DNA of 64,000 nt from Streptococcus sanguinis SK355 (GTDB lineage: Bacteria > Bacillota > Bacilli > Lactobacillales > Streptococcaceae): NCBI RefSeq assembly GCF_000212855.1, contig NZ_GL890993.1:2159939-2223938 (forward strand), read 5' to 3'. The notes beneath the pieces are model-generated. The model saw nothing but the letters and a program-made list of their open reading frames with translations, ran no database searches and was not told where the DNA came from. Of this stretch, positions 1 through 64,000 are shown piece by piece. The first letter of the stretch is position 1. Every line of letters starts with the position of its first letter. Both the position numbers and the translations under genes were made by a program.

Positions 1-1639
1 AGTCAGCATTTTTCAAGCGAATGCCAGTTGCAACATCCACCAAGCTGTCATCTTCTACATTGACTTCCGTCCGTGTATCAGAACTGCTAGAAGTTGCTGA
101 AGAGGAAGAACTGGATGAGCTTTGAGATGAAGAAGAACTGCTAGAATCTTTGTTGGAGCTGGAAGGAGTAGTTTTTGCTGCTTCCTTGATTTTAGCTTCC
201 ATTTCAGCTTCTAGCTCTTTCATTTCCTTAAAGACTTGCGCTGCTCGAGCCTGTGTTTCTTCTGTAACTTTTGCTGAAGAGTCTGGCAGAGCTGCATTGG
301 CTGCATCTAGAGCATTTTGTTCCTCAATAAAGCGAGCTTCCAAAGCCTTCCACTTGTCTTGGACAGAAGTACCAAAGAGGTCCTGATGCTTGGCTGCCAT
401 ATCGTAGATATGAGATGCTACCCAGTACCAAGAGTCTGGACTGTAGCTAGTTGTGTTGACCTTATAAGCATCGTAAGTATCTGTGATATTACCATTATAA
501 GGCAGGTAAGGTGAGAAGCGAGGGCTGCCTACCGCTAGCCACATAGTGCCTCCGCCCATATTGGCTGGAACGCCGTCTTTGAGCTGGAAGATATGAGCTT
601 CCATGACATTCGGATTGCCCAGCGGATATTTGTAAACAGGGTCTGTCGTACCACGTTGTGGCAGCCCCTTACCATCTAGCTCCATTTGGTCCAGCGGTTT
701 GAACTGAGTGCCCTCAAAGCGATTGCGCTGCATGGCCATGACATCTGCTACACTGATCTTTCTGTCTGTGGAGTGCATGAGATCAAAGTAAGAGTCGTTA
801 TAAGACACGGCCGCATTTGGATCCAGACTGGTGATACCTGCCCAGGCACGTGAACGATCTGCCTCTGCCATCGGTGGATTGTAGGACTGAGAAATATGGA
901 ATTTGCCGTCAATTTCTTTATAAGAGTTAGCCTGCTTGGCTACATCCTGAACACCCTTTGAGGCAATAACATTTTCTGTATCGTCAAAGTCAACACTGCC
1001 CAAGAAGAAAGTATTAGGAAAGACCGCATACTTGTCATCTGGGAATTTAATGGCAACATATTGGTGGCCAGATAGGATTTCCATATACCAGACACCAGTC
1101 TTATCAGCAATGGTTATAATATTGCCCTCTGCTGCTCCCTGCTCTCTGACAATCTGCGCCATCAGCTCCACTCCCTGACGGGCTGTCTGAACGTGGGGAA
1201 GAACAACAGTTGTCAGGATAGACTCTGCCAAGCCATTTTCTACATAAGGATCCACCTTTTGAATGGCATCATTAGCCTTGGCAGAAACAGTCGCAGAAAT
1301 CGAAACACCGTACTCATTGAAGCCAACCTCGTCAAAAATACCTTGGGATGGGGTCACATCTGATACCGAGGTATACTTGTAGCTTTCTGCCGGCAGGGTC
1401 CATTCAAAGCCGTTGGTTTCATCGATCAGCTTGGCACCACTCGCATTGGTCTTTCTCGGATGAACCAGAAAGACCTTATTGTGATTGGGCTCCAAGTCCT
1501 CCGTCCGACCGTAAAGCGTCGTACCATCTGCAGTCAGGTCTTTCCCGACAATAAATCCTGTACAGGCTTCAACCACTTGGAAAGGAAAGAGAAAAATGGT
1601 CGAAAGAGCTAGCAAGGAACGAAACAATATTTTTTTCAT
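1..1639 (-). CDS. C69-family dipeptidase, exported (copy 1, C-terminus cut by window edge)
   Basis: The reading frame is open from ATG at 1639 to the window edge without a stop, giving about 546 residues with the C-terminus missing. The N-terminus is a signal peptide ending in EACTGF. Cys26 would become the N-terminal nucleophile after cleavage, as in peptidase family C69 (PepD-like, N-terminal-nucleophile fold), which removes dipeptides from peptides. The protein is closely similar along its length to the product of 2578-4242, including the segments around DPYV, GNIxTIADKTGVWYMEILSGHQY and DPVYKYP. It differs at the C-terminus, which becomes a coil region and then a serine-rich linker (about residues 495-520), as expected for a surface-exposed stalk. 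A ribosome-binding site (AAAGGAGATA) precedes the start. It probably acts on the cell surface or outside the cell in peptide nutrition. The family call is firm; substrate is unknown. Confidence 0.88.
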   Translation of the reverse strand, partial: MKKILFRSLLALSTIFLFPFQVVEACTGFIVGKDLTADGTTLYGRTEDLEPNHNKVFLVHPRKTNASGAKLIDETNGFEWTLPAESYKYTSVSDVTPSQGIFDEVGFNEYGVSISATVSAKANDAIQKVDPYVENGLAESILTTVVLPHVQTARQGVELMAQIVREQGAAEGNIITIADKTGVWYMEILSGHQYVAIKFPDDKYAVFPNTFFLGSVDFDDTENVIASKGVQDVAKQANSYKEIDGKFHISQSYNPPMAEADRSRAWAGITSLDPNAAVSYNDSYFDLMHSTDRKISVADVMAMQRNRFEGTQFKPLDQMELDGKGLPQRGTTDPVYKYPLGNPNVMEAHIFQLKDGVPANMGGGTMWLAVGSPRFSPYLPYNGNITDTYDAYKVNTTSYSPDSWYWVASHIYDMAAKHQDLFGTSVQDKWKALEARFIEEQNALDAANAALPDSSAKVTEETQARAAQVFKEMKELEAEMEAKIKEAAKTTPSSSNKDSSSSSSSQSSSSSSSSATSSSSDTRTEVNVEDDSLVDVATGIRLKNAD

Positions 1640-1693
1640 AAAAATATCTCCTTTGTTTTTTGTAAAAAAATTACAAAATTAAATACTATATTC

Positions 1694-1731
1694 AGTATAG
1701 CCTTTTACTCCAGGTTTTGCAAGCGATTACA
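1694..1731 (-). promoter_or_regulatory. Promoter of C69 copy 1 with overlapping cre-like site
   Basis: On the minus strand TTGCAA (1717-1722), a 17-bp spacer and TATACT (1694-1699) form a good sigma-A promoter. The 14-mer TGCAAGCGATTACA (1718-1731) over the -35 box matches the CcpA cre consensus TGWAARCGYTWNCW at all but two positions. Repression by CcpA in good carbon supply is inferred. The same layout stands upstream of the paralogue at 4242. Confidence 0.65.
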
Positions 1732-1763
1732 AAGCCTTATTTTATAAATATCCTCAAAATTAT

Positions 1764-2585
1764 TTAAATTTCTAAATCTGTCTTTTTCTCCTTCAAAACG
1801 AGGCGGTAGACTTCTATAAAGGTAGCAACGAGAAAGGCAAATAAGAAACCGACAACGATGTTAATCCGATGCTCTGTTTCGAAGAAAGGAGAGTTCCAAA
1901 TAAAGTGATTGGCAACTGTTGACACGACACACCAGAGACCAAAGCGACGGTATTTCTTGTAAGCCGTGGAGAAGAGAAGATAAACCCCAACGGTCACCAC
2001 TGCTGTATAGAGAGTATGTGAAGCCAGTCCGCCAGCAATTCTGCCAACTGCTTCTAAGGAACCACTATATTGTCCTCCGAAAGTCACTCTGGATACATAG
2101 CCAATATCCTCTATGACTTGAAAGCCAAAGCCCGAACTCAGCCCAGCGATTAAGACTGACTGAATATCCTTGCGCCCCAAAATGTAGAGAGCAGCAAAGG
2201 CTGTCAGAGACTTGAAAAATTCCTCTGCAAAAGGAGCTGTCAGTGCATTGGTCCAATCATTGAAAACAGCTGGATCCTTGATAAAGTTAGAGTTAATAAT
2301 ATCAATCAAGCTATTGCCTGCAAAGCTGAGCCAACCAGAGATAAAGGCACCTCCAAAGAGGGCTGTTCCTAGAACGATCATCTCAACCGATAACTTTTTG
2401 GCGAGTTTTTTAATCAAGAAATAGAAAGGCAGGAAAAAGGCAGCTAAAACAGCTAAGTTCAGAACCAAGTCGCGGCCAGCTTCTAAGGTGACTTCCTTTT
2501 CCGCCATGGAGCCTAGCTCAAACTGCAAGCCGATACCGGCTAGGACCAAGTAGATATAGAGAGCAATTCTTCTTGTTTTATTCAT
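1764..2585 (-). CDS. PrsW-family intramembrane metalloprotease
   Basis: This is a 273-residue polytopic membrane protein with the PrsW/CAAX-protease-like signature: EE at residues 121-122 in APFAEEFFK, ED at 159-160 in GFQVIEDIGY, and H190 in GGLASHTLYT. These acidic and histidine residues are the expected metal ligands inside the membrane. PrsW proteins cleave membrane-anchored regulators such as the anti-sigma factor RsiW in Bacillus; the target here is unknown. I chose ATG 2585 over a start 12 codons upstream because AAAAGGAGC lies at proper distance before it. It overlaps the stop of the upstream C69 gene by 8 bp, so the two are probably translationally coupled. It sits between two paralogous C69 dipeptidases. 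Confidence 0.85.
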   Translation of the reverse strand: MNKTRRIALYIYLVLAGIGLQFELGSMAEKEVTLEAGRDLVLNLAVLAAFFLPFYFLIKKLAKKLSVEMIVLGTALFGGAFISGWLSFAGNSLIDIINSNFIKDPAVFNDWTNALTAPFAEEFFKSLTAFAALYILGRKDIQSVLIAGLSSGFGFQVIEDIGYVSRVTFGGQYSGSLEAVGRIAGGLASHTLYTAVVTVGVYLLFSTAYKKYRRFGLWCVVSTVANHFIWNSPFFETEHRINIVVGFLFAFLVATFIEVYRLVLKEKKTDLEI

Positions 2586-4242
2586 GACTGTTTGCTCCTT
2601 TTCTATTTTTTCCTTTGACAAGATAAATGGCTATTCCAATGACAGTCAACACAAAGATGCCTCCTGCAATAGCAATATCGTAGTCAAAATCTTCCAGACG
2701 AATTGTCTCCTCTGTGTCAGAGTCCTCTGACTCCTCAATCTCTTCTAAAGCACTTGTACCATATTCAGCCACAACCTTATCTTCAGCAATCTTTTGAATT
2801 TCCTTAAGACGCTTAAAGACTGAATCCGCTCGCTCCATAGAATATTTTGTTGCTTTCAGACTGGCTTGTTCTGGCTGTTCAGACAGACTAATCTGCTCCT
2901 TGTCATGAGCTGGCTGTTCCTCCATCCATTGGCTTTCCATACGCTCAATTTCACTGCGAATAGAGCCATCTTCAAATAGTTCTGGGTATTTTGCAACCAA
3001 ATCATTGATGCGGCTAACAATCCAATACCAGGAATTCTCATTGTAGGCTGTGCTCATCTCTTGATAAGGCTGAGAGGTATTGCTGATATTGCCATAGTAA
3101 GGGAGGTAGGGCGCATTGCGCGGACTTCCCATGGCTAGCCAAAGAATTCCTCCTCCAGTAGAGGCAGGTAAATTATCCTTGAGCTGGAAGATGTGCGCCT
3201 CCATGACATTTGGATTGGAGATAGGGTATTTATAAACCGGGTCTGCTTTTGTTTTATCAGGAATCCCTTTTCCGTCTAGCTCCATCTGATCTTGCGGTTT
3301 GAAGTCTGTTCCTTCCAAGCGATTGCGCTGCAAGTTCATGGCATCACGCAGACTAAGCTTGTCGCTGGTTGAGTGCATGAGTTCAAAGTATTCATCATCA
3401 TATTGCACATCTGCATTGGGATCCAGCGCCTTGATACCAGACCAAACCCGAGAGCGGTCAGCTTCAGCCAGCGGCGGATTATAGGACTGAGCTACATGAA
3501 AGCTCCCATTGATTTCCTTATAAGTCCCCGCATCACGCGCTGTTTTCTCAAGATCAGCTGAAAGAATCGTGTTTTCACTATCATTTTTATCTACACTGCC
3601 TAGGAAAAATGTATTGGGAAAAACAGCGTATTTGTCATCCGGAAACTTGATGGCAGCGTATTGGTGGCCAGAAAGGATTTCCATATACCATACACCGGTC
3701 TTGTCAGCAATCGTCACAATATTGCCTTCGGCTGCACCTTTTTCTCTGACAATTTTGGCTAGTAGTTCTACCCCTTCTTTGGCTGTTTTCACATGAGGCA
3801 GGACTACAGAAGTTAAAGCAGATTCAGCGATACCGTCCTTAACATAAGGGTCTACTTTTTGAATATCATCATTAGCACTGGCTGAGACTGTCGCAGATAT
3901 AGAAACGCCTTCCTCATTAAAACCGGCCTCATCGAAAACTCCCTGCTCTGGTGTCACATCCGGTACCGCCGTATACTTGTAGCTAACAGCTGGCAAATCA
4001 AAGCTAAAGCCATTGGTTTCATCTACGAATTGATCACCAGCCTTGTTATACTTGCGCTCCCGTACCACAAAATTCTTGTTGTGGTTGGGTTCCAGGTCCT
4101 CTGTTCGACCATAGAGAGTCGAACCATCCGTCGTCAAATCCTTCCCAATAATAAAGCCTGTACAGGCTGAGACAGCCTGAAAAGGGAAGAGTGTAAGCAG
4201 CATCAAGGCTGGAATAGCCCAACTGAAAAATTTCTTTTTCAT
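2578..4242 (-). CDS. C69-family dipeptidase, membrane-anchored (copy 2)
   Basis: The product has 554 residues. A signal peptide ends in VSACTGF, with Cys27 as the probable N-terminal nucleophile of the C69 peptidase fold. The catalytic domain fills about residues 27-440. After a charged linker there is one transmembrane segment (about 525-545) followed by a basic tail (KGKNRKG), so the enzyme is likely tethered to the outer face of the membrane, unlike the serine-rich tail of copy 1. The family hydrolyses dipeptides, often with broad specificity. The gene is followed with overlap by the PrsW-like gene and then copy 1, which suggests duplication around the PrsW gene. The ribosome-binding site is AAAGGAGAAACTG before ATG. 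A role in peptide use is inferred. Confidence 0.88.
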   Translation of the reverse strand: MKKKFFSWAIPALMLLTLFPFQAVSACTGFIIGKDLTTDGSTLYGRTEDLEPNHNKNFVVRERKYNKAGDQFVDETNGFSFDLPAVSYKYTAVPDVTPEQGVFDEAGFNEEGVSISATVSASANDDIQKVDPYVKDGIAESALTSVVLPHVKTAKEGVELLAKIVREKGAAEGNIVTIADKTGVWYMEILSGHQYAAIKFPDDKYAVFPNTFFLGSVDKNDSENTILSADLEKTARDAGTYKEINGSFHVAQSYNPPLAEADRSRVWSGIKALDPNADVQYDDEYFELMHSTSDKLSLRDAMNLQRNRLEGTDFKPQDQMELDGKGIPDKTKADPVYKYPISNPNVMEAHIFQLKDNLPASTGGGILWLAMGSPRNAPYLPYYGNISNTSQPYQEMSTAYNENSWYWIVSRINDLVAKYPELFEDGSIRSEIERMESQWMEEQPAHDKEQISLSEQPEQASLKATKYSMERADSVFKRLKEIQKIAEDKVVAEYGTSALEEIEESEDSDTEETIRLEDFDYDIAIAGGIFVLTVIGIAIYLVKGKNRKGANSHE

Positions 4243-4289
4243 CAGTTTCTCCTTTGTATATTAATTGATAAAATATTTATCGCATATTT

Positions 4290-4327
4290 AGTATACTATT
4301 CTCTTACTATGGTTGCAAGCGTTTCCA
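4290..4327 (-). promoter_or_regulatory. Promoter of C69 copy 2 with overlapping cre-like site
   Basis: TTGCAA (4313-4318), a 17-bp spacer and TATACT (4290-4295) on the minus strand. The cre-like 14-mer TGCAAGCGTTTCCA (4314-4327) has one mismatch to TGWAARCGYTWNCW and covers the -35 box, the usual place for CcpA repression. Confidence 0.7.
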
Positions 4328-4460
4328 AGATCTCTTCTACTGCCTAAAATGAATAAATTCCCCTAGGAAAAAATTACTCTAGCTCTATACCTAGCAGCCC
4401 CACCAAGTCTCTTGTATAAATTTCCATAGATTTATATCAAGCTGTATAAAAATTTTTTTG

Positions 4461-4493
4461 TAAAAGAAAAAGCCAGATAAAATCTGACTTTAA
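4461..4493 (-). terminator. Rho-independent terminator after pepO
   Basis: On the minus strand AAAGTCAGAT pairs with ATCTGGCTTT (one G-U pair) and is followed by TTTCTTTT. It lies about 150 bp past the pepO stop. Confidence 0.7.
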
Positions 4494-4540
4494 AGACACG
4501 TGGCTGCGGAGGCACAACCCGCAGCCGCGCAAGTGTCGCA
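4494..4540. other. GC-rich nested hairpin between pepO and the C69 gene
   Basis: GGCTGCGG (4502-4509) pairs perfectly with CCGCAGCC (4519-4526). An outer GACAC (4495-4499) pairs with GTGTC (4533-4537). The stem is much richer in GC than its surroundings and has no T-run of its own. It lies inside the pepO 3' untranslated region. The rest of the 4243-4643 gap holds the dipeptidase promoter, the pepO terminator and a weaker hairpin near 4554-4580; I see no gene there. Confidence 0.5.
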
Positions 4541-4643
4541 GGAAAGAATGGATAGGAGAAAAAGAACGAACTTCTCTCCTATTACCAAACTGGTTGTGCT
4601 TCATAGCTTAGATTATTTTACCGTCTTCTCTAGACAAGCAATC

Positions 4644-6659
4644 TCACCATACGCTGACCCGCTTATCTGGAGCCAGATACATGGCATCGCCTTCTTTGAT
4701 TTCTGGATAAGTTTCATAGAAGGCCTCTACATTTTTAAGTTGCTGGTTGACCCGCAGCTCAGCAGGAGCATGGACATCTACCTTCAGGAGAAGTTGGTTA
4801 AATTGCAGACTGGCCTTGCTTCTCCAGATATTGGCATAGTTTTCAAAGTAATTCTTCAAGTCTGCATCTGGATATTTCTTTTTAACGACTTCTAGAGTAG
4901 CTGAAAGTCCACCCGCATCGGCTACATTTTCTGTTACCGTAAGCTTGCCATTGACCTTGCCGCCGTAGATTTCAATACCATCCCACTGCTTGGTAACAGC
5001 TTCAATTTTCTTGTCAAAAGCTTTCTTATCTGCTTCTGTCCACCAATTGTTCAAATTCCCCTCTTCATCAAAGTTTGCACCGTTTGAGTCGAAGGCGTGA
5101 GTAATCTCATGACCAATAACCATACCGATACCGCCGTAGTTCTTTTCCATCTCTTGCTTAACATCAAAGAATGGATTCTGCAGGATTGCGGCCGGGAAGT
5201 TGATACTGTTATTTTCCTGTGAGTAGTAAGCGTTGATATCATAGGAAGGCATCACCCACTCAGTCTTGTCTACTGGCTCAGAGAAGTGCTCAACATCATA
5301 TTGATTTTTTGCCTGACTCAAAGCAATTGCATTTTCAAAGAAGGATTTCTTGTCGTCCACTTTCAAGGCCTTAGTCACTTCGCGAACTTTTTCAGGATAG
5401 CCGATATAGAGTTTCATGGTATCCAGCTTCTTGACTGCTTTCTGCTTGGTTTCTTCTGACAGCCATTCGTTTTTCAACATACGTTCCCGATAGACTTCCT
5501 TGATATCCTTGACCATTTGGGTCACTTCTTGCTTGGCTTCCTCACCGAAATATTTGCGTCCATAGTAAAGACTGAAGACATCTGAAAAAGTTCCTGTTGT
5601 CAGATCGTATGCTGCATCTTCTTTTGAAGTTGCTTCCTTAGTACCTTGCAAGGATTTTTGGTACTCTGCAAAAATCAGCCGATAGTCATCAGTTAGAAAA
5701 CTAGATGCTGATGCTGCCTGCTTCACAAGCATCCAAGATTTGAGCTTGCCAAAGTTCTTGTCGTTGACTACCTTGGCAAAATTTTCATAATACTTAGGAT
5801 TAGGAACATTGACATCACCCACTTCCTGGCCTAGATAGTCCTTGATAATATCGTGAAACTTAAAGGTATCAGAGTAGGCATTGATGTCTTCTGCCGTCTT
5901 AGGATGGTGAAGGTTTTTAATTTCCGAAGCTTCTTCATTGCTTTGGGCATACTTGGCCAATTCTCCATCAAATTCTAAAGCTTCTTTGACGATCTTTTCG
6001 CTGTCTTTTTCACTGTAGCCCAGCTTTTGAAAGGCTTCTTTGAATGCTTTTTCCAGCGGATCCATCATCCTTTTCTTAGCACCTTCATCTTCATAGTAGC
6101 TCTTATCCGGCAGCATAAGACTTGGACTGGACAAATTCACTTGTTTCTGATTGGTATTTTCCAGGTTAGAACTAATTTCAAGGGTAAACGGCAGTGCTAG
6201 ACCACGCTTTTCCCAGTCAACAGCCTTGCTAGCCAGGTCCTTCAGGTCGGACAAATCTTCAATTTCCTTGAGATAGGACTTGAGAGGGGCTAGGCCATCC
6301 TTTTCCCGCTGCTTGAAGTCAGTAGCCTGCTGGTAGTATTTAATAAACTCGGGCATGCCTTCAATCGTTGACTCTTCTTTACCAGAGACTAGATTTTTGA
6401 CATCTGCCTTCATCTTATCCTTGACCTGCTCGTTCAGCTCATAAAACACACCATTAGACGGCTGGTCGCTAGGGATCTCTGCCTTTTCCAGCCATTTTTT
6501 ATTGATGGCTTGATAGTAATTGGTCCTCACTGTGGCATTCTTATCGACCGGTGTCTCTTGAGGGACAAAGGTCTTATAAGCCAAGTAGCCACCGGCAGCC
6601 AAGATTAGGCCGGTCACAGTCAAAGTAGAAGTTAGAATGATTTTCGTTCTTTTCTTCAT
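4644..6659 (-). CDS. pepO: Endopeptidase PepO (M13 neprilysin family)
   Basis: A 671-residue M13 zinc metallopeptidase. HEITH (His517, Glu518, His521) gives two zinc ligands and the catalytic Glu. ENVAD (Glu577) gives the third ligand. The product ends in VSVW, corresponding to the conserved CxxW end of M13 enzymes. An N-terminal transmembrane segment (about residues 6-28) suggests a membrane-anchored enzyme with the catalytic domain outside. Relatives cleave oligopeptides up to about 30 residues; in pneumococcus PepO is also reported as a surface adhesin binding plasminogen and fibronectin. I chose ATG 6659 rather than an ATG 18 codons upstream because AAGGAGGAACTC precedes it. The gene stands alone with its own terminator. 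Confidence 0.93.
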   Translation of the reverse strand: MKKRTKIILTSTLTVTGLILAAGGYLAYKTFVPQETPVDKNATVRTNYYQAINKKWLEKAEIPSDQPSNGVFYELNEQVKDKMKADVKNLVSGKEESTIEGMPEFIKYYQQATDFKQREKDGLAPLKSYLKEIEDLSDLKDLASKAVDWEKRGLALPFTLEISSNLENTNQKQVNLSSPSLMLPDKSYYEDEGAKKRMMDPLEKAFKEAFQKLGYSEKDSEKIVKEALEFDGELAKYAQSNEEASEIKNLHHPKTAEDINAYSDTFKFHDIIKDYLGQEVGDVNVPNPKYYENFAKVVNDKNFGKLKSWMLVKQAASASSFLTDDYRLIFAEYQKSLQGTKEATSKEDAAYDLTTGTFSDVFSLYYGRKYFGEEAKQEVTQMVKDIKEVYRERMLKNEWLSEETKQKAVKKLDTMKLYIGYPEKVREVTKALKVDDKKSFFENAIALSQAKNQYDVEHFSEPVDKTEWVMPSYDINAYYSQENNSINFPAAILQNPFFDVKQEMEKNYGGIGMVIGHEITHAFDSNGANFDEEGNLNNWWTEADKKAFDKKIEAVTKQWDGIEIYGGKVNGKLTVTENVADAGGLSATLEVVKKKYPDADLKNYFENYANIWRSKASLQFNQLLLKVDVHAPAELRVNQQLKNVEAFYETYPEIKEGDAMYLAPDKRVSVW

Positions 6660-7135
6660 GAGTTCCTCCTTATATATTAAGTAAAATATAATTGACTTTT
6701 TTATTTTACTCATTTACTTTAACATATTCTTTTTTCCTCGTCAACAAAAAACTGAAGGTCTGGAAAAATTTGCCGCAAGAGAAGAGAATAAGGTCTTTCA
6801 GTCTGCTTTTAAAAGTGATCTGGTCTAGAGTCACACTTAAAAAACTAAAGTTTTCTACCAGCTGTCCTGTTGCTTCCAGCACTTTTCTCTCCCCCTTGCA
6901 CTTTCTAGTATAACGACCAAACTTCAGATATTTCTCAAGAAATTCTAAAATATTTCTAAAGTTTTTTACCAAAATAAAAAAGACTGGGACAAAAATGCCT
7001 CAGTCTAGCTTTATTATGTTCAAAAAATATTGAGGCTGAGACATTTTAAATTGTCTCCCAGACCTTTTAAACCAGAACCTCAAAATAAGTGAGCCAAGCT
7101 AAATTTCCAAAAATTAACTTCTATCCTACCACCAT
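6660..7135. other. Intergenic region between tehB and pepO
   Basis: No convincing gene. It contains the tehB terminator and, at about 7027-7070, a second imperfect hairpin built from the same CTGGGACA/TCTCAGCC-type words that often fill streptococcal intergenic regions. An 88-codon minus-strand frame (6706-6972) has no ribosome-binding site or recognisable content and is not called. Confidence 0.5.
6975..7006 (-). terminator. Terminator downstream of tehB
   Basis: Minus strand: GACTGAGG, a loop containing CATTTTTGT, then CCCAGTC and a T-run (TTTTTTATTTT). Confidence 0.6.
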
Positions 7136-7999
7136 CTACTGAATCTTTTTAGCTAGCATAGTCGCAAAGCGCAGCTGAATTCGATTGCCATTTTCATCAC
7201 GGCGATGGAGGTGCCCAGGATTTTCATTATACTTAACTAGCTCCCAGTCTTTATAATAGTCAGCAAGCTCGCCGTCCTTAAAAGCAAAAGGAAAAGGCAC
7301 GGTGCAAGGAAAGTCCTCTGTATCCATAGCACAGACGATGAGATTATAGCCGCCAAGCGCTGTGTACTCTTGCATATTGCGGATAATATCCGGAATCCGC
7401 TCCGCCTGCAAGAACATCAGGACAACAGTGGAAATGATCAAATCATAAGTCTGAGTCAGATTAGCTGAGTTGATGTCGTAGCTACCCACTGGCAGATCTA
7501 AATCCTCCTGCTCCACAATGCCACGTAGGATCTCCAGTGCCAGCTCATTCTGATCTACGGCCGTTACTTCAAAGCCCTGCTTGGCCAGAAAGAGAGCATT
7601 ACGGCCTTGACCACAGCCTAAATCAAGCGCCCGCCCTGGTCGGACTGTTTGCAGGGCTTCCAAAACCTCTGAGTGAACGGGATTGCTGCCGTATTTCTTA
7701 GGGAAATAATCCTCAGGTCGGCAGTAAAACTCCAAATACCACTCCAAATCATTCGTCAGAGCTTCGACCCGATGCCAAGCTTGGGGCTGGGCAAAAGGAT
7801 TGTCCTGACCAGCTTCAAAGATGTGCTCAGCCAGCTCCTCACCTTCCTTTGACATCTCGATAAACTTAAGTCGTCCCTTAAGAACCGTGATTTTTCCCCA
7901 AGTGCCCTCTTTGGTATTGTGCTTTCTCTTTACTGTCTCTGGCATCGTCTCTGCCGTCCACAGCGGCATGCGTTTATAGGCTAGCAATTCTTCTGTCAT
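7136..7999 (-). CDS. tehB: TehB-like SAM-dependent methyltransferase
   Basis: A 287-residue protein. The N-terminal ~90 residues match the domain (DUF1971-like) found before the methyltransferase in longer TehB proteins. The Rossmann methyltransferase follows, with the SAM-binding motif ALDLGCGQGRNA at about 124-135. TehB methylates tellurite and related oxyanions using S-adenosylmethionine, and detoxifies them in the cytoplasm. The start at 7999 is chosen over one 26 codons upstream because the extra residues are not typical of the family and AAAGGA lies just upstream of 7999. It sits at the end of the rnr-smpB cluster, as in pneumococcus, but a terminator lies between smpB and it, so it may have its own promoter. 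The natural substrate in streptococci is not known. Confidence 0.88.
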   Translation of the reverse strand: MTEELLAYKRMPLWTAETMPETVKRKHNTKEGTWGKITVLKGRLKFIEMSKEGEELAEHIFEAGQDNPFAQPQAWHRVEALTNDLEWYLEFYCRPEDYFPKKYGSNPVHSEVLEALQTVRPGRALDLGCGQGRNALFLAKQGFEVTAVDQNELALEILRGIVEQEDLDLPVGSYDINSANLTQTYDLIISTVVLMFLQAERIPDIIRNMQEYTALGGYNLIVCAMDTEDFPCTVPFPFAFKDGELADYYKDWELVKYNENPGHLHRRDENGNRIQLRFATMLAKKIQ

Positions 8000-8169
8000 A
8001 AAAAATCCTTTCTCTGAAAGCAAAGCTCCGAATAATCTAACTGTCTTTATCATACTCGAAAAGAACCGACTTGACAAGTGGCAAAGTGGCCAGAACTTTT
8101 TTGTTTGGTAATTTCGACAACGAACAATTTAAGATGGCTACTGTAGATGAGAATCACTAATATAAACCT

Positions 8170-8193
8170 AAAAAAGACCGGTCGCCCAGTCTT
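8170..8193 (-). terminator. Terminator immediately after smpB
   Basis: Minus strand: AAGACTGGG, loop CGA, CCGGTCTT and then TTTT. It begins right after the smpB TGA stop (8194-8196). Confidence 0.75.
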
Positions 8194-8661
8194 TCATCTT
8201 GTATTAAAGTTCTTCATTTGTCTTGCAATGTCGCGGTTTTGCTCGCGGCGTTTGATGGACTCGCGCTTGTCATAGTCGTGCTTCCCTTTGGCTAAGCCCA
8301 GTAGGAGCTTGGCATAGCCGTCCTTGAGATAGACCTTGAGCGGCACCAGTGTCATCCCAGTTCCCTTGGTCTCCTGCTCCAGCTTTTGGATCTGCTTCTT
8401 ATGCAGCAGCAGCTTTCTGCGGCGCTCAGGCTCTTGATTCCAGATATTGCCCTCTTCATAAGGCGCGATATGGACATTGCTGAGCCAGGCCTCGCCGTTC
8501 TTGATCTGGGCAAAGCCGTCTTTGAGATTGATACGAGCAGCCCGGACGCTCTTGATTTCCGTCCCCGTCAGCACCATGCCCGCCTCGATGGTATCCACGA
8601 TGGTATAGTCGTGTCTGGCCTTTTTATTTTGCGCGACGACCTTTCCTTCTCCCTTTGCCAT
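8194..8661 (-). CDS. smpB: SsrA-binding protein SmpB
   Basis: 155 residues, the normal length. SmpB binds tmRNA and delivers it to stalled ribosomes for trans-translation. Family features are visible: GTEIKSVR and the long basic C-terminal tail ([19 protein letters not shown]) that enters the mRNA channel. The 5' end lies inside the 3' end of rnr (38-bp overlap, different frame), so translation is probably coupled. RNase R degrades aberrant mRNAs in trans-translation, so the adjacency is functional as well as conserved. The ribosome-binding site AAGGAG precedes the ATG. Confidence 0.97.
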
Positions 8662-10972
8662 GCTTGGCTCCTTTCTTGACTAGTTCCTTGTAAAATGCCT
8701 TCTGGCTCTTGCCTTTCTTGGACTTCTCATCTTTCTTATCTCTGTTGCCTTTTTCTTTGGAAGAATGGCTGCGCTTGTCATCTTCACGGCGTCTCTTTCT
8801 GCCTGACTTGCCTCTGCCAGTCTTACTGGTCTTTTCTACCAGGTCAAATTCACTAGGCAGGTATTCAAAGTCAATCTCCCCCGTAGCCTTATCCGCTCGG
8901 ACCAGCTTGATGCGAATTTGCTGACCGACCTTGAAGACCACGCCTGACTTTTCGCCTTGCAGGGTCATCGTCCGCTCATTATAGCTGTAAAACTCTGGCA
9001 GGTTGGTGACATGAATCAAGCCTTCAACCGTATTGGGCAGTTCAACAAAGAGTCCGAATTTGACCACGCTTGAAACCACGCCGTCAAACTCTTCCCCGAC
9101 AAATTCTTCCATGTACTCAGCCTTCTTCATGGCTTCGACTTCACGCTCGACCTCGATAGCCCGACGCTCTCGGCTGGAGGACTGACTAGCAATATCAGGA
9201 ATCACTTGCTCAAAATGCTCAGCTATTTCTTTAGACTTGCCATAATCCCGCACCATTCGATGAACTAGAAGGTCCGGATAACGGCGAATCGGACTGGTGA
9301 AATGCGTATAAAACTCCGCTGCCAGACCATAATGGCCGTGATTGTGCTCAGAGTAGCGAGCCTGCTGCATGGAGCGCAGAAGCATCATGGATAGGACATC
9401 TTCGTAAGGTTGGTCTTTGACCGCCTCCATAATATCCTGCAAAGCCTGCTGACTCATAGAGCTAGCCGTTCCGTAAATCCGAATCCCAAAGCTAGAGGCG
9501 TAGTCGATAAACTTCTGCACCTTCTCAGCCTTAGGTTCCTCGTGAATCCGATAGATAAAGGGCAGATTTAGCTTAGCAAAATGCTCAGCCACCGTCTCAT
9601 TGGCCACCAGCATAAAGGACTCAATCATGCGCTCAGCAATCCCACGCTGACGCAAGACAATGTCCACCGGCCGACCTTCTTTATTGACCATGATTTTGGC
9701 TTCATTGGTGTCAAAGTTGAGCGCACCTCGCTTGAAGCGCATGCTTTCCAGAATCTCATGCAGCTGGACCATGCAGTCAATGCTAGGTACAATAGCCTTG
9801 AACTGCTCAGCTTTTTCCTGATCTCCTGCGATGATGTCATTGACATCGCTGTAGGTCATGCGGAAGGTCGTCTTGATAACAGTCTGGGTGATGGTATGCT
9901 TGACCACGCGCCCCTTGGCATCTATCTCCATGATCACCGACTGGGTCAGCCGGTCCACATTGGGATTGAGAGAGCAGATACCGTTGGACAGGCGCTCCGG
10001 CAGCATAGGCACCACGCGGTCGGTCACATAGACAGAGGTCGCCCGATTGAGGGCTTCCTTGTCTAGCTCAGAGCCTTCTTTGACATAGTAGGATACATCT
10101 GCGATGTGTACGCCCAGCTCAAAGTTGCCATTTTTCAGGCGTTTGATATGGACCGCATCGTCCAAGTCCTTGGCATCTGCTCCATCAATGGTAAATGTAA
10201 TCTCATCACGCAGGTCCAAACGTCTTTCCAAATCACTCTCTGTCGGTGTATCCGGAACTCGCTCGGCCTCTTCCAAGACCTTTTCTGGAAACTCAGAGAC
10301 AATATCCATCGACTCCAGCACTTCCAATACATCAATACCAGGGTCGTTGACATGGCCGACCACATCGACCAGACTGGCCACAAAGAAATCGTGTTTCTTG
10401 GTAGGATATTTGTCAATAGCAACCTTGAGTACTTCTGTGCCATCTAGAACCAAGGCTGGTTTTTTGACATAAATAGGCTGGCTGATTTTCTGATTTTTCG
10501 AGCGGATGTAGCCGGCATACTTGGGCTTTTCCTCATCCAGAACCAGCTGCCCAACTGCCGACGTCAGGCTGTGCTCCAAAATATCGATAATCTTAGCCTC
10601 AGCTGATGTTCCCTTTATACGGTCTGCCACCTTGGTAATGACTACTTCCACTGTATCGCCATCAATGGCATGATTGACATCATTACGGCCGACAAAGAGG
10701 TCATCCTCTTCCTCATTCAGGGTGACAAAGCCAAAGCCATTCTTGTGGGCATGAAAAAACCCCTTAAGCGTCAGACGCTCCTGCTTTTTCTTCTCATAAA
10801 GCTCAATCCGCCCCTTATCATCAAAGCGAATCTGATGCTTCCTTTCCATCTGGGAGATGGTCTTGACCAAGCTACTAAAGTCCTTGGAAGACTCTTTCCC
10901 CAAAGCAGCCGCCAGCTCATCTACGCTAGCCTGCTGCCTGTCTTTTAAATATTCAATGATTTCTGATTTCAT
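8624..10972 (-). CDS. rnr: Ribonuclease R
   Basis: A 782-residue 3'-5' exoribonuclease of the RNase II/R family. Order: N-terminal winged-helix region (1-60), cold-shock domains (about 65-230), the RNB catalytic domain with aspartates in [11 protein letters not shown] (Asp263, 266/269, 271, 272), an S1 domain (about 630-705) and a lysine/arginine-rich tail (about 715-782). The enzyme degrades structured RNA and works with SmpB/tmRNA in removing mRNAs from stalled ribosomes. The tail is typical of RNase R and may contact ribosomes or SmpB. The gene follows secG with a 90-bp gap containing a hairpin. It overlaps smpB. Confidence 0.97.
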
Positions 10973-11028
10973 ATTCCTCTTCTCTTGATGAGCATTTTCT
11001 TCATCCTTGCTAAATCTCTTTAAAACTT

Positions 11029-11061
11029 AAAAAATAGGCCAAGACGAAGTCAGAGCCCATT
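11029..11061 (-). terminator. Hairpin with T-run between secG and rnr
   Basis: Minus strand: ATGGGCT pairs with TGGCCTAT using wobble pairs, then TTTTT. It starts right at the secG stop and probably attenuates read-through into rnr. Confidence 0.45.
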
Positions 11062-11295
11062 TTATTTACTAGATAATACTGCTAATACCAATGCAATCAG
11101 TAGCCAGAAGAAAATCATGATTCCCGTCATACGCTGCATCACAGCTTCAAAACCGCGTGCCTTAGGACGTTCAAACAAGTCGTTGGCACTGGCATCAAAG
11201 ACGTTGCTGGACTGATTTTTGGTTGGCTGCATGAAAATTGCAATGACAATAATAGCTGATAAAATGACTAAAATGGTTAATAATAGGTTGTACAT
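11062..11295 (-). CDS. secG: Preprotein translocase subunit SecG
   Basis: 77 residues with two transmembrane helices (about 3-22 and 55-75) joined by a polar loop containing the conserved FERPKARG region, as in Gram-positive SecG. SecG is the small non-essential subunit of the SecYEG channel and assists SecA-driven export. AAGGAG precedes the ATG. It lies between rpmG and rnr, the normal streptococcal order. Confidence 0.92.
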   Translation of the reverse strand: MYNLLLTILVILSAIIVIAIFMQPTKNQSSNVFDASANDLFERPKARGFEAVMQRMTGIMIFFWLLIALVLAVLSSK

Positions 11296-11337
11296 AAATA
11301 AAAACTCCTTAAAATCCTATCTATTTTATCATAAAAT

Positions 11338-11487
11338 CTACTTGGATTCAAGATGTAAAGTAACTTTTCTTTCCTTAGGACAATACTTTAAGACCTCAAT
11401 TTTTTCCGGATGCGTTTTCGTATTTTTACTGGTCAGATAATTCTGACTGCCGCAGCTGGAACATTTTAAATTTATTTTAACGCGCAC
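11338..11487 (-). CDS. rpmG: 50S ribosomal protein L33 (GTG start)
   Basis: A 49-residue protein starting [13 protein letters not shown], with a second Cys region (YCPKERK) and ending LHLESK, an unmistakable L33. Only CxxC plus a single downstream Cys is present, so it seems to keep three of four zinc-ribbon cysteines (Cys9, Cys12, Cys36; residue 39 is Glu). This is usual for streptococcal L33 of this type, which may not bind zinc tightly. The start codon is GTG at 11487. Its G is also the last base of the pmrA TAG stop (TAGTG), so translation is probably coupled. It is easily missed because of its size and start codon. Confidence 0.93.
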
Positions 11488-12689
11488 TAGATATCCTTCT
11501 TTTTAAATAAATTTCGAAAACTAAAGAGATTGGCCAGCATACTGACGGCAACCAGCCCTGCTGTGGCATAGAAGACTGAATGATAGCCATAGGCTGCCGC
11601 AATGACCGATCCAGACATAGGGCCGACCACCCCGCCCAGATAAAAGAAAATCTGATTATAGCTGAAAATCCTAGAGATTCCAAACTTGGGTGTTATCTTA
11701 CTTAGCAGAGCATTGACACCTGGTATCAACGCCCCTGTTCCTAGGCCAAATAAAAAGCGATAAAAGCCCAGCTGCATAGGGGAGCCAGCATTGGCACAGA
11801 GCAGATAAATCACGATTGAATAGAACTGAGCCAGCACTAGAAGCCGGTGATTGCCGATACGATCTCCCAAACGCCCCAGAATGCTGGAGCTCATCATGCT
11901 GGAAAGTCCCATGCTAGAAACGATGAGACCCGAAACAAAAATCAGATTGTCCTTTTGACCCAGTTCTCTGACATAGAGGGCAAGAATAGGGCTAATAGAT
12001 TGAGCTGCAAACTGGATAACAAAGCTGGTCAGAAAGAGATTAATCAGCATCTTAGGATAGCTGAGTTGATGCAGCAATTCCCTAAAGCCTACCTCTTCTT
12101 GTTGGGTCACTGGCACAAAATCCTCCCGAATCAAATAAAAGGTCATTAAGGCTGATGCTAGAAAAAAGGCGCCAATCAGAAGAAAGACATTGCGAATGCC
12201 GAACATCTCCGCAATCAGACCACCAATAAATGGCCCCATAAGATTACCCGCAACGACACCAGTCGAGAGAGTTCCCAAAGCATAACCCGTTTTTTCCTTG
12301 GGAGCCTGACTGGCAATCAGAGCTGTACTATTGGGAACATAACCAGCGAAAACACCGTTTAGAAAGCGTAGGAGCAAGAGCCAGAAAATATTGGGTACAA
12401 AGGCAATACCTCCCATAGTGAAAACCATGGCAGTAGCTGCACGTATCATCATAGGCTTGCGGCCATACCGATCAGCCAGACTTCCCCAAACAGGAGAGAG
12501 CAGCGCCGCTGAGATTGCCGAGAGAGAAATCCCTAGCCCAGCGTAATACTCAACCTCATGACCTCTAGCCCCCAGCTGCTCTACGAAAAGTGGCATAAAA
12601 GGCGTCACCAGAGAAATGCTGGCACCTGTTAGGAAGTTCCCAAACCAAGCGACTTTCAGGTTATGTTTCCAATTTACTTGTGACGTGAT
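11487..12689 (-). CDS. pmrA: PmrA-like MFS multidrug efflux transporter, non-standard start
   Basis: A major facilitator superfamily exporter with about 12 membrane segments and the motif [11 protein letters not shown] between helices 2 and 3. It closely resembles pneumococcal PmrA, which exports fluoroquinolones and dyes. The first standard start codon in frame is GTG at 12608, but starting there deletes the first helix. The upstream in-frame sequence [19 protein letters not shown] matches the PmrA N-terminus. That frame is open back to the coaE stop (12693-12695). The position matching the known PmrA start is an ATC at 12687-12689, followed by ACG (Thr). So the gene probably starts at ATC, or has lost its ATG by mutation. 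GAAAGAAG upstream could serve as a weak ribosome site. Confidence 0.82.
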
Positions 12690-12692
12690 AAA

Positions 12693-13289
12693 TCATCTTC
12701 TTTCTAATTTCTGCAAAGCATCGCGAAGCTGCTGTCGAGTTTCCTCAAGCGAGCCATTATTATCAATCAGCACGTCTGACCTTTTTCGTTTTTCTTGTAA
12801 AGATAGCTGAGCTGCTATGCGTTTTTCTGCCTCTTCTTGACTAAGAGCGTTTCGAGTCATAAGGCGACTGAGCTGAGTTTTCTCCGTCACATCCACCAGC
12901 CAGATTTGGTCAAACCAGTCTTCATATTGTAACTCAAACAGCAAGGGAAGATCCATAAAAAAGATAGCTTCCGTCTCCGCCAGCAAATCTCGCCTGTGAG
13001 CCAGTTCCTCGCGGATAATCTGATTTTGTATTTGACTGGACTGCGCTAAGAGTTCGGGATCCCCAAAAATCATAGCTCCCAGATTGGGCCGGTTCAAGCG
13101 ACCATCTTCCTGTAAGATAGCTGGACCAAAAGCAGACAAAAGAGCTTGATAAAGACGCCCCCTCGGCTCTTGCAGCTCATGCACTACCTGATCCGCATCA
13201 ATGACCTGATAGCCCTGCTGCCTCAAAAACTCTGTCACTGTTGACTTACCCGAGGCAATGCCGCCAGTGATACCGATAATTCTTGCCAT
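12693..13289 (-). CDS. coaE: Dephospho-CoA kinase
   Basis: 198 residues. It catalyses the last step of CoA synthesis, ATP-dependent phosphorylation of the 3'-OH of dephospho-CoA, in the cytoplasm. The P-loop GITGGIASGKST stands at the N-terminus, followed by DADQVVHEL (substrate-binding Asp region). I chose ATG 13289 because GAGGT lies 8 nt upstream; a TTG eight codons earlier falls within mutM. It lies just after mutM and just before pmrA, a conserved streptococcal order. The length fits the family (about 200). Confidence 0.95.
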   Translation of the reverse strand: MARIIGITGGIASGKSTVTEFLRQQGYQVIDADQVVHELQEPRGRLYQALLSAFGPAILQEDGRLNRPNLGAMIFGDPELLAQSSQIQNQIIREELAHRRDLLAETEAIFFMDLPLLFELQYEDWFDQIWLVDVTEKTQLSRLMTRNALSQEEAEKRIAAQLSLQEKRKRSDVLIDNNGSLEETRQQLRDALQKLERR

Positions 13290-13294
13290 GACAG

Positions 13295-14119
13295 CTACCT
13301 CGCTTTCTGACAATGAGGACAGAGATGAGTACCGCGTCCACCTAGCTTAATTTTTTCAATCGGGCTGCCGCATCTAGCACAGGGTTGACCAGTCTTTCCA
13401 TAGACCTGCAGAAAATCCTGCATCGTGCCATCTTCACCCAAAGCATTGCGGTAGGTCCGAATAGTCGATCCTCTCTTTTCAATCCCAAGCTGCAAAACTT
13501 CTATAATCTGCTCACGCAGCCGCTTCACTTCAGCAGGCTTTAAACTATCTGCTGGCCTGGCCGGATGAATCCGCGCCCGCCAAAGCGCCTCATCTACATA
13601 GATATTTCCTAGTCCAACGACTAAGGTCTGCTCCAGCAAATAGGGTTTGATGGGCTTCTTGGAACGACCCAAAGCTGCAGCAAAAGGCGGTAAAAGAAAG
13701 TCCGCCTCTGTCGGCTCTGGACCAAGCTTTCTGGCAGCAAAATAAGCCTCTAGCTGATCCTTTTTCAACAGCTCCATGGTCCCAAACTTGCGGACATCCT
13801 CATAAACAAGCGTCCCACCATCTGTCATCTCGAAAAAGACATGGGCATGCTTGCGCTCAGGCACCGCATCAGGATAAAAAAGATACTTACCTTCCATTCG
13901 CAGATGGGAAACCAGCACTCCACCCGTCAGGTAAAAGAGCAAATACTTGCCCCGACGGCCAATCCTTTCAATGGTCTGACCTGGCAAGTCATGGACAAAA
14001 CTATCTACTCCCGTGCCAATCATCTTAGCATAACGGATCCGCACCTGTCCAATCGTCTTGCCAACAACCAGACGCTTCAAACCGCGCCGAACAGTTTCCA
14101 CTTCAGGTAATTCAGGCAT
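13295..14119 (-). CDS. mutM: Formamidopyrimidine-DNA glycosylase (Fpg/MutM)
   Basis: 274 residues. It removes oxidised purines such as 8-oxoguanine from DNA and nicks the abasic site. The N-terminal MPELPEVE carries the catalytic Pro (residue 2 after Met) and Glu. The C-terminal zinc finger is complete (CARC near 245 and CPHC near 265), with the conserved Arg in GGRGTH. AAAGGAG lies ahead of the ATG. It is part of a tightly packed minus-strand cluster. For a peroxide-producing oral streptococcus a repair enzyme for oxidised guanine is expected. Confidence 0.97.
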
Positions 14120-14146
14120 AAAGCTCCTTTCTTAATATTCTCAATA

Positions 14147-14617
14147 TCAAAGCCCCATAGCAAAGCTGTCCGAAAAATACTCATCCAGCATCAGGCGGTG
14201 TTTATCCGATACATTTTCCAGCTCTGCTATTTCTTCTTTAGAAAAAAAGCCTAAACGCAGTGTTTCCTCATTGTGAAAATTGGAAATATCAACATTCTCC
14301 AATGCCTGCAATTCATACAGGAAGACAACCGTCTGAACTTTGTCACCATTAGGATAAGATTCATCAAAATTAGTATAAACATTCAGCAAGCGCTTGGCTT
14401 CAACAGAAATGCCTGTCTCTTCGTGAAATTCACGCACGGCTGCTTGCAGAGAAGTCTCCCCGAGTTCCATAGCTCCTCCAGGAATCGCCCATGTTTTCTT
14501 ATCGCCTCGCAACTGCAGAAGCACACGACCGCCCTCGTCTGCCAGAATTCCACCAGCAAAATTCAGGATAACCTTATCATGCCCCACCTTGGAGCGAATA
14601 TAGGAAATATAGTCCAT
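14147..14617 (-). CDS. NUDIX hydrolase
   Basis: 156 residues with a complete NUDIX box, GGAMELGETSLQAAVREF followed by HEETGI, fitting GX5EX7REUXEEXGU. Such enzymes hydrolyse nucleoside diphosphates linked to another group; the substrate cannot be told from sequence. The tryptophan-containing stretch KKTWAIPGG before the box resembles the group annotated as MutT/NUDIX hydrolases of the YtkD/ADP-ribose type. It sits between the alpha/beta hydrolase (1-bp gap) and mutM. The neighbour mutM suggests, but does not prove, a role in cleaning oxidised nucleotides. Confidence 0.85.
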   Translation of the reverse strand: MDYISYIRSKVGHDKVILNFAGGILADEGGRVLLQLRGDKKTWAIPGGAMELGETSLQAAVREFHEETGISVEAKRLLNVYTNFDESYPNGDKVQTVVFLYELQALENVDISNFHNEETLRLGFFSKEEIAELENVSDKHRLMLDEYFSDSFAMGL

Positions 14618-14618
14618 A

Positions 14619-15395
14619 TCAAAATCCTTTCATTTTCTCTGGGAAGGCAGCATTTTGAAAGAAATAGCGCAGCAGCTGAATATGCGTATCCACATCACTA
14701 AAAAGCCAAGCATGCCCTTTGTCAGGATAATAGGCGCATTCAGACCTAGCATTTTTCTGCGCCAACATGCGGTGCCAGTCATGAATGGTTTCAGCTTCTT
14801 TTCCACCTGAGACAAAGAAAGCAGGATTATCAAACTGCAAGTCAAGTCTCAACAGATTTGCCTGTGACATCGCACGGCGAAACGAACGCCGCGAAGCTCT
14901 TTGAAAATCTGCAAAAAAGCGCTGAACGTCTTGGACAGGTGCTCCGTCCTCTTGCATCATCTTTGTCAGGAGATTAGCTACAAATTTAGTATTTTTCAAG
15001 AAAGACATCAGATAGACAATGGCAATGATCTTGCGATAGCCCTTAATTGGCTGGGGGCTTGCCCCATCAACAATGACTTTATCTATAAGGCTAGAATGTT
15101 TTTCCAACAACTTAAGAATGAGTGAACCGCCTAATGAAAGCCCAACCAAGTGCGGCTTGCCATGTGCTTTGTTTTTAATGACAGCCACAATCATTTCCAC
15201 GACATCATCAAAGTTTGTCCACTCAATATCACGACTCGCTCCGTGACCAGGTAAATCCACAAGGATGCAATGAAAATCTTGCTCAAGCGCAGCAACATGG
15301 TGTCGCCACATCTGACTGCTAGAGCCTGAAGCATGCAAAAAGATAATACTTTTTGGATTTTGCTGCCCTCTTTCGTCAATGAATAATGGCGGCAT
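14619..15395 (-). CDS. Alpha/beta hydrolase
   Basis: 258 residues of alpha/beta-hydrolase fold. The oxyanion-region FLHASGSS is near residue 22, the nucleophile elbow is GLSLGGS (Ser near 85), and the catalytic His lies in DKGHAW near the C-terminus. The start is set at ATG 15395 because GAGG lies 8 nt upstream; ATGs at 15401 and 15431 are also in frame, and the latter would overlap era. The substrate is unknown. It resembles proline-iminopeptidase/ester-hydrolase-type family members only in general fold. It is cotranscribed with era and the NUDIX gene to judge by spacing. Confidence 0.8.
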   Translation of the reverse strand: MPPLFIDERGQQNPKSIIFLHASGSSSQMWRHHVAALEQDFHCILVDLPGHGASRDIEWTNFDDVVEMIVAVIKNKAHGKPHLVGLSLGGSLILKLLEKHSSLIDKVIVDGASPQPIKGYRKIIAIVYLMSFLKNTKFVANLLTKMMQEDGAPVQDVQRFFADFQRASRRSFRRAMSQANLLRLDLQFDNPAFFVSGGKEAETIHDWHRMLAQKNARSECAYYPDKGHAWLFSDVDTHIQLLRYFFQNAAFPEKMKGF

Positions 15396-15427
15396 CTCCA
15401 TCACCTCACTTACTAGCTTAGAAAACC

Positions 15428-16327
15428 TCAATACTCCTTCTTATTATACCCAAAATCCGCCAAGTCCAGCTTCTTGTCCCGCCAGTTTTTCTTGACCTTG
15501 ACCCAGGTTTCTAGGAAGACCTTGTCCCCCAGCATAAGCTCAATATCGCGCCGAGCCATGGATCCGATTTTCTTCAGCATAGAGCCGCCTTTGCCGATGA
15601 TAATGCCTTTTTGGCTGTCCCTCTCCACCATGATGGTCGCTCGGATATGGACCTTGTCCGTCTCCTCGTCTCGCTTCATACTGTCAACAACCACCGCGAC
15701 TGAGTGGGGAATTTCCTCCCGTGTCAGCATCAAAACCTTCTCCCTAATCATTTCTGACACCAGAAAGCGCTCTGGATGGTCAGTAATCTGATCTTCTGGG
15801 AAATACTGGAAGCCTTCCTCCAAATTCTCGCTGAGGATGTCAACCAGACGGGAAACATTATTACCTTGCAGGGCTGAAATCGGTACGATTTCTTTGAAGT
15901 CCATCTGCTGACGGAAATCATCAATTTGCGCTAAAAGCTGATCCGGATGAACTTTATCAATCTTATTAACCACCAAAATAACTGGCACCTTAGCCGCTTT
16001 CAAGCGCTCGATAATCATATCGTCGCCCTTGCCACGCGGCTCATCAGCTGGCACCATGAAGAGGACAGTATCCACCTCACGCAGGGTGCTGTATGCTGCT
16101 TCCACCATGAAATCACCTAGAGCTGTCTTAGGCTTGTGGATTCCCGGCGTGTCGATAAAGACAATCTGCTCCTTATCCGTCGTGTAAATCCCCATAATTT
16201 TATTGCGTGTGGTCTGAGCCTTATCGCTCATGATGGCAATCTTTTGCCCCATAACATGATTCAAAAAGGTTGATTTCCCAACATTAGGACGTCCTAAAAT
16301 AGCTACAAAACCTGATTTAAAAGTCAT
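15428..16327 (-). CDS. era: GTPase Era
   Basis: 299 residues. Era is an essential GTPase that binds the 3' end of 16S rRNA and acts in 30S subunit maturation. Visible: G1 GRPNVGKS, G3 DTPG, G4 NKID, and a C-terminal KH domain with [11 protein letters not shown]. Clustering with ybeY and dgkA upstream is widely conserved in Firmicutes; YbeY and Era both act in rRNA maturation. GAGGTAAAATA precedes the ATG. Confidence 0.98.
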
Positions 16328-16393
16328 TATTTTACCTCTATTATTTCCATTAAAACAGCAGAAAATCGGCAGTCTCCCCCGATTTTCAAATCT

Positions 16394-16792
16394 TTAAAAA
16401 ATCCAATCCCAAATCTTGGGAACAAAAATAATCAGTCCTGTCACAACGGCAAAGCCAGACACGACCAGAACAGCTCCCGCTGCCATATCCTTGGCATTCT
16501 TGGCCCGCATAGAAAAGTGGTAATCACTAGCCAGATCCACGACATTTTCAATGGCAGAATTGACAATCTCAAAGGCAATGACCAGAAAAATGCTTAAAAA
16601 GAGAAAGAGCCATTCTATTGCGGACAAGTCAAAAATCAGTCCCGCAACTATCACTGCCAAAGCCGAAAGGACATGCTTGCGCAGATTGCGCTCCTCTTTA
16701 AAGGCTGTAAAAATACCGGTTAAAGCAAATTCCAGACTCGAGACCACATCTCGATTTTTCCATTTGCGTTTGTTATTTCCTTGTGAGTCCAT
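16394..16792 (-). CDS. dgkA: Diacylglycerol/undecaprenol kinase family protein
   Basis: 132 residues, a small membrane kinase of the DgkA family with three transmembrane helices. The conserved core is visible: ENVVDLASD and the catalytic-site AKDMAAGAV. In Gram-positives the substrate is mainly undecaprenol, returned to the lipid carrier pool used for peptidoglycan and teichoic acid. Its 5' end overlaps ybeY by 20 bp. In S. mutans DgkA has been linked to acid tolerance. Confidence 0.93.
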
Positions 16793-17270
16793 AAGCAGTT
16801 AAAATTTCTTCCTGTAATCCAAACATTTCTGCTTCTTCTTCCGGCGTATAGTGATCATAGCCATTGATATGCAGAAAACCATGCACTGCCAAAAAGCCCA
16901 TCTCCCGCTCAAAGCTGTGGCCGTATTCTTCAGCCTGCTCACGCGCCTTGTCCACTGAAATGAACAGTTCGCCGATATAGGCATCAAAATCCTCCAGCAT
17001 CTCAGCTAGCTCAGGATGGTCCAGCAAATCCTCCTCGTCAACAGCGATGTCCAGCTCAGGCTTGTACTCCAAGCTAATCACATCCGTCGGCCGATCCGTA
17101 TCTCTATATTCTAAGTTGAGTTCATGACTGCGATCATTACTAACAAAAGTCACAGCCATTTCCTTCTTTTCCTTGCCCGTTTTCTGGGCCGCAAACTCCA
17201 AAATTTCCTGAGTCTGTTTAAGAATCTCTTCCGAAACCTGACCCGTTTCATCTACCATTTCGATATACAT
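16773..17270 (-). CDS. ybeY: Endoribonuclease YbeY
   Basis: 165 residues, zinc-dependent rRNA maturation and quality-control endoribonuclease. The metal motif [11 protein letters not shown] is present near residue 130, matching H-x3-H-x5-H, and [13 protein letters not shown] matches the family's conserved segment. It heads a tight cluster with dgkA and era. A TATAAT-like -10 lies at about 17300 on the minus strand. Confidence 0.96.
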
Positions 17271-17454
17271 ATCTTACCCGCTTTGCTAGTATTACCTTAT
17301 TATATCATATTTTGACTCACTTTAGGGAGCCGAGGGCAGGGTTTTGGAAAATAGCAGAGCAGATTTGTCAACCTCTCACTGCAAAGACAAAAGCAGCTAT
17401 TTTTATTTTTTTCCCCCTCCTAAAACTTTGCCTTTCACTACCAGCTATCATTGA

Positions 17455-17482
17455 CAAAAAAAGGCTGGGAAAACCCAACCTT
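17455..17482 (-). terminator. Terminator of tRNA-Thr
   Basis: Minus strand: AAGGTTGGG, loop TTTT, CCCAGCCTT and then TTTTTT. It starts a few bases after the mature tRNA 3' end. Confidence 0.85.
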
Positions 17483-17493
17483 GTCCTACAAGA

Positions 17494-17566
17494 TGCTAAT
17501 TGCCGGGATCGAACCGGCGACCTCATCCTTACCATGGATGCGCTCTGCCAACTGAGCTAAATCAGC
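17494..17566 (-). tRNA. tRNA-Thr (anticodon GGT)
   Basis: A 73-nt cloverleaf on the minus strand. Acceptor GCTGATT pairs with AATTAGC (one G-U pair), discriminator A at 17494. The D arm contains AGCTCAGTTGGCAGAGC, the anticodon stem CATCC/GGATG closes the loop ATGGTAA with anticodon GGT, and the T arm is GCCGG-TTCGATC-CCGGC. CCA is not encoded, so it must be added. It reads threonine codons ACC and ACU. Confidence 0.96.
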
Positions 17567-17614
17567 GTACCTATCTAATATATCATGTAGATAGGTGCTT
17601 GTCAATATCCTTTC

Positions 17615-18184
17615 TCATTTTTTTGCAAAATAATCTTCCCTAGTCAGATAGTAATGGACCCGCGTCACAATGCGACCTTTCTCATGCTTGTCTAGTGATG
17701 CGTAAGGCTCTTCGTGGGAATATTTCATACCAGACTTGACCATAACCCTGCCAGATGCTGGATTGTCCACATCGTACAGCGCCACAAGTTTGTTCATTCC
17801 GATTTGCTCAAAAGCCAGCTGGATTACTGCGCGATTGGCCTCTGTCGTGTAGCCCTGATTCCAGTATTTTTTATTGATTACATAGCCGATAGCCGCCGTT
17901 TTCAAGTCCAGCCTGATCTTATGCAGATCAATAGTCCCAATGAATTTGCCATTTTCTTTCGCTTCTATCCCCCAGCGCCCCAGAGGATTGGCCAGATAAA
18001 AGAGAGCGATATTATTGTGTGTTTCTTCCAGACTTTTATTTGTCTCAAAGGTATAGCGAGTATTTTCCTCATCCGAAGCATACTCAAACATCGCCGGGGC
18101 ATCGTCCAAGGTCACTGGACGCAGAATCAGCCGTTCAATTTCCAGTCTGGAATGATGAGCCAGTTTGACATAGATATTTTCCAT
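17615..18184 (-). CDS. GNAT-family N-acetyltransferase (RimJ/RimL-like)
   Basis: 189 residues. The order LEIERLILRPVTLDDAPAMFEYAS followed by the IGYVINKKYWNQGYTTEA core is typical of RimJ/RimL-type GNAT proteins, which transfer acetyl from acetyl-CoA to protein N-termini or small molecules. The acetyl-CoA loop is NQGYTTEAN. The substrate is not identifiable. It is divergent from ald and transcribed toward the tRNA. AGGAGGTCCTG precedes the ATG. Confidence 0.82.
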   Translation of the reverse strand: MENIYVKLAHHSRLEIERLILRPVTLDDAPAMFEYASDEENTRYTFETNKSLEETHNNIALFYLANPLGRWGIEAKENGKFIGTIDLHKIRLDLKTAAIGYVINKKYWNQGYTTEANRAVIQLAFEQIGMNKLVALYDVDNPASGRVMVKSGMKYSHEEPYASLDKHEKGRIVTRVHYYLTREDYFAKK

Positions 18185-18254
18185 CAGGACCTCCTAGATT
18201 TTCTTAACAGAATAGCATAATTCACTGATGAAAGCAAACCGCTCCGATTTTTTC

Positions 18255-18283
18255 TTGATTTTTAAAGCGTTTTCATATACAAT
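18255..18283 (+). promoter_or_regulatory. ald promoter with cre-like site
   Basis: TTGATT (18255-18260), a 17-bp spacer and TACAAT (18278-18283). The spacer contains TTAAAGCGTTTTCA (18262-18275), which matches the CcpA cre consensus TGWAARCGYTWNCW with a single mismatch (T for G at position 2). A site between -35 and -10 would block transcription when CcpA binds. Confidence 0.65.
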
Positions 18284-18314
18284 AAAAACATCTTAAAAAA
18301 GGAGCATATTTTTT

Positions 18315-19427
18315 ATGTTAATCGGTATTCCAAAAGAAATCAAAAACAATGAAAATCGTGTCGCTCTGACACCAGCTGGTGTTCATAGTCTCGTTGGCAA
18401 AGGCCATGAAGTTCTGATTGAGACAAACGCAGGTCTGGGATCTGGCTTTGCCGATGCTGACTATGAAAAGCAAGGTGCAAAAATCGTCCCTACTGCTGCA
18501 GAAGCTTGGGCAGCTGAGCTGGTGGTCAAGGTCAAAGAACCTCTGGCAGCTGAATATGGCTTCCTCCGTGATGACCTCTTGCTCTTTACCTACCTGCATA
18601 TGGCTGCCGCTCCTGAGCTAGCAGATGCTATGACTAGTGCTAAAACAACAGGTCTGGCCTACGAAACTGTTCGCGATCAAGATGGACAACTGCCACTCTT
18701 GGTACCTATGAGTGAGGTAGCTGGACGGATGGCGGTCCAAATCGGAGCCCACTTCCTGACTAAGCGTGAAGGTGGATCTGGCGTACTTCTCGGTGGTGTA
18801 CCGGGTGTTCCGAAAGGGAAAGTTACCATCATCGGTGGCGGTGTCGTAGGAACTCATGCCGCTCGTATCGCTCTAGGATTGGGTGCTCAAGTGACTATTC
18901 TGGATATCAGCGCTAAGCGTCTGTCTGTCCTAGAAGATGTTTTCGGTCATCAAATCCAGACCCTCATGTCTAATCCTTTCAATATCGAAGCTAGCGTTCG
19001 AGAGGCAGATGTCGTGATTGGCGCTGTCCTCATTCCAGGTGCGAAGGCTCCAAAACTGGTAACAGACGATATGGTTAAGCAAATGCGTCCAGGCTCTGTC
19101 ATTGTAGACGTAGCCGTTGACCAAGGCGGTGTCATTGAAACAGCCGACCGCGTGACGACCCACACCGAGCCTGTCTATGAAAAACACGGTGTCCTCCACT
19201 ATGCAGTTGCTAATATCCCTGGTGCCGTAGCCCGCACTTCTACTATCGCCCTGACCAATGTCACCCTTCCTTATGTGGAGGCTTTGGCAGGGAAAGGCTT
19301 CAAACAAGCCATTGCAGATGACCAAGGCCTGCGCCAAGGTGTCACAACCTACCAAGGTCACATCACCAGTCAACCAGTTGCAGAAGGTCTCAACAAGGAC
19401 TACACATCTATCGATGAACTCGTTTAG
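18315..19427 (+). CDS. ald: Alanine dehydrogenase
   Basis: 370 residues. It interconverts L-alanine and NAD+ with pyruvate, ammonia and NADH. The N-terminus [20 protein letters not shown] is family-typical (Arg15 for substrate), Lys74 lies in VKVKEP, His96 in YLHMA, and the Rossmann motif [10 protein letters not shown] lies near residue 175. This is a rare plus-strand gene among minus-strand neighbours, with its own promoter and AAAAGGAGC ribosome site. The cre-like site suggests catabolite repression, consistent with using alanine as a pyruvate source. Confidence 0.97.
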
Positions 19428-19472
19428 TTGATTTACTAGGTTATTAGCAAGCAACCGAGACTTGAAATTAAT

Positions 19473-19512
19473 CATACGAAAAGAGCAGATTTCCCTCTGC
19501 TCTTTTTGTATG
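19473..19512. terminator. Bidirectional terminator between ald and phoH
   Basis: CATACGAAAAGAGCAGA, loop TTTCCC, TCTGCTCTTTTTGTATG. The stem is long with A-runs and T-runs on both sides, serving convergent ald (+) and phoH (-). Confidence 0.88.
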
Positions 19513-20502
19513 CTATTTTATTTCTTCTGGCTCAGTTGCAGTCTCTTTAACAGGAGCTGGTTCATAAGCCCGGATAATCTCTGCCACCACCGGATGACGG
19601 ACTACATCCTTAGCTGAGAAATGCACAAAGTCGATCTGGGAGATGTTCTTCAATTTCTCTTGAGCGTCAATGAGCCCAGATTTGACATTGCGAGGCAGAT
19701 CGACCTGACTGATGTCTCCATTGACAATCATCTTGGACTGGAAGCCCAGCCGCGTCAGAAACATCTTCATCTGCATGATGGTAGTATTCTGTGCCTCGTC
19801 CAGAATTACAAAGGCATCATCCAGCGTCCGCCCCCGCATATAGGCTAGGGGAGCAATCTCAATGATTTCTCGCTCCATAAGGCGCGTCGTCTGGTCCTTG
19901 CCCAAAATCTGATACAAGGCATCATAGACCGGACGCAGATATGGATCCACCTTTTCCTTAAGGTCACCAGGCAGAAAGCCCAGACTCTCACCAGCTTCCA
20001 CAGCCGGCCTTGTCAGGATGATTCGCTTGACCTGCCCACGCTTAAGAGCAGTCACCGCCATGGTCACCGCCAGAAAGGTCTTCCCTGTTCCAGCTGGCCC
20101 GATACCAAAGACAATATCATGATTTTTAACACTGTCCACATAGATTTTTTGACCAAGTGTCTTGACGCGAATCGGCTTGCCATAGCTGTCTTTGATGATT
20201 TCTTCTTCGTAAAGAGCTACAAACTTATCAATTTCATCATTTTTGACCATGGTAATGGCTGTCACTACATCGGGCGTGCCAATGGTCATGCCACGATTGA
20301 CCAAGACCAAGAGAGCTTGAATGACCTGGCGAGCCTCCTCACAGGAAGCCTCCGTACCTAAAATCTGCACAATCTCGGTCCGAGCATGGATGGTGACTTT
20401 CAATTCCTGCTCCATCAGACGCAGATGTCGTTCATTAGATCCAAAAAGGTGGAATGAGTCATCTGGATGGCTCAGTTTAATTTCTACTGAATGTTCCTGC
20501 AA
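19513..20502 (-). CDS. phoH: PhoH-family protein (PhoH/PhoL ATPase)
   Basis: 329 residues. Walker A is GPAGTGKT near 145 and Walker B is VILDEAQN near 235; the N-terminal ~110 residues form the KH-like domain common in bacterial PhoL proteins. The family has ATPase/helicase-like activity and is tied to RNA metabolism. Start is TTG at 20502 with GAGAGG 8 nt upstream; no ATG would include the family-typical beginning VEIKL. It is commonly near ybeY in bacteria; here a tRNA, a GNAT gene and ald lie between the two. Confidence 0.93.
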   Translation of the reverse strand: MQEHSVEIKLSHPDDSFHLFGSNERHLRLMEQELKVTIHARTEIVQILGTEASCEEARQVIQALLVLVNRGMTIGTPDVVTAITMVKNDEIDKFVALYEEEIIKDSYGKPIRVKTLGQKIYVDSVKNHDIVFGIGPAGTGKTFLAVTMAVTALKRGQVKRIILTRPAVEAGESLGFLPGDLKEKVDPYLRPVYDALYQILGKDQTTRLMEREIIEIAPLAYMRGRTLDDAFVILDEAQNTTIMQMKMFLTRLGFQSKMIVNGDISQVDLPRNVKSGLIDAQEKLKNISQIDFVHFSAKDVVRHPVVAEIIRAYEPAPVKETATEPEEIK

Positions 20503-20592
20503 ACAAAGAACCTCTCTATTTTAATTTATTGAATGAATTAGCTTTATTATATCAAAGCAAGCAGAAAATGACTATCCCTAGCCACTATCCAC

Positions 20593-20808
20593 TTAATGGG
20601 CTTGATACTCTTCCCAAATAGCATCGAACTCGCCCAAGTTAAAGGAAAAATTTGCGTGCTCCTCCAGAAAACGACTAACCTCATCAAAATCATCCGTATG
20701 CTTGGGAAAGGCCGTATCCTGAAAAGCCAAGTCCGCCAAAATAGCCTTTGGCTCCTTGCTCTTAGGATTGCGCTCTGTCATCAGCCAGCTGTAAAAAGAT
20801 TTTCTCAT
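20593..20808 (-). CDS. YozE-family small protein (UPF0346)
   Basis: 71 residues, cytoplasmic, starting [17 protein letters not shown], which is characteristic of the YozE_SAM_like family of Firmicutes. The fold resembles SAM (sterile alpha motif) helical domains; function is unknown. GGAAGGAACCG precedes the ATG. It is in the usual cvfB neighbourhood. Confidence 0.88.
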
Positions 20809-20876
20809 CGGTTCCTTCCATTTTTTAAAAATCGCTTTATTTCAAGCATAAACTGTTGGGCAACACCACGTCATCC

Positions 20877-21731
20877 TCACACCAACTCCGTTCCAGTCGG
20901 GTCCTGCTTGATTTTACCAGCTTTCATCAGCCCACCCAGAGCTTTTTTAAACTGACCTTTGGAAATACCAAAAGTGGCCTTGATGTCGTCTGGTGAAGAC
21001 TTATCGTTCAAGGTCATAAAGCCGCCATTGCTCTCCAGATAGGTCAGAATCATCTGGGCATCATTTTCCAACATTTCAAAGGAGCGAGGCTTGAGAGAGA
21101 GGTTAAGGGTCCGGTCTACTTCACGGAAGCCAATCACCCGTGCGTCCAAGACCTGTCCCAGACGAGGCTCTGCATAGCGCTCACTTGGGTGGATGAAGCC
21201 CAGCATGTTATTCTCCGGCAGGTAGACAAAAGTGCCAGAAAGCTTGAGCCGATAAACGATGGCTGGCCAGTTTTGGTTCTGCATATTATTGTAGGCAGGA
21301 CGAGCCAAGCGTTGGAAATCCTCCTGATAGGCCAACTGACCCCAGATGCGGTCTTTCTTGTCCACATCTAGACGGATATAAAGGCGGTCGCCCTTCTTAG
21401 GCCAGAGTTCCTTGATCTCTGGCAAGATGTCTAGCGATACCACGATTTGCTTATCCGGCAGACCGGTATCGACAAAGACTCCCAGATCCTTGCGGACTTC
21501 CGTTACGGTTCCCCAGCCAAACTGCTCTTGAGTAGCCGTGACTTCAAGAGTTGTCAGGCGAAGCTTCTGCTTCATATCGCTGTAGGCAAAGCCTTTGACA
21601 GACTGCCCCAGCTCATGCACCCCCTCTTCCTTAGATAGAGCGTAAACCTGACCGTCCTTTTGAACAAAGTAAAAGCGATCATTTTCATCCGTGATGATAC
21701 CCACGATGAAGCTGGCAAGATTTGTATTCAT
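20877..21731 (-). CDS. cvfB: CvfB-family S1-like RNA-binding protein
   Basis: 284 residues. It contains several S1/OB-type beta-barrel repeats (about 1-60, 65-135, 145-215) and a C-terminal winged-helix ending in GISKGQFKKALGGLMKAGKI. This matches CvfB (conserved virulence factor B), an RNA-binding protein needed for normal virulence-gene expression in Staphylococcus aureus; its streptococcal targets are not established. It follows frr with a terminator between, and precedes yozE. Confidence 0.88.
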   Translation of the reverse strand: MNTNLASFIVGIITDENDRFYFVQKDGQVYALSKEEGVHELGQSVKGFAYSDMKQKLRLTTLEVTATQEQFGWGTVTEVRKDLGVFVDTGLPDKQIVVSLDILPEIKELWPKKGDRLYIRLDVDKKDRIWGQLAYQEDFQRLARPAYNNMQNQNWPAIVYRLKLSGTFVYLPENNMLGFIHPSERYAEPRLGQVLDARVIGFREVDRTLNLSLKPRSFEMLENDAQMILTYLESNGGFMTLNDKSSPDDIKATFGISKGQFKKALGGLMKAGKIKQDPTGTELV

Positions 21732-21786
21732 ATAGACCTATTTTCTACCTTGCTTCTTCAAACCGGGCAAGGATTTTTGATGTTAA

Positions 21787-21819
21787 AACAACTCAGTCAG
21801 CCAAAGCCAACTGAGTTTT
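21787..21819 (-). terminator. Terminator after frr
   Basis: Minus strand: AAAACTCAGT, 12-nt loop, ACTGAGTTGTTTT. Perfect 8-bp stem directly downstream of frr. Confidence 0.75.
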
Positions 21820-21835
21820 GATTCTGATAAAAATG

Positions 21836-22393
21836 TTAGACTTCTAAAAGTTCTTTTTCTTTATTTGCTGTCATTTCATCGATATGTTTGACAGCATCGT
21901 CCGTTACTTTTTGAATATCCTTTTCCAAGGTCTTCAATTCATCCTCGGTGATTTCTTTGGCTTTTTCCTGCTTCTTAGCTTCGTCCATAGCATCGCGGCG
22001 GATGTTACGGATGGCAACTTTAGCATTTTCACCAACCTTTTTCACTTCTTTAGCCAAATCACGGCGAGTTTCCTCTGTCAGGGCTGGAATGACCAGACGA
22101 ATCACAGATCCATCGCTGGCTGGCGTAATGCCAAGATCAGAAGCATTAAGCGCACGCTCAATGTCCTTGATAGAAGACTTGTCAAAAGGTGTCACCAAAA
22201 GAACACGCGCTTCTGGAATCGTAATTGAAGCGATTTGGTTGAGCGGAGTTTCTACTCCATAGTACTCCACATGGATGCGGTCCAAAAGGCTGGCATTGGC
22301 GCGGCCTGCACGGATGCTACCAAATTCACGAGCCAAACTTTGGTGCGAGTGGGTCATTCTTTCTTTTGCTTTTTCTACAATTGCATTTGCCAT
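21836..22393 (-). CDS. frr: Ribosome recycling factor
   Basis: 185 residues, the normal length. It splits post-termination ribosomes together with EF-G. Family segments are clear: [18 protein letters not shown] and the C-terminal helix with [22 protein letters not shown] lies before the ATG. The gene follows pyrH by 19 bp, the classic pyrH-frr pair. Confidence 0.98.
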
Positions 22394-22412
22394 GAATTTC
22401 TAATCTCCATTC

Positions 22413-23138
22413 TTATAAATTATTTGATACTGTTGTTCCGATTTGCTCACCGATAACAACGCGTTTGATATTGCCCGGCTCATTCATATTAAAGACAACC
22501 AAGTCAATGTCATTGTCCATAGACAGGGTTGAAGCCGTTGAGTCCATAATCCGCAGTCCCTTACTGATGACATCTCGGTGGGTCAGTTCATCAAACTTAA
22601 CAGCGGTCTTGTCCTTCTTAGGATCGGCATTATAGACACCGTCCACGCCATTTTTGGCCATGAGAATCGCATCTGCTTCAATCTCTGCTGATCGCAAGGC
22701 AGCGGTTGTATCGGTTGAAAAATAAGGAGATCCAATACCTGCACCGAAAATTACGATACGGCCTTTTTCCAAATGACGAAGGGCTCGACCTCGGATGTAA
22801 GGCTCAGCCACCTGCTGCATAGCAATCGCTGTCTGCACGCGCGTATCTACACCTACCTGCTGCAACGAATCCGCCATGACCAGCGCATTCATGACAGTGC
22901 CCAACATACCAGTATAGTCGGCCTGCACGCGGTCCATGCCCGCTTCTGCTGCCGGCTCACCCCGCCAAAGGTTTCCACCTCCGATAACCAGAGCAATCTG
23001 AACTCCCAAATCGTGAACTTCTTTGATTTCTTCCGCCATCTTCTGAACGGTTTGAATATCAATACCAACGCCTTTTTCACCAGCAAGAGCTTCACCTGAC
23101 AACTTAATCAAAATACGCTTATACTTAGGTTCTACCAT
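22413..23138 (-). CDS. pyrH: UMP kinase
   Basis: 241 residues of the amino-acid-kinase fold. It phosphorylates UMP to UDP in the cytoplasm for pyrimidine nucleotide supply. Visible: [14 protein letters not shown] at the N-terminus, the glycine loop [10 protein letters not shown], and the C-terminal [11 protein letters not shown] region. AAGGAGTAAAAAA precedes the ATG. It forms an operon with frr. Confidence 0.98.
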
Positions 23139-23260
23139 TTTTTTACTCCTTATTTTATCTGTACTATTTTACCACATTTTGTGATTTTTATATAGTTAAA
23201 TCACCGAAATTTTTCTTTTTTCCTTTTTGCAAAATAGCAGAGCAGACTAGCTCATTTCAC

Positions 23261-23294
23261 AAAAAAACCAGCCCCATCATCAGATAGGACTGGG
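23261..23294 (-). terminator. Terminator after the amino-acid permease
   Basis: Minus strand: CCCAGTCC, loop, GGGGCTGG then TTTTTTTG, about 40 bp past the permease stop. Confidence 0.75.
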
Positions 23295-23328
23295 AATGAA
23301 TATTTCAATCATCTTTTGCTAGGTCCAC

Positions 23329-24780
23329 TCACTGCTTGAGCGACTGTTTCTTTTCCCGCTTAGCCAAGATTGGCAGGATAACACCCAGACTGATTAAGAC
23401 GATTGGGGTCAAAATATTGGTCAAGAGAGAGAATTGCCAGCCAGCTGGATCTTTGGCAAAGTCTACTTTCGGAACCATCCCTAAAATGCAGGCAAAGGCT
23501 GTAAAGAGGAAGCACCAAGCTCCGATAGCAAAGCCAACTTTGGGATTTTTGGTAAACTTGTACTCGGCATCCTTGTACTTCTTCCAAGCCTTGTTCAACA
23601 TCATGTAGGCCAGGAATACCCAGAGATACCGCATTGGCATAACAATGGAGTTGAGATTGGTCATCCATTTGACCAGACCGTCAATTTCTTTGATTCCAAA
23701 GATAGGCAGAATAATCAAGAAGCTAACTAAAATCCCTGTCAAGATGTAACCGTTAATGAGGATTCCTTTTGATGTCCGCTTGCGCAGCCAGCTTGGGACA
23801 AACTCTTCATCAGCATTATTGAGCATGATTTGCAGAGGCGCGTCAATAGAGAAAGCCAGTGCAGCAATCTGTCCAACCATATTGGTCAGGGCATAAATAA
23901 CTACTAGTACATTGCCCACGCCCCAGTAGTTGCCTAGCTTTTGGAAGGCTTGGTAAGCGCCGTTTCGCATCAGATCCTCAGGAATATTGCTGCCATCAAA
24001 AAGCATGCCCATAGCTAGAGAGCCTAGGATAGCAGAGGCACCAACCATGACAGCCATGACAATCATTCCCTTTGGAAATTCCTTGGCTGGATTGCGTGTT
24101 TGATTAACGTAAGGCGAGATTTTCTCAGCCCCGCCGACCGCAAAGACTAAGAGGGAGATAGTCGTGAAATAAGAAAAATCAAAGTTTGGAATATAAGTGC
24201 TGAGCTTATCCATATTGGCCGTTGCAAACTGCATATCCGGCTTGATAAAAGGCGCCCCGACTGCTAAGAGGACGAAGAGGAAAGACATAATCAGCATGGC
24301 ACTGCCTGCCAGCCCCCCAATCACCTTGAGCGTGGACAGGCCTTTGGTGGACAAATAGAGAAAAGCACCGAAAATCAGCAAGCTAAGAATAACGATCCAG
24401 TGAATATCAAGACTGCTCAAAAAGTCTCCATTTCCCTGAATAGCCCAGCCCAGCGGAATCAAAACTCCCTGTGGCTTTTGAGCCAGATAAGGAATATGCA
24501 CCACCCAGTAAGTCCAGGCCGCAAAATAAGCAAGCCGCTTGGTAGAGGTCTTCTCCACCCAGTCACTAACACCGCCTCCACTCTCCTTGAAAGTCGATCC
24601 AAGCTGCCCCACGATGAGGGCATAGGGAATAAAGTAAATCGCTAGGATAAGAATCCAAGAAACAATTACCGAGATTCCTTGCTGGGAGTAGTTATTAACC
24701 ACATTGCCCAGACCCCAGACCATATTAAAAGCAATCAGAGATACCATCAGCCAGGTTAGCTGGTTCTGATCTTTTTTCAT
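23329..24780 (-). CDS. APC-superfamily amino-acid permease (glutamate/GABA antiporter-like)
   Basis: 483 residues with about 12 hydrophobic segments and no signal peptide. The APC fold is visible from FNMVWGLGNVVNN in helix 1 and GGAEKISPYVNQTRNPAKEFPKG between helices 6 and 7. It most resembles the subgroup annotated as glutamate:gamma-aminobutyrate antiporters and YjeM-type permeases; the actual substrate is unknown. It is monocistronic, with a strong promoter and terminator. Confident as a transporter, weak on substrate. Confidence 0.82.
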   Translation of the reverse strand: MKKDQNQLTWLMVSLIAFNMVWGLGNVVNNYSQQGISVIVSWILILAIYFIPYALIVGQLGSTFKESGGGVSDWVEKTSTKRLAYFAAWTYWVVHIPYLAQKPQGVLIPLGWAIQGNGDFLSSLDIHWIVILSLLIFGAFLYLSTKGLSTLKVIGGLAGSAMLIMSFLFVLLAVGAPFIKPDMQFATANMDKLSTYIPNFDFSYFTTISLLVFAVGGAEKISPYVNQTRNPAKEFPKGMIVMAVMVGASAILGSLAMGMLFDGSNIPEDLMRNGAYQAFQKLGNYWGVGNVLVVIYALTNMVGQIAALAFSIDAPLQIMLNNADEEFVPSWLRKRTSKGILINGYILTGILVSFLIILPIFGIKEIDGLVKWMTNLNSIVMPMRYLWVFLAYMMLNKAWKKYKDAEYKFTKNPKVGFAIGAWCFLFTAFACILGMVPKVDFAKDPAGWQFSLLTNILTPIVLISLGVILPILAKREKKQSLKQ

Positions 24781-24822
24781 GACACCATCTCCTTTTATTA
24801 TAAAATAAATTGATTCGATATT

Positions 24823-24850
24823 ATTATAACATGTTTCTATGAGTTTGTAA
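24823..24850 (-). promoter_or_regulatory. Promoter of the APC permease gene
   Basis: Minus strand: TTACAA (24845-24850), 16-bp spacer ending in TG-like sequence, TATAAT (24823-24828), about 40 bp upstream of the start. Confidence 0.65.
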
Positions 24851-24872
24851 TCGCTATCATGAGTTTTATTTC

Positions 24873-24900
24873 AAAAAAAGAACCACCCGAAGGCAGTTCA
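24873..24900 (-). terminator. Terminator after rplA
   Basis: Minus strand: GAACTGCC, tetraloop TTCG, GGTGGTTC, then TTTTTTT. A UUCG-capped stem right after the L1 gene. Confidence 0.9.
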
Positions 24901-24908
24901 ATTAATTC

Positions 24909-25598
24909 TTAAAGTGAGTTTACGTCAACCTTGATACCAACACCTTGTGTAGTAGTGATAGTCAGGTTAGTTACGTAAGTACCTTTAGCAGTAGCTGGTT
25001 TCGCTTTTTGGATTGTGTCATTAAAAGCTTTGAAGTTTTCAACCAACTTGTCAGCTTCAAATGAAACTTTACCAATGATAGCTTGTACGTTACCTGCACG
25101 GTCTGCACGGTAAGTAATCTTACCACCTTTAGACTCTTCAACTGCTTTTGCAACGTCCATTGTTACAGTACCAGTCTTAGGGTTTGGCATCAAGTTACGA
25201 GGTCCAAGGACACGTCCAAGGCGACCTACAAGTGCCATCATGTCAGGTGTAGCGATTACTACGTCAAAGTCCAACCAACCGTCGTTGATTTTTGCAACGA
25301 GGTCATCTTCACCAACGAAGTCTGCACCAGCAGCTTTCGCCTCTTCTGCTTTCGCACCACGTGCGAAAACAAGAACGCGTGAAGTTTTACCAGTTCCGTT
25401 TGGCAATACCATTGCGCCACGGATTTGTTGGTCAGCTTTTTTAACGTCAATGTTCAAGTTGTAAGCAACTTCTACAGTTGCGTCGAATTTTGCAAAGTTA
25501 GTTTCTTTTGCAAGTGCTACAGCTTCTTCTACGCTGTATGCTTTTGTGCTGTCGATTTTTTCAAGAGCAGCACGAAGTTGTTTGCTTTTTTTAGCCAT
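24909..25598 (-). CDS. rplA: 50S ribosomal protein L1
   Basis: 229 residues. L1 binds the 23S rRNA stalk at the E site and assists tRNA exit. It also represses translation of its own operon by binding an mRNA copy of the rRNA site. Characteristic sequence [14 protein letters not shown] is present. AAGGAGAAAGATAAA precedes the ATG. It follows rplK by 101 bp; a motif resembling the L1-binding site lies in that gap. Confidence 0.99.
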
Positions 25599-25628
25599 TT
25601 TATCTTTCTCCTTGTAAGTGGTTCAATC

Positions 25629-25644
25629 GATTTTCATCTCCCAC
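25629..25644 (-). promoter_or_regulatory. Possible L1-binding motif upstream of rplA
   Basis: Minus strand GTGGGAGATGAAAATC, nearly the same as the motif ahead of rplK (GTGGGAGGTAAAAATC) and similar to the GGTGGGAGGC segment of the 23S rRNA L1 site. Placed 31 nt before the rplA ATG. Function is inferred. Confidence 0.45.
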
Positions 25645-25699
25645 GTCACTCGTCAATCTGATCAAGTGTAGTGCGGGCAAATGGGACGAGCGTTATTGA

Positions 25700-26125
25700 T
25701 TAGTCAACAACAGTGAATCCCATAGAACGAGCAGTACCTTCAATCATACGCATTGCAGACTCGATGTTTGCAGCGTTCAAATCTGGCATCTTAGTTTCAG
25801 CAATTTCTTGTACTTGCGCACGAGTAACTGTTGCAACTTTCGTTTTGTTTGGCTCACCTGAACCTTTTTCAACACCTGCAGCTTTCTTCAAAAGAACAGC
25901 AGCTGGCGGAGTCTTAGTCACGAAAGTGAATGATTTGTCTTCGTATACTGAGATAACAACTGGAATAATCATACCAGCTTGGTCAGCTGTACGAGCGTTG
26001 AACTCCTTAGTGAATCCCATGATGTTGATACCGGCTTGACCAAGCGCAGGACCAACTGGTGGAGCTGGAGTAGCTTTACCAGCAGGGATTTGCAATTTTA
26101 CAAGTTTTTCGACTTTTTTAGCCAT
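25700..26125 (-). CDS. rplK: 50S ribosomal protein L11
   Basis: 141 residues, the standard length. L11 forms part of the GTPase-associated centre and is needed for RelA-type stringent signalling. Proline-rich [21 protein letters not shown] at the N-terminus and the [15 protein letters not shown] region are diagnostic. AAAGGAGGATTTAAAA lies before the ATG. It starts the L11-L1 operon. Confidence 0.99.
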
Positions 26126-26162
26126 TTTTAAATCCTCCTTTGTGGTTTTGGCGGTAAATAAA

Positions 26163-26197
26163 GATTTTTACCTCCCACAAGTATGCTTTTCGCATAC
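26163..26197 (-). promoter_or_regulatory. rplK leader: hairpin plus L1-site-like motif
   Basis: The transcript begins with hairpin GGTATGC-GAAAA-GCATAC (26181-26197), followed by GTGGGAGGTAAAAATC (26163-26178). The latter resembles the 23S rRNA segment bound by L1. L1 autoregulation of the L11-L1 operon is established in E. coli; the match here is my reading. Confidence 0.5.
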
Positions 26198-26203
26198 CTT
26201 TCT

Positions 26204-26231
26204 ATTATACACTAAACTTTCTTAAATGCAA
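26204..26231 (-). promoter_or_regulatory. Promoter of rplK-rplA
   Basis: Minus strand TTGCAT (26226-26231), 16-bp spacer, TATAAT (26204-26209), with TGTG just before the -10. Initiation would fall just upstream of the leader hairpin. Confidence 0.75.
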
Positions 26232-26276
26232 GGAATTTTATCTTCTTTTTTGAATTTTTTGTGGTAAAATAATCTT

Positions 26277-26624
26277 ATGACACTATTAAAGATTGCTTCG
26301 ATTTTATTTATCTTTTTAACTTTGATTTTAACCACTATTACAGTGCGAGTTTTTCAATTAAGAAAATACGGTTTAAACTTTGCGGACTTGGCTTTTCCGC
26401 TTTTTGTTGTGGAATTTTATATCATTTCAGACAAGGCCTACTATCATAGCTTACTACCCCAGCTTACCCTAGCTCTCTCAGTTCTCGCTATCGCCATCAC
26501 CATCTATTTTCTCAAGAAAAAACGAAGCTTCTACTATCCTAAGTTCTTTAAGTTCTTCTGGCGGGCTGGATTTCTTTTGACCTTCTTCATGTACCTAGCC
26601 ATGGTCATTGGACTCTTTTTGTAA
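26277..26624 (+). CDS. DUF3397 family membrane protein
   Basis: 115 residues with four predicted transmembrane segments (about 4-24, 38-55, 62-80, 93-113). It matches the DUF3397 family of small Firmicute membrane proteins of unknown function. It is transcribed divergently from rplK and ends at its own terminator. The ribosome-binding site is weak (GTGG). No function can be given. Confidence 0.8.
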   Translation: MTLLKIASILFIFLTLILTTITVRVFQLRKYGLNFADLAFPLFVVEFYIISDKAYYHSLLPQLTLALSVLAIAITIYFLKKKRSFYYPKFFKFFWRAGFLLTFFMYLAMVIGLFL

Positions 26625-26639
26625 CAATGTAAAACAAAA

Positions 26640-26671
26640 TCCATCGGTTATCAGATAGCCGATGGGTTTTT
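26640..26671 (+). terminator. Terminator after the DUF3397 gene
   Basis: CCATCGG, loop TTATCAGATA, GCCGATGG then GTTTTTC. Confidence 0.85.
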
Positions 26672-26734
26672 CGTATGCGGGACCTACAAGTCGTTCTTTT
26701 ACCGAGAAAAAAGGACTTTTCTATGCTCCTAGTC

Positions 26735-27121
26735 TTATTCGTGAATCTCCAGAGGCAGGCCATCCGGATCAAAGAAGAAAGCCATCTTACGGCCGTCGAA
26801 GTCGTCATAGCGCAGCTCAGTATGGGGAATCTCTAAACGATCAAATTCCTCCAACATTTTTTCGACATTTGTCACTCGGAAGGCAAGATGCCGCAGACCT
26901 GTATGCTCTGGATGCGGCAAGGCTGGCCTCTTGGGAGCTTCTTCCTTGATAAAAATTTCCAGAGTCAGATTTCCCTTGCGGACATTAAAGAGAATATCAT
27001 GCTTGTCCGGCCGGTGGTGCTCATCCAGCTGCTCAAAGCCTAGCTTTTCCACATAAAACTCCCTAGTTTTGGCATAATCATGACCGATGATAGCTATATG
27101 GTGAATGGTGTCTAGTTTCAT
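26735..27121 (-). CDS. VOC-family (glyoxalase/dioxygenase-like) protein
   Basis: 128 residues with two beta-alpha-beta-beta-beta modules. Metal-ligand candidates are His7/His8 (IHHIAI), Glu in LEIF near 54, His77 (LRHLAF) and the C-terminal Glu in LPLEIHE. It resembles the lactoylglutathione-lyase-related proteins (GloA2-like) of streptococci. Reaction is unknown; true glyoxalase I activity is not shown by sequence. It is a single gene between two terminators. Confidence 0.85.
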   Translation of the reverse strand: MKLDTIHHIAIIGHDYAKTREFYVEKLGFEQLDEHHRPDKHDILFNVRKGNLTLEIFIKEEAPKRPALPHPEHTGLRHLAFRVTNVEKMLEEFDRLEIPHTELRYDDFDGRKMAFFFDPDGLPLEIHE

Positions 27122-27157
27122 ACCTTATTTTCCTTTCCTTGGCAATGTGTAAGTAGA

Positions 27158-27194
27158 GAAAATCTGCCGGCTGACTGCTGGCAGATTTGTTTTT
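27158..27194 (-). terminator. Terminator after ftsK
   Basis: Minus strand: AAATCTGCCAGC, loop, GCCGGCAGATTTTC. The plus strand also ends in T-rich sequence, so it may work both ways. Confidence 0.7.
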
Positions 27195-27234
27195 ATTGAA
27201 TAATTATCTTACTAGCAGACAAGTGAAATTAGAA

Positions 27235-29541
27235 TCAATTCGTCTGCAAAACCTTTCTCGGCTTGGTTCCTTCGGCAGGACCGATAACCCCAGCTGCTTC
27301 TAACTCTTCCATGAGACGAGTAGCCCGGTTAAAGCCGACCGAGAGTCGCCGCTGAATCATAGAAGCACTGGCCTTCTGGGTCTCGATAACCAAGGCCTTG
27401 GCTTCTTCAAATAGGGGATCTCCTCCATCATCTCCACTGCCAGACTCCATCTCGCTTTCAGATACTTCACCCGGATCAAAGCTATCGTCATAATCAGCTT
27501 CAGCTTGGTTCTTGACAAAGGCTACGATTCGCTCCACATCTTCATCTGAGATAAAGGAGCCCTGCAGACGAACCGGGTGGTTTTCATCAATAGGCTTAAA
27601 GAGCATATCCCCACGTCCCAAAAGTTTTTCCGCTCCATTTTCATCCAGAATGGTCCGACTGTCTGTCCCGCTGGACACAGCAAAGGCAATCCGAGAGGGC
27701 ACATTGGCCTTGATTAGACCCGAGATAACATCTACAGATGGCCGCTGGGTAGCCAGAATCATGTGAATCCCAGCTGCACGCGCTTTTTGTCCCAGACGGA
27801 TAATGGCGTCTTCCACTTCCTTGCTGGCCACCATCATAAGGTCAGCCAGCTCGTCCACGATGACGACGATTAAAGGCAGGGGAACCTGCTTGTATTCTGA
27901 CTGAGCATTGTACTCAGCTACTTTAGCATTGTAGCCGGCAATGTTACGGGCACCGACCTTAGAGAAGAGTTCATAGCGGTTTTCCATCTCGTCTACAACC
28001 TTCTGCAGGGCACGGCTGGCCTTGCGAGGATTGGTTACGACTGGGATAAGCAAGTGGGGAATGTCATTATAAACGGACAGCTCCACCATCTTAGGATCCA
28101 CCATCATAAACTTGACTTCATCCGGTCTGGCTTTCATGAGAATGCTGGCGATAATGCCGTTGACAGCCACAGATTTACCAGAGCCAGTAGAGCCCGCTAC
28201 CAAGAGATGGGGCATCTTAGCCAAGTCAAAGGAGCGGACAGAGCCGTTGACAGCCTTACCGAGTGGGATTTCTAGGAGCTTACTAGCATCCGTCTTGGAC
28301 TGATCCCAGAGTTCTCGGAAAGTCACGGTCGCAACTTCAGAGTTGGGCACTTCAATCCCGACCAGGGATTTCCCAGGAATCGGCGCCTCAATCCGCACAT
28401 CCTTAGCAGCTAGGGCAAGAGCCAAGTCATCAGCCAGATTGGAAATCCGATTAACCCGAACACCGACAGCTGGCTTGACCTCGTACTTAGTGACGGAAGG
28501 TCCGATTTCAGCCCGCTCAACAGCAGCCTTTATCCCAAAACTAGCAAAGGTCTCTTCCAAAATCTTAATATTGTCTCGGACAATGCGTTTTTCCTTGGAC
28601 TGGTTTTTAGGCTTATCAGGCGCAAAGAGATTGATGGTCGGCAGCTTGTAGTCCAAACTTTCCTTGGCCGTAAAATCCACCTCAACATCTGCGTCTACGT
28701 CTGCTTCCTCCGCCTCTTCTTCGCGACCAAAGTCCAGAGGTTCATGAGGATCATACTCTCCCAGTTCCTCATAGTCTGCCTCATCAAAGTCCACAGCTGT
28801 ATCTGACAAGTCCTCGTCATCTAAAATCTCTCCTGTTTCAGGATCGACTTCAGCTTCTTCTTGCTCTACTTCAATGGCTTGCATCGCTGCCTGTGCAGCT
28901 TTCTCTTCCTGCTCCAGGAAACGAAGCTGTCGCTTTTCTTCCTGCTTCTCTCTCCAATTTTGAAAAGCAGCCATAGCCTTTTCTGAAATGTCATAGATAG
29001 ACCAAGGGCTCATAAGCAGACCGCCCAAAAGAATGAGGAGCAGGCCGAAGAAATAAGAACCGATATTTGAAAAAAGGAAAGAGATAGGTGCGTATAAGAG
29101 AGAGCCCAGCAGGCCGCCTCCCGCGAAGGAGCTAACCTTAAAGGCTGTCAGATCAGTCAAGACCCTGCCTAGAGTTGTGGATAAGACAGCTGCCCCTTCT
29201 AGCTTCAACACACTGACAAAATAAGCTTGGAAAATTAACTCCAATCCCAAAAAGAGGCTGATAAATCCTGAAACTGTCCCTTCGTGCTTGTGCAGCCACT
29301 TGAAAAAAAAGAGATAGCCAAAGCTGGCCAGAATAGCCAGATAGGCTAAGCTTCCTACCAAGAGGCGAATCATATTATAAATGGTGACCCCAAAGGCGCC
29401 TAGCTTAATTGCTGCAAACAAAAGAATAAGAGCCAATACAAAGGTGGCAATCATTCTCTTTATTGCTTTTTGTCTTTCTAATTCTGCTTTTGTCGGCCGA
29501 CGAGTTGTCCGGCCTTTTTTCGTGTTTTTCTTAGTTGCCAT
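27235..29541 (-). CDS. ftsK: DNA translocase FtsK/SpoIIIE
   Basis: 768 residues. N-terminal four to five transmembrane helices (about 30-190) anchor it at the septum. An acidic linker (about 215-300) leads to the motor with Walker [10 protein letters not shown] and Walker [12 protein letters not shown]. The C-terminal gamma winged-helix domain (about 700-760: [20 protein letters not shown]) reads polar DNA sequences. FtsK pumps chromosome ends apart during division. In streptococci it works with the single recombinase XerS, encoded elsewhere. Length and order are normal. Confidence 0.97.
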
Positions 29542-29621
29542 AACCCTTATTATACCATATTTGAGCCTTAGATGAGAAATCTTTTATCTAAATCATAAGC
29601 AAAAAACTTATTTATCCACGC

Positions 29622-29646
29622 AAAAAGAACTGGACTAGCCAGTTCT
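29622..29646 (-). terminator. Terminator after the PspC-domain gene
   Basis: Minus strand: GAACTGG, loop CTAG, TCCAGTTC then TTTTTG. Confidence 0.82.
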
Positions 29647-29671
29647 CATTTCACTATCACGTAATTTCTTA

Positions 29672-29854
29672 TTATGCCTCTGGCATAACCGCCCAGGCAA
29701 TCAAGTAAGCCAAGACACCTGTACCTGCCACACAGACCAAAAGAATCCAAATAACACGAACCAAGGTTGGATCTAAATCAAAGTAGTTTGCGATACCAGC
29801 ACATACACCAGCGATTTTTTTGTTCTTGACATCTCTTGTCAGTCTTTTCTCCAT
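29672..29854 (-). CDS. PspC-domain small membrane protein
   Basis: 60 residues. The N-terminal KRLTRDVKNKKIAGVCAGIANYFDLDPTLVRV is the PspC domain, followed by one transmembrane helix (about 34-55). PspC-domain proteins of Firmicutes are often linked to envelope stress systems (for example LiaFSR-type regulons), but this gene's role is not known. Start is ATG 29854, with AAGGGG upstream; an in-frame GTG three codons earlier is less likely. Confidence 0.87.
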   Translation of the reverse strand: MEKRLTRDVKNKKIAGVCAGIANYFDLDPTLVRVIWILLVCVAGTGVLAYLIAWAVMPEA

Positions 29855-30079
29855 GGAAAACACCCCTTATTATTTTTAATCTATTCATTTTACCATATTC
29901 TTTCATCATGCACAAGTCTGCCTACTACTACTAAACTTCTTCTGTATTTAAAACTTCATCTTATCAAGATAAACGTAATCGCCCTACCTTTCTTTTAACA
30001 AGTCCCAGCAAAACTCTTGTTCTTGTGTTAGAATAGAGGAAATTCTAATTAACAGTAAAAACATTTCAGGAGGAAGATA

Positions 30080-30499
30080 ATGCGAGCTGGAGTCATTCTT
30101 TACAATCCCCAAACCAAGCAGATACTGCTCATCCACCGCTGGAAAAATGGAGAAGAGTATTTTGTGATACCGGGAGGCGGAGCCGAGTCAGGTGAGACTG
30201 CAGTCCAAGCAGCTCAGAGAGAAATTCAGGAAGAGCTGGGTTGGAGCTTGTCTGAAAAGCAGCTGCAGCCAGCCTTTACTTTCAGAAATGGCCACCGCCT
30301 AGAAATCTATTTCCATGCCACTATCAGCCATACATCAACGCCAATGATTCAGGGCGAGGAATCCCTTCGCAGTCATACCCAGAATATCTATCAACCTGAA
30401 TGGTTAGACATAGAAGCAATTTGCGGCCTAAACTTACGGCCATCAGGACTTAAAAATCTGCTTCTGGATTGTCTGACACAGGAGGGTTTGAAAAACTAG
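30080..30499 (+). CDS. NUDIX hydrolase
   Basis: 139 residues with NUDIX box GGAESGETAVQAAQ-RE-IQEELGW, fitting GX5EX7REUXEEXGU. The substrate is unknown. AGGAGGAAGATA is an excellent ribosome site. It heads a plus-strand trio with slrA and the zinc-ribbon gene. No strong relation to the other two can be seen from sequence. Confidence 0.83.
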   Translation: MRAGVILYNPQTKQILLIHRWKNGEEYFVIPGGGAESGETAVQAAQREIQEELGWSLSEKQLQPAFTFRNGHRLEIYFHATISHTSTPMIQGEESLRSHTQNIYQPEWLDIEAICGLNLRPSGLKNLLLDCLTQEGLKN

Positions 30500-30553
30500 C
30501 TTAATTGTAGTAAAATATCAGTAGTTTACAATCTAATGCGAGAAAGGTTTTAT

Positions 30554-31372
30554 ATGAAAAAAATTCTTCTTATCAGCCTCTTATCAGGACTTGTCTTGGC
30601 TGGCTGCTCTGGTAAAGGTAAGAAAGAGGAGACTACTAGCTCCTCCAACTCATCCAGCAGTTCTTCGCTAGTGAGCTCTAGCTCTGACCCAGAGGAAACC
30701 AGCAAACTCCGTGAGCAATTCAAGGATGCCATGACCAACGAAAATGCCAATTTTCCGCAGCTATCTACAGAAGTTGCTGAAGATGAAGCGGAAGTCAAGT
30801 TGATAACGACTGAAGGCGATATCCGCATCAAGCTCTTTCCAAAACAAGCCCCACTAGCCGTTGAAAACTTCCTGACCCATGCTAAGGAAGGCTACTATGA
30901 CGGCGTTTTATTCCACCGCGTTATCAATGAATTTATGATTCAGACCGGAGATCCTAAAGGCAACGGCACTGGAGGCGAGTCTATCTGGAAGGGCAAAGAC
31001 AAGTCTAAAGACTCTGGAAACGGCTTTAAAAATGAGTATTCTCCATATCTCTATAATATTCGTGGTGCCCTATCCATGGCTAATGCAGGCCCTGGTACCA
31101 ATGGCAGTCAGTTCTTCATCAATCAAAGCAAGAAAGATTTGACTAGCCAAATGTCTACGGATTCCTTCCCCGCTAAAATCATCGAAGCCTATAAAAACGG
31201 TGGAAATCCTACTTTAGATGGCGGTGCTTATACCGTATTTGGCCAAGTGTTGGAAGGTATGGATGTGGTGGACAAAATCGCTGCCGCAGAAACAGACGAT
31301 AATGACAAGCCTAAAAAAGATATCAAGATTGAAAAAATCGAGATTATCAAGGACTATGACTTCAGCAAATAA
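30554..31372 (+). CDS. slrA: Cyclophilin-type peptidyl-prolyl isomerase lipoprotein SlrA
   Basis: 272 residues. The signal peptide ends in lipobox LAGC (Cys about 17), then a serine-rich linker. The cyclophilin domain (about 75-265) carries the active-site words LFHRVINEFMIQTGDP and GALSMANAGPGTNGSQFFI. It would be anchored to the outer membrane face and fold secreted proteins by cis-trans isomerisation of prolyl bonds. It corresponds to the pneumococcal lipoprotein rotamase SlrA, which contributes to colonisation. ATG 30554 is chosen, six codons inside the longest frame, because AGAAAGG precedes it and the signal peptide starts MKKILL. Confidence 0.94.
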   Translation: MKKILLISLLSGLVLAGCSGKGKKEETTSSSNSSSSSSLVSSSSDPEETSKLREQFKDAMTNENANFPQLSTEVAEDEAEVKLITTEGDIRIKLFPKQAPLAVENFLTHAKEGYYDGVLFHRVINEFMIQTGDPKGNGTGGESIWKGKDKSKDSGNGFKNEYSPYLYNIRGALSMANAGPGTNGSQFFINQSKKDLTSQMSTDSFPAKIIEAYKNGGNPTLDGGAYTVFGQVLEGMDVVDKIAAAETDDNDKPKKDIKIEKIEIIKDYDFSK

Positions 31373-31407
31373 GCTTGCTGCCCAACCAATAAAGGAGGGA
31401 AATCAAT

Positions 31408-31644
31408 ATGATTATCTGGGGATATAAAGGTTATCAGAAAAACGTAGGACAGACCCAAAGCAATATCGAGTGTGCCAACTGCCACAACGTCGCACCTTGG
31501 GAAATTATTGAAACCGGCCGAAAGTTTACACTCTATTGGATTCCAACCTTTCCTTACGGTAGAAAACATTACCTCATCTGCCCTGTCTGTCAGCATGGCA
31601 AACAGATTGAAAAGCAGGAAATCGAGCAGTTTTTGAATTATTAG
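31408..31644 (+). CDS. Zinc-ribbon protein at the left edge of the pilus island
   Basis: 78 residues with two CxxC knuckles: CANCHN near 22 and CPVCQHG near 58, a zinc ribbon. The beginning MIIWGYKGYQKNVG is typical of a small family of streptococcal zinc-ribbon proteins of unknown function. AAAGGAGGGAAATCAAT precedes the ATG. Its last 122 bp recur in direct orientation at 40999-41120 beyond the pilus genes, so this gene marks the island boundary. Confidence 0.87.
   Translation: MIIWGYKGYQKNVGQTQSNIECANCHNVAPWEIIETGRKFTLYWIPTFPYGRKHYLICPVCQHGKQIEKQEIEQFLNY
31523..31644 (+). repeat. Direct repeat, left copy (3' end of zinc-ribbon gene)
   Basis: 122 bp from AGTTTACACTC to the stop codon TAG. 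The right copy at 40999-41120 aligns without gaps with 118 of 122 identical bases by my count. Three of the four differences are synonymous. Confidence 0.9.
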
Positions 31645-31651
31645 TAATAAA

Positions 31652-31688
31652 AAGCGACTGAGACAAATCTTGTACCAGTCGTTTTTTG
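31652..31688 (+). terminator. Terminator after the zinc-ribbon gene
   Basis: AAAGCGACTG, loop, CAGTCGTTTTTT. It also separates slrA transcription from the convergent pilus operon. Confidence 0.75.
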
Positions 31689-31816
31689 TAAGAGTAAAAT
31701 ATCAAGACTAAGTGTCTTATCCTGTGAGGATTTTTAAGAATAAAGCACCGTTACCTTGATAAAAAAGGAATTGTCTTCTTCATTAACTCTCACATAACTG
31801 TTCCTATTTCCATAAA

Positions 31817-32704
31817 TCATTTAGCATGACACCCCTTTTTGTTCCGTTTGCGATAAACAGCTGAGCGTAAACCTGTTTTACGGCGTAGCTCAGCTCTTTT
31901 TTTCTTTCTCTTGCTGTAAAGGAGAATCAAAATAAAGATCAGCACAAGAAGGATGATAGCTATATAAATCCAAGGAATCACGTTCGTCTTCTTCTTGCTT
32001 GATTTGGAAATCTTCTCCTCATTCGGAACTCGGTGACCTCTAACCAACAAGCGGTGACTATTTATTCCGTAAGGGGTACAGGTAACTAGTGTGCAATAAT
32101 CCTGTTCTGGGTCAACGCTCAAGGAAGAAATATCATCAGGCTCAACTGTCAAGGTCTGATCCACTTGATAGGTGATAGTCTTTCCCAAGACATGGATCAT
32201 AAATCGATCGCCGTTTTTTAATTTGTCAATGTCAGTAAACAGCTTAGCTGAAGGCAAACCTCGGTGGCCTGATATGACTGAGTGGGTCCCTTGGCCACCA
32301 ACCGGCAGTGAACTTCCTGGAATATGTCCAATTGCTACTTGCAAAATAGCATCATCCGTCCCATGGTAAATGGGAAGGTTGGTTCCTAGCGTGGGAATTT
32401 CCACATAAGCCATAATGCCAGTCCCTGTAACATCTAATAGGCTATTGTAAGTCTTTTTTTCTTCCTCTGAAAGACGATAGTTAGGGACAACTCCTTTTTC
32501 AAGGGTTTGGTTATAGAATTCTGCAGCCGCTCTCATCTCATCTGTTTTACTCGTGTCAAGCTTTTCTACTTTATTCTCATAGTTTGAAATAGCTTGCGAC
32601 TGATGATAAGAGTTCCAAAGTTCACTTACAGTAGGGTAGAGCAACAATCCTATCCCACTGACTAAAAATAAAATTAGTAAAAAATTAATAAGGTGTTTTT
32701 TCAT
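31817..32704 (-). CDS. srtC: Class C (pilus) sortase
   Basis: 295 residues. N-terminal membrane segment (about 5-24), catalytic barrel with His147 (SGHRG), Cys209 (TLVTCTPYG) and Arg218 (HRLLVRG), then a C-terminal membrane helix (about 243-263) and a strongly basic tail. This two-anchor layout is typical of pilus-polymerising sortases, which join LPXTG pilins to a lysine of the next subunit. The Asp-Pro-aromatic lid motif of many class C sortases is not obvious in the expected region (about 70-95). It is the last gene of the pilus operon. I see no good ribosome-binding site before the ATG. Confidence 0.93.
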   Translation of the reverse strand: MKKHLINFLLILFLVSGIGLLLYPTVSELWNSYHQSQAISNYENKVEKLDTSKTDEMRAAAEFYNQTLEKGVVPNYRLSEEEKKTYNSLLDVTGTGIMAYVEIPTLGTNLPIYHGTDDAILQVAIGHIPGSSLPVGGQGTHSVISGHRGLPSAKLFTDIDKLKNGDRFMIHVLGKTITYQVDQTLTVEPDDISSLSVDPEQDYCTLVTCTPYGINSHRLLVRGHRVPNEEKISKSSKKKTNVIPWIYIAIILLVLIFILILLYSKRKKKRAELRRKTGLRSAVYRKRNKKGCHAK

Positions 32705-32776
32705 AACATTTATTCAGTCGCACAAGAAAGGAAAAGAGATAGTATACTTCATCTACCTCTTCCTTTCTCCCTAAGA

Positions 32777-34210
32777 TTACTTGGAGTCTGCGCGTTTCTT
32801 GATAATAAATAGAACTCCAGCACCAAGTACAAGGCTAGTTCCGACTAGGTAAAGAATGGTCGTTCCAATTCCCCCTGTATTTGGCAGAAGAGCACCTTGC
32901 TTATTGACCACTTTCAGGGTGATAATACCAGTATTGACATCAGTCTCAAAGCTTGCGGTTGCTGAAGTTGCTGTCAGATTTGTCAAATCTCCTGTGGAGT
33001 CAATCGTTCCTGAAATGTTAAACTCAATATCCTTCATAGCATTGTAGCCTGATGGAATTGTACTTTCTACAAGCTTGTAGTCACCCGAATCCAGCCCCTT
33101 AAAATCAAAGGTGCTATCTGAACCAGCTTCAAACTTTTTAATCTCAGTGTATTGGCCACCAACTTTTTTATAAAGGGTGAAACCCGCACCAGCTAAGGCT
33201 TGTTGATTTTCTTTGACCTTATTTAATTTAAGCTGGTATGTATAGACATTTGCCTTGGTATCAGGAGTTTCAGCAGTTGAAGAATTATTTCCATTTGGAT
33301 TATTTGAATAGGTCAGGTTAGCTATATTAGGATTTCCTAGAGCACCCATAACAGCATCATCGTTTAATCTTGCCGTATAGCGAATGACAATCTTACTAGA
33401 TACTTTTACTCCTTGAACATATTTAAGATCACCTGGAGTTATCGTAATGACATTGCCTGTATAGGAAATTGGGAAAAATGTTGAAATGTCTTTTTCCGTT
33501 CCCCCTTCTTGTAGATAAACTCGAACATCATTATTATAGGTCATTCCAACAGGAATCGTATCCTTGATTGTAAATTTATATAGCGGAAAATCTGCATAGT
33601 TGCTTGGAAGAGTTGCGGTAATTTGGAAAGGAATGCTTTGTCCGATTCTATATTCAGTCGCTGCAGTATAATTTTGAGAGCCATTAGCTTGAACTTGTTT
33701 TGTAAGAGTTGGAACATCAGCTTTCACAGCTACAGTTGTATCCTTAGCTACTTGCAACATAAAGCTAGTATAGGCATGACCTTTTTTATTTTCTAAAGTA
33801 TCACTCCTATCCTTTATAAGATAGTAACCAGGTTTTAGTCCTGAAATGGTTGTCGTACCTTGCTGGGATTGAAAGGTTTCTCCACCTGATAAATATTGAT
33901 CCAAGTCTTGGGCAAAGGCTTTGGCCTCCGCAGAGTCATTTTGCTTACCACTTAAAGAAGCGGCTTTTTCAGAAGCATTTCCAAAATGAGTTCTGCCTGA
34001 TTCTGAAACTCCTTCTCCCCACTCGATATTGGTCAAGGTGTTGCTAGCATCTAAAGTCCCTGAAAAGATATGGTAGACTTCGTATAGATGTCCCTCTGAA
34101 GTTCCACTTAGCTGGATGGTGTAAGTTGTATCAGCCGATACGACCGGTATCCCTGCAAAAGTCAGGATAAAGACCAAGATGGTCATCAATAGTTGTTTTA
34201 CTTTTTTCAT
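32777..34210 (-). CDS. LPNTGG pilin subunit (nearest the sortase)
   Basis: 477 residues. Signal peptide ends at VVSADTT. An N-terminal domain contains [12 protein letters not shown] and GYYLIKD. Next comes a middle region with PTLTK (about 185-190), a candidate for the lysine used in polymerisation, then a CnaB-type domain with [12 protein letters not shown] and the E-box [11 protein letters not shown]. The sorting signal is LLPNTGG, a membrane helix and KKRADSK. By order it corresponds to the first of the tandem pilins next to srtC in S. sanguinis. Start is ATG 34210, because AAGGAGATTATA precedes it; an upstream in-frame codon is not preceded by such a site. Streptococcal pili of this type mediate adhesion; salivary binding is reported for S. 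sanguinis. Confidence 0.92.
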
Positions 34211-34279
34211 TATAATCTCCTTTGAGGAAGGAGATGAATGAAACATTCATCACTTCCTCTAGTTCTCCTTTTATTTTGT

Positions 34280-35731
34280 TTAAACACGTTTTTTGACTAC
34301 AAAGAGCACTCCAGCTCCGAGAACCAGACTTGTGCCGACTAGGTAAAGAATGGTTGTTCCGATGCCACCTGTGTTTGGCAGAAGAGCACCTTGCTTATTG
34401 ACCACTTTCAGGGTAATAATACCCGTATTGACATCGGTCTCAAATGTCGCGTTTGCTGAAGTTGCTGTCAGGTTTGTCAAGGCTCCTGTGGAGTCGATTG
34501 TTCCTGAAATAGTAAACTCGATATCTTTCATAGCATTGTATCCTGCAGGAACTGTACTTTCAACCAGCTTGTAGTCACCAGAATCAAGCCCCTTAAAATC
34601 AAAAGTGGTCTCAGAGCCAGCTTCAAACTTCTTGATTTCAGTGTATTGGTTATTGACCTTCTTATAAAGAGTAAATCCTGCGCCAGCTAAAGCTTGTTGA
34701 TTTTCTTTTACCTTATTTACTTTCAGCTGGTAGGTGTAGACTTTTGTGACAGCCCACGGTGTTTGGCTTCTAAGGCCCTCTGTACTATACGGATGATTGG
34801 AATACACCACTGTTGCTCTGTTGGTATTTCCATTAGAGCCAAAAATAGCTTCTTCACCTAAAGTAACACTATAGCGTAAAATAAACTTACTTGAGGCGGA
34901 AATGTTCGGAATGCTTTTTATATCATATTTTCCAACTTCCAGATTGTTTTCCTGTGCATTTGGATAAAACATACTCTTATAGAATTCGTTTGTAATATCA
35001 GTCACTTCCGAACCATTTTGAAGCAAAACTTGAGCGTCATGATTATAGGTCATTGCTCTTGACATAAAGTTACTAAATATAAGCGTGTAATCTGAGTAAT
35101 CAGCATAGTTACTTGGAAGAGTTGCTACAAGTTCAAAATATACCTTGTCACCAATGGTATATTCCGCTGCAGAAGAATAGGTGTTGGACTTACTTGACTT
35201 GACTTTTTTTGTAAGAGTAGGGACGCTTGATTTGATAGTGATATTTATGTTTTTGGCAACTTGTAAAATTAAGCTTGTATAACTTTCTCCGTGTTTATTA
35301 CTCAAAGAATTTTCTCTATCTTTGATCAAGTAGTAGCCAGGTTCTAGACCTGAGATTATTGTTGTTCCCGCTTCACTGGTGACGGTCTTAGTTGGTTCAG
35401 ATTTTAAACGTGGGATAAGTTCTTTAGCAAAAGCCTTTGCTTCTTCAGAATCATTACTTTTACCACTGAGACTAGCTGCCTTCTCACTCGCCTGTCCCAT
35501 GTAAAATTCAATGCTACCTTTTTCAATTCCTGAGCCCCACTCGATATTGGTTAAGGTGTTACTAGCATCTAAAGTCCCTGAAAAAATCTGATAGATATCA
35601 TAAGTGTGACCTGCAGTCGTTCCATTTAGTTGGATGGTGTAAGTCGTTGTATCAGCCGATACGACAGGAAGCCCGGCGAAGGCCAGGATAAAAACCAAGA
35701 TGGTCATCAATAGTTGTTTTATTTTTTTCAT
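34280..35731 (-). CDS. LPNTGG pilin subunit, second tandem copy
   Basis: 483 residues, paralogous to its neighbours. Signal peptide to VVSADTT; N-domain with [12 protein letters not shown] and [16 protein letters not shown]; a divergent middle domain; CnaB-like domain with [12 protein letters not shown] and [18 protein letters not shown] sorting signal. The last ~140 residues are almost identical to those of the flanking pilins while the middle is much more divergent. Two ATG codons stand in a row; the second (35731) is chosen because AGGAGATT is too close to the first. The paralogue at 34210 has ATA in place of the first ATG, which supports this choice. Confidence 0.92.
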
Positions 35732-35780
35732 CATAATCTCCTAATTGAGGAAGGAACTGGAATCCTACCTCCAGCCCTTC

Positions 35781-37226
35781 TTATTTTGTTGAAACACGTT
35801 TTTTGACTACATAAAGCAGGCCTGCTCCGAGTACAAGACTTGTGCCGACTAGGTAAAGAATGGTCGTTCCGATTCCACCTGTGTTTGGCAGAAGGGCACC
35901 TTGCTTATTGACCACTTTCAGGGTGATAACACCAGTATTGACGTTAGACTCAAAGTTGGCGGATGTCGAAGTGGCTGTCAGATTTGTCAAAGCTCCTGTG
36001 GAGTCAATCGTTGAAGTAACCGTAAATTCAATATCCTTCATGGTATTGTAGCCTGCTGGTGTCGAACTTTCAACTAACTTGTAGTCCCCAGCATCAATTC
36101 CCTTGAATTCAAAGGTGCTGTCTGATCCAGCTTCAAACTTCTTAATCTCAGTGTATTGGTTATTAACCTTCTTATAAAGAGTAAATCCTGCACCAGCTAG
36201 AGCTTCTTGGTTTTCTTTGACCTTATTTACTGTCAGCTGGTAGGTGTAGACTTTAGCTTGATCCCCAGGTGTAATACTTCTATTACTACCATCGGTTACA
36301 TTCGGATTGGCTGTATAAATAACATGTCCGGTATTGATATTTCCCGTCGAACCTGTTTCTGCACTATCATTCACTGTCGCACTATAACGCAGAATAATCT
36401 TACTTGAATCAAAAACATCATTCATGCTCTTTAAATTCCGGTTACTAAAGCTAAGCTCATCTGAAGTTATACTCTTGAAAAAACTACCCGTAATATCAAC
36501 GATTTCCCAATCATTTACCAAGGTAATCTCAGCATCATTATTATAGGTCAACCCTTTTGGAAGTAAATCAAAAAAAAGAAATTCATATACCGAGAAGTCT
36601 TCATAGTTTCTTGGAAGAGTTGCAGTTAATTCAAAGTAGACTGTATCTCCAATCGCGTAGTCAGTCGCTACGGAGTAATTATCAGAATCTCTCACTTTGA
36701 CTTTTTTTGTCAAAGTTGGTGCACCTGATTTAATGGCTATGTTTGTATCCTTTGAAACTTGTAAAATAAAGCGAGTATAGCCTTGACTATATATATATTC
36801 TAAGGACGAATCCTGATCTTTAATTAAGTAGTATCCAGGTGCCAAGTCAGAAATGGTTGTTGTACCTTCCTCACTTGCCACTGTTTTTGTTGGACTAGAA
36901 CTCAAATAAGGATATAACTCTTGAGCAAAGGCTTTTGCTTCTGCAGAGTCATTGCTCTTGCCACTGATGGTTTGCGCTTTTGCACCGGCATCACCAAGTT
37001 CACTCTGAGCTTTATCAACCTGAATCCCAGTCCCCCATCCAATATTACTAAGGGTATTGTCGTTACTTATGTCGCCGGAAAATATCTGATAGACTTCATA
37101 AGTATGCCCTGGAACTGTCCCAGTCAGACGAATAGTATAAGTCGTGTCTGCTGATACGACCGGTAGGCCGGAAAAAGTCAGGACAAAGACCAAGACCGTC
37201 ATGACCAGCTGTTTTATCTTTTTCAT
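35781..37226 (-). CDS. LPNTGG pilin subunit, third tandem copy
   Basis: 481 residues with the same order of parts: signal peptide to [35 protein letters not shown], divergent middle, CnaB domain with [12 protein letters not shown] and [11 protein letters not shown]-like E-box ([11 protein letters not shown]), LLPNTGG, helix, KKRVSTK. The E-box Glu is expected to complete an intramolecular isopeptide bond. The start is the second of two adjacent ATGs, as for the neighbour. It could be the backbone pilin or an accessory pilin; sequence alone does not settle which. Confidence 0.92.
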
Positions 37227-37285
37227 CATAATCTCCCTAATTGAGGAAGAGACTGATCTCCCGTTCAGTACTTCCTACTTTAATC

Positions 37286-38745
37286 CTATTTTTTATTTAC
37301 TCTTTTCTTTACTATCCACAAAACTCCCGCACCTAGCACAAATCCTGTACCTACTAAGTAAAGAATGGTCGTTCCGATTCCACCTGTATTTGGTAAGAGG
37401 GCACCTTTTTTATTGACAATTTTCGTAGTAAAAATTCCATTTGTCAATTCATAAGTAAAAGTTGCTCTGTCTGAGGTTGCTTGAATAGCAGTCCAAGTAG
37501 TTGGCAATGTTGGATCATAAGTCGCTCGTAGGCTAAACTCAATATCCTTCATAGTGTTGTAGCCTTTTGGAGTAATCGTTTCTACTAGCTTATAATCTCC
37601 AGACCCCAGTCCTTTAAAGCCTGAAAAATTACTTCTTTTGTATTCTTGTGTAGTTCCAACCTTTATATACTGGTCGTTTACTTTTTTATAAAGAGTAAAT
37701 TCTGCTCCTACAAGAGCTCCCCTGCTTTCATTCACCTTATAGACATTGAGTTGATAGGTATGGATCTGAACTTTACTTTGGGGGGTTGTTCCGATTGATT
37801 TTGCCAAAGCCGTATTGGGGTTGTTCGAAAAGCTCAGACTAGCCACATTCATGTTAGTATTGGCACTGGTATGTGTTGTTGCGTATTGATTCAGTTGAGC
37901 AGTGTAACGAACCACAATCTTACTAGAAGCATCTATATTTGGTACCTGCCTCAAATTACTAGCAGCTATGGTTAGATTACGGGACGATTCTATGGAAATA
38001 TTAAAATGGTCGGTTATCAAGCTTTCTTCATCACCACGTTTTAGATAAACTTGCGCATCGTTATTATAAGTCAAACCTGGCATTAAACTATCATTAAAAG
38101 ATAGCTCATACTCAGAATAATCATCCAAGTTTCTTGGTAGTGTCGCCGTCAGCTGGAATGGAACCATATCACCGATGGAGTAATCCGTTATAGTCGTTTC
38201 CTCTCCCGTCGTACTTGACTTGGTTACCTTAGTTAGACTAGGAACATCAGACTTAATTGCTACTGTCGTATCTCTTGCCACCTGTAGCATAAAGCGAGTG
38301 TATGCTTCATTTTTTTGTATAAGCTATTATTTATTTCCTTAATCAAATAGTAGCCTGGAGCCAAACCAGAAATAGTCGTTGTTCCATTTTGTCCCGATAC
38401 TGTTTTTCGTCCACCGCCGGATAGGTACTTGGAAATTTCCTGAGCAAACTCTCTTGCTTCTTGCGAATCATCCCCTTTGCCACTTAAAGAGGCTGCTTTG
38501 TCGGCCGCATCTCCAAATCTACTTTTACCAGAATCCCAAATCCCCGGAGCCCATCTGATATTGGTAAGAGTATTGGTGGCTGGATCGAGGTCTCCCAGAA
38601 AAATCGGGTGAGCTTCGTAAGTATGGCCCGTTGATGTCCCAGTCAGCTGAATGGTATAGGTCGTGTCTGCGGATACGACCGGTAAGTCGGCAAAGGTCAA
38701 GACAAAGGCCAAGACCGCCATGACCAGCTGTTTTATCTTTTTCAT
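37286..38745 (-). pseudogene. Fourth LPNTGG pilin, frameshifted in a poly(A) tract
   Basis: The 5' part (38260-38745) encodes the signal peptide and N-domain up to LYKK and then leaves frame. The 3' part (37286 to about 38310) continues from [15 protein letters not shown] through LLPNTGG. The break lies in seven A residues on the coding strand (38310-38316). Eight As would restore an uninterrupted ~485-residue pilin, reading [13 protein letters not shown] as in the paralogues. As written the gene gives only a secreted ~160-residue fragment. It may be an off state of a slippage-prone gene, a recent null allele, or a sequencing error. Confidence 0.85.
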
Positions 38746-38834
38746 CATAATCTCCTAATTTTATCTTCACTCAAGCTTGGTCTTCGAGGTATCCCATTCC
38801 TCTTCAAAACTTTCGTGATTTCCTATCTTTTTCT

Positions 38835-40893
38835 TTATTGAAATTTCCTATATAGTTTATTTCGGACAATCAGCCAAATCGCTGATCCCACTGTGACGAT
38901 AGAGCCACCCAAGAGGTATAAGAGAGTTCCATTCCCGCCTGTTTCTGGAAGGACATACTTTTTTAATGCCGTTGGATTACTGGTCCTATTTGTTTCTAAA
39001 GAGAAGAGGTCAGTTGATACCCTAGCTGAGCTTTGAAGAATGTGCCCATCTACATCCTGATCCACTCGGACTTTAAAGGACACTTCTACTGTCTCCTCTG
39101 GTGCCAGCCTTCTTCTCCAAGTTAATCTCCTATTAGCAAAGTCATCATATACAGTTGAACCATTGACATAGTCCATATGTTCAGGTAGTTCATCTGTAAT
39201 GGTGACATCCAACTCCCTATCGCTGGTATTCTTGTAGATAATTTTATAGATTAGAACGTCATTGGCCTTGACTTCTTGGTTATCAATATTTTCATTATTT
39301 TTATTGAAGACTTCTTTTCTTGGCTTTTCGTATTCTTGAAAATTCCATATTCCAGTGAAAAGTACATCTTGATTTTGAATAGTGTCAGATTCTTTATTAT
39401 AGTTTTTGAAAACCCAATTTCCTTCTGAAGTACTGACTAGTCTTTTATTCCCTTTTGGAGAATCCGGTGTAACCGTCGAACCATTTTCTAGGTCATGTTG
39501 ATCTTGCGGTAGCAGATTCAAAAACTTCTTGAGGAAGAGATTTATCCTGCGTTCCACTTTCAAATTGGTAACTTTTTTTGTAGAGAACATTAGTTGTAAC
39601 GATTTCTGATGAAACAGGAATATTATCAATTTCTTGTATGACCTTATTTTCAATAGGTGCCCTATTTTGTAAAATGTTATCGTTGGTTTTTGTCTTGTAT
39701 ACGATCGTAAATTCTTTTCCAGCATTACTACTAGTCAGGTGCTTGGCATGGATTTCTACAATCACCTTTTGCCCATCTCTGGCTAGTGTATAGTCAGTAC
39801 CTTGGGTCAACGTCCGACCTTCCAATTGAAGGGCCAAACTCTGAAAATCTAAACGATCGTCCAAAGTCTCAATCATCTGCATTGAAGATAGAGAGCCAAT
39901 GACATCCTTACCAGGGGTCGGTATAGTAAATTTGGCCGTATAATTTAGAGACTCTCCGGCAAGTGCAGGGATCTTATCTTTTTAAACCTGTTTCTCTGGT
40001 GCCTTTGGCGTCTCTGTATAAAAGCCAAACAAACCGCCGCTGACTGCCGTTGTTGTAAAATCAAATCGAATGGCATTGGTTTCAGAACGAACCGCAAATC
40101 CTGAAACATTGTGTTCGTCACTGCCTCCCTGCGTACTCCTTGTAGGGTGCCATGTCGTTTTATTGCCCGCTAGAGTTTCATTAAGGGCATAGGAAGTGTT
40201 TTTTACGATTTTATTTAGTGCCGTATCTTTATCATAGATTGAAAAGTTTTCTTCTCGACCGAGTGCATTGTAGACCACATCAATATCGGAGGGCAACATG
40301 ACCATTTTTAGATCTGTGGGCGTTCCGTCCTGATATCTCAATTCTGCAGTAACATCCGTATCCAGAGCAAAGCTTCCATGCATATCATGAGTAAGAGTCG
40401 GATGCGGTGGCCAAATATAGTCCATAATCTGGATGGATTTGCTTCCCCAGTTTTCATCCACTGTCAGAAAGGGAACAAGCGTCTTGTTTGGATCCTGGTA
40501 ATCTGCATTTCTCTGAACCAGATGAGCATCGATACTGTGAAAGGTCACATAAACATCAACGACCTTGCCATTGACTATCCCTGCATTGTTAAAGCGCAAT
40601 TTAATGGGGTTATCAAAGGTCTGTTTACTTTGATTTTTATCCACTCTTAGCGAGAAGATTGTGCTTTCTTTCCATCCTCCATCAGCTGGGATATAATCTC
40701 TTTCGACCGAGCTATTCTGACTCAAGATTTCCATATTATCTTGGGTCAAGGTAAACTGATAGATGTCAAGAGTTGATAGATTGGTACTTTCTCTAAGCTC
40801 TGTAACAGCATAGACGGTTGAAGAAAAGAGCACAAAAATAAAAGTCAAACCAAGGAGAAATGACTCAATGTATTTTTTCATAAAGTGTTTCAT
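38835..40893 (-). pseudogene. LPETGG adhesin/ancillary pilin gene, interrupted by a stop and a frameshift
   Basis: First gene of the pilus operon. It begins with a signal peptide (MKHFMKKYIESFLLG to VYA) and runs in frame to TAA at 39982-39984. The same frame then continues (KDKIPALAGESLNYTAKF and so on) to about 39520, where a T5 tract (plus-strand A5, 39520-39524) changes frame. Removing one T joins it to the last frame. That frame holds a DUF11/isopeptide-type domain (IYKNTSDRELDVTITDELPEHMDYVNGS) and the sorting signal LPETGG, helix, RNKLYRKFQ. The intact product would have about 685 residues, likely the pilus-tip or ancillary adhesin. Two lesions suggest decay rather than one reading error. 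Confidence 0.82.
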
Positions 40894-40933
40894 AATAATT
40901 TCCGTTTAATCTTCAAAAAAACTGCTTAAGGAT

Positions 40934-40962
40934 ATACTAGCAGTTCTTTACATATTTGTCAA
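40934..40962 (-). promoter_or_regulatory. Promoter of the pilus operon
   Basis: Minus strand: consensus -35 TTGACA (40957-40962), 17-bp spacer, -10 TAGTAT (40934-40939). It is 41 bp upstream of the first gene and about 40 bp inside the right direct repeat. I saw no dedicated regulator gene in the island. Confidence 0.78.
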
Positions 40963-40998
40963 GGTGTACAAATAAATTTGAGCATCTTTTATGTTGGT

Positions 40999-41120
40999 AG
41001 TTTACACTCTATTGGATTCCTACCTTTCCTTACGGTAGAAAACATTACCTCACCTGCCCTGTCTGCCAGCATGGCAAACAGATTGAGAAGCAGGAAATCG
41101 AGCAGTTTTTGAATTATTAG
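40999..41120 (+). repeat. Direct repeat, right copy (headless zinc-ribbon gene fragment)
   Basis: Carries codons for LYWIPTFPYGRKHYLTCPVC and onward to the stop of the zinc-ribbon protein, but lacks the first ~38 codons and any start. Homology to the left copy begins abruptly at 40999. Relative to the left copy it has Thr for Ile before CPVC, otherwise only synonymous changes. Together the repeats bracket the pilus genes. Confidence 0.9.
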
Positions 41121-41125
41121 CAACA

Positions 41126-41162
41126 GAAAGAGACGATTCTCAATGAACCGTCTCTTTTCCTT
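41126..41162. terminator. Bidirectional terminator right of the island
   Basis: AAAGAGACG, loop of about 13 nt, CGTCTCTTTT followed by CCTTTATT. It serves the ABC-F gene on the minus strand and the former zinc-ribbon gene on the plus strand. Confidence 0.7.
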
Positions 41163-41174
41163 TATTAAATTTTA

Positions 41175-42716
41175 TCAAGTCAACTGATTAAAATCCCAGA
41201 TTTGATCCATCCAGCCTTCATAGAAATCAGGCTCATGGCAGACCATGAGAATGCTGCCCTTGTATTCTTTCAGAGCTCGTTTGAGCTCTTCCTTGGCATC
41301 GACATCCAGGTGGTTGGTCGGCTCGTCCAGCACCAGAACATTATTTTCTCGGTTCATGAGGAGGCAAAGGCGGACCTTGGCCTGCTCTCCACCTGAAAGA
41401 ACCTGGATCTGGCTCTCGATGTGCTTGGAAGTCAGACCACATCTGGCCAGAGCTGCTCGGACTTCTGCCTGATTAAGCGCCGGAAAGGCGTTCCAGACTG
41501 CTTCCAGCGGTGTCTGACGATTGCCGCCTTCGACTTCCTGCTCGAAATAGCCCAGCTCCAGATAGTCCCCACGCTCGACTTGACCGGCAATAGGCGGGAT
41601 AATCCCCAGCAAACTCTTGAGCAGGGTTGTTTTTCCAATCCCATTTGCCCCGATGATAGCCACCTTCTGATTGCGCTCAAAGGTCAGATTAAGAGGCTGG
41701 GTCAGCGGTCGGTCGTAACCAATCTGCAAATCCTTGGCTTGGAAGATAAAGCGGCCAGGTGTGAGGGCAGGCTTGAAATCAAAGGTAGGCTTTGGCTTCT
41801 CACTCTGCAGCTCAATAATATCCATCTTGTCCAGCTTTTTCTGGCGGGACATAGCCATATTACGGGTCGCCACACGGGCTTTATTGCGAGCCACAAAGTC
41901 CTTAAGGTCCGCAATTTCTTTCTGCTGGCGCTCATAAGCTGCTTCCAGCTGAGATTTTTTCATCTCATAGACTTCCTGGAACTGATAGTAGTCGCCAGAA
42001 TAACGAGTCAAGTGCTGATTTTCCACATGGTAGACGATATTGATGACGTCATTCAGGAAAGGAATATCATGCGAGATCAGAACAAAGGCATTTTCATAGT
42101 TCTGAAGGTAACGCTTGAGCCAGTCAATATGTTCCGCATCCAGATAGTTGGTTGGCTCGTCCAAGAGCAGGATATCCGGTTTTTCAAGAAGCAGCTTAGC
42201 TAAGAGAACCTTAGTCCGCTGCCCACCAGATAGCTCCGTCACATCACTCTCCATACCGTAGTCCATCACACCTAGTGCCCGTGCAACCTCATCAATCTTG
42301 GCATCTAGCGTATAGAAATCTCGGCTCTCCAAGCGGTCCTGCAGCTCCCCCACTTCTTCCATCAGGGCATCAACATCGGCTCCTTCCTCAGCCATGCTCA
42401 TATAGATTTCATTGATACGAGCCTCTGTCTTGAAAAGCTCGTCAAAGGCCGTGCGCAAAACATCGCGGACAGACTGGCCTTGCTCCAAAACAGCATGCTG
42501 ATCCAGATAGCCAGCCGTCACATATTTGGACCACTCGACCTTACCTTCGTCTGGCAGCATTTTACCAGTCACAATGCTCATAAAGGTTGACTTTCCCTCA
42601 CCATTGGCACCGACCAGGCCGATATGCTCACCCTTGAGCAGACGGAAGGATACATCCTCAAAAATAGCCCGGTCTCCGAAACCGTGGCTGAGATTTTTTA
42701 CTTCTAAGATACTCAT
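41175..42716 (-). CDS. ABC-F family ATPase
   Basis: 513 residues with two ABC domains and no membrane segments. Walker A GANGEGKST and GANGIGKTT; signatures ELSGGQRTK and VLSGGEQAK; both DEPTN motifs. The linker between domains is rich in charged residues (about 240-300). ABC-F proteins bind the ribosomal E site and act on translation; some protect against antibiotics. This one resembles the YbiT-like housekeeping branch, so resistance should not be assumed. GAGGAGAAAAA precedes the ATG. Confidence 0.93.
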   Translation of the reverse strand: MSILEVKNLSHGFGDRAIFEDVSFRLLKGEHIGLVGANGEGKSTFMSIVTGKMLPDEGKVEWSKYVTAGYLDQHAVLEQGQSVRDVLRTAFDELFKTEARINEIYMSMAEEGADVDALMEEVGELQDRLESRDFYTLDAKIDEVARALGVMDYGMESDVTELSGGQRTKVLLAKLLLEKPDILLLDEPTNYLDAEHIDWLKRYLQNYENAFVLISHDIPFLNDVINIVYHVENQHLTRYSGDYYQFQEVYEMKKSQLEAAYERQQKEIADLKDFVARNKARVATRNMAMSRQKKLDKMDIIELQSEKPKPTFDFKPALTPGRFIFQAKDLQIGYDRPLTQPLNLTFERNQKVAIIGANGIGKTTLLKSLLGIIPPIAGQVERGDYLELGYFEQEVEGGNRQTPLEAVWNAFPALNQAEVRAALARCGLTSKHIESQIQVLSGGEQAKVRLCLLMNRENNVLVLDEPTNHLDVDAKEELKRALKEYKGSILMVCHEPDFYEGWMDQIWDFNQLT

Positions 42717-42827
42717 TTTTTCTCCTCTATCATTGATTGCAGTTCCTTGATTATACCATCAAAAGGGATTTTTTGGCAAGACAGAAGAAAAGGAAAAGCG
42801 AGCCACTTAAGTCTCGCTTGCTTATTC

Positions 42828-43136
42828 TCAATTCGCATGATGCGTATGCTTGGTAATCCACTGGGTCAGTTTGATTTTCAGCCAAAAGCCATAAATACCA
42901 AAAGTAACAATGGTCAGGAACCACCACTTGATCCAATTTCCAAAAAGCTGCATAGCAGTACCGTCAAAGTAAAGACGGTGCCCGTCAATAACTGTATGTT
43001 TTATCTTCCAATTATATAGAATGCACATGCCCCAAGGTGCACAAATTCCCAGCGTAAATACTGTAATCAAGGTAGCTAAAATCACATGACCGATGTAAGA
43101 AAAGAGACCACCATCAAAATAAGACTCTTTGTACAT
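42828..43136 (-). CDS. DUF898/YjgN-type small membrane protein
   Basis: 102 residues with two membrane segments (about 13-35 and 67-88). YKESYFDGGLFSYIGHVILATLITVFTLGICAPWG and repeated HTVIDGHRLYFDGTA fit the DUF898 group, in which a short motif FDG/GT recurs. Function is unknown. AAAGGGGGAGATAGT is a strong ribosome site. It lies just downstream of mtnN (13-bp gap). Confidence 0.8.
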   Translation of the reverse strand: MYKESYFDGGLFSYIGHVILATLITVFTLGICAPWGMCILYNWKIKHTVIDGHRLYFDGTAMQLFGNWIKWWFLTIVTFGIYGFWLKIKLTQWITKHTHHAN

Positions 43137-43149
43137 ACTATCTCCCCCT

Positions 43150-43842
43150 TTAAACCAACTCTTTCAGAAATTGAATCAGGGTTTCTGCCGAGCGTTTACC
43201 AGCTTCAAGAATAAATTCATCAAAAGTGACATTTGCATCATGGCTAGCTGTGTCGCTGATGGCTCGAATAACCATAAAAGGCAGACCGATCGAATGTGTA
43301 GCTTGAGCAATAGCTGCGCCTTCCATCTCAACAGCCAGGACATCTGGAAAATGCTCCTTGATGCGGTCAATCTTGTCTTGACCAGCAACAAAGCTGTCAC
43401 CTGTCGCAACCAAACCTACTCTGGCCTTTTGATGGGTCTTTTCCAAAATTTTCTTCATTTCAGCAACCAGATAGCGGCTCGCTTCAAAATAAAGCGGCTG
43501 CCGCGCCATCTGACCGTAGTCATAGCCAAAGGCCGTCACGTCCACATCATGGTAGACCAGACGATCTGCGACCACCACATCGCCGATAGCCAAACCTTCT
43601 GCCACTGCTCCAGCTGAGCCTGTATTAATCACGGCTGTAACCTTGAAGTCATTGACCAAAACAGCCACACTCATAGCGGACATAACCTTGCCAATCCCGC
43701 TTTCGACCAACACCACTTCATGGTAGCCAATAGAGCCCGTATGATAGACATGGCCCAAACGCAGGTGCTTCTGCGGGTTTTCTAAATGCTCCAGCAGAAT
43801 CTTCAACTCCTCAGGCATGGCTGCGATAATTCCAATTTTCAT
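43150..43842 (-). CDS. mtnN: 5'-methylthioadenosine/S-adenosylhomocysteine nucleosidase
   Basis: 230 residues. It cleaves adenine from MTA and SAH, recycling sulfur metabolites and feeding LuxS with S-ribosylhomocysteine. Family words: MKIGIIAAMPEE at the N-terminus (catalytic Glu), GSAGAVAEGL, VEMEGAAIAQ (ribose-binding Glu), and the catalytic Asp in RAISDTA. ATG 43842 is preceded by GAGGTATTAT; four extra codons upstream are unlikely. The order glmU-NUDIX-macP-mtnN matches pneumococcus. Confidence 0.96.
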   Translation of the reverse strand: MKIGIIAAMPEELKILLEHLENPQKHLRLGHVYHTGSIGYHEVVLVESGIGKVMSAMSVAVLVNDFKVTAVINTGSAGAVAEGLAIGDVVVADRLVYHDVDVTAFGYDYGQMARQPLYFEASRYLVAEMKKILEKTHQKARVGLVATGDSFVAGQDKIDRIKEHFPDVLAVEMEGAAIAQATHSIGLPFMVIRAISDTASHDANVTFDEFILEAGKRSAETLIQFLKELV

Positions 43843-43918
43843 ATAATACCTCAAATCATCTGATGAAAAAGAAGCTTAGACAGACTAGGCTTCATTTTAA
43901 GTGCAATAGAGCAGTTTT

Positions 43919-44341
43919 TTAAGGCCACCAAATAATAGCAGCAATCAAACCAATCAGCAGGATAACTACCCAAAGGAGAATCTTATTGAGTTTGGCTTGA
44001 AAGAGGCTTCGCTTCTGATTTTCAATCCGACGGCTCTTAGTCACGGTCGGATCTACCTCAATGTGCAGAGTCTCATCCGTAAACTCCTCTTGGTTTTGAG
44101 CAGTCTGATAACCAAAACGACTCTGATTCTGCTGAGACCGAGCTTCTTCATAACCAAAGCGGTTTTGAGGGCTTTGATAACCAAACTGAGTATCCTGTCG
44201 GCTGGACTGCTGCGAGCTAAAGGAGCTTCTGCCAGTTGAAAGAATCTTGGTTTCCTCGTCATCCATGAGAGGCGGCCCCGAAATATCCTCACCGCGGTTA
44301 GCCCGCTCAATGATTTCATCTGTTAATAAAGCTTTTCCCAT
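43919..44341 (-). CDS. macP: MacP-like cell-wall synthase accessory protein (long form)
   Basis: 140 residues. It starts [24 protein letters not shown] and has ETKIL, the place where pneumococcal MacP is phosphorylated by StkP. It ends with [22 protein letters not shown] and one transmembrane helix (about 118-138). MacP binds and activates the peptidoglycan synthase PBP2a. This form is longer than the ~104-residue pneumococcal protein; the extra part is a Gln/Ser-rich insert (about 38-90) with four spaced copies of FGY ([22 protein letters not shown] and similar). It lies between the NUDIX gene and mtnN, as in pneumococcus. Confidence 0.9.
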
Positions 44342-44353
44342 TGATCTACGTTC

Positions 44354-44905
44354 CTATTTATTCAGATTTTTTTGTTCCCAGTACTGAAGGGCCATGATGG
44401 TCTTGGCATCACAGATATCACCGTTTTGCAGCAACTGATGTGCCTCCTCCAGACTGACTTCAAAAAGTTCCAATGTTTCATCCTCGTCTTGGGGACGAGG
44501 GTTTTCGACCTTTGTCAAATGACTGGCGCTGTAGAGCTTGATTTTCTCATTGCAAAAACCGATGGCAGAGTAGAAATCATAGACCAACTCCAACTGTCCT
44601 GTGTAGCCGGTCTCTTCTTCTAATTCTCGGAGGGCAGCCGCTTGGGGATTTGCATTCTCTCCTAGCTCAAGCTTGCCAGCTGGAATCTCGTAAGAAGTCG
44701 CTTCAATCGCCTTGCGGTACTGCTTGACTAGAATCATCTTGTTTTCCGGTGTAATAGCAATCACAGCCACCGCACCATTATGAAAAATCAAATCCCGTTG
44801 AGCTTGCCCCTTACCCTCTGGCAGCTCTACCTGGTCCTGAACCACTTTAAAAATCGGTCCCTGATAAATTTCCGTCCGTTGGACGGTTTTTTCTTCAAAT
44901 TCCAT
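44354..44905 (-). CDS. NUDIX hydrolase, probable ADP-ribose pyrophosphatase
   Basis: 183 residues. NUDIX box GKLELGENANPQAAALRELEEETGY. The N-terminal half (KTVQRTEIYQGPIFKVVQD and GAVAVIAI) and the EIPAGKLE approach to the box are typical of NudF-type ADP-ribose pyrophosphatases, which hydrolyse ADP-ribose to AMP and ribose phosphate. It is 8 bp downstream of glmU, hence probably cotranscribed with glmU and macP. Confidence 0.9.
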   Translation of the reverse strand: MEFEEKTVQRTEIYQGPIFKVVQDQVELPEGKGQAQRDLIFHNGAVAVIAITPENKMILVKQYRKAIEATSYEIPAGKLELGENANPQAAALRELEEETGYTGQLELVYDFYSAIGFCNEKIKLYSASHLTKVENPRPQDEDETLELFEVSLEEAHQLLQNGDICDAKTIMALQYWEQKNLNK

Positions 44906-44913
44906 GACTGAAC

Positions 44914-46296
<1,383 letters not shown>

Positions 46297-46403
46297 TTAT
46301 CTCTTTTCTGTAGGATATCACCTTTATTATATCACTAAAAGGTAATTTTTAAAAATTAAAATCAAGATACCAGAGAAAATGCTACAATAAAAGCCTTTCG
46401 CAC

Positions 46404-46433
46404 AAAAAAATCAGCCTTTAAACAGCTGATTTT
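46404..46433 (-). terminator. Terminator overlapping the end of the 46418 gene
   Basis: Minus strand: AAATCAGC, loop TGTTTAAAG, GCTGATTTTTTTG. The 5' arm lies within the last codons of the gene. Confidence 0.72.
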
Positions 46434-47218
46434 GCTTCTTTTTCTTTGATTTTCTTTGGAAGATGAACTTTAGCCTTGCCATAGTCCTTGAAGACAGCAC
46501 GCTGCTTGAAGTAAATCAATTCTCCATCTAAAGCTGTATCTTCGTCCAAATCCATAGTCATATCAATAGAGCGGATGGTCCGTGTCTTAGGGTCAACCAC
46601 AAAGGCAACCTTACACTTCTCTATATCGATAGTCGTATCATAATGCTCATCATTATAAGCATAGTAGAAGGCATCGATAAGGTCATAGGCCAAATCACCT
46701 TCTGCTGTCACTGAAAACTCATAGCCGCCTTCCACTTTTTTCTTAGTCAGTTCTGACTCATTATCTACCATGACCTTCAGCAAAGCCTTAAAGGAGGACA
46801 TGCCCGAATAACCATTTATATGTTTCCGGGAGTCGGTGTCATCAATGGTCTCAAAGCCGTCTTTTTCTTCCAAGTACATCCGATCTTCGCTGAAATAATG
46901 GGTCAGTTCTTGATCATCATAGGTTTCGTAAAGCTTGGCTAAATAAGGTGAATCTGAAACAGTCAGCTGTTTAACGGTCTCAGCTTTTCTTTTTTTGTAG
47001 CCTTCTAGATAGGTCGACTCAGACAGTCGATCCATGTAGAAACTATCATGATCGAATTTTTTCAAGGATGCATCCACTACAGCAGACAGCTTAAAGCGGG
47101 ACTCGATTGCTTCCGCTATGCCTCCAGGTTTAAAGTAAGTATAGAGAAAGGTTCCGCCAATCAGTACAAAGCAGACACAGCCGTAAATGATAAAAAAATG
47201 AACCTTCTTCAAAATCAA
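46418..47218 (-). CDS. Uncharacterised membrane-anchored extracellular protein
   Basis: 266 residues, not recognised. One N-terminal membrane segment (about 7-27) is followed by an acidic, soluble domain with no cysteine pair or catalytic motif that I can name. Alternating beta-rich segments (KVAFVVDPKTRTIRSIDMTMDLDED) suggest a lipoprotein-like sensor or carrier domain, but there is no lipobox. CTAGGAGGATTGATTTTG precedes the ATG. It lies downstream of a PadR regulator and a 48-codon frame, all on the same strand, so it may be under PadR control. Confidence 0.7.
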   Translation of the reverse strand: MILKKVHFFIIYGCVCFVLIGGTFLYTYFKPGGIAEAIESRFKLSAVVDASLKKFDHDSFYMDRLSESTYLEGYKKRKAETVKQLTVSDSPYLAKLYETYDDQELTHYFSEDRMYLEEKDGFETIDDTDSRKHINGYSGMSSFKALLKVMVDNESELTKKKVEGGYEFSVTAEGDLAYDLIDAFYYAYNDEHYDTTIDIEKCKVAFVVDPKTRTIRSIDMTMDLDEDTALDGELIYFKQRAVFKDYGKAKVHLPKKIKEKEAKSAV

Positions 47219-47278
47219 TCCTCCTAGAAGCCTTCTGTCATTTTATAGCTTATATTATAAGCTTTTTTAGACCTATTT

Positions 47279-47425
47279 TCAATCTTTTTCAGAAACGGTC
47301 TTTGAAAGACTGTAGAGGAGAAATGCTAATTGGTTTTTCAAACTCTCAATGTCATTGCCAAATGTATCAACAAGGCATGTATCCGCTGCTTTTTGAATAC
47401 TTAGTATCTCAGCCCTCTTTCTCAT
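47279..47425 (-). CDS. Possible 48-residue protein overlapping the end of the PadR gene
   Basis: ATG 47425 lies within the last codons of the PadR gene and the frame runs to TGA at 47279. The peptide starts MRKRAEILSIQKAADTC and continues as an amphipathic helix. Translation could be coupled to PadR termination (17-bp overlap). No family is recognised and the ribosome-binding site is weak. It could be a real small protein, or the remnant of a longer PadR-associated gene. Confidence 0.35.
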   Translation of the reverse strand: MRKRAEILSIQKAADTCLVDTFGNDIESLKNQLAFLLYSLSKTVSEKD

Positions 47426-48035
47426 TTTCAGCCAACTGCTGGCGAAGCTTGCTAAACCAGTTCAACTGAAAGCGAGCCGAATCCAGCCCAAATTCCAGCG
47501 TCTTCATCTCAAAATAGCCAATCTGGGAAATACTTTCAGCTAAATCAGCCGCCTGACTGGTCTCTATAAGCTCTGTAGCCAGGTGGCTGTTCTGCTCTAG
47601 ATAGGCTTTTACCTTTTCCTGCTCCTCTGTATAACGAATCGCGTCTTTGACAGCTTCAAACTCTTGGACTTCAACTTCCAGCCCCTCAATGGTCAAATCC
47701 AGCATGTGAAGCTGCTCTTTCTTAGGAATATAACCCATAAAAAGGAATTTCCCCAAGTCCATATTCTTGTTCTTGCTCATGTCGATAGGCGTTTTAAGCC
47801 ACTCCAAAAACAAGATTCGTCCCGAAGCGGTAATGGCATATTCCTTCTTCATTTTTCCTTTTTCTACATACTCCGAATAAGTCACCGCCCCTTGCTGGGA
47901 CAGTTTTTTTAAGGCTGCTTGGATACTTCCTAGACTGTCGCTGCACATAGAGCTGAAATTTTGCCGCATCACCTGACGAATTTCATAAACTGTAAAATAC
48001 TTTATCATGAGTAAGCCTAAAATTAATTTGTCCAT
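47409..48035 (-). CDS. PadR-family transcriptional regulator
   Basis: 208 residues. N-terminal winged helix: LILGLLMIKYFTVYEIRQVMRQNFSSMCSDSLGSIQAALKKL, then a wing with KKEYAITASGRILFLEWL. The C-terminal half is a long coiled-coil dimerisation region typical of the larger PadR group (VirR/PadR with C-terminal domain). PadR proteins usually repress nearby efflux or membrane-protein genes until a ligand binds. The likely target here is its own operon with the 46418 gene. ATGGAGGAGAA precedes the ATG. Confidence 0.87.
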   Translation of the reverse strand: MDKLILGLLMIKYFTVYEIRQVMRQNFSSMCSDSLGSIQAALKKLSQQGAVTYSEYVEKGKMKKEYAITASGRILFLEWLKTPIDMSKNKNMDLGKFLFMGYIPKKEQLHMLDLTIEGLEVEVQEFEAVKDAIRYTEEQEKVKAYLEQNSHLATELIETSQAADLAESISQIGYFEMKTLEFGLDSARFQLNWFSKLRQQLAENEKEG

Positions 48036-48129
48036 TTCTCCTCCATATCACGATTTCTTTATATACCTAATAGTAACATTTCTGCTTCGATTTATCAAGG
48101 GCAAACAAAAAGCCTATTCAAAAATAGAC

Positions 48130-48579
48130 TTAAGCTTGATCCAGCGGATAGACCTTGCGAAATTCTTCTAGGACGACACCCGTTTCTTGGGAAAATTCCA
48201 AACCGGCTTCCGCCAGACACTCCGTGAAAAATTCCTGATGGACTTGCTGCCAGTAGGCCAAGGATTTGTCTCCTTCTCCTTCCTTAAAGGCGTGTTCGGC
48301 TGAAACCTCATTAAAAGGCAGCACAGAGACTTTGGTGATTTCAATGATACAGACTGCCCTATCTTGACTGTCTAAAATGACATCAAAACTTCCTGCCTGC
48401 GGCAAGGGCTCATTTTCAAGCTTATAGAGCTCATAGGCCGAAGCAGTCGCTGTCTTTTCACCACGAAGCACTAAGTCAGCCAGTTGGTCTGCTTGAACAC
48501 CGAAGACCCAAGCGTCAATTTCGTCGCCAATCGCTGGATTGATTTTCTTGTAGGCCTGCCACATTTCTTTTGGGGTCAT
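48130..48579 (-). CDS. ASCH-domain protein
   Basis: 149 residues. The ASCH fold is indicated by ADLVLRGEKTATASAYELY and by the acidic FNEVSAEHAFKEGEGDKSLAYWQQVH stretch, which is typical of bacterial ASCH proteins. ASCH domains bind RNA or nucleotides; some act as nucleases or as amidohydrolases for modified cytidine. The role here is unknown. ATG 48579 is used, being at correct distance from AGGAG; a 21-codon upstream extension is improbable. Confidence 0.85.
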   Translation of the reverse strand: MTPKEMWQAYKKINPAIGDEIDAWVFGVQADQLADLVLRGEKTATASAYELYKLENEPLPQAGSFDVILDSQDRAVCIIEITKVSVLPFNEVSAEHAFKEGEGDKSLAYWQQVHQEFFTECLAEAGLEFSQETGVVLEEFRKVYPLDQA

Positions 48580-48819
48580 CATTTCTCCTGTCTTTCTCAT
48601 TATAAAAATTTCTATACTAGTCCGTATCTTTATCAAAGCCAATAAAGAAAGCCGCCTCTAAAAAACTCTTGATGAATTATCTCTATTCAAAATCCATAAA
48701 GTCATCATCCCCTTACATAGAAAGCAGACACCATTTTATAGCCTCTAGGCATTTCGAGACTTGCTTCCGTAACAAACCTTTGGTAAAATGTTAGCAACAC
48801 AAGTCTAAAGGAGGCGCTT

Positions 48820-49509
48820 ATGACTCAAAAAACGATCCGTCGCTGGGCTCCCTGGTCTATTTTAGGAAGCTGGCTGATTTATGTTGCAGATATATTGATT
48901 GCTATCTCTGACGGTTTTGGAAAGGGATTTTGGCAGCACATGCCTGATTTAGCAGCTTGGAAAGTTGATTTTGCAGGCTATGCCTTACTTCTTTTCCCGC
49001 TTTTAGGAATGGGCGTCTATATCCTCTCTATCGGGCTGAGACAAAAATGGCTAGGAATAGTAGGAGCTTGGATTCTCATGACTGTCTGTGTTTTCCTCCA
49101 CACCAGCTATTTCTATTTTGCCGCCACTTCGCGGCTGTATGCCCATAATCCCTCTGCCGATATTGCAAAATTACTAGAAAGCTTTTCAATAGTGAAAAAT
49201 AACTTTCTGCTTATTTATTTCGTACTTATGGCTGTACTTCTCCTATTTATTGTTATCCTCGTTTTGAGTAAGAAAACGGCTTACCCGCGCTGGTTTGCCC
49301 TAACAACTCCCTTAACAGGAATTCTCCTTAGTCGGCTACTCAGCGCTATTGCACCAGCCCTTCGTGAAATGCTTTCTCCTATTCTCATTCCCGCCTTTTG
49401 GTTTGCTTCAATGATAACAATAGCCATGATTTTTGCCCTAAAGGACAAAAACTTTACCAACAAGGAAGCAAGTAGCTGTCCTGAAAATTCAGTTCTCCAT
49501 TTTCCTTAG
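48820..49509 (+). CDS. Uncharacterised polytopic membrane protein
   Basis: 229 residues with about six transmembrane segments (about 13-32, 47-70, 76-98, 125-150, 160-180, 188-205). No known motif. It resembles the small group of Firmicute membrane proteins often called hypothetical near DUF6796, but I cannot confirm that. AAAGGAGGCGCTT is a strong ribosome site. Its last codons overlap a small convergent frame (49454-49594). Confidence 0.7.
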   Translation: MTQKTIRRWAPWSILGSWLIYVADILIAISDGFGKGFWQHMPDLAAWKVDFAGYALLLFPLLGMGVYILSIGLRQKWLGIVGAWILMTVCVFLHTSYFYFAATSRLYAHNPSADIAKLLESFSIVKNNFLLIYFVLMAVLLLFIVILVLSKKTAYPRWFALTTPLTGILLSRLLSAIAPALREMLSPILIPAFWFASMITIAMIFALKDKNFTNKEASSCPENSVLHFP

Positions 49510-49594
49510 CATACAAACAGAAATCATCATCTAGCTCTTCCGATTTTACAGCCTCAATGATGTCTTTTAAGAAATAGGTTTGGTTTTTCTTCAT
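49454..49594 (-). CDS. Possible 46-residue protein, coupled to the GNAT gene
   Basis: ATG at 49594 overlaps the TGA stop of the upstream GNAT gene as ATGA, a classic coupling arrangement. The peptide (MKKNQTYFLKDIIEAVKSEE then LDDDFCLYAKENGELNFQ, ending LLPCW) is acidic and soluble and looks like a natural protein. It may be the N-terminal part of a longer ancestral protein, as it stops shortly. It overlaps the 3' end of the convergent membrane-protein gene by 56 bp. Confidence 0.45.
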   Translation of the reverse strand: MKKNQTYFLKDIIEAVKSEELDDDFCLYAKENGELNFQDSYLLPCW

Positions 49595-50334
49595 TGGTCA
49601 AAAGTCCCTTTCCATTCATAAGCCGGATAAGCTCCTAGGTACTGATAGCCCAAGCTTTCTGCGACCTTCTTGGAGGCTTCATTGTGCGCATCCCATAGAG
49701 GAAAGAGTGAGCGTTTTTGAGCTTCTAAAATCATCTGGGCACCCAAGATTTTGGCCAAGCCCTGTCTTTGGTAGGCTGGCTTGGTAGCAATTTCAATCTC
49801 AAGAGCTCCATGATAGACTAATCCTGTTGATACGCCAGCGATGATTTCCTCTCCTGAATAGAATAAAAAACCAAAGCCACCCGCCGCTTGAAAATGGTCA
49901 AAATCGGAAAAATCACCCTGCAAATCCTGAGACCAGGCTTCCTCAGCCAAACGCTCATAACTCTCCCTATCAATCGGACAAAGGTAGTAGTTTGCAGGTA
50001 GCCTACGCTGCCATTTCTCCAAAGCCTCTGTGTCAAAGGCAACCTTGTCCGCAAAAGCATAGCGAGTAAACTGCTGCAGCTCACTCTGACTATCCAGAAA
50101 CTCTTGCCAACTGCGCTCCTCGGAGATAATGACCTTGTCAGCTAAACTATATTTTTTGCTAAATTCCTGCCACAAATCCGGATCCACCTGACCAGCCGGA
50201 AAGATGAAATTTCCTAGTTGGTAAAGGCAGGATGTCTCAGGCGCATTCATGAAGTACTGCCCTAGGCCAACATCCAAACCGTAAAGTACCATATTTTTGG
50301 TCCAGGATTGGAAAAAAGTATCCTTTGCTTTCAT
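49591..50334 (-). CDS. GNAT-family N-acetyltransferase with N-terminal extension
   Basis: 247 residues. The acetyltransferase core is C-terminal (about 135-245): EIEIATKPAYQRQGLAKILGAQMI is the acetyl-CoA-binding region, and VAESLGYQYLGAYPAYEWKG is typical of the GNAT_acetyltr_2-like (BltD/GNA1-type) end. The N-terminal half is a degenerate second GNAT-like domain. Substrate is unknown. The start overlaps the stop of the GDPD gene by 4 bp (ATGA). Confidence 0.82.
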   Translation of the reverse strand: MKAKDTFFQSWTKNMVLYGLDVGLGQYFMNAPETSCLYQLGNFIFPAGQVDPDLWQEFSKKYSLADKVIISEERSWQEFLDSQSELQQFTRYAFADKVAFDTEALEKWQRRLPANYYLCPIDRESYERLAEEAWSQDLQGDFSDFDHFQAAGGFGFLFYSGEEIIAGVSTGLVYHGALEIEIATKPAYQRQGLAKILGAQMILEAQKRSLFPLWDAHNEASKKVAESLGYQYLGAYPAYEWKGTFDQ

Positions 50335-51311
50335 TCTTTACCTTCTTTCAGATGCAGTTCATTGATTTTATTCGTCCAGATATAGCCGTCAAAGCCCTCT
50401 GGGATATCTTTTAGACTATGGATATGATCGAAACCTTCTGATAAATCGCTGCCGCCAGCTGTTAGCTCAACCCGTGTATTGACAGCTTCCATTCTTTCCA
50501 TAAATTTGTTTGGCCAACCCCATAAGAATTTGGCATATTTCAAAGGAATGCGCAGCTCTGCATTTTTCATTTCCTCAGGGATATAGCCCGTAAAGCCCAA
50601 TAATTCATATTGGATAAGAGCATTAAGCATGCGATTTTTGGACAAGAGCTTGAGGCTGCTGCTTTGACTGCGCAACCACTGAACGCCTTCCTCGCTTGCC
50701 CCGCAAACACTGAGTTTATTTAGCCTTTCGGGCGAGAGCGTTTTTAGTTTCTCCCACAAGACTTTATAGGTTTCTAATTTCCCGTCTTTGACCTCAATCA
50801 CAAACTCCTTGTCGGGAAAGGACTCAAAAACCTCATCTATTGTGGGCATCTGACCGACTCCTTTTCCTCTAAAAGGATAGGTTTTTCCGCCATCAGCCGT
50901 ATAACCGTAGCCAATATCCATCTTTTTGAGTTCAGCCATCGTGTAGTCCTGAATTTCTCCCTCAATGCCAGTTTTGAATTCCAAAGTTGCATCATGAAAA
51001 ACTGCCAGTTGCTTGTCTTTGGACAATTTTACATCAAACTCCACTGCATCTGCTCCTAGGTCAAAAGCCGCCTGCATTGAAGAAATGGTGTTCTCAAGAT
51101 AGGGATGTGTAGGAGGGTCAATCATGGCTGCCGTATTGCTGTCCCAGTCCGCTTTAGACTCATCAAAGGTCTGCGCAAGCCCTCGATGGGCTAGGATTTT
51201 ATATTCCTTCCCATCTTTATTAGAAAAGAGGCTTGTATTGTTTAACCAGATAAGAAATAGCAGGGCTAGACAAAACAGATAAATCTTCTTGCGTTTTTGC
51301 CATTTAAACAT
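50331..51311 (-). CDS. Glycerophosphodiester phosphodiesterase, membrane-anchored
   Basis: 326 residues. One N-terminal membrane segment (about 9-26) and a GDPD barrel: LAHRG with catalytic His, ENT, and GADAVEFDVKLSKD with Glu/Asp metal ligands, then VFHDATL with the second catalytic His. It releases glycerol-3-phosphate from glycerophosphodiesters, here probably at the outer membrane face, such as lipid or teichoic-acid derived material. It precedes the GNAT gene with overlap and follows an SDR gene by 9 bp. Confidence 0.9.
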   Translation of the reverse strand: MFKWQKRKKIYLFCLALLFLIWLNNTSLFSNKDGKEYKILAHRGLAQTFDESKADWDSNTAAMIDPPTHPYLENTISSMQAAFDLGADAVEFDVKLSKDKQLAVFHDATLEFKTGIEGEIQDYTMAELKKMDIGYGYTADGGKTYPFRGKGVGQMPTIDEVFESFPDKEFVIEVKDGKLETYKVLWEKLKTLSPERLNKLSVCGASEEGVQWLRSQSSSLKLLSKNRMLNALIQYELLGFTGYIPEEMKNAELRIPLKYAKFLWGWPNKFMERMEAVNTRVELTAGGSDLSEGFDHIHSLKDIPEGFDGYIWTNKINELHLKEGKE

Positions 51312-51320
51312 TTTATTTCC

Positions 51321-52019
51321 TTACTTCAAACTCCAGCCGCCGTCGATTTTGATAATTTCACCCTGCATAGCAGCTGCCTTACCACTAGCTAGAAAGAGGC
51401 TGACGTCTGCCACTTCCTGAGGATCCAGCCAACGCCTGATCGGCGTTTCCTCAGCAACCCAGTCTGCCAGTCCGCCTGGCTCAAAGTCGGTGGCAGTCAT
51501 GGCTGTCTTGACTGCGCCTGGCGCCAGGCCAAATACTTGGATATTTTTATCCGCATAGTCTAAGGCTATCTGCTTGGTCAGGCCAGCCAGAGCATGCTTA
51601 GAGGCTGTATAGGCAGCACCGCCACCGCCAGCCAGAAAGCTAGCAATCGAGCACATATTAATGATGATACCGGACTTTTTCTCCAGCATTTTCTGCAGGT
51701 AAAAGCGAGTGATTTTCATGGTAGCGGTCAGATTGAGCGCAAAAATCTGCTCCCAGTCCTCGTCGCTGGTCTCGTGCAGGGGACGATAGTCATCCAAGAT
51801 ACCTGCTGTATTGCAGAGAATGTCCACCTCAGGTAAGCTAGTAAAGAGCGGTGTCAAATCCCCTGTCAAATCCATCTTGACAAAACGAAGTTCATTGAGA
51901 AAGCCAGGATTTTCATCCTTGTCCACCCCATAAACCCGGTAGCCATTTTCCAAAAAGGTCAGAGCCTGAGCTCGGCCGATGCCAGAGCTAGCTCCCGTCA
52001 CCAGTACTGTCTTAGTCAT
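51321..52019 (-). CDS. Short-chain dehydrogenase/reductase (FabG-like)
   Basis: 232 residues. Cofactor motif TGASSGIG, NTAG (variant of NNAG), catalytic Ser near 124 (CSIAS), and YTASK with Tyr and Lys. The length and C-terminus GEIIKIDGGWS are typical of 3-oxoacyl-ACP reductase-like SDRs. Because the FabG of fatty acid synthesis normally sits in the fab cluster, this is more likely another NAD(P)-dependent oxidoreductase. It overlaps the DUF2829 gene by 8 bp. Confidence 0.88.
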   Translation of the reverse strand: MTKTVLVTGASSGIGRAQALTFLENGYRVYGVDKDENPGFLNELRFVKMDLTGDLTPLFTSLPEVDILCNTAGILDDYRPLHETSDEDWEQIFALNLTATMKITRFYLQKMLEKKSGIIINMCSIASFLAGGGGAAYTASKHALAGLTKQIALDYADKNIQVFGLAPGAVKTAMTATDFEPGGLADWVAEETPIRRWLDPQEVADVSLFLASGKAAAMQGEIIKIDGGWSLK

Positions 52020-52248
52020 TCACTTCCACCCAATCTGTCGCGAGGACATCACAAGGAGTCGGACTCCACATGGAGAAGCCCTCACCTTCGCCTGAAACAT
52101 TGATGAGGAAATAAGGTGTCACTTCAAGAGCCACCCCATTCTGCTCAATCGTATCAAAGAGCTGGACGTAGTTTTCTGCCCCACCCCAGCCTGTACGCAC
52201 ATATTTTTTCTTGGCCTTAAGGCCTGGTAAAATTTCTTCAAATGTCAT
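52012..52248 (-). CDS. DUF2829 / Tad2-like domain protein
   Basis: 78 residues. It matches the DUF2829 family: MTFEEILPGLKAKKKYVRTGWGG at the start, and FSMWSPTPCDVLATDW near the end. DUF2829 includes the phage protein Tad2, which blocks Thoeris immunity by sequestering the cyclic ADP-ribose-type signal. Chromosomal members in streptococci are common and uncharacterised. AAAGGAGAAAACC precedes the ATG. It overlaps the SDR gene by 8 bp, so the two are translationally linked. There is no phage structural gene nearby. Confidence 0.85.
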   Translation of the reverse strand: MTFEEILPGLKAKKKYVRTGWGGAENYVQLFDTIEQNGVALEVTPYFLINVSGEGEGFSMWSPTPCDVLATDWVEVND

Positions 52249-52585
52249 GGTTTTCTCCTTTATCGTCTATAAACCTTGATTTGATAAGGTTTGTAAACCT
52301 CTGAAATGAGGTGGTTTTTAAATTTGTTCACCTTTTTGTGGACTCATAGACCATTTATAGCTTTTTCGTAGTACGAAACGGCCTCTTTTCATTTAACCTT
52401 CTACATCTACGATTGTACGGATATTGTCGCTATCTTAAATGATTTTTTCACACTCATAGTAGCCAAACTTTGCGAACATTGTTTTTTTGTTTTAAACTCC
52501 ACCAGCGAATTTCAGCTACTCATCTTGTATCATGACTCCATTGATGATTGCTTTTAAAATTTTTTATAGCAAAAATAGTTCATTA
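52249..52585. other. Gene-poor gap with probable decayed coding sequence
   Basis: No intact gene. On the minus strand a frame reads ...FAKFGYYECEKII, stop, DSDNIRTIVDVEG, stop (about 52390-52480). It looks protein-like on both sides of the stop. Directly after it, MKRGRFVLRKSYKWSMSPQKGEQI (24 codons) also looks like a fragment. I take this as a worn-down small gene, not identified. Confidence 0.35.
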
Positions 52586-53254
52586 CTAAAACTGGCTCAT
52601 CCTCTCCTTTTCGTCATCTAGTGACTGCTGCAATAAGTTAGCCAGTCCTTGGATGTTTTGAGCAGCTAAAAGCTCCATATACTCCGCCCTATCATCCTTG
52701 CTGATGATGATTGGAGCATCTAGGTACTTCATAGCTAAGTACATAAGAACCAAGCGGCCAGTGCGTCCATTCCCATCACTAAACGGATGAATACGCTCGA
52801 ACTGGATATGAGTATCAGCCAGTATCTCTACTATCTCATGCTCACTCTTTGCCGCATCTAGTCTATAAGCTGTATTGTCAGCCCATTGAGACATTAAGAA
52901 AGGCGTTTCGTCTGGCGATGCCGTCTTAAACTCAGCTCCTATGATGGCATTTTGAACAGTTTTAAACTGCCCTCTATCGTGCTGCAGGCGGTCTGTCAAT
53001 AGCGCATGGAAATCTTGCACCAGCCCCACAGTCAAGGGGGCGTTATTAGCTAAGCTATCCAGCAACAAAGAAAAAGCCTGTTTGTGGTTCTCTATCTCAT
53101 AGAACTCTCTGATACTCTTGTGCTTTCCTGGCAAGGTGCTTTCCAAGATGATACTGACGGTTTCAGGAAGAGATATAGTGTTGCCCTCAATCCCGCTAGA
53201 ATGGTAGGCAATACGGATCAGAATATCATCCAGATAATCTTGTTTATAGGTCAT
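52586..53254 (-). CDS. Fic-domain protein
   Basis: 222 residues. The complete Fic motif HPFSDGNGRTGR (156-167, catalytic His156) indicates AMP transfer or a related nucleotidyl transfer onto target proteins. The inhibitory motif SSGIEGN (19-25) fits [S/T]xxxE[G/N] in a helix N-terminal to the Fic core, so it is a self-inhibited class II-type Fic. It could act in a toxin-like manner or as a regulator. ATG 53254 has AAAGGA upstream; a GTG five codons earlier is also possible. No separate antitoxin gene is expected because inhibition is in cis. It follows a truncated GNAT gene directly. Confidence 0.92.
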   Translation of the reverse strand: MTYKQDYLDDILIRIAYHSSGIEGNTISLPETVSIILESTLPGKHKSIREFYEIENHKQAFSLLLDSLANNAPLTVGLVQDFHALLTDRLQHDRGQFKTVQNAIIGAEFKTASPDETPFLMSQWADNTAYRLDAAKSEHEIVEILADTHIQFERIHPFSDGNGRTGRLVLMYLAMKYLDAPIIISKDDRAEYMELLAAQNIQGLANLLQQSLDDEKERMSQF

Positions 53255-53268
53255 TTTGTTTCCTTTCA

Positions 53269-53463
53269 CTACTCTTTAGTGTATTTGATATTTAGAGATG
53301 TGTATGGCTTGCTTATGATTGAGAAATAACGCGCTTCAGGAGAAACCATTTCTTCATAATCTTCCAAGTCATTTTTCATATCATAAAAATCATAAGGTGC
53401 ATCGTAATGCCAGTCATTAGCAATTTCCAAAGCATGCTGCTGGGTTAGTGGTTCAATCATCAT
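53269..53463 (-). pseudogene. N-terminal fragment of a GNAT acetyltransferase
   Basis: 64 residues. MIEPLTQQHALEIANDWHYD and YDFYDMKNDLEDYEEMVSPEARYFS match the first ~50 residues of a known type of streptococcal GNAT protein (about 150-165 residues long). The last ~15 residues (KPYTSLNIKYTKE) look unrelated. The acetyl-CoA-binding region is missing. AGGAGGAGTAG stands before the ATG, so the fragment is probably still translated. The Fic gene begins 15 bp after its stop, so the loss probably occurred when Fic or its neighbour arrived. Confidence 0.7.
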
Positions 53464-53478
53464 CTACTCCTCCTTTCT

Positions 53479-53904
53479 CTAAAATTCCCAATAAAAGCGT
53501 TTTTGGTCTGATTTTTCGCTGCAACCAAGACTGCGATAAAATTCATGGGCTGCGGAGCGGGAAATACCTGAATTAATCCGAATCCCTGTGTAGCCTGCGG
53601 CTTTTGCCTCTTCGCGCAAAGCTTGCATCAGCGCTCTGCCATGTCCCTGCCCTTGAAAATCCTGAGCGACGGCCAAAGCCAAGAGATTGAGCAAGGACGG
53701 GAAATAGAGACAGTCGTAACTAGCCGCATGGGCATAACCTATGACCTGACCGCCTTCTTCAGCTACCAAAATCAAATGCTGGTCATTCTCTAGCAGCCTC
53801 TTCAGTTGAGCCTCCGTCGCTTCCCTATCGAAGTCATAGCCCAAGCACTCAGCATTAAGCCGCTGAATGGCTGCGGCATCTCTTAGTTTTACTTTACGAA
53901 TCAT
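53479..53904 (-). CDS. GNAT-family N-acetyltransferase
   Basis: 141 residues. LLNLLALAVAQDFQGQGHGRALMQALREEAKAAGYTGIRINSG is the acetyl-CoA-binding region (Q/RxxGxG/A). The C-terminal AHEFYRSLGCSEKSDQKRFYWEF is typical of the short GNAT proteins annotated as YpeA/RimI-like. The substrate is unknown. GAGGTGACAG lies before the ATG. It is upstream of the truncated GNAT gene with 15 bp between. Confidence 0.88.
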   Translation of the reverse strand: MIRKVKLRDAAAIQRLNAECLGYDFDREATEAQLKRLLENDQHLILVAEEGGQVIGYAHAASYDCLYFPSLLNLLALAVAQDFQGQGHGRALMQALREEAKAAGYTGIRINSGISRSAAHEFYRSLGCSEKSDQKRFYWEF

Positions 53905-53967
53905 CTGTCACCTCGTTCTTCTCTTTATTATAGCAGAAAAGCAGTCTTTTTGACTGCTTTCAATGAA

Positions 53968-54912
53968 CTATTCTCCCATCTGTCCCTTCAACCAAGACTC
54001 CGCCTCTTCTAAAGGCTGGTCTGTTAGGACATCGGGCTGAATGGCCTCATTCTCATAAAGCTTGCCCGTGCGATCTAGGATACTCGAGGTAGTCAAGAGC
54101 AAAACCGCTCCATCATATAGTTGATAATAATTATTTCCCGTAGTATAGCTTGCCGTTGGCTGACCAAATATTTTAACATTTTCCAGTCCCTTAAAAGCTA
54201 AAACAGTCATCTCTCCTGAGCTACCTGTCTTCCCATTGGTAAGGACAGCTATTGGCACTTTCTTTGCTTTCTCATCAGTCTGCTCCAGACCAAGCTGCTT
54301 AAGAATATCTGACCGAGAAATCGCGCTCTTGCTTCCATTTTTATAAACAAATTGGAAGAGGTCTTCATCAGGCAAAAGAGAGGACAGGCCCGCAATCATC
54401 GGATACATATTCCCGCCGGTATTGTCTCTCAAATCCACAAGAACCGCCTGATAGTCATCCTTTTTAAGAGCTGCTGAAAGTTTCTTGGCATAAGCTTTCG
54501 CTGCCTGTGCATCACCTGTGAAAGCAGGAACTTTTAAATAGAGAACTCCCTCTCGATTCTGCACTTCAGGGTGGTTTTTGCTTTCCGACCAATTTTCGGG
54601 ATTATCCTGTGGACTTAAAAAATAAGAATGCTTCCCGCCAGCCTTTTTGGTTAATTCTTCCAAAACAGGATAGGTATCTTGATAAGTCTTAGCTGATTCA
54701 AGCTTCTCCAAGGCTTTCTTCTTCTCATTCTCCCAGTCTTTGTCAGTATAAAGACCGAAATCAAGTTTTTTCACAACCGAGCGAGCGTAGTCCTGCGGAC
54801 TAGGTGGGAAAAGAAAAATGCCATAGTCTGGACCAAAGTAGGCCAGAAAACCCATTAAAAGAGCAAGCAAAACCAATACTGTTCCCAAGCAACCTAAAAG
54901 GACTTTTTTCAT
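53968..54912 (-). CDS. S41-family protease, nisin-resistance-protein-like (NSR)
   Basis: 314 residues. One N-terminal membrane segment (about 5-26) is followed by an extracellular S41 protease domain. His95 (GGKHSYF) and Ser232 (TGSSGEM) match the His/Ser positions of S. agalactiae NSR (about 320 residues), which cuts the C-terminus of nisin. DLRDNTGGNMYPM is the conserved S41 segment near 160-172. It would degrade an antimicrobial peptide outside the membrane. NSR is usually coupled to a BceAB-type transporter and a two-component system; a transporter is present 2 kb upstream, no regulator pair is. ATG 54912 is preceded by AAAGGTTG. The gene has a BceR-like operator of its own. Confidence 0.83.
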   Translation of the reverse strand: MKKVLLGCLGTVLVLLALLMGFLAYFGPDYGIFLFPPSPQDYARSVVKKLDFGLYTDKDWENEKKKALEKLESAKTYQDTYPVLEELTKKAGGKHSYFLSPQDNPENWSESKNHPEVQNREGVLYLKVPAFTGDAQAAKAYAKKLSAALKKDDYQAVLVDLRDNTGGNMYPMIAGLSSLLPDEDLFQFVYKNGSKSAISRSDILKQLGLEQTDEKAKKVPIAVLTNGKTGSSGEMTVLAFKGLENVKIFGQPTASYTTGNNYYQLYDGAVLLLTTSSILDRTGKLYENEAIQPDVLTDQPLEEAESWLKGQMGE

Positions 54913-54948
54913 AATTGCACAACCTTTCTTGTGAGGATTTCTGAGCTG

Positions 54949-55022
54949 ATTATAGCAAAATAGAGACACGTTTTCCATGTCTCTACCTTACATTTATCAT
55001 CGTCAATCTTACATTTTTGTAA
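54949..55022 (-). promoter_or_regulatory. Promoter and BceR/NsrR-like operator of the NSR-like gene
   Basis: Minus strand: -10 TATAAT (54949-54954). The palindrome TTACA-TTTT-TGTAA (55009-55022) stands 54 bp upstream, with a half-site TTACA at 54988-54992, 21 bp away. TNACA-N4-TGTAA is the reported BceR-type consensus. No clear -35 box is seen, as expected for activation. A perfect hairpin (54961-54985) lies within the interval. Confidence 0.7.
54961..54985 (-). terminator. Hairpin between operator and -10 of the NSR-like gene
   Basis: Minus strand: TAGAGACA, loop TGGAAAACG, TGTCTCTA, then TTTT. It can terminate transcription from the 55045 gene. It ends just before the TATAAT of the next promoter. 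Confidence 0.6.
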
Positions 55023-55044
55023 GATTATTTTAATCTACAGAAGC

Positions 55045-55314
55045 TTATTTCCATTTCTCACTCTTAGAGAATGCAATCATCAAACCAGACCCAGCTAGAA
55101 CTGCCAGAATAACAAGACAGATATTTTTCAGTGGATAGAGCCAGTCTTTATTTTTCTCATGCCAAGTTGTCTTCCAAAGCCGAACATACTCAGCATGCAT
55201 ATCTTCGGGCTGGTTCAGCTGAATATTAATCACAATCGCCAGTAAAATTAGGGCTATAAAAGCAAGGGCAAAGAGGCAGATTTTCTTCTTTTGGGTTAGG
55301 TTAAGGTTCTTCAT
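55045..55314 (-). CDS. Uncharacterised small membrane protein
   Basis: 89 residues with two transmembrane segments (about 11-29 and 62-82) and a polar loop containing MHAEYVRLWKTTWHEKNKDWL between them. No family recognised. AGAAGGAGAAAAGA precedes the ATG. It follows the APC permease gene by 43 bp, hence may be its cotranscribed partner. Confidence 0.7.
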   Translation of the reverse strand: MKNLNLTQKKKICLFALAFIALILLAIVINIQLNQPEDMHAEYVRLWKTTWHEKNKDWLYPLKNICLVILAVLAGSGLMIAFSKSEKWK

Positions 55315-55357
55315 TCTTTTCTCCTTCTACTTTCTTTTTAATAGCAATACTCTATCC

Positions 55358-56758
55358 CTACTTCTCTTTTACAGATATTTCTGAGTTCCTATAGCCATAG
55401 AAGGCGTAAATGAGACTTCCCAGCGCTAGGGCAATTCCAAAGGCCTGCCAGGTTTCCTTGGTGTACTGAGTCATAAAGGATAGACAGATGACAATGGACA
55501 AGATTGGCGTCAGAGGCACCAGAGGTGTTTTGAATTCTCCAGCTTTGGGCATTCCTTTGTCTTTCCGCAATTTCAAGACAGCGAGTGCCAATAAAATCAG
55601 ATAGGCCAAGGTGCAGATATTGAGGAAAGAGGCGATGCTAGCCAAGGGGAAGATACCAGCACAGACAGCTGAGGCGATCCCTACTAAAATCGTTGCATTC
55701 TTTGGCACCCGACTAGTCTCTGTCAATTTCTTGAAAGAGCGAGGCAAAAGACCATCACGCGCAATACTGTAAATCATCCGCGACAGGGCGTAGGTCATGG
55801 AGATGCAGACTGTAATCAGTGTCAAAATAGCGACGACAGAGATATAGTTAGCTGCCCAGCCAAGTCCGACGCTGCGCAGGGCAAAGGCCACCGCATCTGA
55901 GACATCTAGCTTGCTATAGTGGACAATCCCAGTCAAGACCAAGGTCACCAAAATATAGAGAATAGTCACAATGCTCAAGGATAAGACAATCCCACGCGGA
56001 ACGTTCTTTTGGGGCTCCTTGATTTCATCAACCGCCATGGAAATGGACTCAAAGCCCAGAAAGGCAAAGAACATGAGTGAGGCCCCGGCCATGATACCGA
56101 CCTTGCCGCCATAAATTTCTCCAAAGCCAAAAGGTGCAAAGTTAGACCAATTTTCTGGTTTGATGAAGAAAAATCCTGCAATGATAAAGAGTGCCAAGGC
56201 TGAGAATTTCAAGACCACCAAGGCTGAGTTGAAGCGCAGGGCTGCCTTTGAGTTCAAAAGGACAACCCCTGTAACAAAGACCAAGACCAGAATAGGCAGC
56301 AAATCCACATAAGTACCTTCTTTAGGATTGAAGGTGCCATTCAGAGCTGCCGGCAGCTGGATACCAAAGCCGCTCAGCAAGCCCTTCAGATAAGAGCCCC
56401 AGCCAGAGGCAACACCTGAGATAGCTGTCATGAACTCCATGATGGTCAGCCAACCAGCCAGCCAAGCGGGAAATTCTCCCAGAACCGCATAAATATAACT
56501 ATAGGCTCCGCCATTGGCCGGAATCCGTGAAGCAAACTCAGCATAAAAAAGAGCTGAAATACTCACACAAAGAGCTGAAATGACAATCGAAACGGTCAGA
56601 GCAGGCCCAGCATATTTGGCTGCTCCGGTCCCAGTGATGGTAAAAATCCCAGTTCCTACCATTGCTCCAATACCAAGCAAAATTAAATCAGGAATTTTCA
56701 AATGACGGCGCATGCCCGTTCTATCCTTGCTGGCATCTTTTTTTCTAAAAATATTCAT
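55358..56758 (-). CDS. APC-superfamily amino-acid permease (YfnA/CAT-like)
   Basis: 466 residues with about 12 transmembrane helices. GIGAMVGTGIFTITGTGAAKYAGPA in helix 1 and FFAFLGFESISMAVDEIKEPQKNVPRG between helices 6 and 7 are typical of cationic-amino-acid (CAT) transporters such as YfnA/YhdG. Substrate is not proven. It stands between the BceAB-like transporter genes and the NSR-like gene but is not obviously part of that system. AGGAGAGTAAAAATAG precedes the ATG. Confidence 0.9.
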   Translation of the reverse strand: MNIFRKKDASKDRTGMRRHLKIPDLILLGIGAMVGTGIFTITGTGAAKYAGPALTVSIVISALCVSISALFYAEFASRIPANGGAYSYIYAVLGEFPAWLAGWLTIMEFMTAISGVASGWGSYLKGLLSGFGIQLPAALNGTFNPKEGTYVDLLPILVLVFVTGVVLLNSKAALRFNSALVVLKFSALALFIIAGFFFIKPENWSNFAPFGFGEIYGGKVGIMAGASLMFFAFLGFESISMAVDEIKEPQKNVPRGIVLSLSIVTILYILVTLVLTGIVHYSKLDVSDAVAFALRSVGLGWAANYISVVAILTLITVCISMTYALSRMIYSIARDGLLPRSFKKLTETSRVPKNATILVGIASAVCAGIFPLASIASFLNICTLAYLILLALAVLKLRKDKGMPKAGEFKTPLVPLTPILSIVICLSFMTQYTKETWQAFGIALALGSLIYAFYGYRNSEISVKEK

Positions 56759-56914
56759 CTATTTTTACTCTCCTAATTGCATTAACGCCCTATTTTATCA
56801 TATTTCCTCCCTTTTAGGAATCCTTCTCAGAAAAATACCGAAAAGAAAGGCTGAGAAAAATCTCAGCCTAGGTCTTTAAAATAGATGAAAGATATATAGA
56901 GCCTGTCTCTGCTA

Positions 56915-58903
56915 TCACATAGCCACAATTTTGCGATAGCTGCGAGATGTGATGAGAAAGACACCGACATATACTGCAATAAACAGAGCGCAGACACCCA
57001 GAGTCACCACTAACATAAGTGTGGCATTCAGCACCCCTAAAGCAGATAAAATCAAGCTCAGCATGTGATAGGCAAAAGCCAAATGAAGAAAGGCAAAGAT
57101 TAGGGGTAGGAAGAAGACTATCAGAATCTGCCTACGAATCGTTTTCTTAATTTGTTTTTCGTCCAATCCAACCTTTTGTAAAATAACAAAGCCTTCTCGA
57201 TCTTCATAGCCTTCAGAAATCTGCTTGTAGTAGATGATAAGAACAGTTCCAAGCATAAAAACGATTGATAGGAAAATTCCAATAAAGAACATACCACCTA
57301 GCATTCCTTTTATTTCTTGCTTATCAAAGGCAGTCACCGAACCATAAATAGCTTGATTTTCAGGTAAGGTGGTATTAAAACTGCTTAGCTTTTCTTGGTA
57401 TACTTCTTTGAGTTTTCTCTGTTCTTCTTTTGGAAGCTTAAGATTTAATCCTCCATAATAGTTAACATTGACAGCGTAATCGTTCATCAATGAAGAAAAG
57501 ATTTGACTCGGATTTTTAGCTACCATATAGATTTTTTCAGGCACTATCATATTCATCGGATCGGGTATATTACCGAAAACGAAATCTTCTTTTAATTTTT
57601 TCTTGATTTTTAAATTTTTATCAGCTAGCTGTAAATCTTTTTTGCTGTCTAATTCCAGTCCTTGCTCAAATATGGCTATTTCATCATCTTTAAGCTGAAG
57701 ACTTTGACCCGTCATTCCTTGATAATCACTCTCAGAAATGGCCAAAATATAAAGATTTGGAGTGAATGATTTCTGTCCCTTAGAATAAATATCTAGCTGA
57801 TTACCAGTTCGACCGCTAACTCCTATTGTATAATACTGGTAAATAACTTTTTTACTAATCTGAAGCTGCTGCTCTTGAACAAACTCTGTCAAAGCTTGGT
57901 CCAGCACCTCACCTGTTACTTCTTTTCCTTGGATACTGAAATCATGCGGGAACATGGCATTCTGCATATAATCACCACCAGCATAAATGTTGGCTCCACC
58001 AGATAAGGTAACCAGAACCATTGTCGACAAAATAGAAATCGTCGCTAAACCAATTGCATTTTTCTTCATTCGAAAAATTAGATTAGATACCGAAATCATG
58101 TTATCTGGCTGATAATAAAACGTCTTTCTCTTTTTCAAAAATTGTAAGAAAACAGTCGTTCCTGCATTGAAAAGTAGATAAGTCCCTAGAATAACAAAAA
58201 GTACGGCCACGAAGAAAATGATAATGGCTGCCATCGGATTAGATACACCTAAAGCAAGATAATAGCCAAAAGCGAGAGAAGACATACCAATAATAGTTTG
58301 CAAGAGTAAAAAGCGACTCTTTTTCTCCCCGCTATTTTTTTCTTTGACTAATTGCAGAGCATCAAACTTTCTTAAGTAAAAGCCGTTTTTAATCAGCAAG
58401 CAGAAAAATACAAAAGCATAGAAAATGATAATCAATACCATTACAAAAGGTTGAAATGTTGAAACCAAAACCACCTTGGTACCCATGAGCTTGAGCAGAA
58501 AGGCATAAATCAGCTGGTCAAAGAGAACACCAATAGTCAGCCCCAAGCTTACAGCCACTAGCCCGAAGATTAGTAGCTCAATAAAGGTCATAACAAAGAG
58601 ATGACGCTTATTGAGCCCCAACATACCGTAAAGTCCTAGCTCCTTGGAGCGATTCTTCATGACAAATTGATTGGCATAAAAGACAATAATTCCAGCTGTG
58701 ATGTTCACAATAACAACCCCTAGGACCAAAACAAGGATAACAGAGCTGGCCCCTGTCATTTTGGATAGATTGGGATTAAAAGCCAAGGAGTTGAAAATAT
58801 AAGAAATGGCTACAGCCACACAGGTAGCCAGTGCAAAAGGATAATAGAGACGGCGGTTCTTAATCAGATTGGATACCGCCAATTTTGCTGCTAATCGAAA
58901 CAC
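56915..58903 (-). CDS. BceB-type FtsX-like ABC permease
   Basis: 662 residues. Ten transmembrane segments are expected, and a large extracellular domain (about 305-520) lies between helices 7 and 8. Both features are typical of BceB permeases of peptide-antibiotic detoxification and sensing systems. The N-terminal RLAAKLAVSNLIKNRRLYYPF is characteristic. GTG 58903 is the start; it shares a base with the TAG stop of the ATPase gene (TAGTG), so translation is coupled. In known systems such transporters protect lipid II cycle intermediates from bacitracin, nisin or similar and signal to a BceS-type kinase. Confidence 0.92.
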   Translation of the reverse strand: MFRLAAKLAVSNLIKNRRLYYPFALATCVAVAISYIFNSLAFNPNLSKMTGASSVILVLVLGVVIVNITAGIIVFYANQFVMKNRSKELGLYGMLGLNKRHLFVMTFIELLIFGLVAVSLGLTIGVLFDQLIYAFLLKLMGTKVVLVSTFQPFVMVLIIIFYAFVFFCLLIKNGFYLRKFDALQLVKEKNSGEKKSRFLLLQTIIGMSSLAFGYYLALGVSNPMAAIIIFFVAVLFVILGTYLLFNAGTTVFLQFLKKRKTFYYQPDNMISVSNLIFRMKKNAIGLATISILSTMVLVTLSGGANIYAGGDYMQNAMFPHDFSIQGKEVTGEVLDQALTEFVQEQQLQISKKVIYQYYTIGVSGRTGNQLDIYSKGQKSFTPNLYILAISESDYQGMTGQSLQLKDDEIAIFEQGLELDSKKDLQLADKNLKIKKKLKEDFVFGNIPDPMNMIVPEKIYMVAKNPSQIFSSLMNDYAVNVNYYGGLNLKLPKEEQRKLKEVYQEKLSSFNTTLPENQAIYGSVTAFDKQEIKGMLGGMFFIGIFLSIVFMLGTVLIIYYKQISEGYEDREGFVILQKVGLDEKQIKKTIRRQILIVFFLPLIFAFLHLAFAYHMLSLILSALGVLNATLMLVVTLGVCALFIAVYVGVFLITSRSYRKIVAM

Positions 58904-59664
58904 TAGTCCTTCACCTCACTTGCCATAACTGTCAGAGTATCGGAAATCTCTTGGAACATCTGCCGCTCGGTCTTGTCACCGCGGAAGATTTGATTGTAGA
59001 GAATCCCATCCTTGATAAAGAGCACACGCTTGGCCCGGCTAGCCGCTGCTGTTGAGTGGGTTACCATGAGAATAGTTTGACCGCGGGCATTGATGTCGTC
59101 AAAGACATCCAGCAACGCCGCCGAAGACTTGGAATCCAAGGCTCCCGTCGGCTCATCCGCTAGCAAAATCTCAGGGTCTGTGATGATGGCCCGAGCCACT
59201 GCTACCCGTTGCTTTTGACCCCCGGAAATCTCATAAGGAAACTTCTCTTGGAGTTTGTTAATTCCCAGCTCGTTGCAGGTCGTAACCAGCTTTTGCATCA
59301 TCTCGGTAATGGGGCGGCGAGAGAGGACCAGAGGCAGGAGAATATTATCCTTGACCGACAGGGTATCCAGCAGATTGAAATCCTGAAAGACAAATCCTAA
59401 TTTCTCTCGTCGGAAGCTAGAAGCTTGGCTGTTTTTGATGGTTGCTGTGTCAGTTCCGTTGAGAAAGACGCGGCCCTCAGTCGGCTTGTCCAACATGGCT
59501 AGGATGTTGAGCAGAGTGGATTTACCGGAGCCTGACTCCCCCATGATGGCGACATATTCGCCCTTTTCTACCGTAAAGTGAATGTCCTTCAGTGCCTCCA
59601 CTTGGCTGCCCTGAAAGCGGGTTTTATAAATTTTTTTCACATGCTGTACGTCTAATAATGTCAT
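58903..59664 (-). CDS. BceA-type ABC transporter ATP-binding protein
   Basis: 253 residues. Walker A GESGSGKST, Q-loop VFQDFNLLDTL, signature ISGGQKQRVA, Walker B LLADEPTGALD, H-loop VTHS. The MacB/BceA-type features (LLDTLSVKDNILLPL) and coupling to a BceB-like permease define the function. It powers the FtsX-type permease by ATP hydrolysis on the cytoplasmic side. AGAGGTTCGAGT lies before the ATG. The promoter carries the TTACA-N4-TGTCA operator. Similar pairs occur in pneumococcus and in the NsrFP system. Confidence 0.94.
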   Translation of the reverse strand: MTLLDVQHVKKIYKTRFQGSQVEALKDIHFTVEKGEYVAIMGESGSGKSTLLNILAMLDKPTEGRVFLNGTDTATIKNSQASSFRREKLGFVFQDFNLLDTLSVKDNILLPLVLSRRPITEMMQKLVTTCNELGINKLQEKFPYEISGGQKQRVAVARAIITDPEILLADEPTGALDSKSSAALLDVFDDINARGQTILMVTHSTAAASRAKRVLFIKDGILYNQIFRGDKTERQMFQEISDTLTVMASEVKD

Positions 59665-59699
59665 ACTCGAACCTCTTCTTTATTTAACTTGATACTACT

Positions 59700-59772
59700 A
59701 TCATACCGGAAAGACAGACAAGTTTCCATAACCTAATCTTTCATTTTGCCTGCCAATCTTACATTTTTGTCA
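59700..59772 (-). promoter_or_regulatory. Promoter and BceR-like operator of bceAB
   Basis: Minus strand: -10 TATGAT (59700-59705). The site TTACA-TTTT-TGTCA (59759-59772) lies 53 bp upstream, with a partial copy TTTCA (59739-59743) spaced by 20 bp. There is no good -35 box. The spacing equals that before the small peptide gene. Confidence 0.72.
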
Positions 59773-59842
59773 TCTTGTGCTCCAAGTCGGATAAAGAGAA
59801 AAGTCAACTGACCTTTCTCTTATCCTTGAATAATGGAATCTC

Positions 59843-59974
59843 TCAGTGACTGTACTGTAGCCAGAAATAATATTGACTGGAAGCGCAGCCTAGGCGAGTC
59901 TTCTCGATTTCTTCCTTGGAAATCTTTTGAGCTTTAGGTTTACTTTGACGATGGTTAAAAAGATTGATTTTCAT
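59843..59974 (-). CDS. Putative 43-residue peptide upstream of bceAB
   Basis: ATG 59974 has an excellent ribosome site, AAGGAGGCCCGCT. The product begins MKINLFNHRQSKPKAQ, has a central KISKEEIEKTR helix and ends GCASSQYYFWLQYSH. It is basic at the N-terminus and aromatic at the C-terminus, has no signal peptide, and I do not recognise it. The frame is open far upstream but those codons lack any start signal and overlap the operator. Its own promoter has a BceR-like operator at the same spacing as that of bceAB, so it should be induced together with the transporter. Confidence 0.6.
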   Translation of the reverse strand: MKINLFNHRQSKPKAQKISKEEIEKTRLGCASSQYYFWLQYSH

Positions 59975-60043
59975 AGCGGGCCTCCTTCTTGAAATCTGAT
60001 TTTTAGTTTGGAAGATAGTTATCTTCTTTTTCTTTACACTTAT

Positions 60044-60116
60044 AGGATACCGAATTCCCAGGCTAGCTGCCATAAGATAACCTTTCATTTTAGCCTGTAA
60101 ACTTACATTTTTGTCA
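60044..60116 (-). promoter_or_regulatory. Promoter and BceR-like operator of the small peptide gene
   Basis: Minus strand: -10 TATCCT (60044-60049). TTACA-TTTT-TGTCA (60103-60116) lies 53 bp upstream, and TTTCA (60083-60087) 20 bp from it. About 35 bp are nearly the same as in the bceAB promoter. Confidence 0.7.
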
Positions 60117-60204
60117 CTTAGAAAAAATAGTTTTCGATTCTCCTTAAACTGCGTCAATAGTCCTAAATTCAACGATGTATATCGGCTTCTTTCATCAAGC
60201 GAAT

Positions 60205-60232
60205 AAAAAAACCGGAATTTGTTTCCGGTTTT
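60205..60232 (-). terminator. Terminator after the flavin oxidoreductase gene
   Basis: Minus strand: AAAACCGGAA, loop ACAAA, TTCCGGTTTTTTT. It lies about 90 bp beyond the stop at 60323. Confidence 0.85.
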
Positions 60233-60322
60233 CATGATATATTTCCTAAATTTAAAGATATAGAAGTTTTCTTTCCAGAGGAGGTTCAGACTTCTGTCAA
60301 TACTATCTTGAGCAGGCTATTC

Positions 60323-61510
60323 TTATTGCCCCTCATCCCCAAATTTACCAGTATGAAGGTGGATAATACTGTCATGACCAGGTAGAGGAGGCAGCCCGCC
60401 AGAATCCTTACGGCTGAACACTTCAAGCAAGCCCGGTGTCAATTGAGAGTTTTTCAACTGCTCAGGGCTAATCTCATGGACAATTTCTGCTCCTCGTCCC
60501 GTCTGTACTTTATAGCCAAACAGCGGGTCAATCAGGGTACCACGCCCGATTGCAACTAAATCCGTAGCCGTATCCTCAATAGCAGCTTCTGCATCTTCCT
60601 GACTAAAGACACCACCGATTGTAATCAGTTTGGTTTGCTCATCCATCACTTCCTTAAAATGATCTGCATAGCTCTTGTCTGATCCCGCAGGTTTTGAATT
60701 ATAGCCAGCCAAAAGCGACAAATGGATGTAGTCTAGTTCGTGCTTGACCAACTCCTTGACCAAAAGCTTGGCTTCTTCATAAGTATAGCCCACTTGATCT
60801 TCATGGATTTCATCTGGGCTAATCCGATAGCCAATAATAAAATCTTCTGGTGCATACTTGGCTGCAGCACGCTTCACTTCCTCGACTACCGCCAAAGGAA
60901 AGGCCATACGTTTTTCCAAAGTTCCGCCCCATCTGTCCTGACGAACATTGGAAGTGCTAGAAAAGAATTGCTGCAGCAGATAGTGGTTGGCACCATGGAT
61001 TTCCACTCCTGAAAAACCAGCTTGAACTGCACGTTTGACTGCCCGACCAAAATCCTTGATAATTTCAAGGATTTCTTCATCGGTCAATTCTCTCACCGGA
61101 TATGGCAAGAAAGAAAAATCTAAGGCGCTTGGAGCCAATACTTCCTCACCCTTCAAAGCACGGCCGGAAGCTGCTATCCCACCATGATGAAGCTGCAAAA
61201 TCGCTTTATTGCCATCTTTTTGAAGGGCAGCAGCTAATTTCCTCTCCCCTTCGATGTGGTCATCAGAGTAAATACCTAATTGAACTGGGTAACCTGTCTG
61301 GTAACAAGGCCCTCCTGATGGACTAACATAATGAAATTCAGTAATCAAAAGACTTGCTGCCTGAGAGCGTGCTCCATAGTATCGCAAAGTATCATCAGAC
61401 ACAAATCCTCCTTCTAAGCCACTGAAAGTATACATAGGGGACAGCACCAAACGGTTGGTTAATTTGGCACCGTGACGCAATTGAATCGAGTCTATAATTT
61501 GTTTAGACAT
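60323..61510 (-). CDS. NADH:flavin oxidoreductase (Old Yellow Enzyme family)
   Basis: 395 residues, a TIM-barrel FMN oxidoreductase. Motifs: LVLSPMYTFSG at the first strand, GFSGVEIHGANHYLLQQFFSS (His and Asn of the active site, HxxN variant HGANHYL), and YRISPDE. It reduces activated alkenes or similar with NAD(P)H; natural substrate is unknown. There is a C-terminal extension after the barrel (about 345-395) with no cysteine-rich cluster, so it is not the larger dienoyl-CoA reductase form. GAAAGGAGATTTTTACT precedes the ATG. Confidence 0.9.
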   Translation of the reverse strand: MSKQIIDSIQLRHGAKLTNRLVLSPMYTFSGLEGGFVSDDTLRYYGARSQAASLLITEFHYVSPSGGPCYQTGYPVQLGIYSDDHIEGERKLAAALQKDGNKAILQLHHGGIAASGRALKGEEVLAPSALDFSFLPYPVRELTDEEILEIIKDFGRAVKRAVQAGFSGVEIHGANHYLLQQFFSSTSNVRQDRWGGTLEKRMAFPLAVVEEVKRAAAKYAPEDFIIGYRISPDEIHEDQVGYTYEEAKLLVKELVKHELDYIHLSLLAGYNSKPAGSDKSYADHFKEVMDEQTKLITIGGVFSQEDAEAAIEDTATDLVAIGRGTLIDPLFGYKVQTGRGAEIVHEISPEQLKNSQLTPGLLEVFSRKDSGGLPPLPGHDSIIHLHTGKFGDEGQ

Positions 61511-61629
61511 AGTAAAAATCTCCTTTCTTCTTTGACAACTATTATAGAAGATTCAGAGGCAAAAACAAGGTTTTTTCAGTAAGTGGTATTAACCATCAGG
61601 TATCCGGTAAGAAAAGGATGGTCACTTAC

Positions 61630-61672
61630 ACAAAAAAACAAGCGTCAAATTTTATTGACACTTGCTTTCTGT
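61630..61672 (-). terminator. Terminator after the LPXTG adhesin gene
   Basis: Minus strand: CAAGTGTCAA, loop TAAAA, TTTGACGCTTG, TTTTTTTG. It stands just past the stop. Confidence 0.85.
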
Positions 61673-61673
61673 T

Positions 61674-64000
61674 TTATTTTTTGAAACGGATTCCGAAATA
61701 AACCCCACAACCAACTATAATAATCAAGCCTATAGCAAGTAGCGTAAAGCTGATTTCTGTACCTGTGAAAGGCAGAACTTTCTTCGAGTTCCCCTTATCT
61801 CCAGGTTTATCTTGATTTGATTTTTTCGGATCTGGATCACCTGTTTCTTTAGACGGATCTTTGTCTGGACCAGTCGGTTTTGTTTGGTCAGTTACGACTA
61901 ACTTCCCATCCTTGTATTCAACTGTATTTCCATTGGCATTAACAACTGTTACTGTGCCATCGAGATTCACTTGGAACACAATGTCAGTAACAGCTAGGTA
62001 ACCGGTTGGGGCTGCAGCTTCATGGAAGGTATATACTCCAGGAGCTAATCCAAGCTCATGCGATGTATTTGCTTCTGAAGTCCATTTCGCTACAGGATTA
62101 CCAGTTGCCTCTTTGCCTTGGAAAATTTGAATCTCTGCACCGGCAATCTCAGTACCGCCGAGGTTGACCTTACTGAAGGTCACCTTACGCGGGAGATCAT
62201 CATCCTTATCGGTTACTGTAACAGTTGAGCCATTAGTTACGACCTTGTTCTCTTCGCCCTTAGCATCTTTCTCGCCAACGTTTGTCACTTCCACTGTGCC
62301 ATCATGTTTGACTTGGAGTGTGATGTCGGTTACTTTGAGGTAACCCGTTGGGGCTGCTTCCTCATGGAAAGTATAAGTGCCCGATGCTAAGTTGATGTCC
62401 TTAGACTGGTTAGCTTCGGATGTCCAGCTTTCGACTGCTTGGCCTTCAGCTTTCTCGCCCTTGTAGATTTTAATCTGAGCACCGGCGATTTCAGTACCGC
62501 CGAGGTTGACCTTACTGAAGGTCACCTTACGTGGAAGATCATCGTCTTTGTCGGTTACAGTCACTTTGGAACCAGAGGTTACGACCTTGTTCTCTTCACC
62601 CTTAGCGTCCTTCTCGCCAACATTGATCACTTCCACTGTGCCGTCATGTTTGACTTGAAAAGTAATGTCAGTAACTTTAAGATAGCCGGTTGGAGCGGCT
62701 TCCTCATGGAAGGTATAAGTGCCTGGTGCCAAGTTCAAGTCTTTAGACTTACCAGCTTCGGATGTCCAGATTTCGACTGCATCTCCTTCTGCCTTATCGC
62801 CTTTGAAGATCTTGATCTGAGCTCCCGCGATTTCTTCTCCACCAAGGCTGACCTTACTGAAGGTCACCTTACGTGGAAGATCATCGTCTTTGTCCGTTAC
62901 TGTAACAGTTGAACCATTTGTTACGACCTTGTTTTCTTCACCCTTAGAGTCTTTTTCGCCAACATTTGTCACTTCCACTGTGCCGTCATGTTTGACTTGG
63001 AATGTGATGTCAGTCACTTTGAGGTAACCGGTTGGGGCGGCTTCCTCATGGAAGGTATAAGTACCAGGTGCTAAGTTGATGTCCTTAGACTTACCAGCTT
63101 CAGATGTCCAGCTTTCGACTGCTTGGCCTTCAGCTTTCTCGCCCTTGTAGATTTTAATCTCTGCACCGGCAATCTCAGTACCGCCGAGGTTGACCTTACT
63201 GAAGGTAATCTTACGCGGGAGGTCATCATCTTTGTCAGTAATAGTCAGAGTTCCACCATTGGTCGCAACGGTGTTAGCTTCGCCCTTAGCGTCCTTCTCG
63301 CCAACATTTGTCACTTCTACTGTGCCGTCATGCTTGACTTGGAATGTGATGTCGGTCACTTTGAGGTAACCGGTTGGAGCTGCTTCCTCATGGAAAGTAT
63401 AAGTGCCAGGTGCCAAGTTGATGTCCTTAGACTTGCCAGCTTCGGATGTCCAGCTTTCGACTGCTTGACCTTCTGCTTTATCGCCCTTGTAGATCTTGAT
63501 CTCTGCACCTGCGATTTCAGTTCCACCTAGGTTGACTTTACTGAAGGTAATCTTATGTGGAAGATCGTCATCCTTATCAGTAATAGCCAGAGTTCCACCA
63601 TTGGTCGCAACGGTGTTAGATTCACCCTTAGCGTCTTTCTCACCAACGTTTGTCACTTCCACTGTACCGTCATGCTTGACTTGGAATGTGATGTCCGTTA
63701 CTTTGAGGTAACCGGTTGGAGCTGCTTCTTCATGGAAAGTATAAGTGCCAGGTGCTAAGTTAATGTCCTTAGACTTGTTAGCTTCAGATGTCCAGCTTTC
63801 TACTGCATTTCCTTCTGCCTTATCGCCTTTGTAGATTTTAATCTCTGCACCGGCAATCTCAGTACCGCCAAGGTTTACCTTACTGAAGGTCACCTTACGT
63901 GGAAGATCATCATCCTTATCGGTTACTGTAACAGTTGAGCCGTTAGTTATGACCTTGTTCTCTTCACCCTTAGCGTCTTTCTCGCCAACGTTTGTCACTT
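61674..64000 (-). CDS. Large LPXTG surface protein with tandem SpaA/CnaB-type repeats (N-terminus outside the window)
   Basis: The frame is open to the window edge (about 775 residues visible, 3' end complete). It consists of tandem 114-residue units. Each has FSKVNLGGTEIAGAEIKIYKG, TYTFHEEAAPTGYLKVTD and a DKDDDLPRKV boundary. These match SpaA-type prealbumin-like domains in which the early Lys and the Glu of HEEAAP make an isopeptide bond. The last unit is divergent. After it comes a Pro/Asp/Lys-rich wall-spanning segment (TGPDKDPSKETGDPDPKKS), LPFTGT, a membrane helix and KK. It would be linked to peptidoglycan by the housekeeping sortase A and serve as a long adhesin stalk. The sorting motif and absence of nearby sortase mark it as independent of the pilus. 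Confidence 0.92.
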   Translation of the reverse strand, partial: VTNVGEKDAKGEENKVITNGSTVTVTDKDDDLPRKVTFSKVNLGGTEIAGAEIKIYKGDKAEGNAVESWTSEANKSKDINLAPGTYTFHEEAAPTGYLKVTDITFQVKHDGTVEVTNVGEKDAKGESNTVATNGGTLAITDKDDDLPHKITFSKVNLGGTEIAGAEIKIYKGDKAEGQAVESWTSEAGKSKDINLAPGTYTFHEEAAPTGYLKVTDITFQVKHDGTVEVTNVGEKDAKGEANTVATNGGTLTITDKDDDLPRKITFSKVNLGGTEIAGAEIKIYKGEKAEGQAVESWTSEAGKSKDINLAPGTYTFHEEAAPTGYLKVTDITFQVKHDGTVEVTNVGEKDSKGEENKVVTNGSTVTVTDKDDDLPRKVTFSKVSLGGEEIAGAQIKIFKGDKAEGDAVEIWTSEAGKSKDLNLAPGTYTFHEEAAPTGYLKVTDITFQVKHDGTVEVINVGEKDAKGEENKVVTSGSKVTVTDKDDDLPRKVTFSKVNLGGTEIAGAQIKIYKGEKAEGQAVESWTSEANQSKDINLASGTYTFHEEAAPTGYLKVTDITLQVKHDGTVEVTNVGEKDAKGEENKVVTNGSTVTVTDKDDDLPRKVTFSKVNLGGTEIAGAEIQIFQGKEATGNPVAKWTSEANTSHELGLAPGVYTFHEAAAPTGYLAVTDIVFQVNLDGTVTVVNANGNTVEYKDGKLVVTDQTKPTGPDKDPSKETGDPDPKKSNQDKPGDKGNSKKVLPFTGTEISFTLLAIGLIIIVGCGVYFGIRFKK
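61935..64000 (-). repeat. 342-bp coding tandem repeats in the LPXTG gene
   Basis: The marker GTTGACCTTACTG-type string recurs at 62163, 62505, 62847, 63189, 63531 and 63873, exactly 342 bp apart (114 codons). The units are about 85-97 percent identical by eye, with the distal unit the most different. Copy number beyond the window is unknown. Confidence 0.92.

What the first reader, a model, noticed from the sequence alone, without database searches (positions are those of the whole stretch)
54949..60116. Three near-identical BceR/NsrR-like operators link an NSR-like protease, a BceAB transporter and a small peptide gene
TTACA-TTTT-TGTAA (55009-55022), and TTACA-TTTT-TGTCA at 59759-59772 and 60103-60116, fit the TNACA-N4-TGTAA motif reported for BceR-type regulators. 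In each case the site lies 53-54 bp upstream of a -10 box (TATAAT, TATGAT, TATCCT) and has a second, weaker TTNCA-like half-site 20-21 bp nearer the promoter. The three promoters serve the NSR-like S41 protease, bceAB and an undescribed 43-codon gene. A shared regulon for peptide-antibiotic defence follows. The matching two-component system is not in the window.
Basis: partly seen in the sequence, partly recalled or inferred. Interest (0 to 1): 0.82.

Follow-up and report, generated by a model that had tools for sequence, protein, structure and literature searches.

The report
Small gene in peptide-antibiotic defence regulon
In the mouth bacterium Streptococcus sanguinis one switch appears to turn on a set of genes against peptide antibiotics, and one of them is a tiny, overlooked but conserved gene that sits beside the resistance pump in many oral streptococci.

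Summary
All three sites exist, 53 or 54 bp from a -10 box. With a second box B and a weak -35 they form a fixed promoter found eight times in this 2.37-Mb genome (Streptococcus sanguinis by its BceB). Of 48 loose box A matches, eight have box B and 40 do not. All eight lie within 134 kb. The missing BceRS pair lies 17 kb beyond the window.

Other targets: a second bceAB, two TraX-like membrane protein genes, a promoter 770 bp before an LPXTG adhesin gene, and one beside gor and macAB. At the nsr locus, gene and site are present or missing together in ten relatives.

The 43-codon gene is real: purifying selection (pN/pS 0.14) and relatives in 156 of 284 Streptococcus genomes, usually just before bceAB, S. 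pneumoniae included. It has no Pfam or NCBIfam family. AlphaFold2 gives one helix.

The regulon is a known kind; the small protein and the TraX link are new to my searches. I infer that BceAB-BceS-BceR switches the set on and that the small protein is a cytoplasmic helper of that complex. Binding and induction are untested.

The parts
53968..54912 (-). nsr-like gene: S41 protease with N-terminal hydrophobic stretch, 314 aa
   Evidence: Peptidase_S41 E 2.9e-29; SaNSR 4y68 E 1.8e-65, KTASSAEM aligned to KTGSSGEM
55009..55022 (-). operator box A of the nsr promoter, TTACAAAAATGTAA
   Evidence: present in 5 of 5 S. sanguinis-type genomes looked at
54975..54995 (-). operator box B of nsr, AAATGTAAGGTAGAGACATGG, 21 bp from box A
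   Evidence: 16 of 21 positions
54949..54954 (-). -10 box TATAAT of nsr
56915..58903 (-). bceB1: permease of the BceAB type, 662 aa
   Evidence: FtsX; PsdB 9ugg E 7.6e-42 and BceB 7tcg E 1.1e-32
58903..59664 (-). bceA1: ATPase, 253 aa; 247 of 248 aligned residues identical to BceA2 of the same genome
59759..59772 (-). operator box A of the bceA1 promoter, TGACAAAAATGTAA
59726..59746 (-). operator box B of bceA1, AAATGAAAGATTAGGTTATGG
59700..59705 (-). -10 box TATGAT of bceA1
59789..59825 (-). strong RNA hairpin between the small gene and the bceA1 promoter, without a U tract; role unknown
   Evidence: -28.6 kcal/mol for the 91-nt stretch folded, z -3.79
59843..59974 (-). small gene, 43 codons; conserved family of 36-43 residues encoded before bceAB
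60103..60116 (-). operator box A of the small gene, TGACAAAAATGTAA
60070..60090 (-). operator box B of the small gene, AAATGAAAGGTTATCTTATGG
60044..60049 (-). -10 box TATCCT of the small gene

Best explanation
The three promoters belong to one regulon of the strain's own BceRS system. BceAB, held with the intramembrane-sensing kinase BceS, notices peptide antibiotics bound to lipid II cycle intermediates. BceS phosphorylates the NsrR/BceR-type regulator. The regulator binds box A and, about two helical turns further on, box B, which abuts a weak -35 (TGGNNN), and recruits polymerase. The set comprises an NSR-type protease, two BceAB transporters, two TraX-like membrane proteins and a 43-residue protein. 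The small protein is most likely a cytoplasmic helper of the BceAB-BceS complex that tunes signalling or transporter stability: a single helix with a basic tail, encoded just before bceA. Shown here: promoter architecture, its conservation, the regulator genes, the linkage, and selection on the small protein. Inferred: binding, induction, and every function of the small protein. The stated confidence is for the regulon; for the helper role I give about even odds.
For: Of 48 places with box A at up to 3 mismatches, 8 score 16-21 of 21 for box B and the other 40 score 13 or less; the -10 was looked at in the ten that score 11 or more, and is in register in those 8 and in neither of the other 2. 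Box B alone gives 6 hits in the genome, 0 for the reversed control. A strict A+B pattern gives 32 matches in 12 of 20 genomes, 0 for the reversed control. The regulator's nearest solved structures are 5dcm/5dcl (E 2.8e-49; that these are NsrR is recalled), the kinase's is BceS 8g3a (E 7.8e-38). Orthologues of both lie directly upstream of site and peptide-bceAB in 7 of 7 parasanguinis-type loci and in L128 and L132. nsr and its site are both present in 5 S. sanguinis-type genomes and S. anginosus and both missing at that place in 4 relatives, two of which keep a 29-31-residue remnant of the gene's end. The peptide family is in 156 of 284 Streptococcus genomes and in 72 of 75 evaluable named loci upstream of bceB. 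pN/pS is 0.14 in the 43-residue group. In 14 of 20 TraX-like genes the same A-B--10 geometry lies upstream. Papers: pneumococcal RR01 binds the bceAB promoter (PMC9020739, sections 6, 8-10 read); the GBS BceRS regulon holds an extracellular protease and BceAB (PMC11502775, passages).
Against: No binding or expression data exist for this strain in what I read. The box B consensus was drawn from seven of the eight sites, so their high scores are partly by construction; the eighth site and the TraX sites of other species are the independent part. The box B of nsr is weaker. In pneumococcus, TMT proteomics found only BceAB as TCS01-dependent on bacitracin, so a wide set is not general, though that method saw about half the proteome and could miss a 36-residue protein. 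The strict A+B pattern is absent from 8 of 20 genomes, S. pneumoniae-like ones among them, where box B differs. Two promoters have no clean target: one lies 770 bp before an adhesin gene, one points antisense into gor. For the helper role there is only operon place, conservation and a predicted helix; the helix shows no amphipathic moment, and BceAB lineages outside this clade do without the gene.
Confidence: 0.85

Rival explanations
1. The small gene is only a leader ORF: its translation sets or couples the translation of bceA, and the peptide has no function of its own.
For: In Mitis-group genomes the stop codon is 13-15 nt from the bceA start, a layout suited to coupling.
Against: The amino-acid sequence is under purifying selection (pN/pS 0.14-0.54 by group). 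In S. sanguinis-, S. cristatus- and S. anginosus-type loci a second site lies between the small gene and bceA, so bceA has its own promoter, yet the peptide is kept.
Confidence: 0.15
2. The small gene encodes an exported signal or bacteriocin-like peptide with a double-glycine-type leader, so the regulon includes a secreted product.
For: ISKEEIEKTRLG resembles such a leader (recalled consensus). In pneumococcus RR01 overexpression also raised an operon of the rtg locus (PMC11034029, passages), which exports such peptides (recalled).
Against: In the sequences that I aligned the residue at -2 is L, I, M or F, not G, and the residue after the G is C, I, Y, R or L. The supposed mature part holds three of the seven invariant residues, F37, L39 and Y41.
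Confidence: 0.08
3. The promoters are served by a different OmpR-type regulator of the strain, not by the BceRS pair 17 kb away.
For: Closely related regulators can cross-bind (PsdR and ApsR in L. paracasei, PMC10858260, passages). I did not list all two-component systems of this genome.
Against: Orthologues of this very pair (regulator 81-86%, kinase 57-61% identical) lie beside the same site in other species.
Confidence: 0.06

Closest known systems
BceRS regulon of Streptococcus agalactiae (NsrRK/NsrFP/NSR; PMC11502775, passages read)
   Same: BceR-type regulator, BceAB transporter and extracellular protease in one regulon.
   Different: There a 9-gene regulon with bceRS itself and adjacent genes. 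Here separate transcription units spread over 134 kb, no site of this form found before bceRS, two BceAB copies, TraX-like genes and the small gene.
TCS01 (BceRS) and BceAB of S. pneumoniae (PMC9020739, sections 6, 8-10; PMC11034029, passages)
   Same: Transporter and two-component genes apart; RR01 binds the bceAB promoter; same type of 14-mer. The S. pneumoniae 19F locus L195 has the small gene between site and bceA.
   Different: Only BceAB was found TCS01-dependent on bacitracin by proteomics; RR01 overexpression also raised pavB and an rtg operon. The text that I read does not name the small gene.
YsaDCB/TCS-G of Lactococcus lactis (PMC7438565, passages read)
   Same: A small accessory gene heads the BceAB-type operon; YsaD is reported to modulate signal relay and to be dispensable for resistance.
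   Different: YsaD is a secreted peptide of TIGR01655. The streptococcal protein has no visible signal sequence and no NCBIfam match.
BceRSAB of Bacillus subtilis
   Same: Main site plus secondary site in BceR-type promoters (recalled); BceS is the nearest and BceB the second nearest solved structure.
   Different: The small-protein family was found in 1 of 74 genera sampled from the window's order; Bacillus itself was not searched.

Membership tests
BceR-type operator and regulon | main site TNACA-N4-TGTAA with AT-rich spacer | tested here: met
   exact in all three window sites on the gene strand; consensus quoted in PMC9020739
BceR-type operator and regulon | secondary site at fixed distance (recalled for B. 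subtilis) | tested here: met
   box B 20-21 bp downstream in 8 of 8; consensus drawn from seven of them
BceR-type operator and regulon | BceRS-type regulator and kinase encoded in the genome | tested here: met
   L031:17058-18771; orthologues beside the site in relatives
BceR-type operator and regulon | regulator binds the sites and induces the genes | not testable with these tools
   needs EMSA and RNA-seq
BceS intramembrane-sensing kinase | two transmembrane helices with a very short outer loop | tested here: inconclusive
   read by eye only: two hydrophobic stretches about 9 residues apart at the N terminus, no topology program run; BceS 8g3a matched over residues 10-321
BceAB-type transporter | FtsX-type permease alignable to BceB or PsdB along its length | tested here: met
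   BceB 7tcg matched over residues 8-619
NSR nisin-resistance protease | S41 protease with TASSAEM-type segment, close to SaNSR | tested here: met
   E 1.8e-65; KTASSAEM aligned with KTGSSGEM; role of the segment recalled
NSR nisin-resistance protease | cleaves nisin | not testable with these tools
   enzyme assay needed
YsaD/YxeA accessory peptides (TIGR01655) | family match and signal sequence | tested here: not met
   no NCBIfam match for 27 of 27 members at E up to 1; no hydrophobic signal stretch seen by eye
double-glycine-leader peptides | GG, GA or GS before the cleavage site | tested here: not met
   L, I, M or F at -2; C, I, Y, R or L after the G

The most novel reading that the evidence does not exclude
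The 36-43-residue protein is a new, Streptococcus-specific subunit or tuner of the Bce sensing complex, a further component of this transporter-kinase-regulator system, present but overlooked in S. pneumoniae and many oral streptococci. TraX-like membrane acyltransferases are new envelope-modifying effectors of the same regulon.
Probability: 0.45. Interest if true: 0.75.

Novelty: new variant of a known kind. Interest (0 to 1): 0.6.

Why it matters
Bce modules are a main inducible defence of Firmicutes against bacitracin, nisin and related peptides, and how the transporter talks to the kinase is still debated. A conserved small protein encoded just before bceA in over half of the Streptococcus genomes searched is a ready test case. 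The promoter rule found here (box A, box B 20-21 bp on, -10 starting 41 bp after the start of box B) lets this regulon be read from genome sequence, and it points to TraX-like membrane proteins as further defence genes.

Tried and rejected
Double-glycine leader: first favoured from ISKEEIEKTRLG (note); dropped when relatives showed no G at -2 and no conserved Cys.

Amphipathic membrane helix: Eisenberg moment on four members 0.03-0.16, not above shuffled sequences (p 0.56-0.98). Dropped.

Fourth window match at 40948: read as chance, part of an ordinary-looking promoter.

I first took the + strand gene at L032:8147-9691 for a transposase (notes, differ). Pfam shows a pyridine nucleotide-disulphide reductase; I call it gor because its C terminus reads like glutathione reductase (recalled).

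I first counted 29 genomes with a printed bceB row but no peptide. Of ten looked at (L113-L122), eight carry a divergent peptide (L113-L115, L117, L119-L122), in one I saw none (L116) and one could not be read (L118). The wider profile then found 156 instead of 129 genomes.

Literature: the listings showed me no paper on the small gene or on TraX in a Bce regulon; most listed papers were not opened. The one 'trax' match among the ten listed is an author's name. Ribosome profiling of S. pneumoniae D39 gave 114 new small ORFs (PMC11701578, passages); the main text of that study (PMC9426450) has no match for bceA or SPD_0804, but its tables are in supplements that I could not open, so the pneumococcal gene may be one of those entries. 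spr0811, a hypothetical protein next to spr0812 in R6, is in a table of transcript changes with penicillin (PMC5673960, one passage); I could not tell whether it is this gene. PMC3023708 and PMC3395615 were searched for terms only and added nothing used here.
Full report
Where it is. The window is G000:C1:2159939-2223938 of a 2.37-Mb genome. BceB of the window is 97-98% identical to that of five named Streptococcus sanguinis records and 72% to a sixth, so I take the strain to be S. sanguinis or a near relative. The genes discussed in the window lie on the - strand. S. cristatus (G079), S. gordonii (G098), S. anginosus (G108) and S. intermedius (G127) are named in the same way; G080 is only of cristatus type.

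The observation. On the gene strand they read TTACAAAAATGTAA, TGACAAAAATGTAA and TGACAAAAATGTAA, an exact fit to TNACA-N4-TGTAA. The -10 boxes lie 54, 53 and 53 bp away and the second half-site 21, 20 and 20 bp away; the two numbers move together, so the second site keeps a constant distance to the -10. The hexamer 17 bp before the -10 is TGGAAA, TGGAAA and TGGCAG: a weak -35, as for activated promoters.

The regulon in the whole genome. Box A (TKACAAAAATGTAAGNTT) with up to 3 mismatches has 48 places in the genome; the reversed control has 31, so most of the 48 are chance. I scored box B (AAATGAAAGGTTAGGTTATGG) at all 48: eight score 16-21 of 21, the other 40 score 13 or less. The -10 was looked at in the ten that score 11 or more: in register in the eight, not in the other two. 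The box B consensus came from seven of these eight, so their scores are partly by construction; the eighth, before a second TraX-like gene, was not used for it. Box B alone gives 6 places, the reversed control 0. A strict A+B pattern gives 32 matches in 12 of 20 relatives' genomes and 0 in the reversed control; 8 of the 20 have none. The eight promoters are nsr, bceA1 and the small gene (window); bceA2B2 and a TraX-like gene (L031:15735 and L031:16608); one 770 bp before a large LPXTG adhesin gene (L031:3998); one beside gor and a macAB-like operon (L032:9807); and the second TraX-like gene (G000:C1:2137926). They span about 134 kb (2106773-2240559) of a 2.36-Mb contig.

The regulator. L031:18022-18771 encodes a response regulator with Response_reg and Trans_reg_C domains, in the PDB closest to 5dcm and 5dcl (E 2.8e-49), listed as PhoB family regulator and recalled to be NsrR. 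L031:17058-18038 encodes a 326-residue kinase closest to BceS (8g3a, E 7.8e-38), with two hydrophobic stretches about nine residues apart at its N terminus, read by eye. They lie at about 2240996-2242709, 17 kb beyond the window. No site of this form lies before them in L031 (+ strand reading only) or, on either strand, in the 1.2-1.4 kb fetched before them in the five S. sanguinis-type genomes. The link between this pair and this site rests on other species: in 7 of 7 parasanguinis-type loci (L113-L115, L119-L122) and in L128 and L132, orthologues of the regulator (81-86% identical) and kinase (57-61%) lie directly upstream of site, small gene and bceA.

The nsr target. The protein matches SaNSR (4y68) over residues 27-312, E 1.8e-65, with KTGSSGEM aligned to KTASSAEM. 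Its site is present with the gene in 5 of 5 S. sanguinis-type genomes (gene 93-94% identical) and in S. anginosus (52%). At the same place S. cristatus, the cristatus-type G080, S. gordonii and S. intermedius lack both; the first two keep a remnant of 29-31 residues of the gene's end without the site. Whether those four have the gene elsewhere was not searched. In G223 the gene is interrupted by a stop while the site is kept.

The small gene. It was sought first by sequence (21 of 59 genomes at E up to 1, only 6 of them close), then with a 12-row profile: 129 of 284 genus genomes. Of 144 places in these, 120 (118 genomes) have bceB on the same strand within 5 kb downstream, 90 of them 760-779 bp away, which leaves room for bceA only; 15 places are in genomes whose bceB row was not printed and 9 others did not meet the rule. 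Of those nine, five were seen to precede a bceA gene (G122:C4, G008, G098:C1:201048, G210:C11; G269); one looked broken and one looked like chance; two were not viewed. A wider profile gives 156 of 284 genomes. In a sample of the order, 31 of 295 genomes match, all of one genus of 74. In the named collection, the best 80 of 162 relatives of BceB were returned, so near relatives are favoured. Four begin too close to bceB and one has an N gap; of the 75 left, 72 carry the peptide, two of them cut by a contig end. The three without it are S. vestibularis, a metagenome bin and S. moroccensis; there the site is 124-140 bp before bceA, with no room for the gene. All 74 of the 80 loci with at least 988 bp upstream hold a 14-mer site within 2.3 kb. 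S. pneumoniae 19F (L195) has the gene. In the Mitis group it ends 13-15 nt before bceA. In S. sanguinis-, S. cristatus- and S. anginosus-type loci it has its own copy of the promoter and bceA another; in S. gordonii (L171) I found only the copy before the small gene.

It is a protein. Over 70 of the 72 sequences, pN/pS is 0.14 (43-residue group, 15 sequences), 0.25 (42, anginosus type, 2), 0.26 (37, 13), 0.25 (36, 27) and 0.54 (42, parasanguinis type, 13), as sums over pairs of distinct sequences, which are not independent. S. sanguinis against S. cristatus has pS 0.89 and pN 0.06. In 27 sequences M1, K17, E24, G29, F37, L39 and Y41 are invariant. AlphaFold2 gives a helix at 20-41, mean pLDDT 95 over residues 21-40, and a loose N terminus (55 over residues 1-10; pTM 0.43). 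The helix has no amphipathic moment, no signal peptide is visible, and there is no NCBIfam match and no Pfam match over a cut-off; the best Pfam E-value is 0.031, to an animal death-domain model, which I take as chance. A second family member precedes bceA2B2 in S. gordonii (L126); before bceA2 of this genome I saw none.

TraX. This genome has three TraX-like genes (PF05857). Two have an A+B promoter, 96 and 104 bp before the start; the third has no site. The 104-bp one is kept in 5 of 5 S. sanguinis-type genomes. Of 20 TraX-like genes in 18 genomes, chosen by hand, 14 have a site upstream, 12 of them 96-114 bp before the longest ORF start, and in all 14 an [AT]TGNAAG half-site follows at 20 or 21 bp with a TANNNT box at 53 or 54 bp; 6 of 20 have no site. 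TraX-like genes are in 116 of 284 genomes, so the link is for some subfamilies only. That TraX proteins are acyltransferase-like is recalled.

Mechanism. The geometry fits two regulator dimers on boxes two turns apart, the inner one next to polymerase. What BceAB senses and how it acts on BceS is taken from the literature (PMC9020739, PMC11502775, PMC7438565). For the small protein I favour a helper of the BceAB-BceS complex: it is bound to this transporter lineage by position and regulation, it looks cytoplasmic by sequence, and the unrelated YsaD of L. lactis shows that a small first gene can modulate such a module. This step is inference at about even odds.

Known and new. A protease and BceAB under one BceR-type regulator are known from GBS. 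TCS01, bceAB and the 14-mer are known from pneumococcus, where RR01 overexpression also raised pavB, an adhesin gene, and an rtg operon. New to my searches are the small-protein family, the TraX targets, and the eight-promoter regulon with its fixed geometry in S. sanguinis.

Noticed in passing
L031:14813-15592 and window 58903-59664: The two BceA ATPases of this genome are identical at 247 of 248 aligned residues while their permeases BceB1 and BceB2 share only 46%, which suggests gene conversion or a recent copy of bceA alone.
   Followed up: partly
L031:3229-4011 (G000:C1, about 2227167-2227949): A full A+B promoter lies 770 bp before a large LPXTG adhesin gene with SpaA/CnaB-like repeats that runs into the window (61674 onward); only a 12-codon ORF was seen near it. 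A 70-bp stretch is 86% identical to the small gene's promoter, and the strict pattern has no such fifth match in five S. sanguinis-type genomes, so it may be a copied promoter. Pneumococcal RR01 also raised an adhesin gene, pavB.
   Followed up: partly
L032:9807 (this genome), L296:3258 (G226) and L294:2531 in orientation (S. gordonii): An A+B promoter kept in both species points antisense into the 3' end of gor and, 1.7 kb on, towards a macAB-like efflux operon; it could drive an antisense leader or a short RNA.
   Followed up: partly
G000:C1:2106773-2242709: All eight promoters and bceRS lie within about 136 kb of a 2.36-Mb contig.
   Followed up: no
L031:16666-17046 and L031:7402-7758: NrdI-like flavodoxin genes; an ORF like the first follows bceS directly in 5 of 5 S. 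sanguinis-type genomes looked at.
   Followed up: no
window 60207-60232; L031 about 3507-3531 and 4080-4105: Near-identical AAAACCGGAAACAAA.TCCGGTTTT terminator-like repeats, with TTTAGGAAATA flanks, occur at three places in this region.
   Followed up: no
L280 (G223): The nsr-like gene is interrupted by an in-frame stop while its operator is intact.
   Followed up: no
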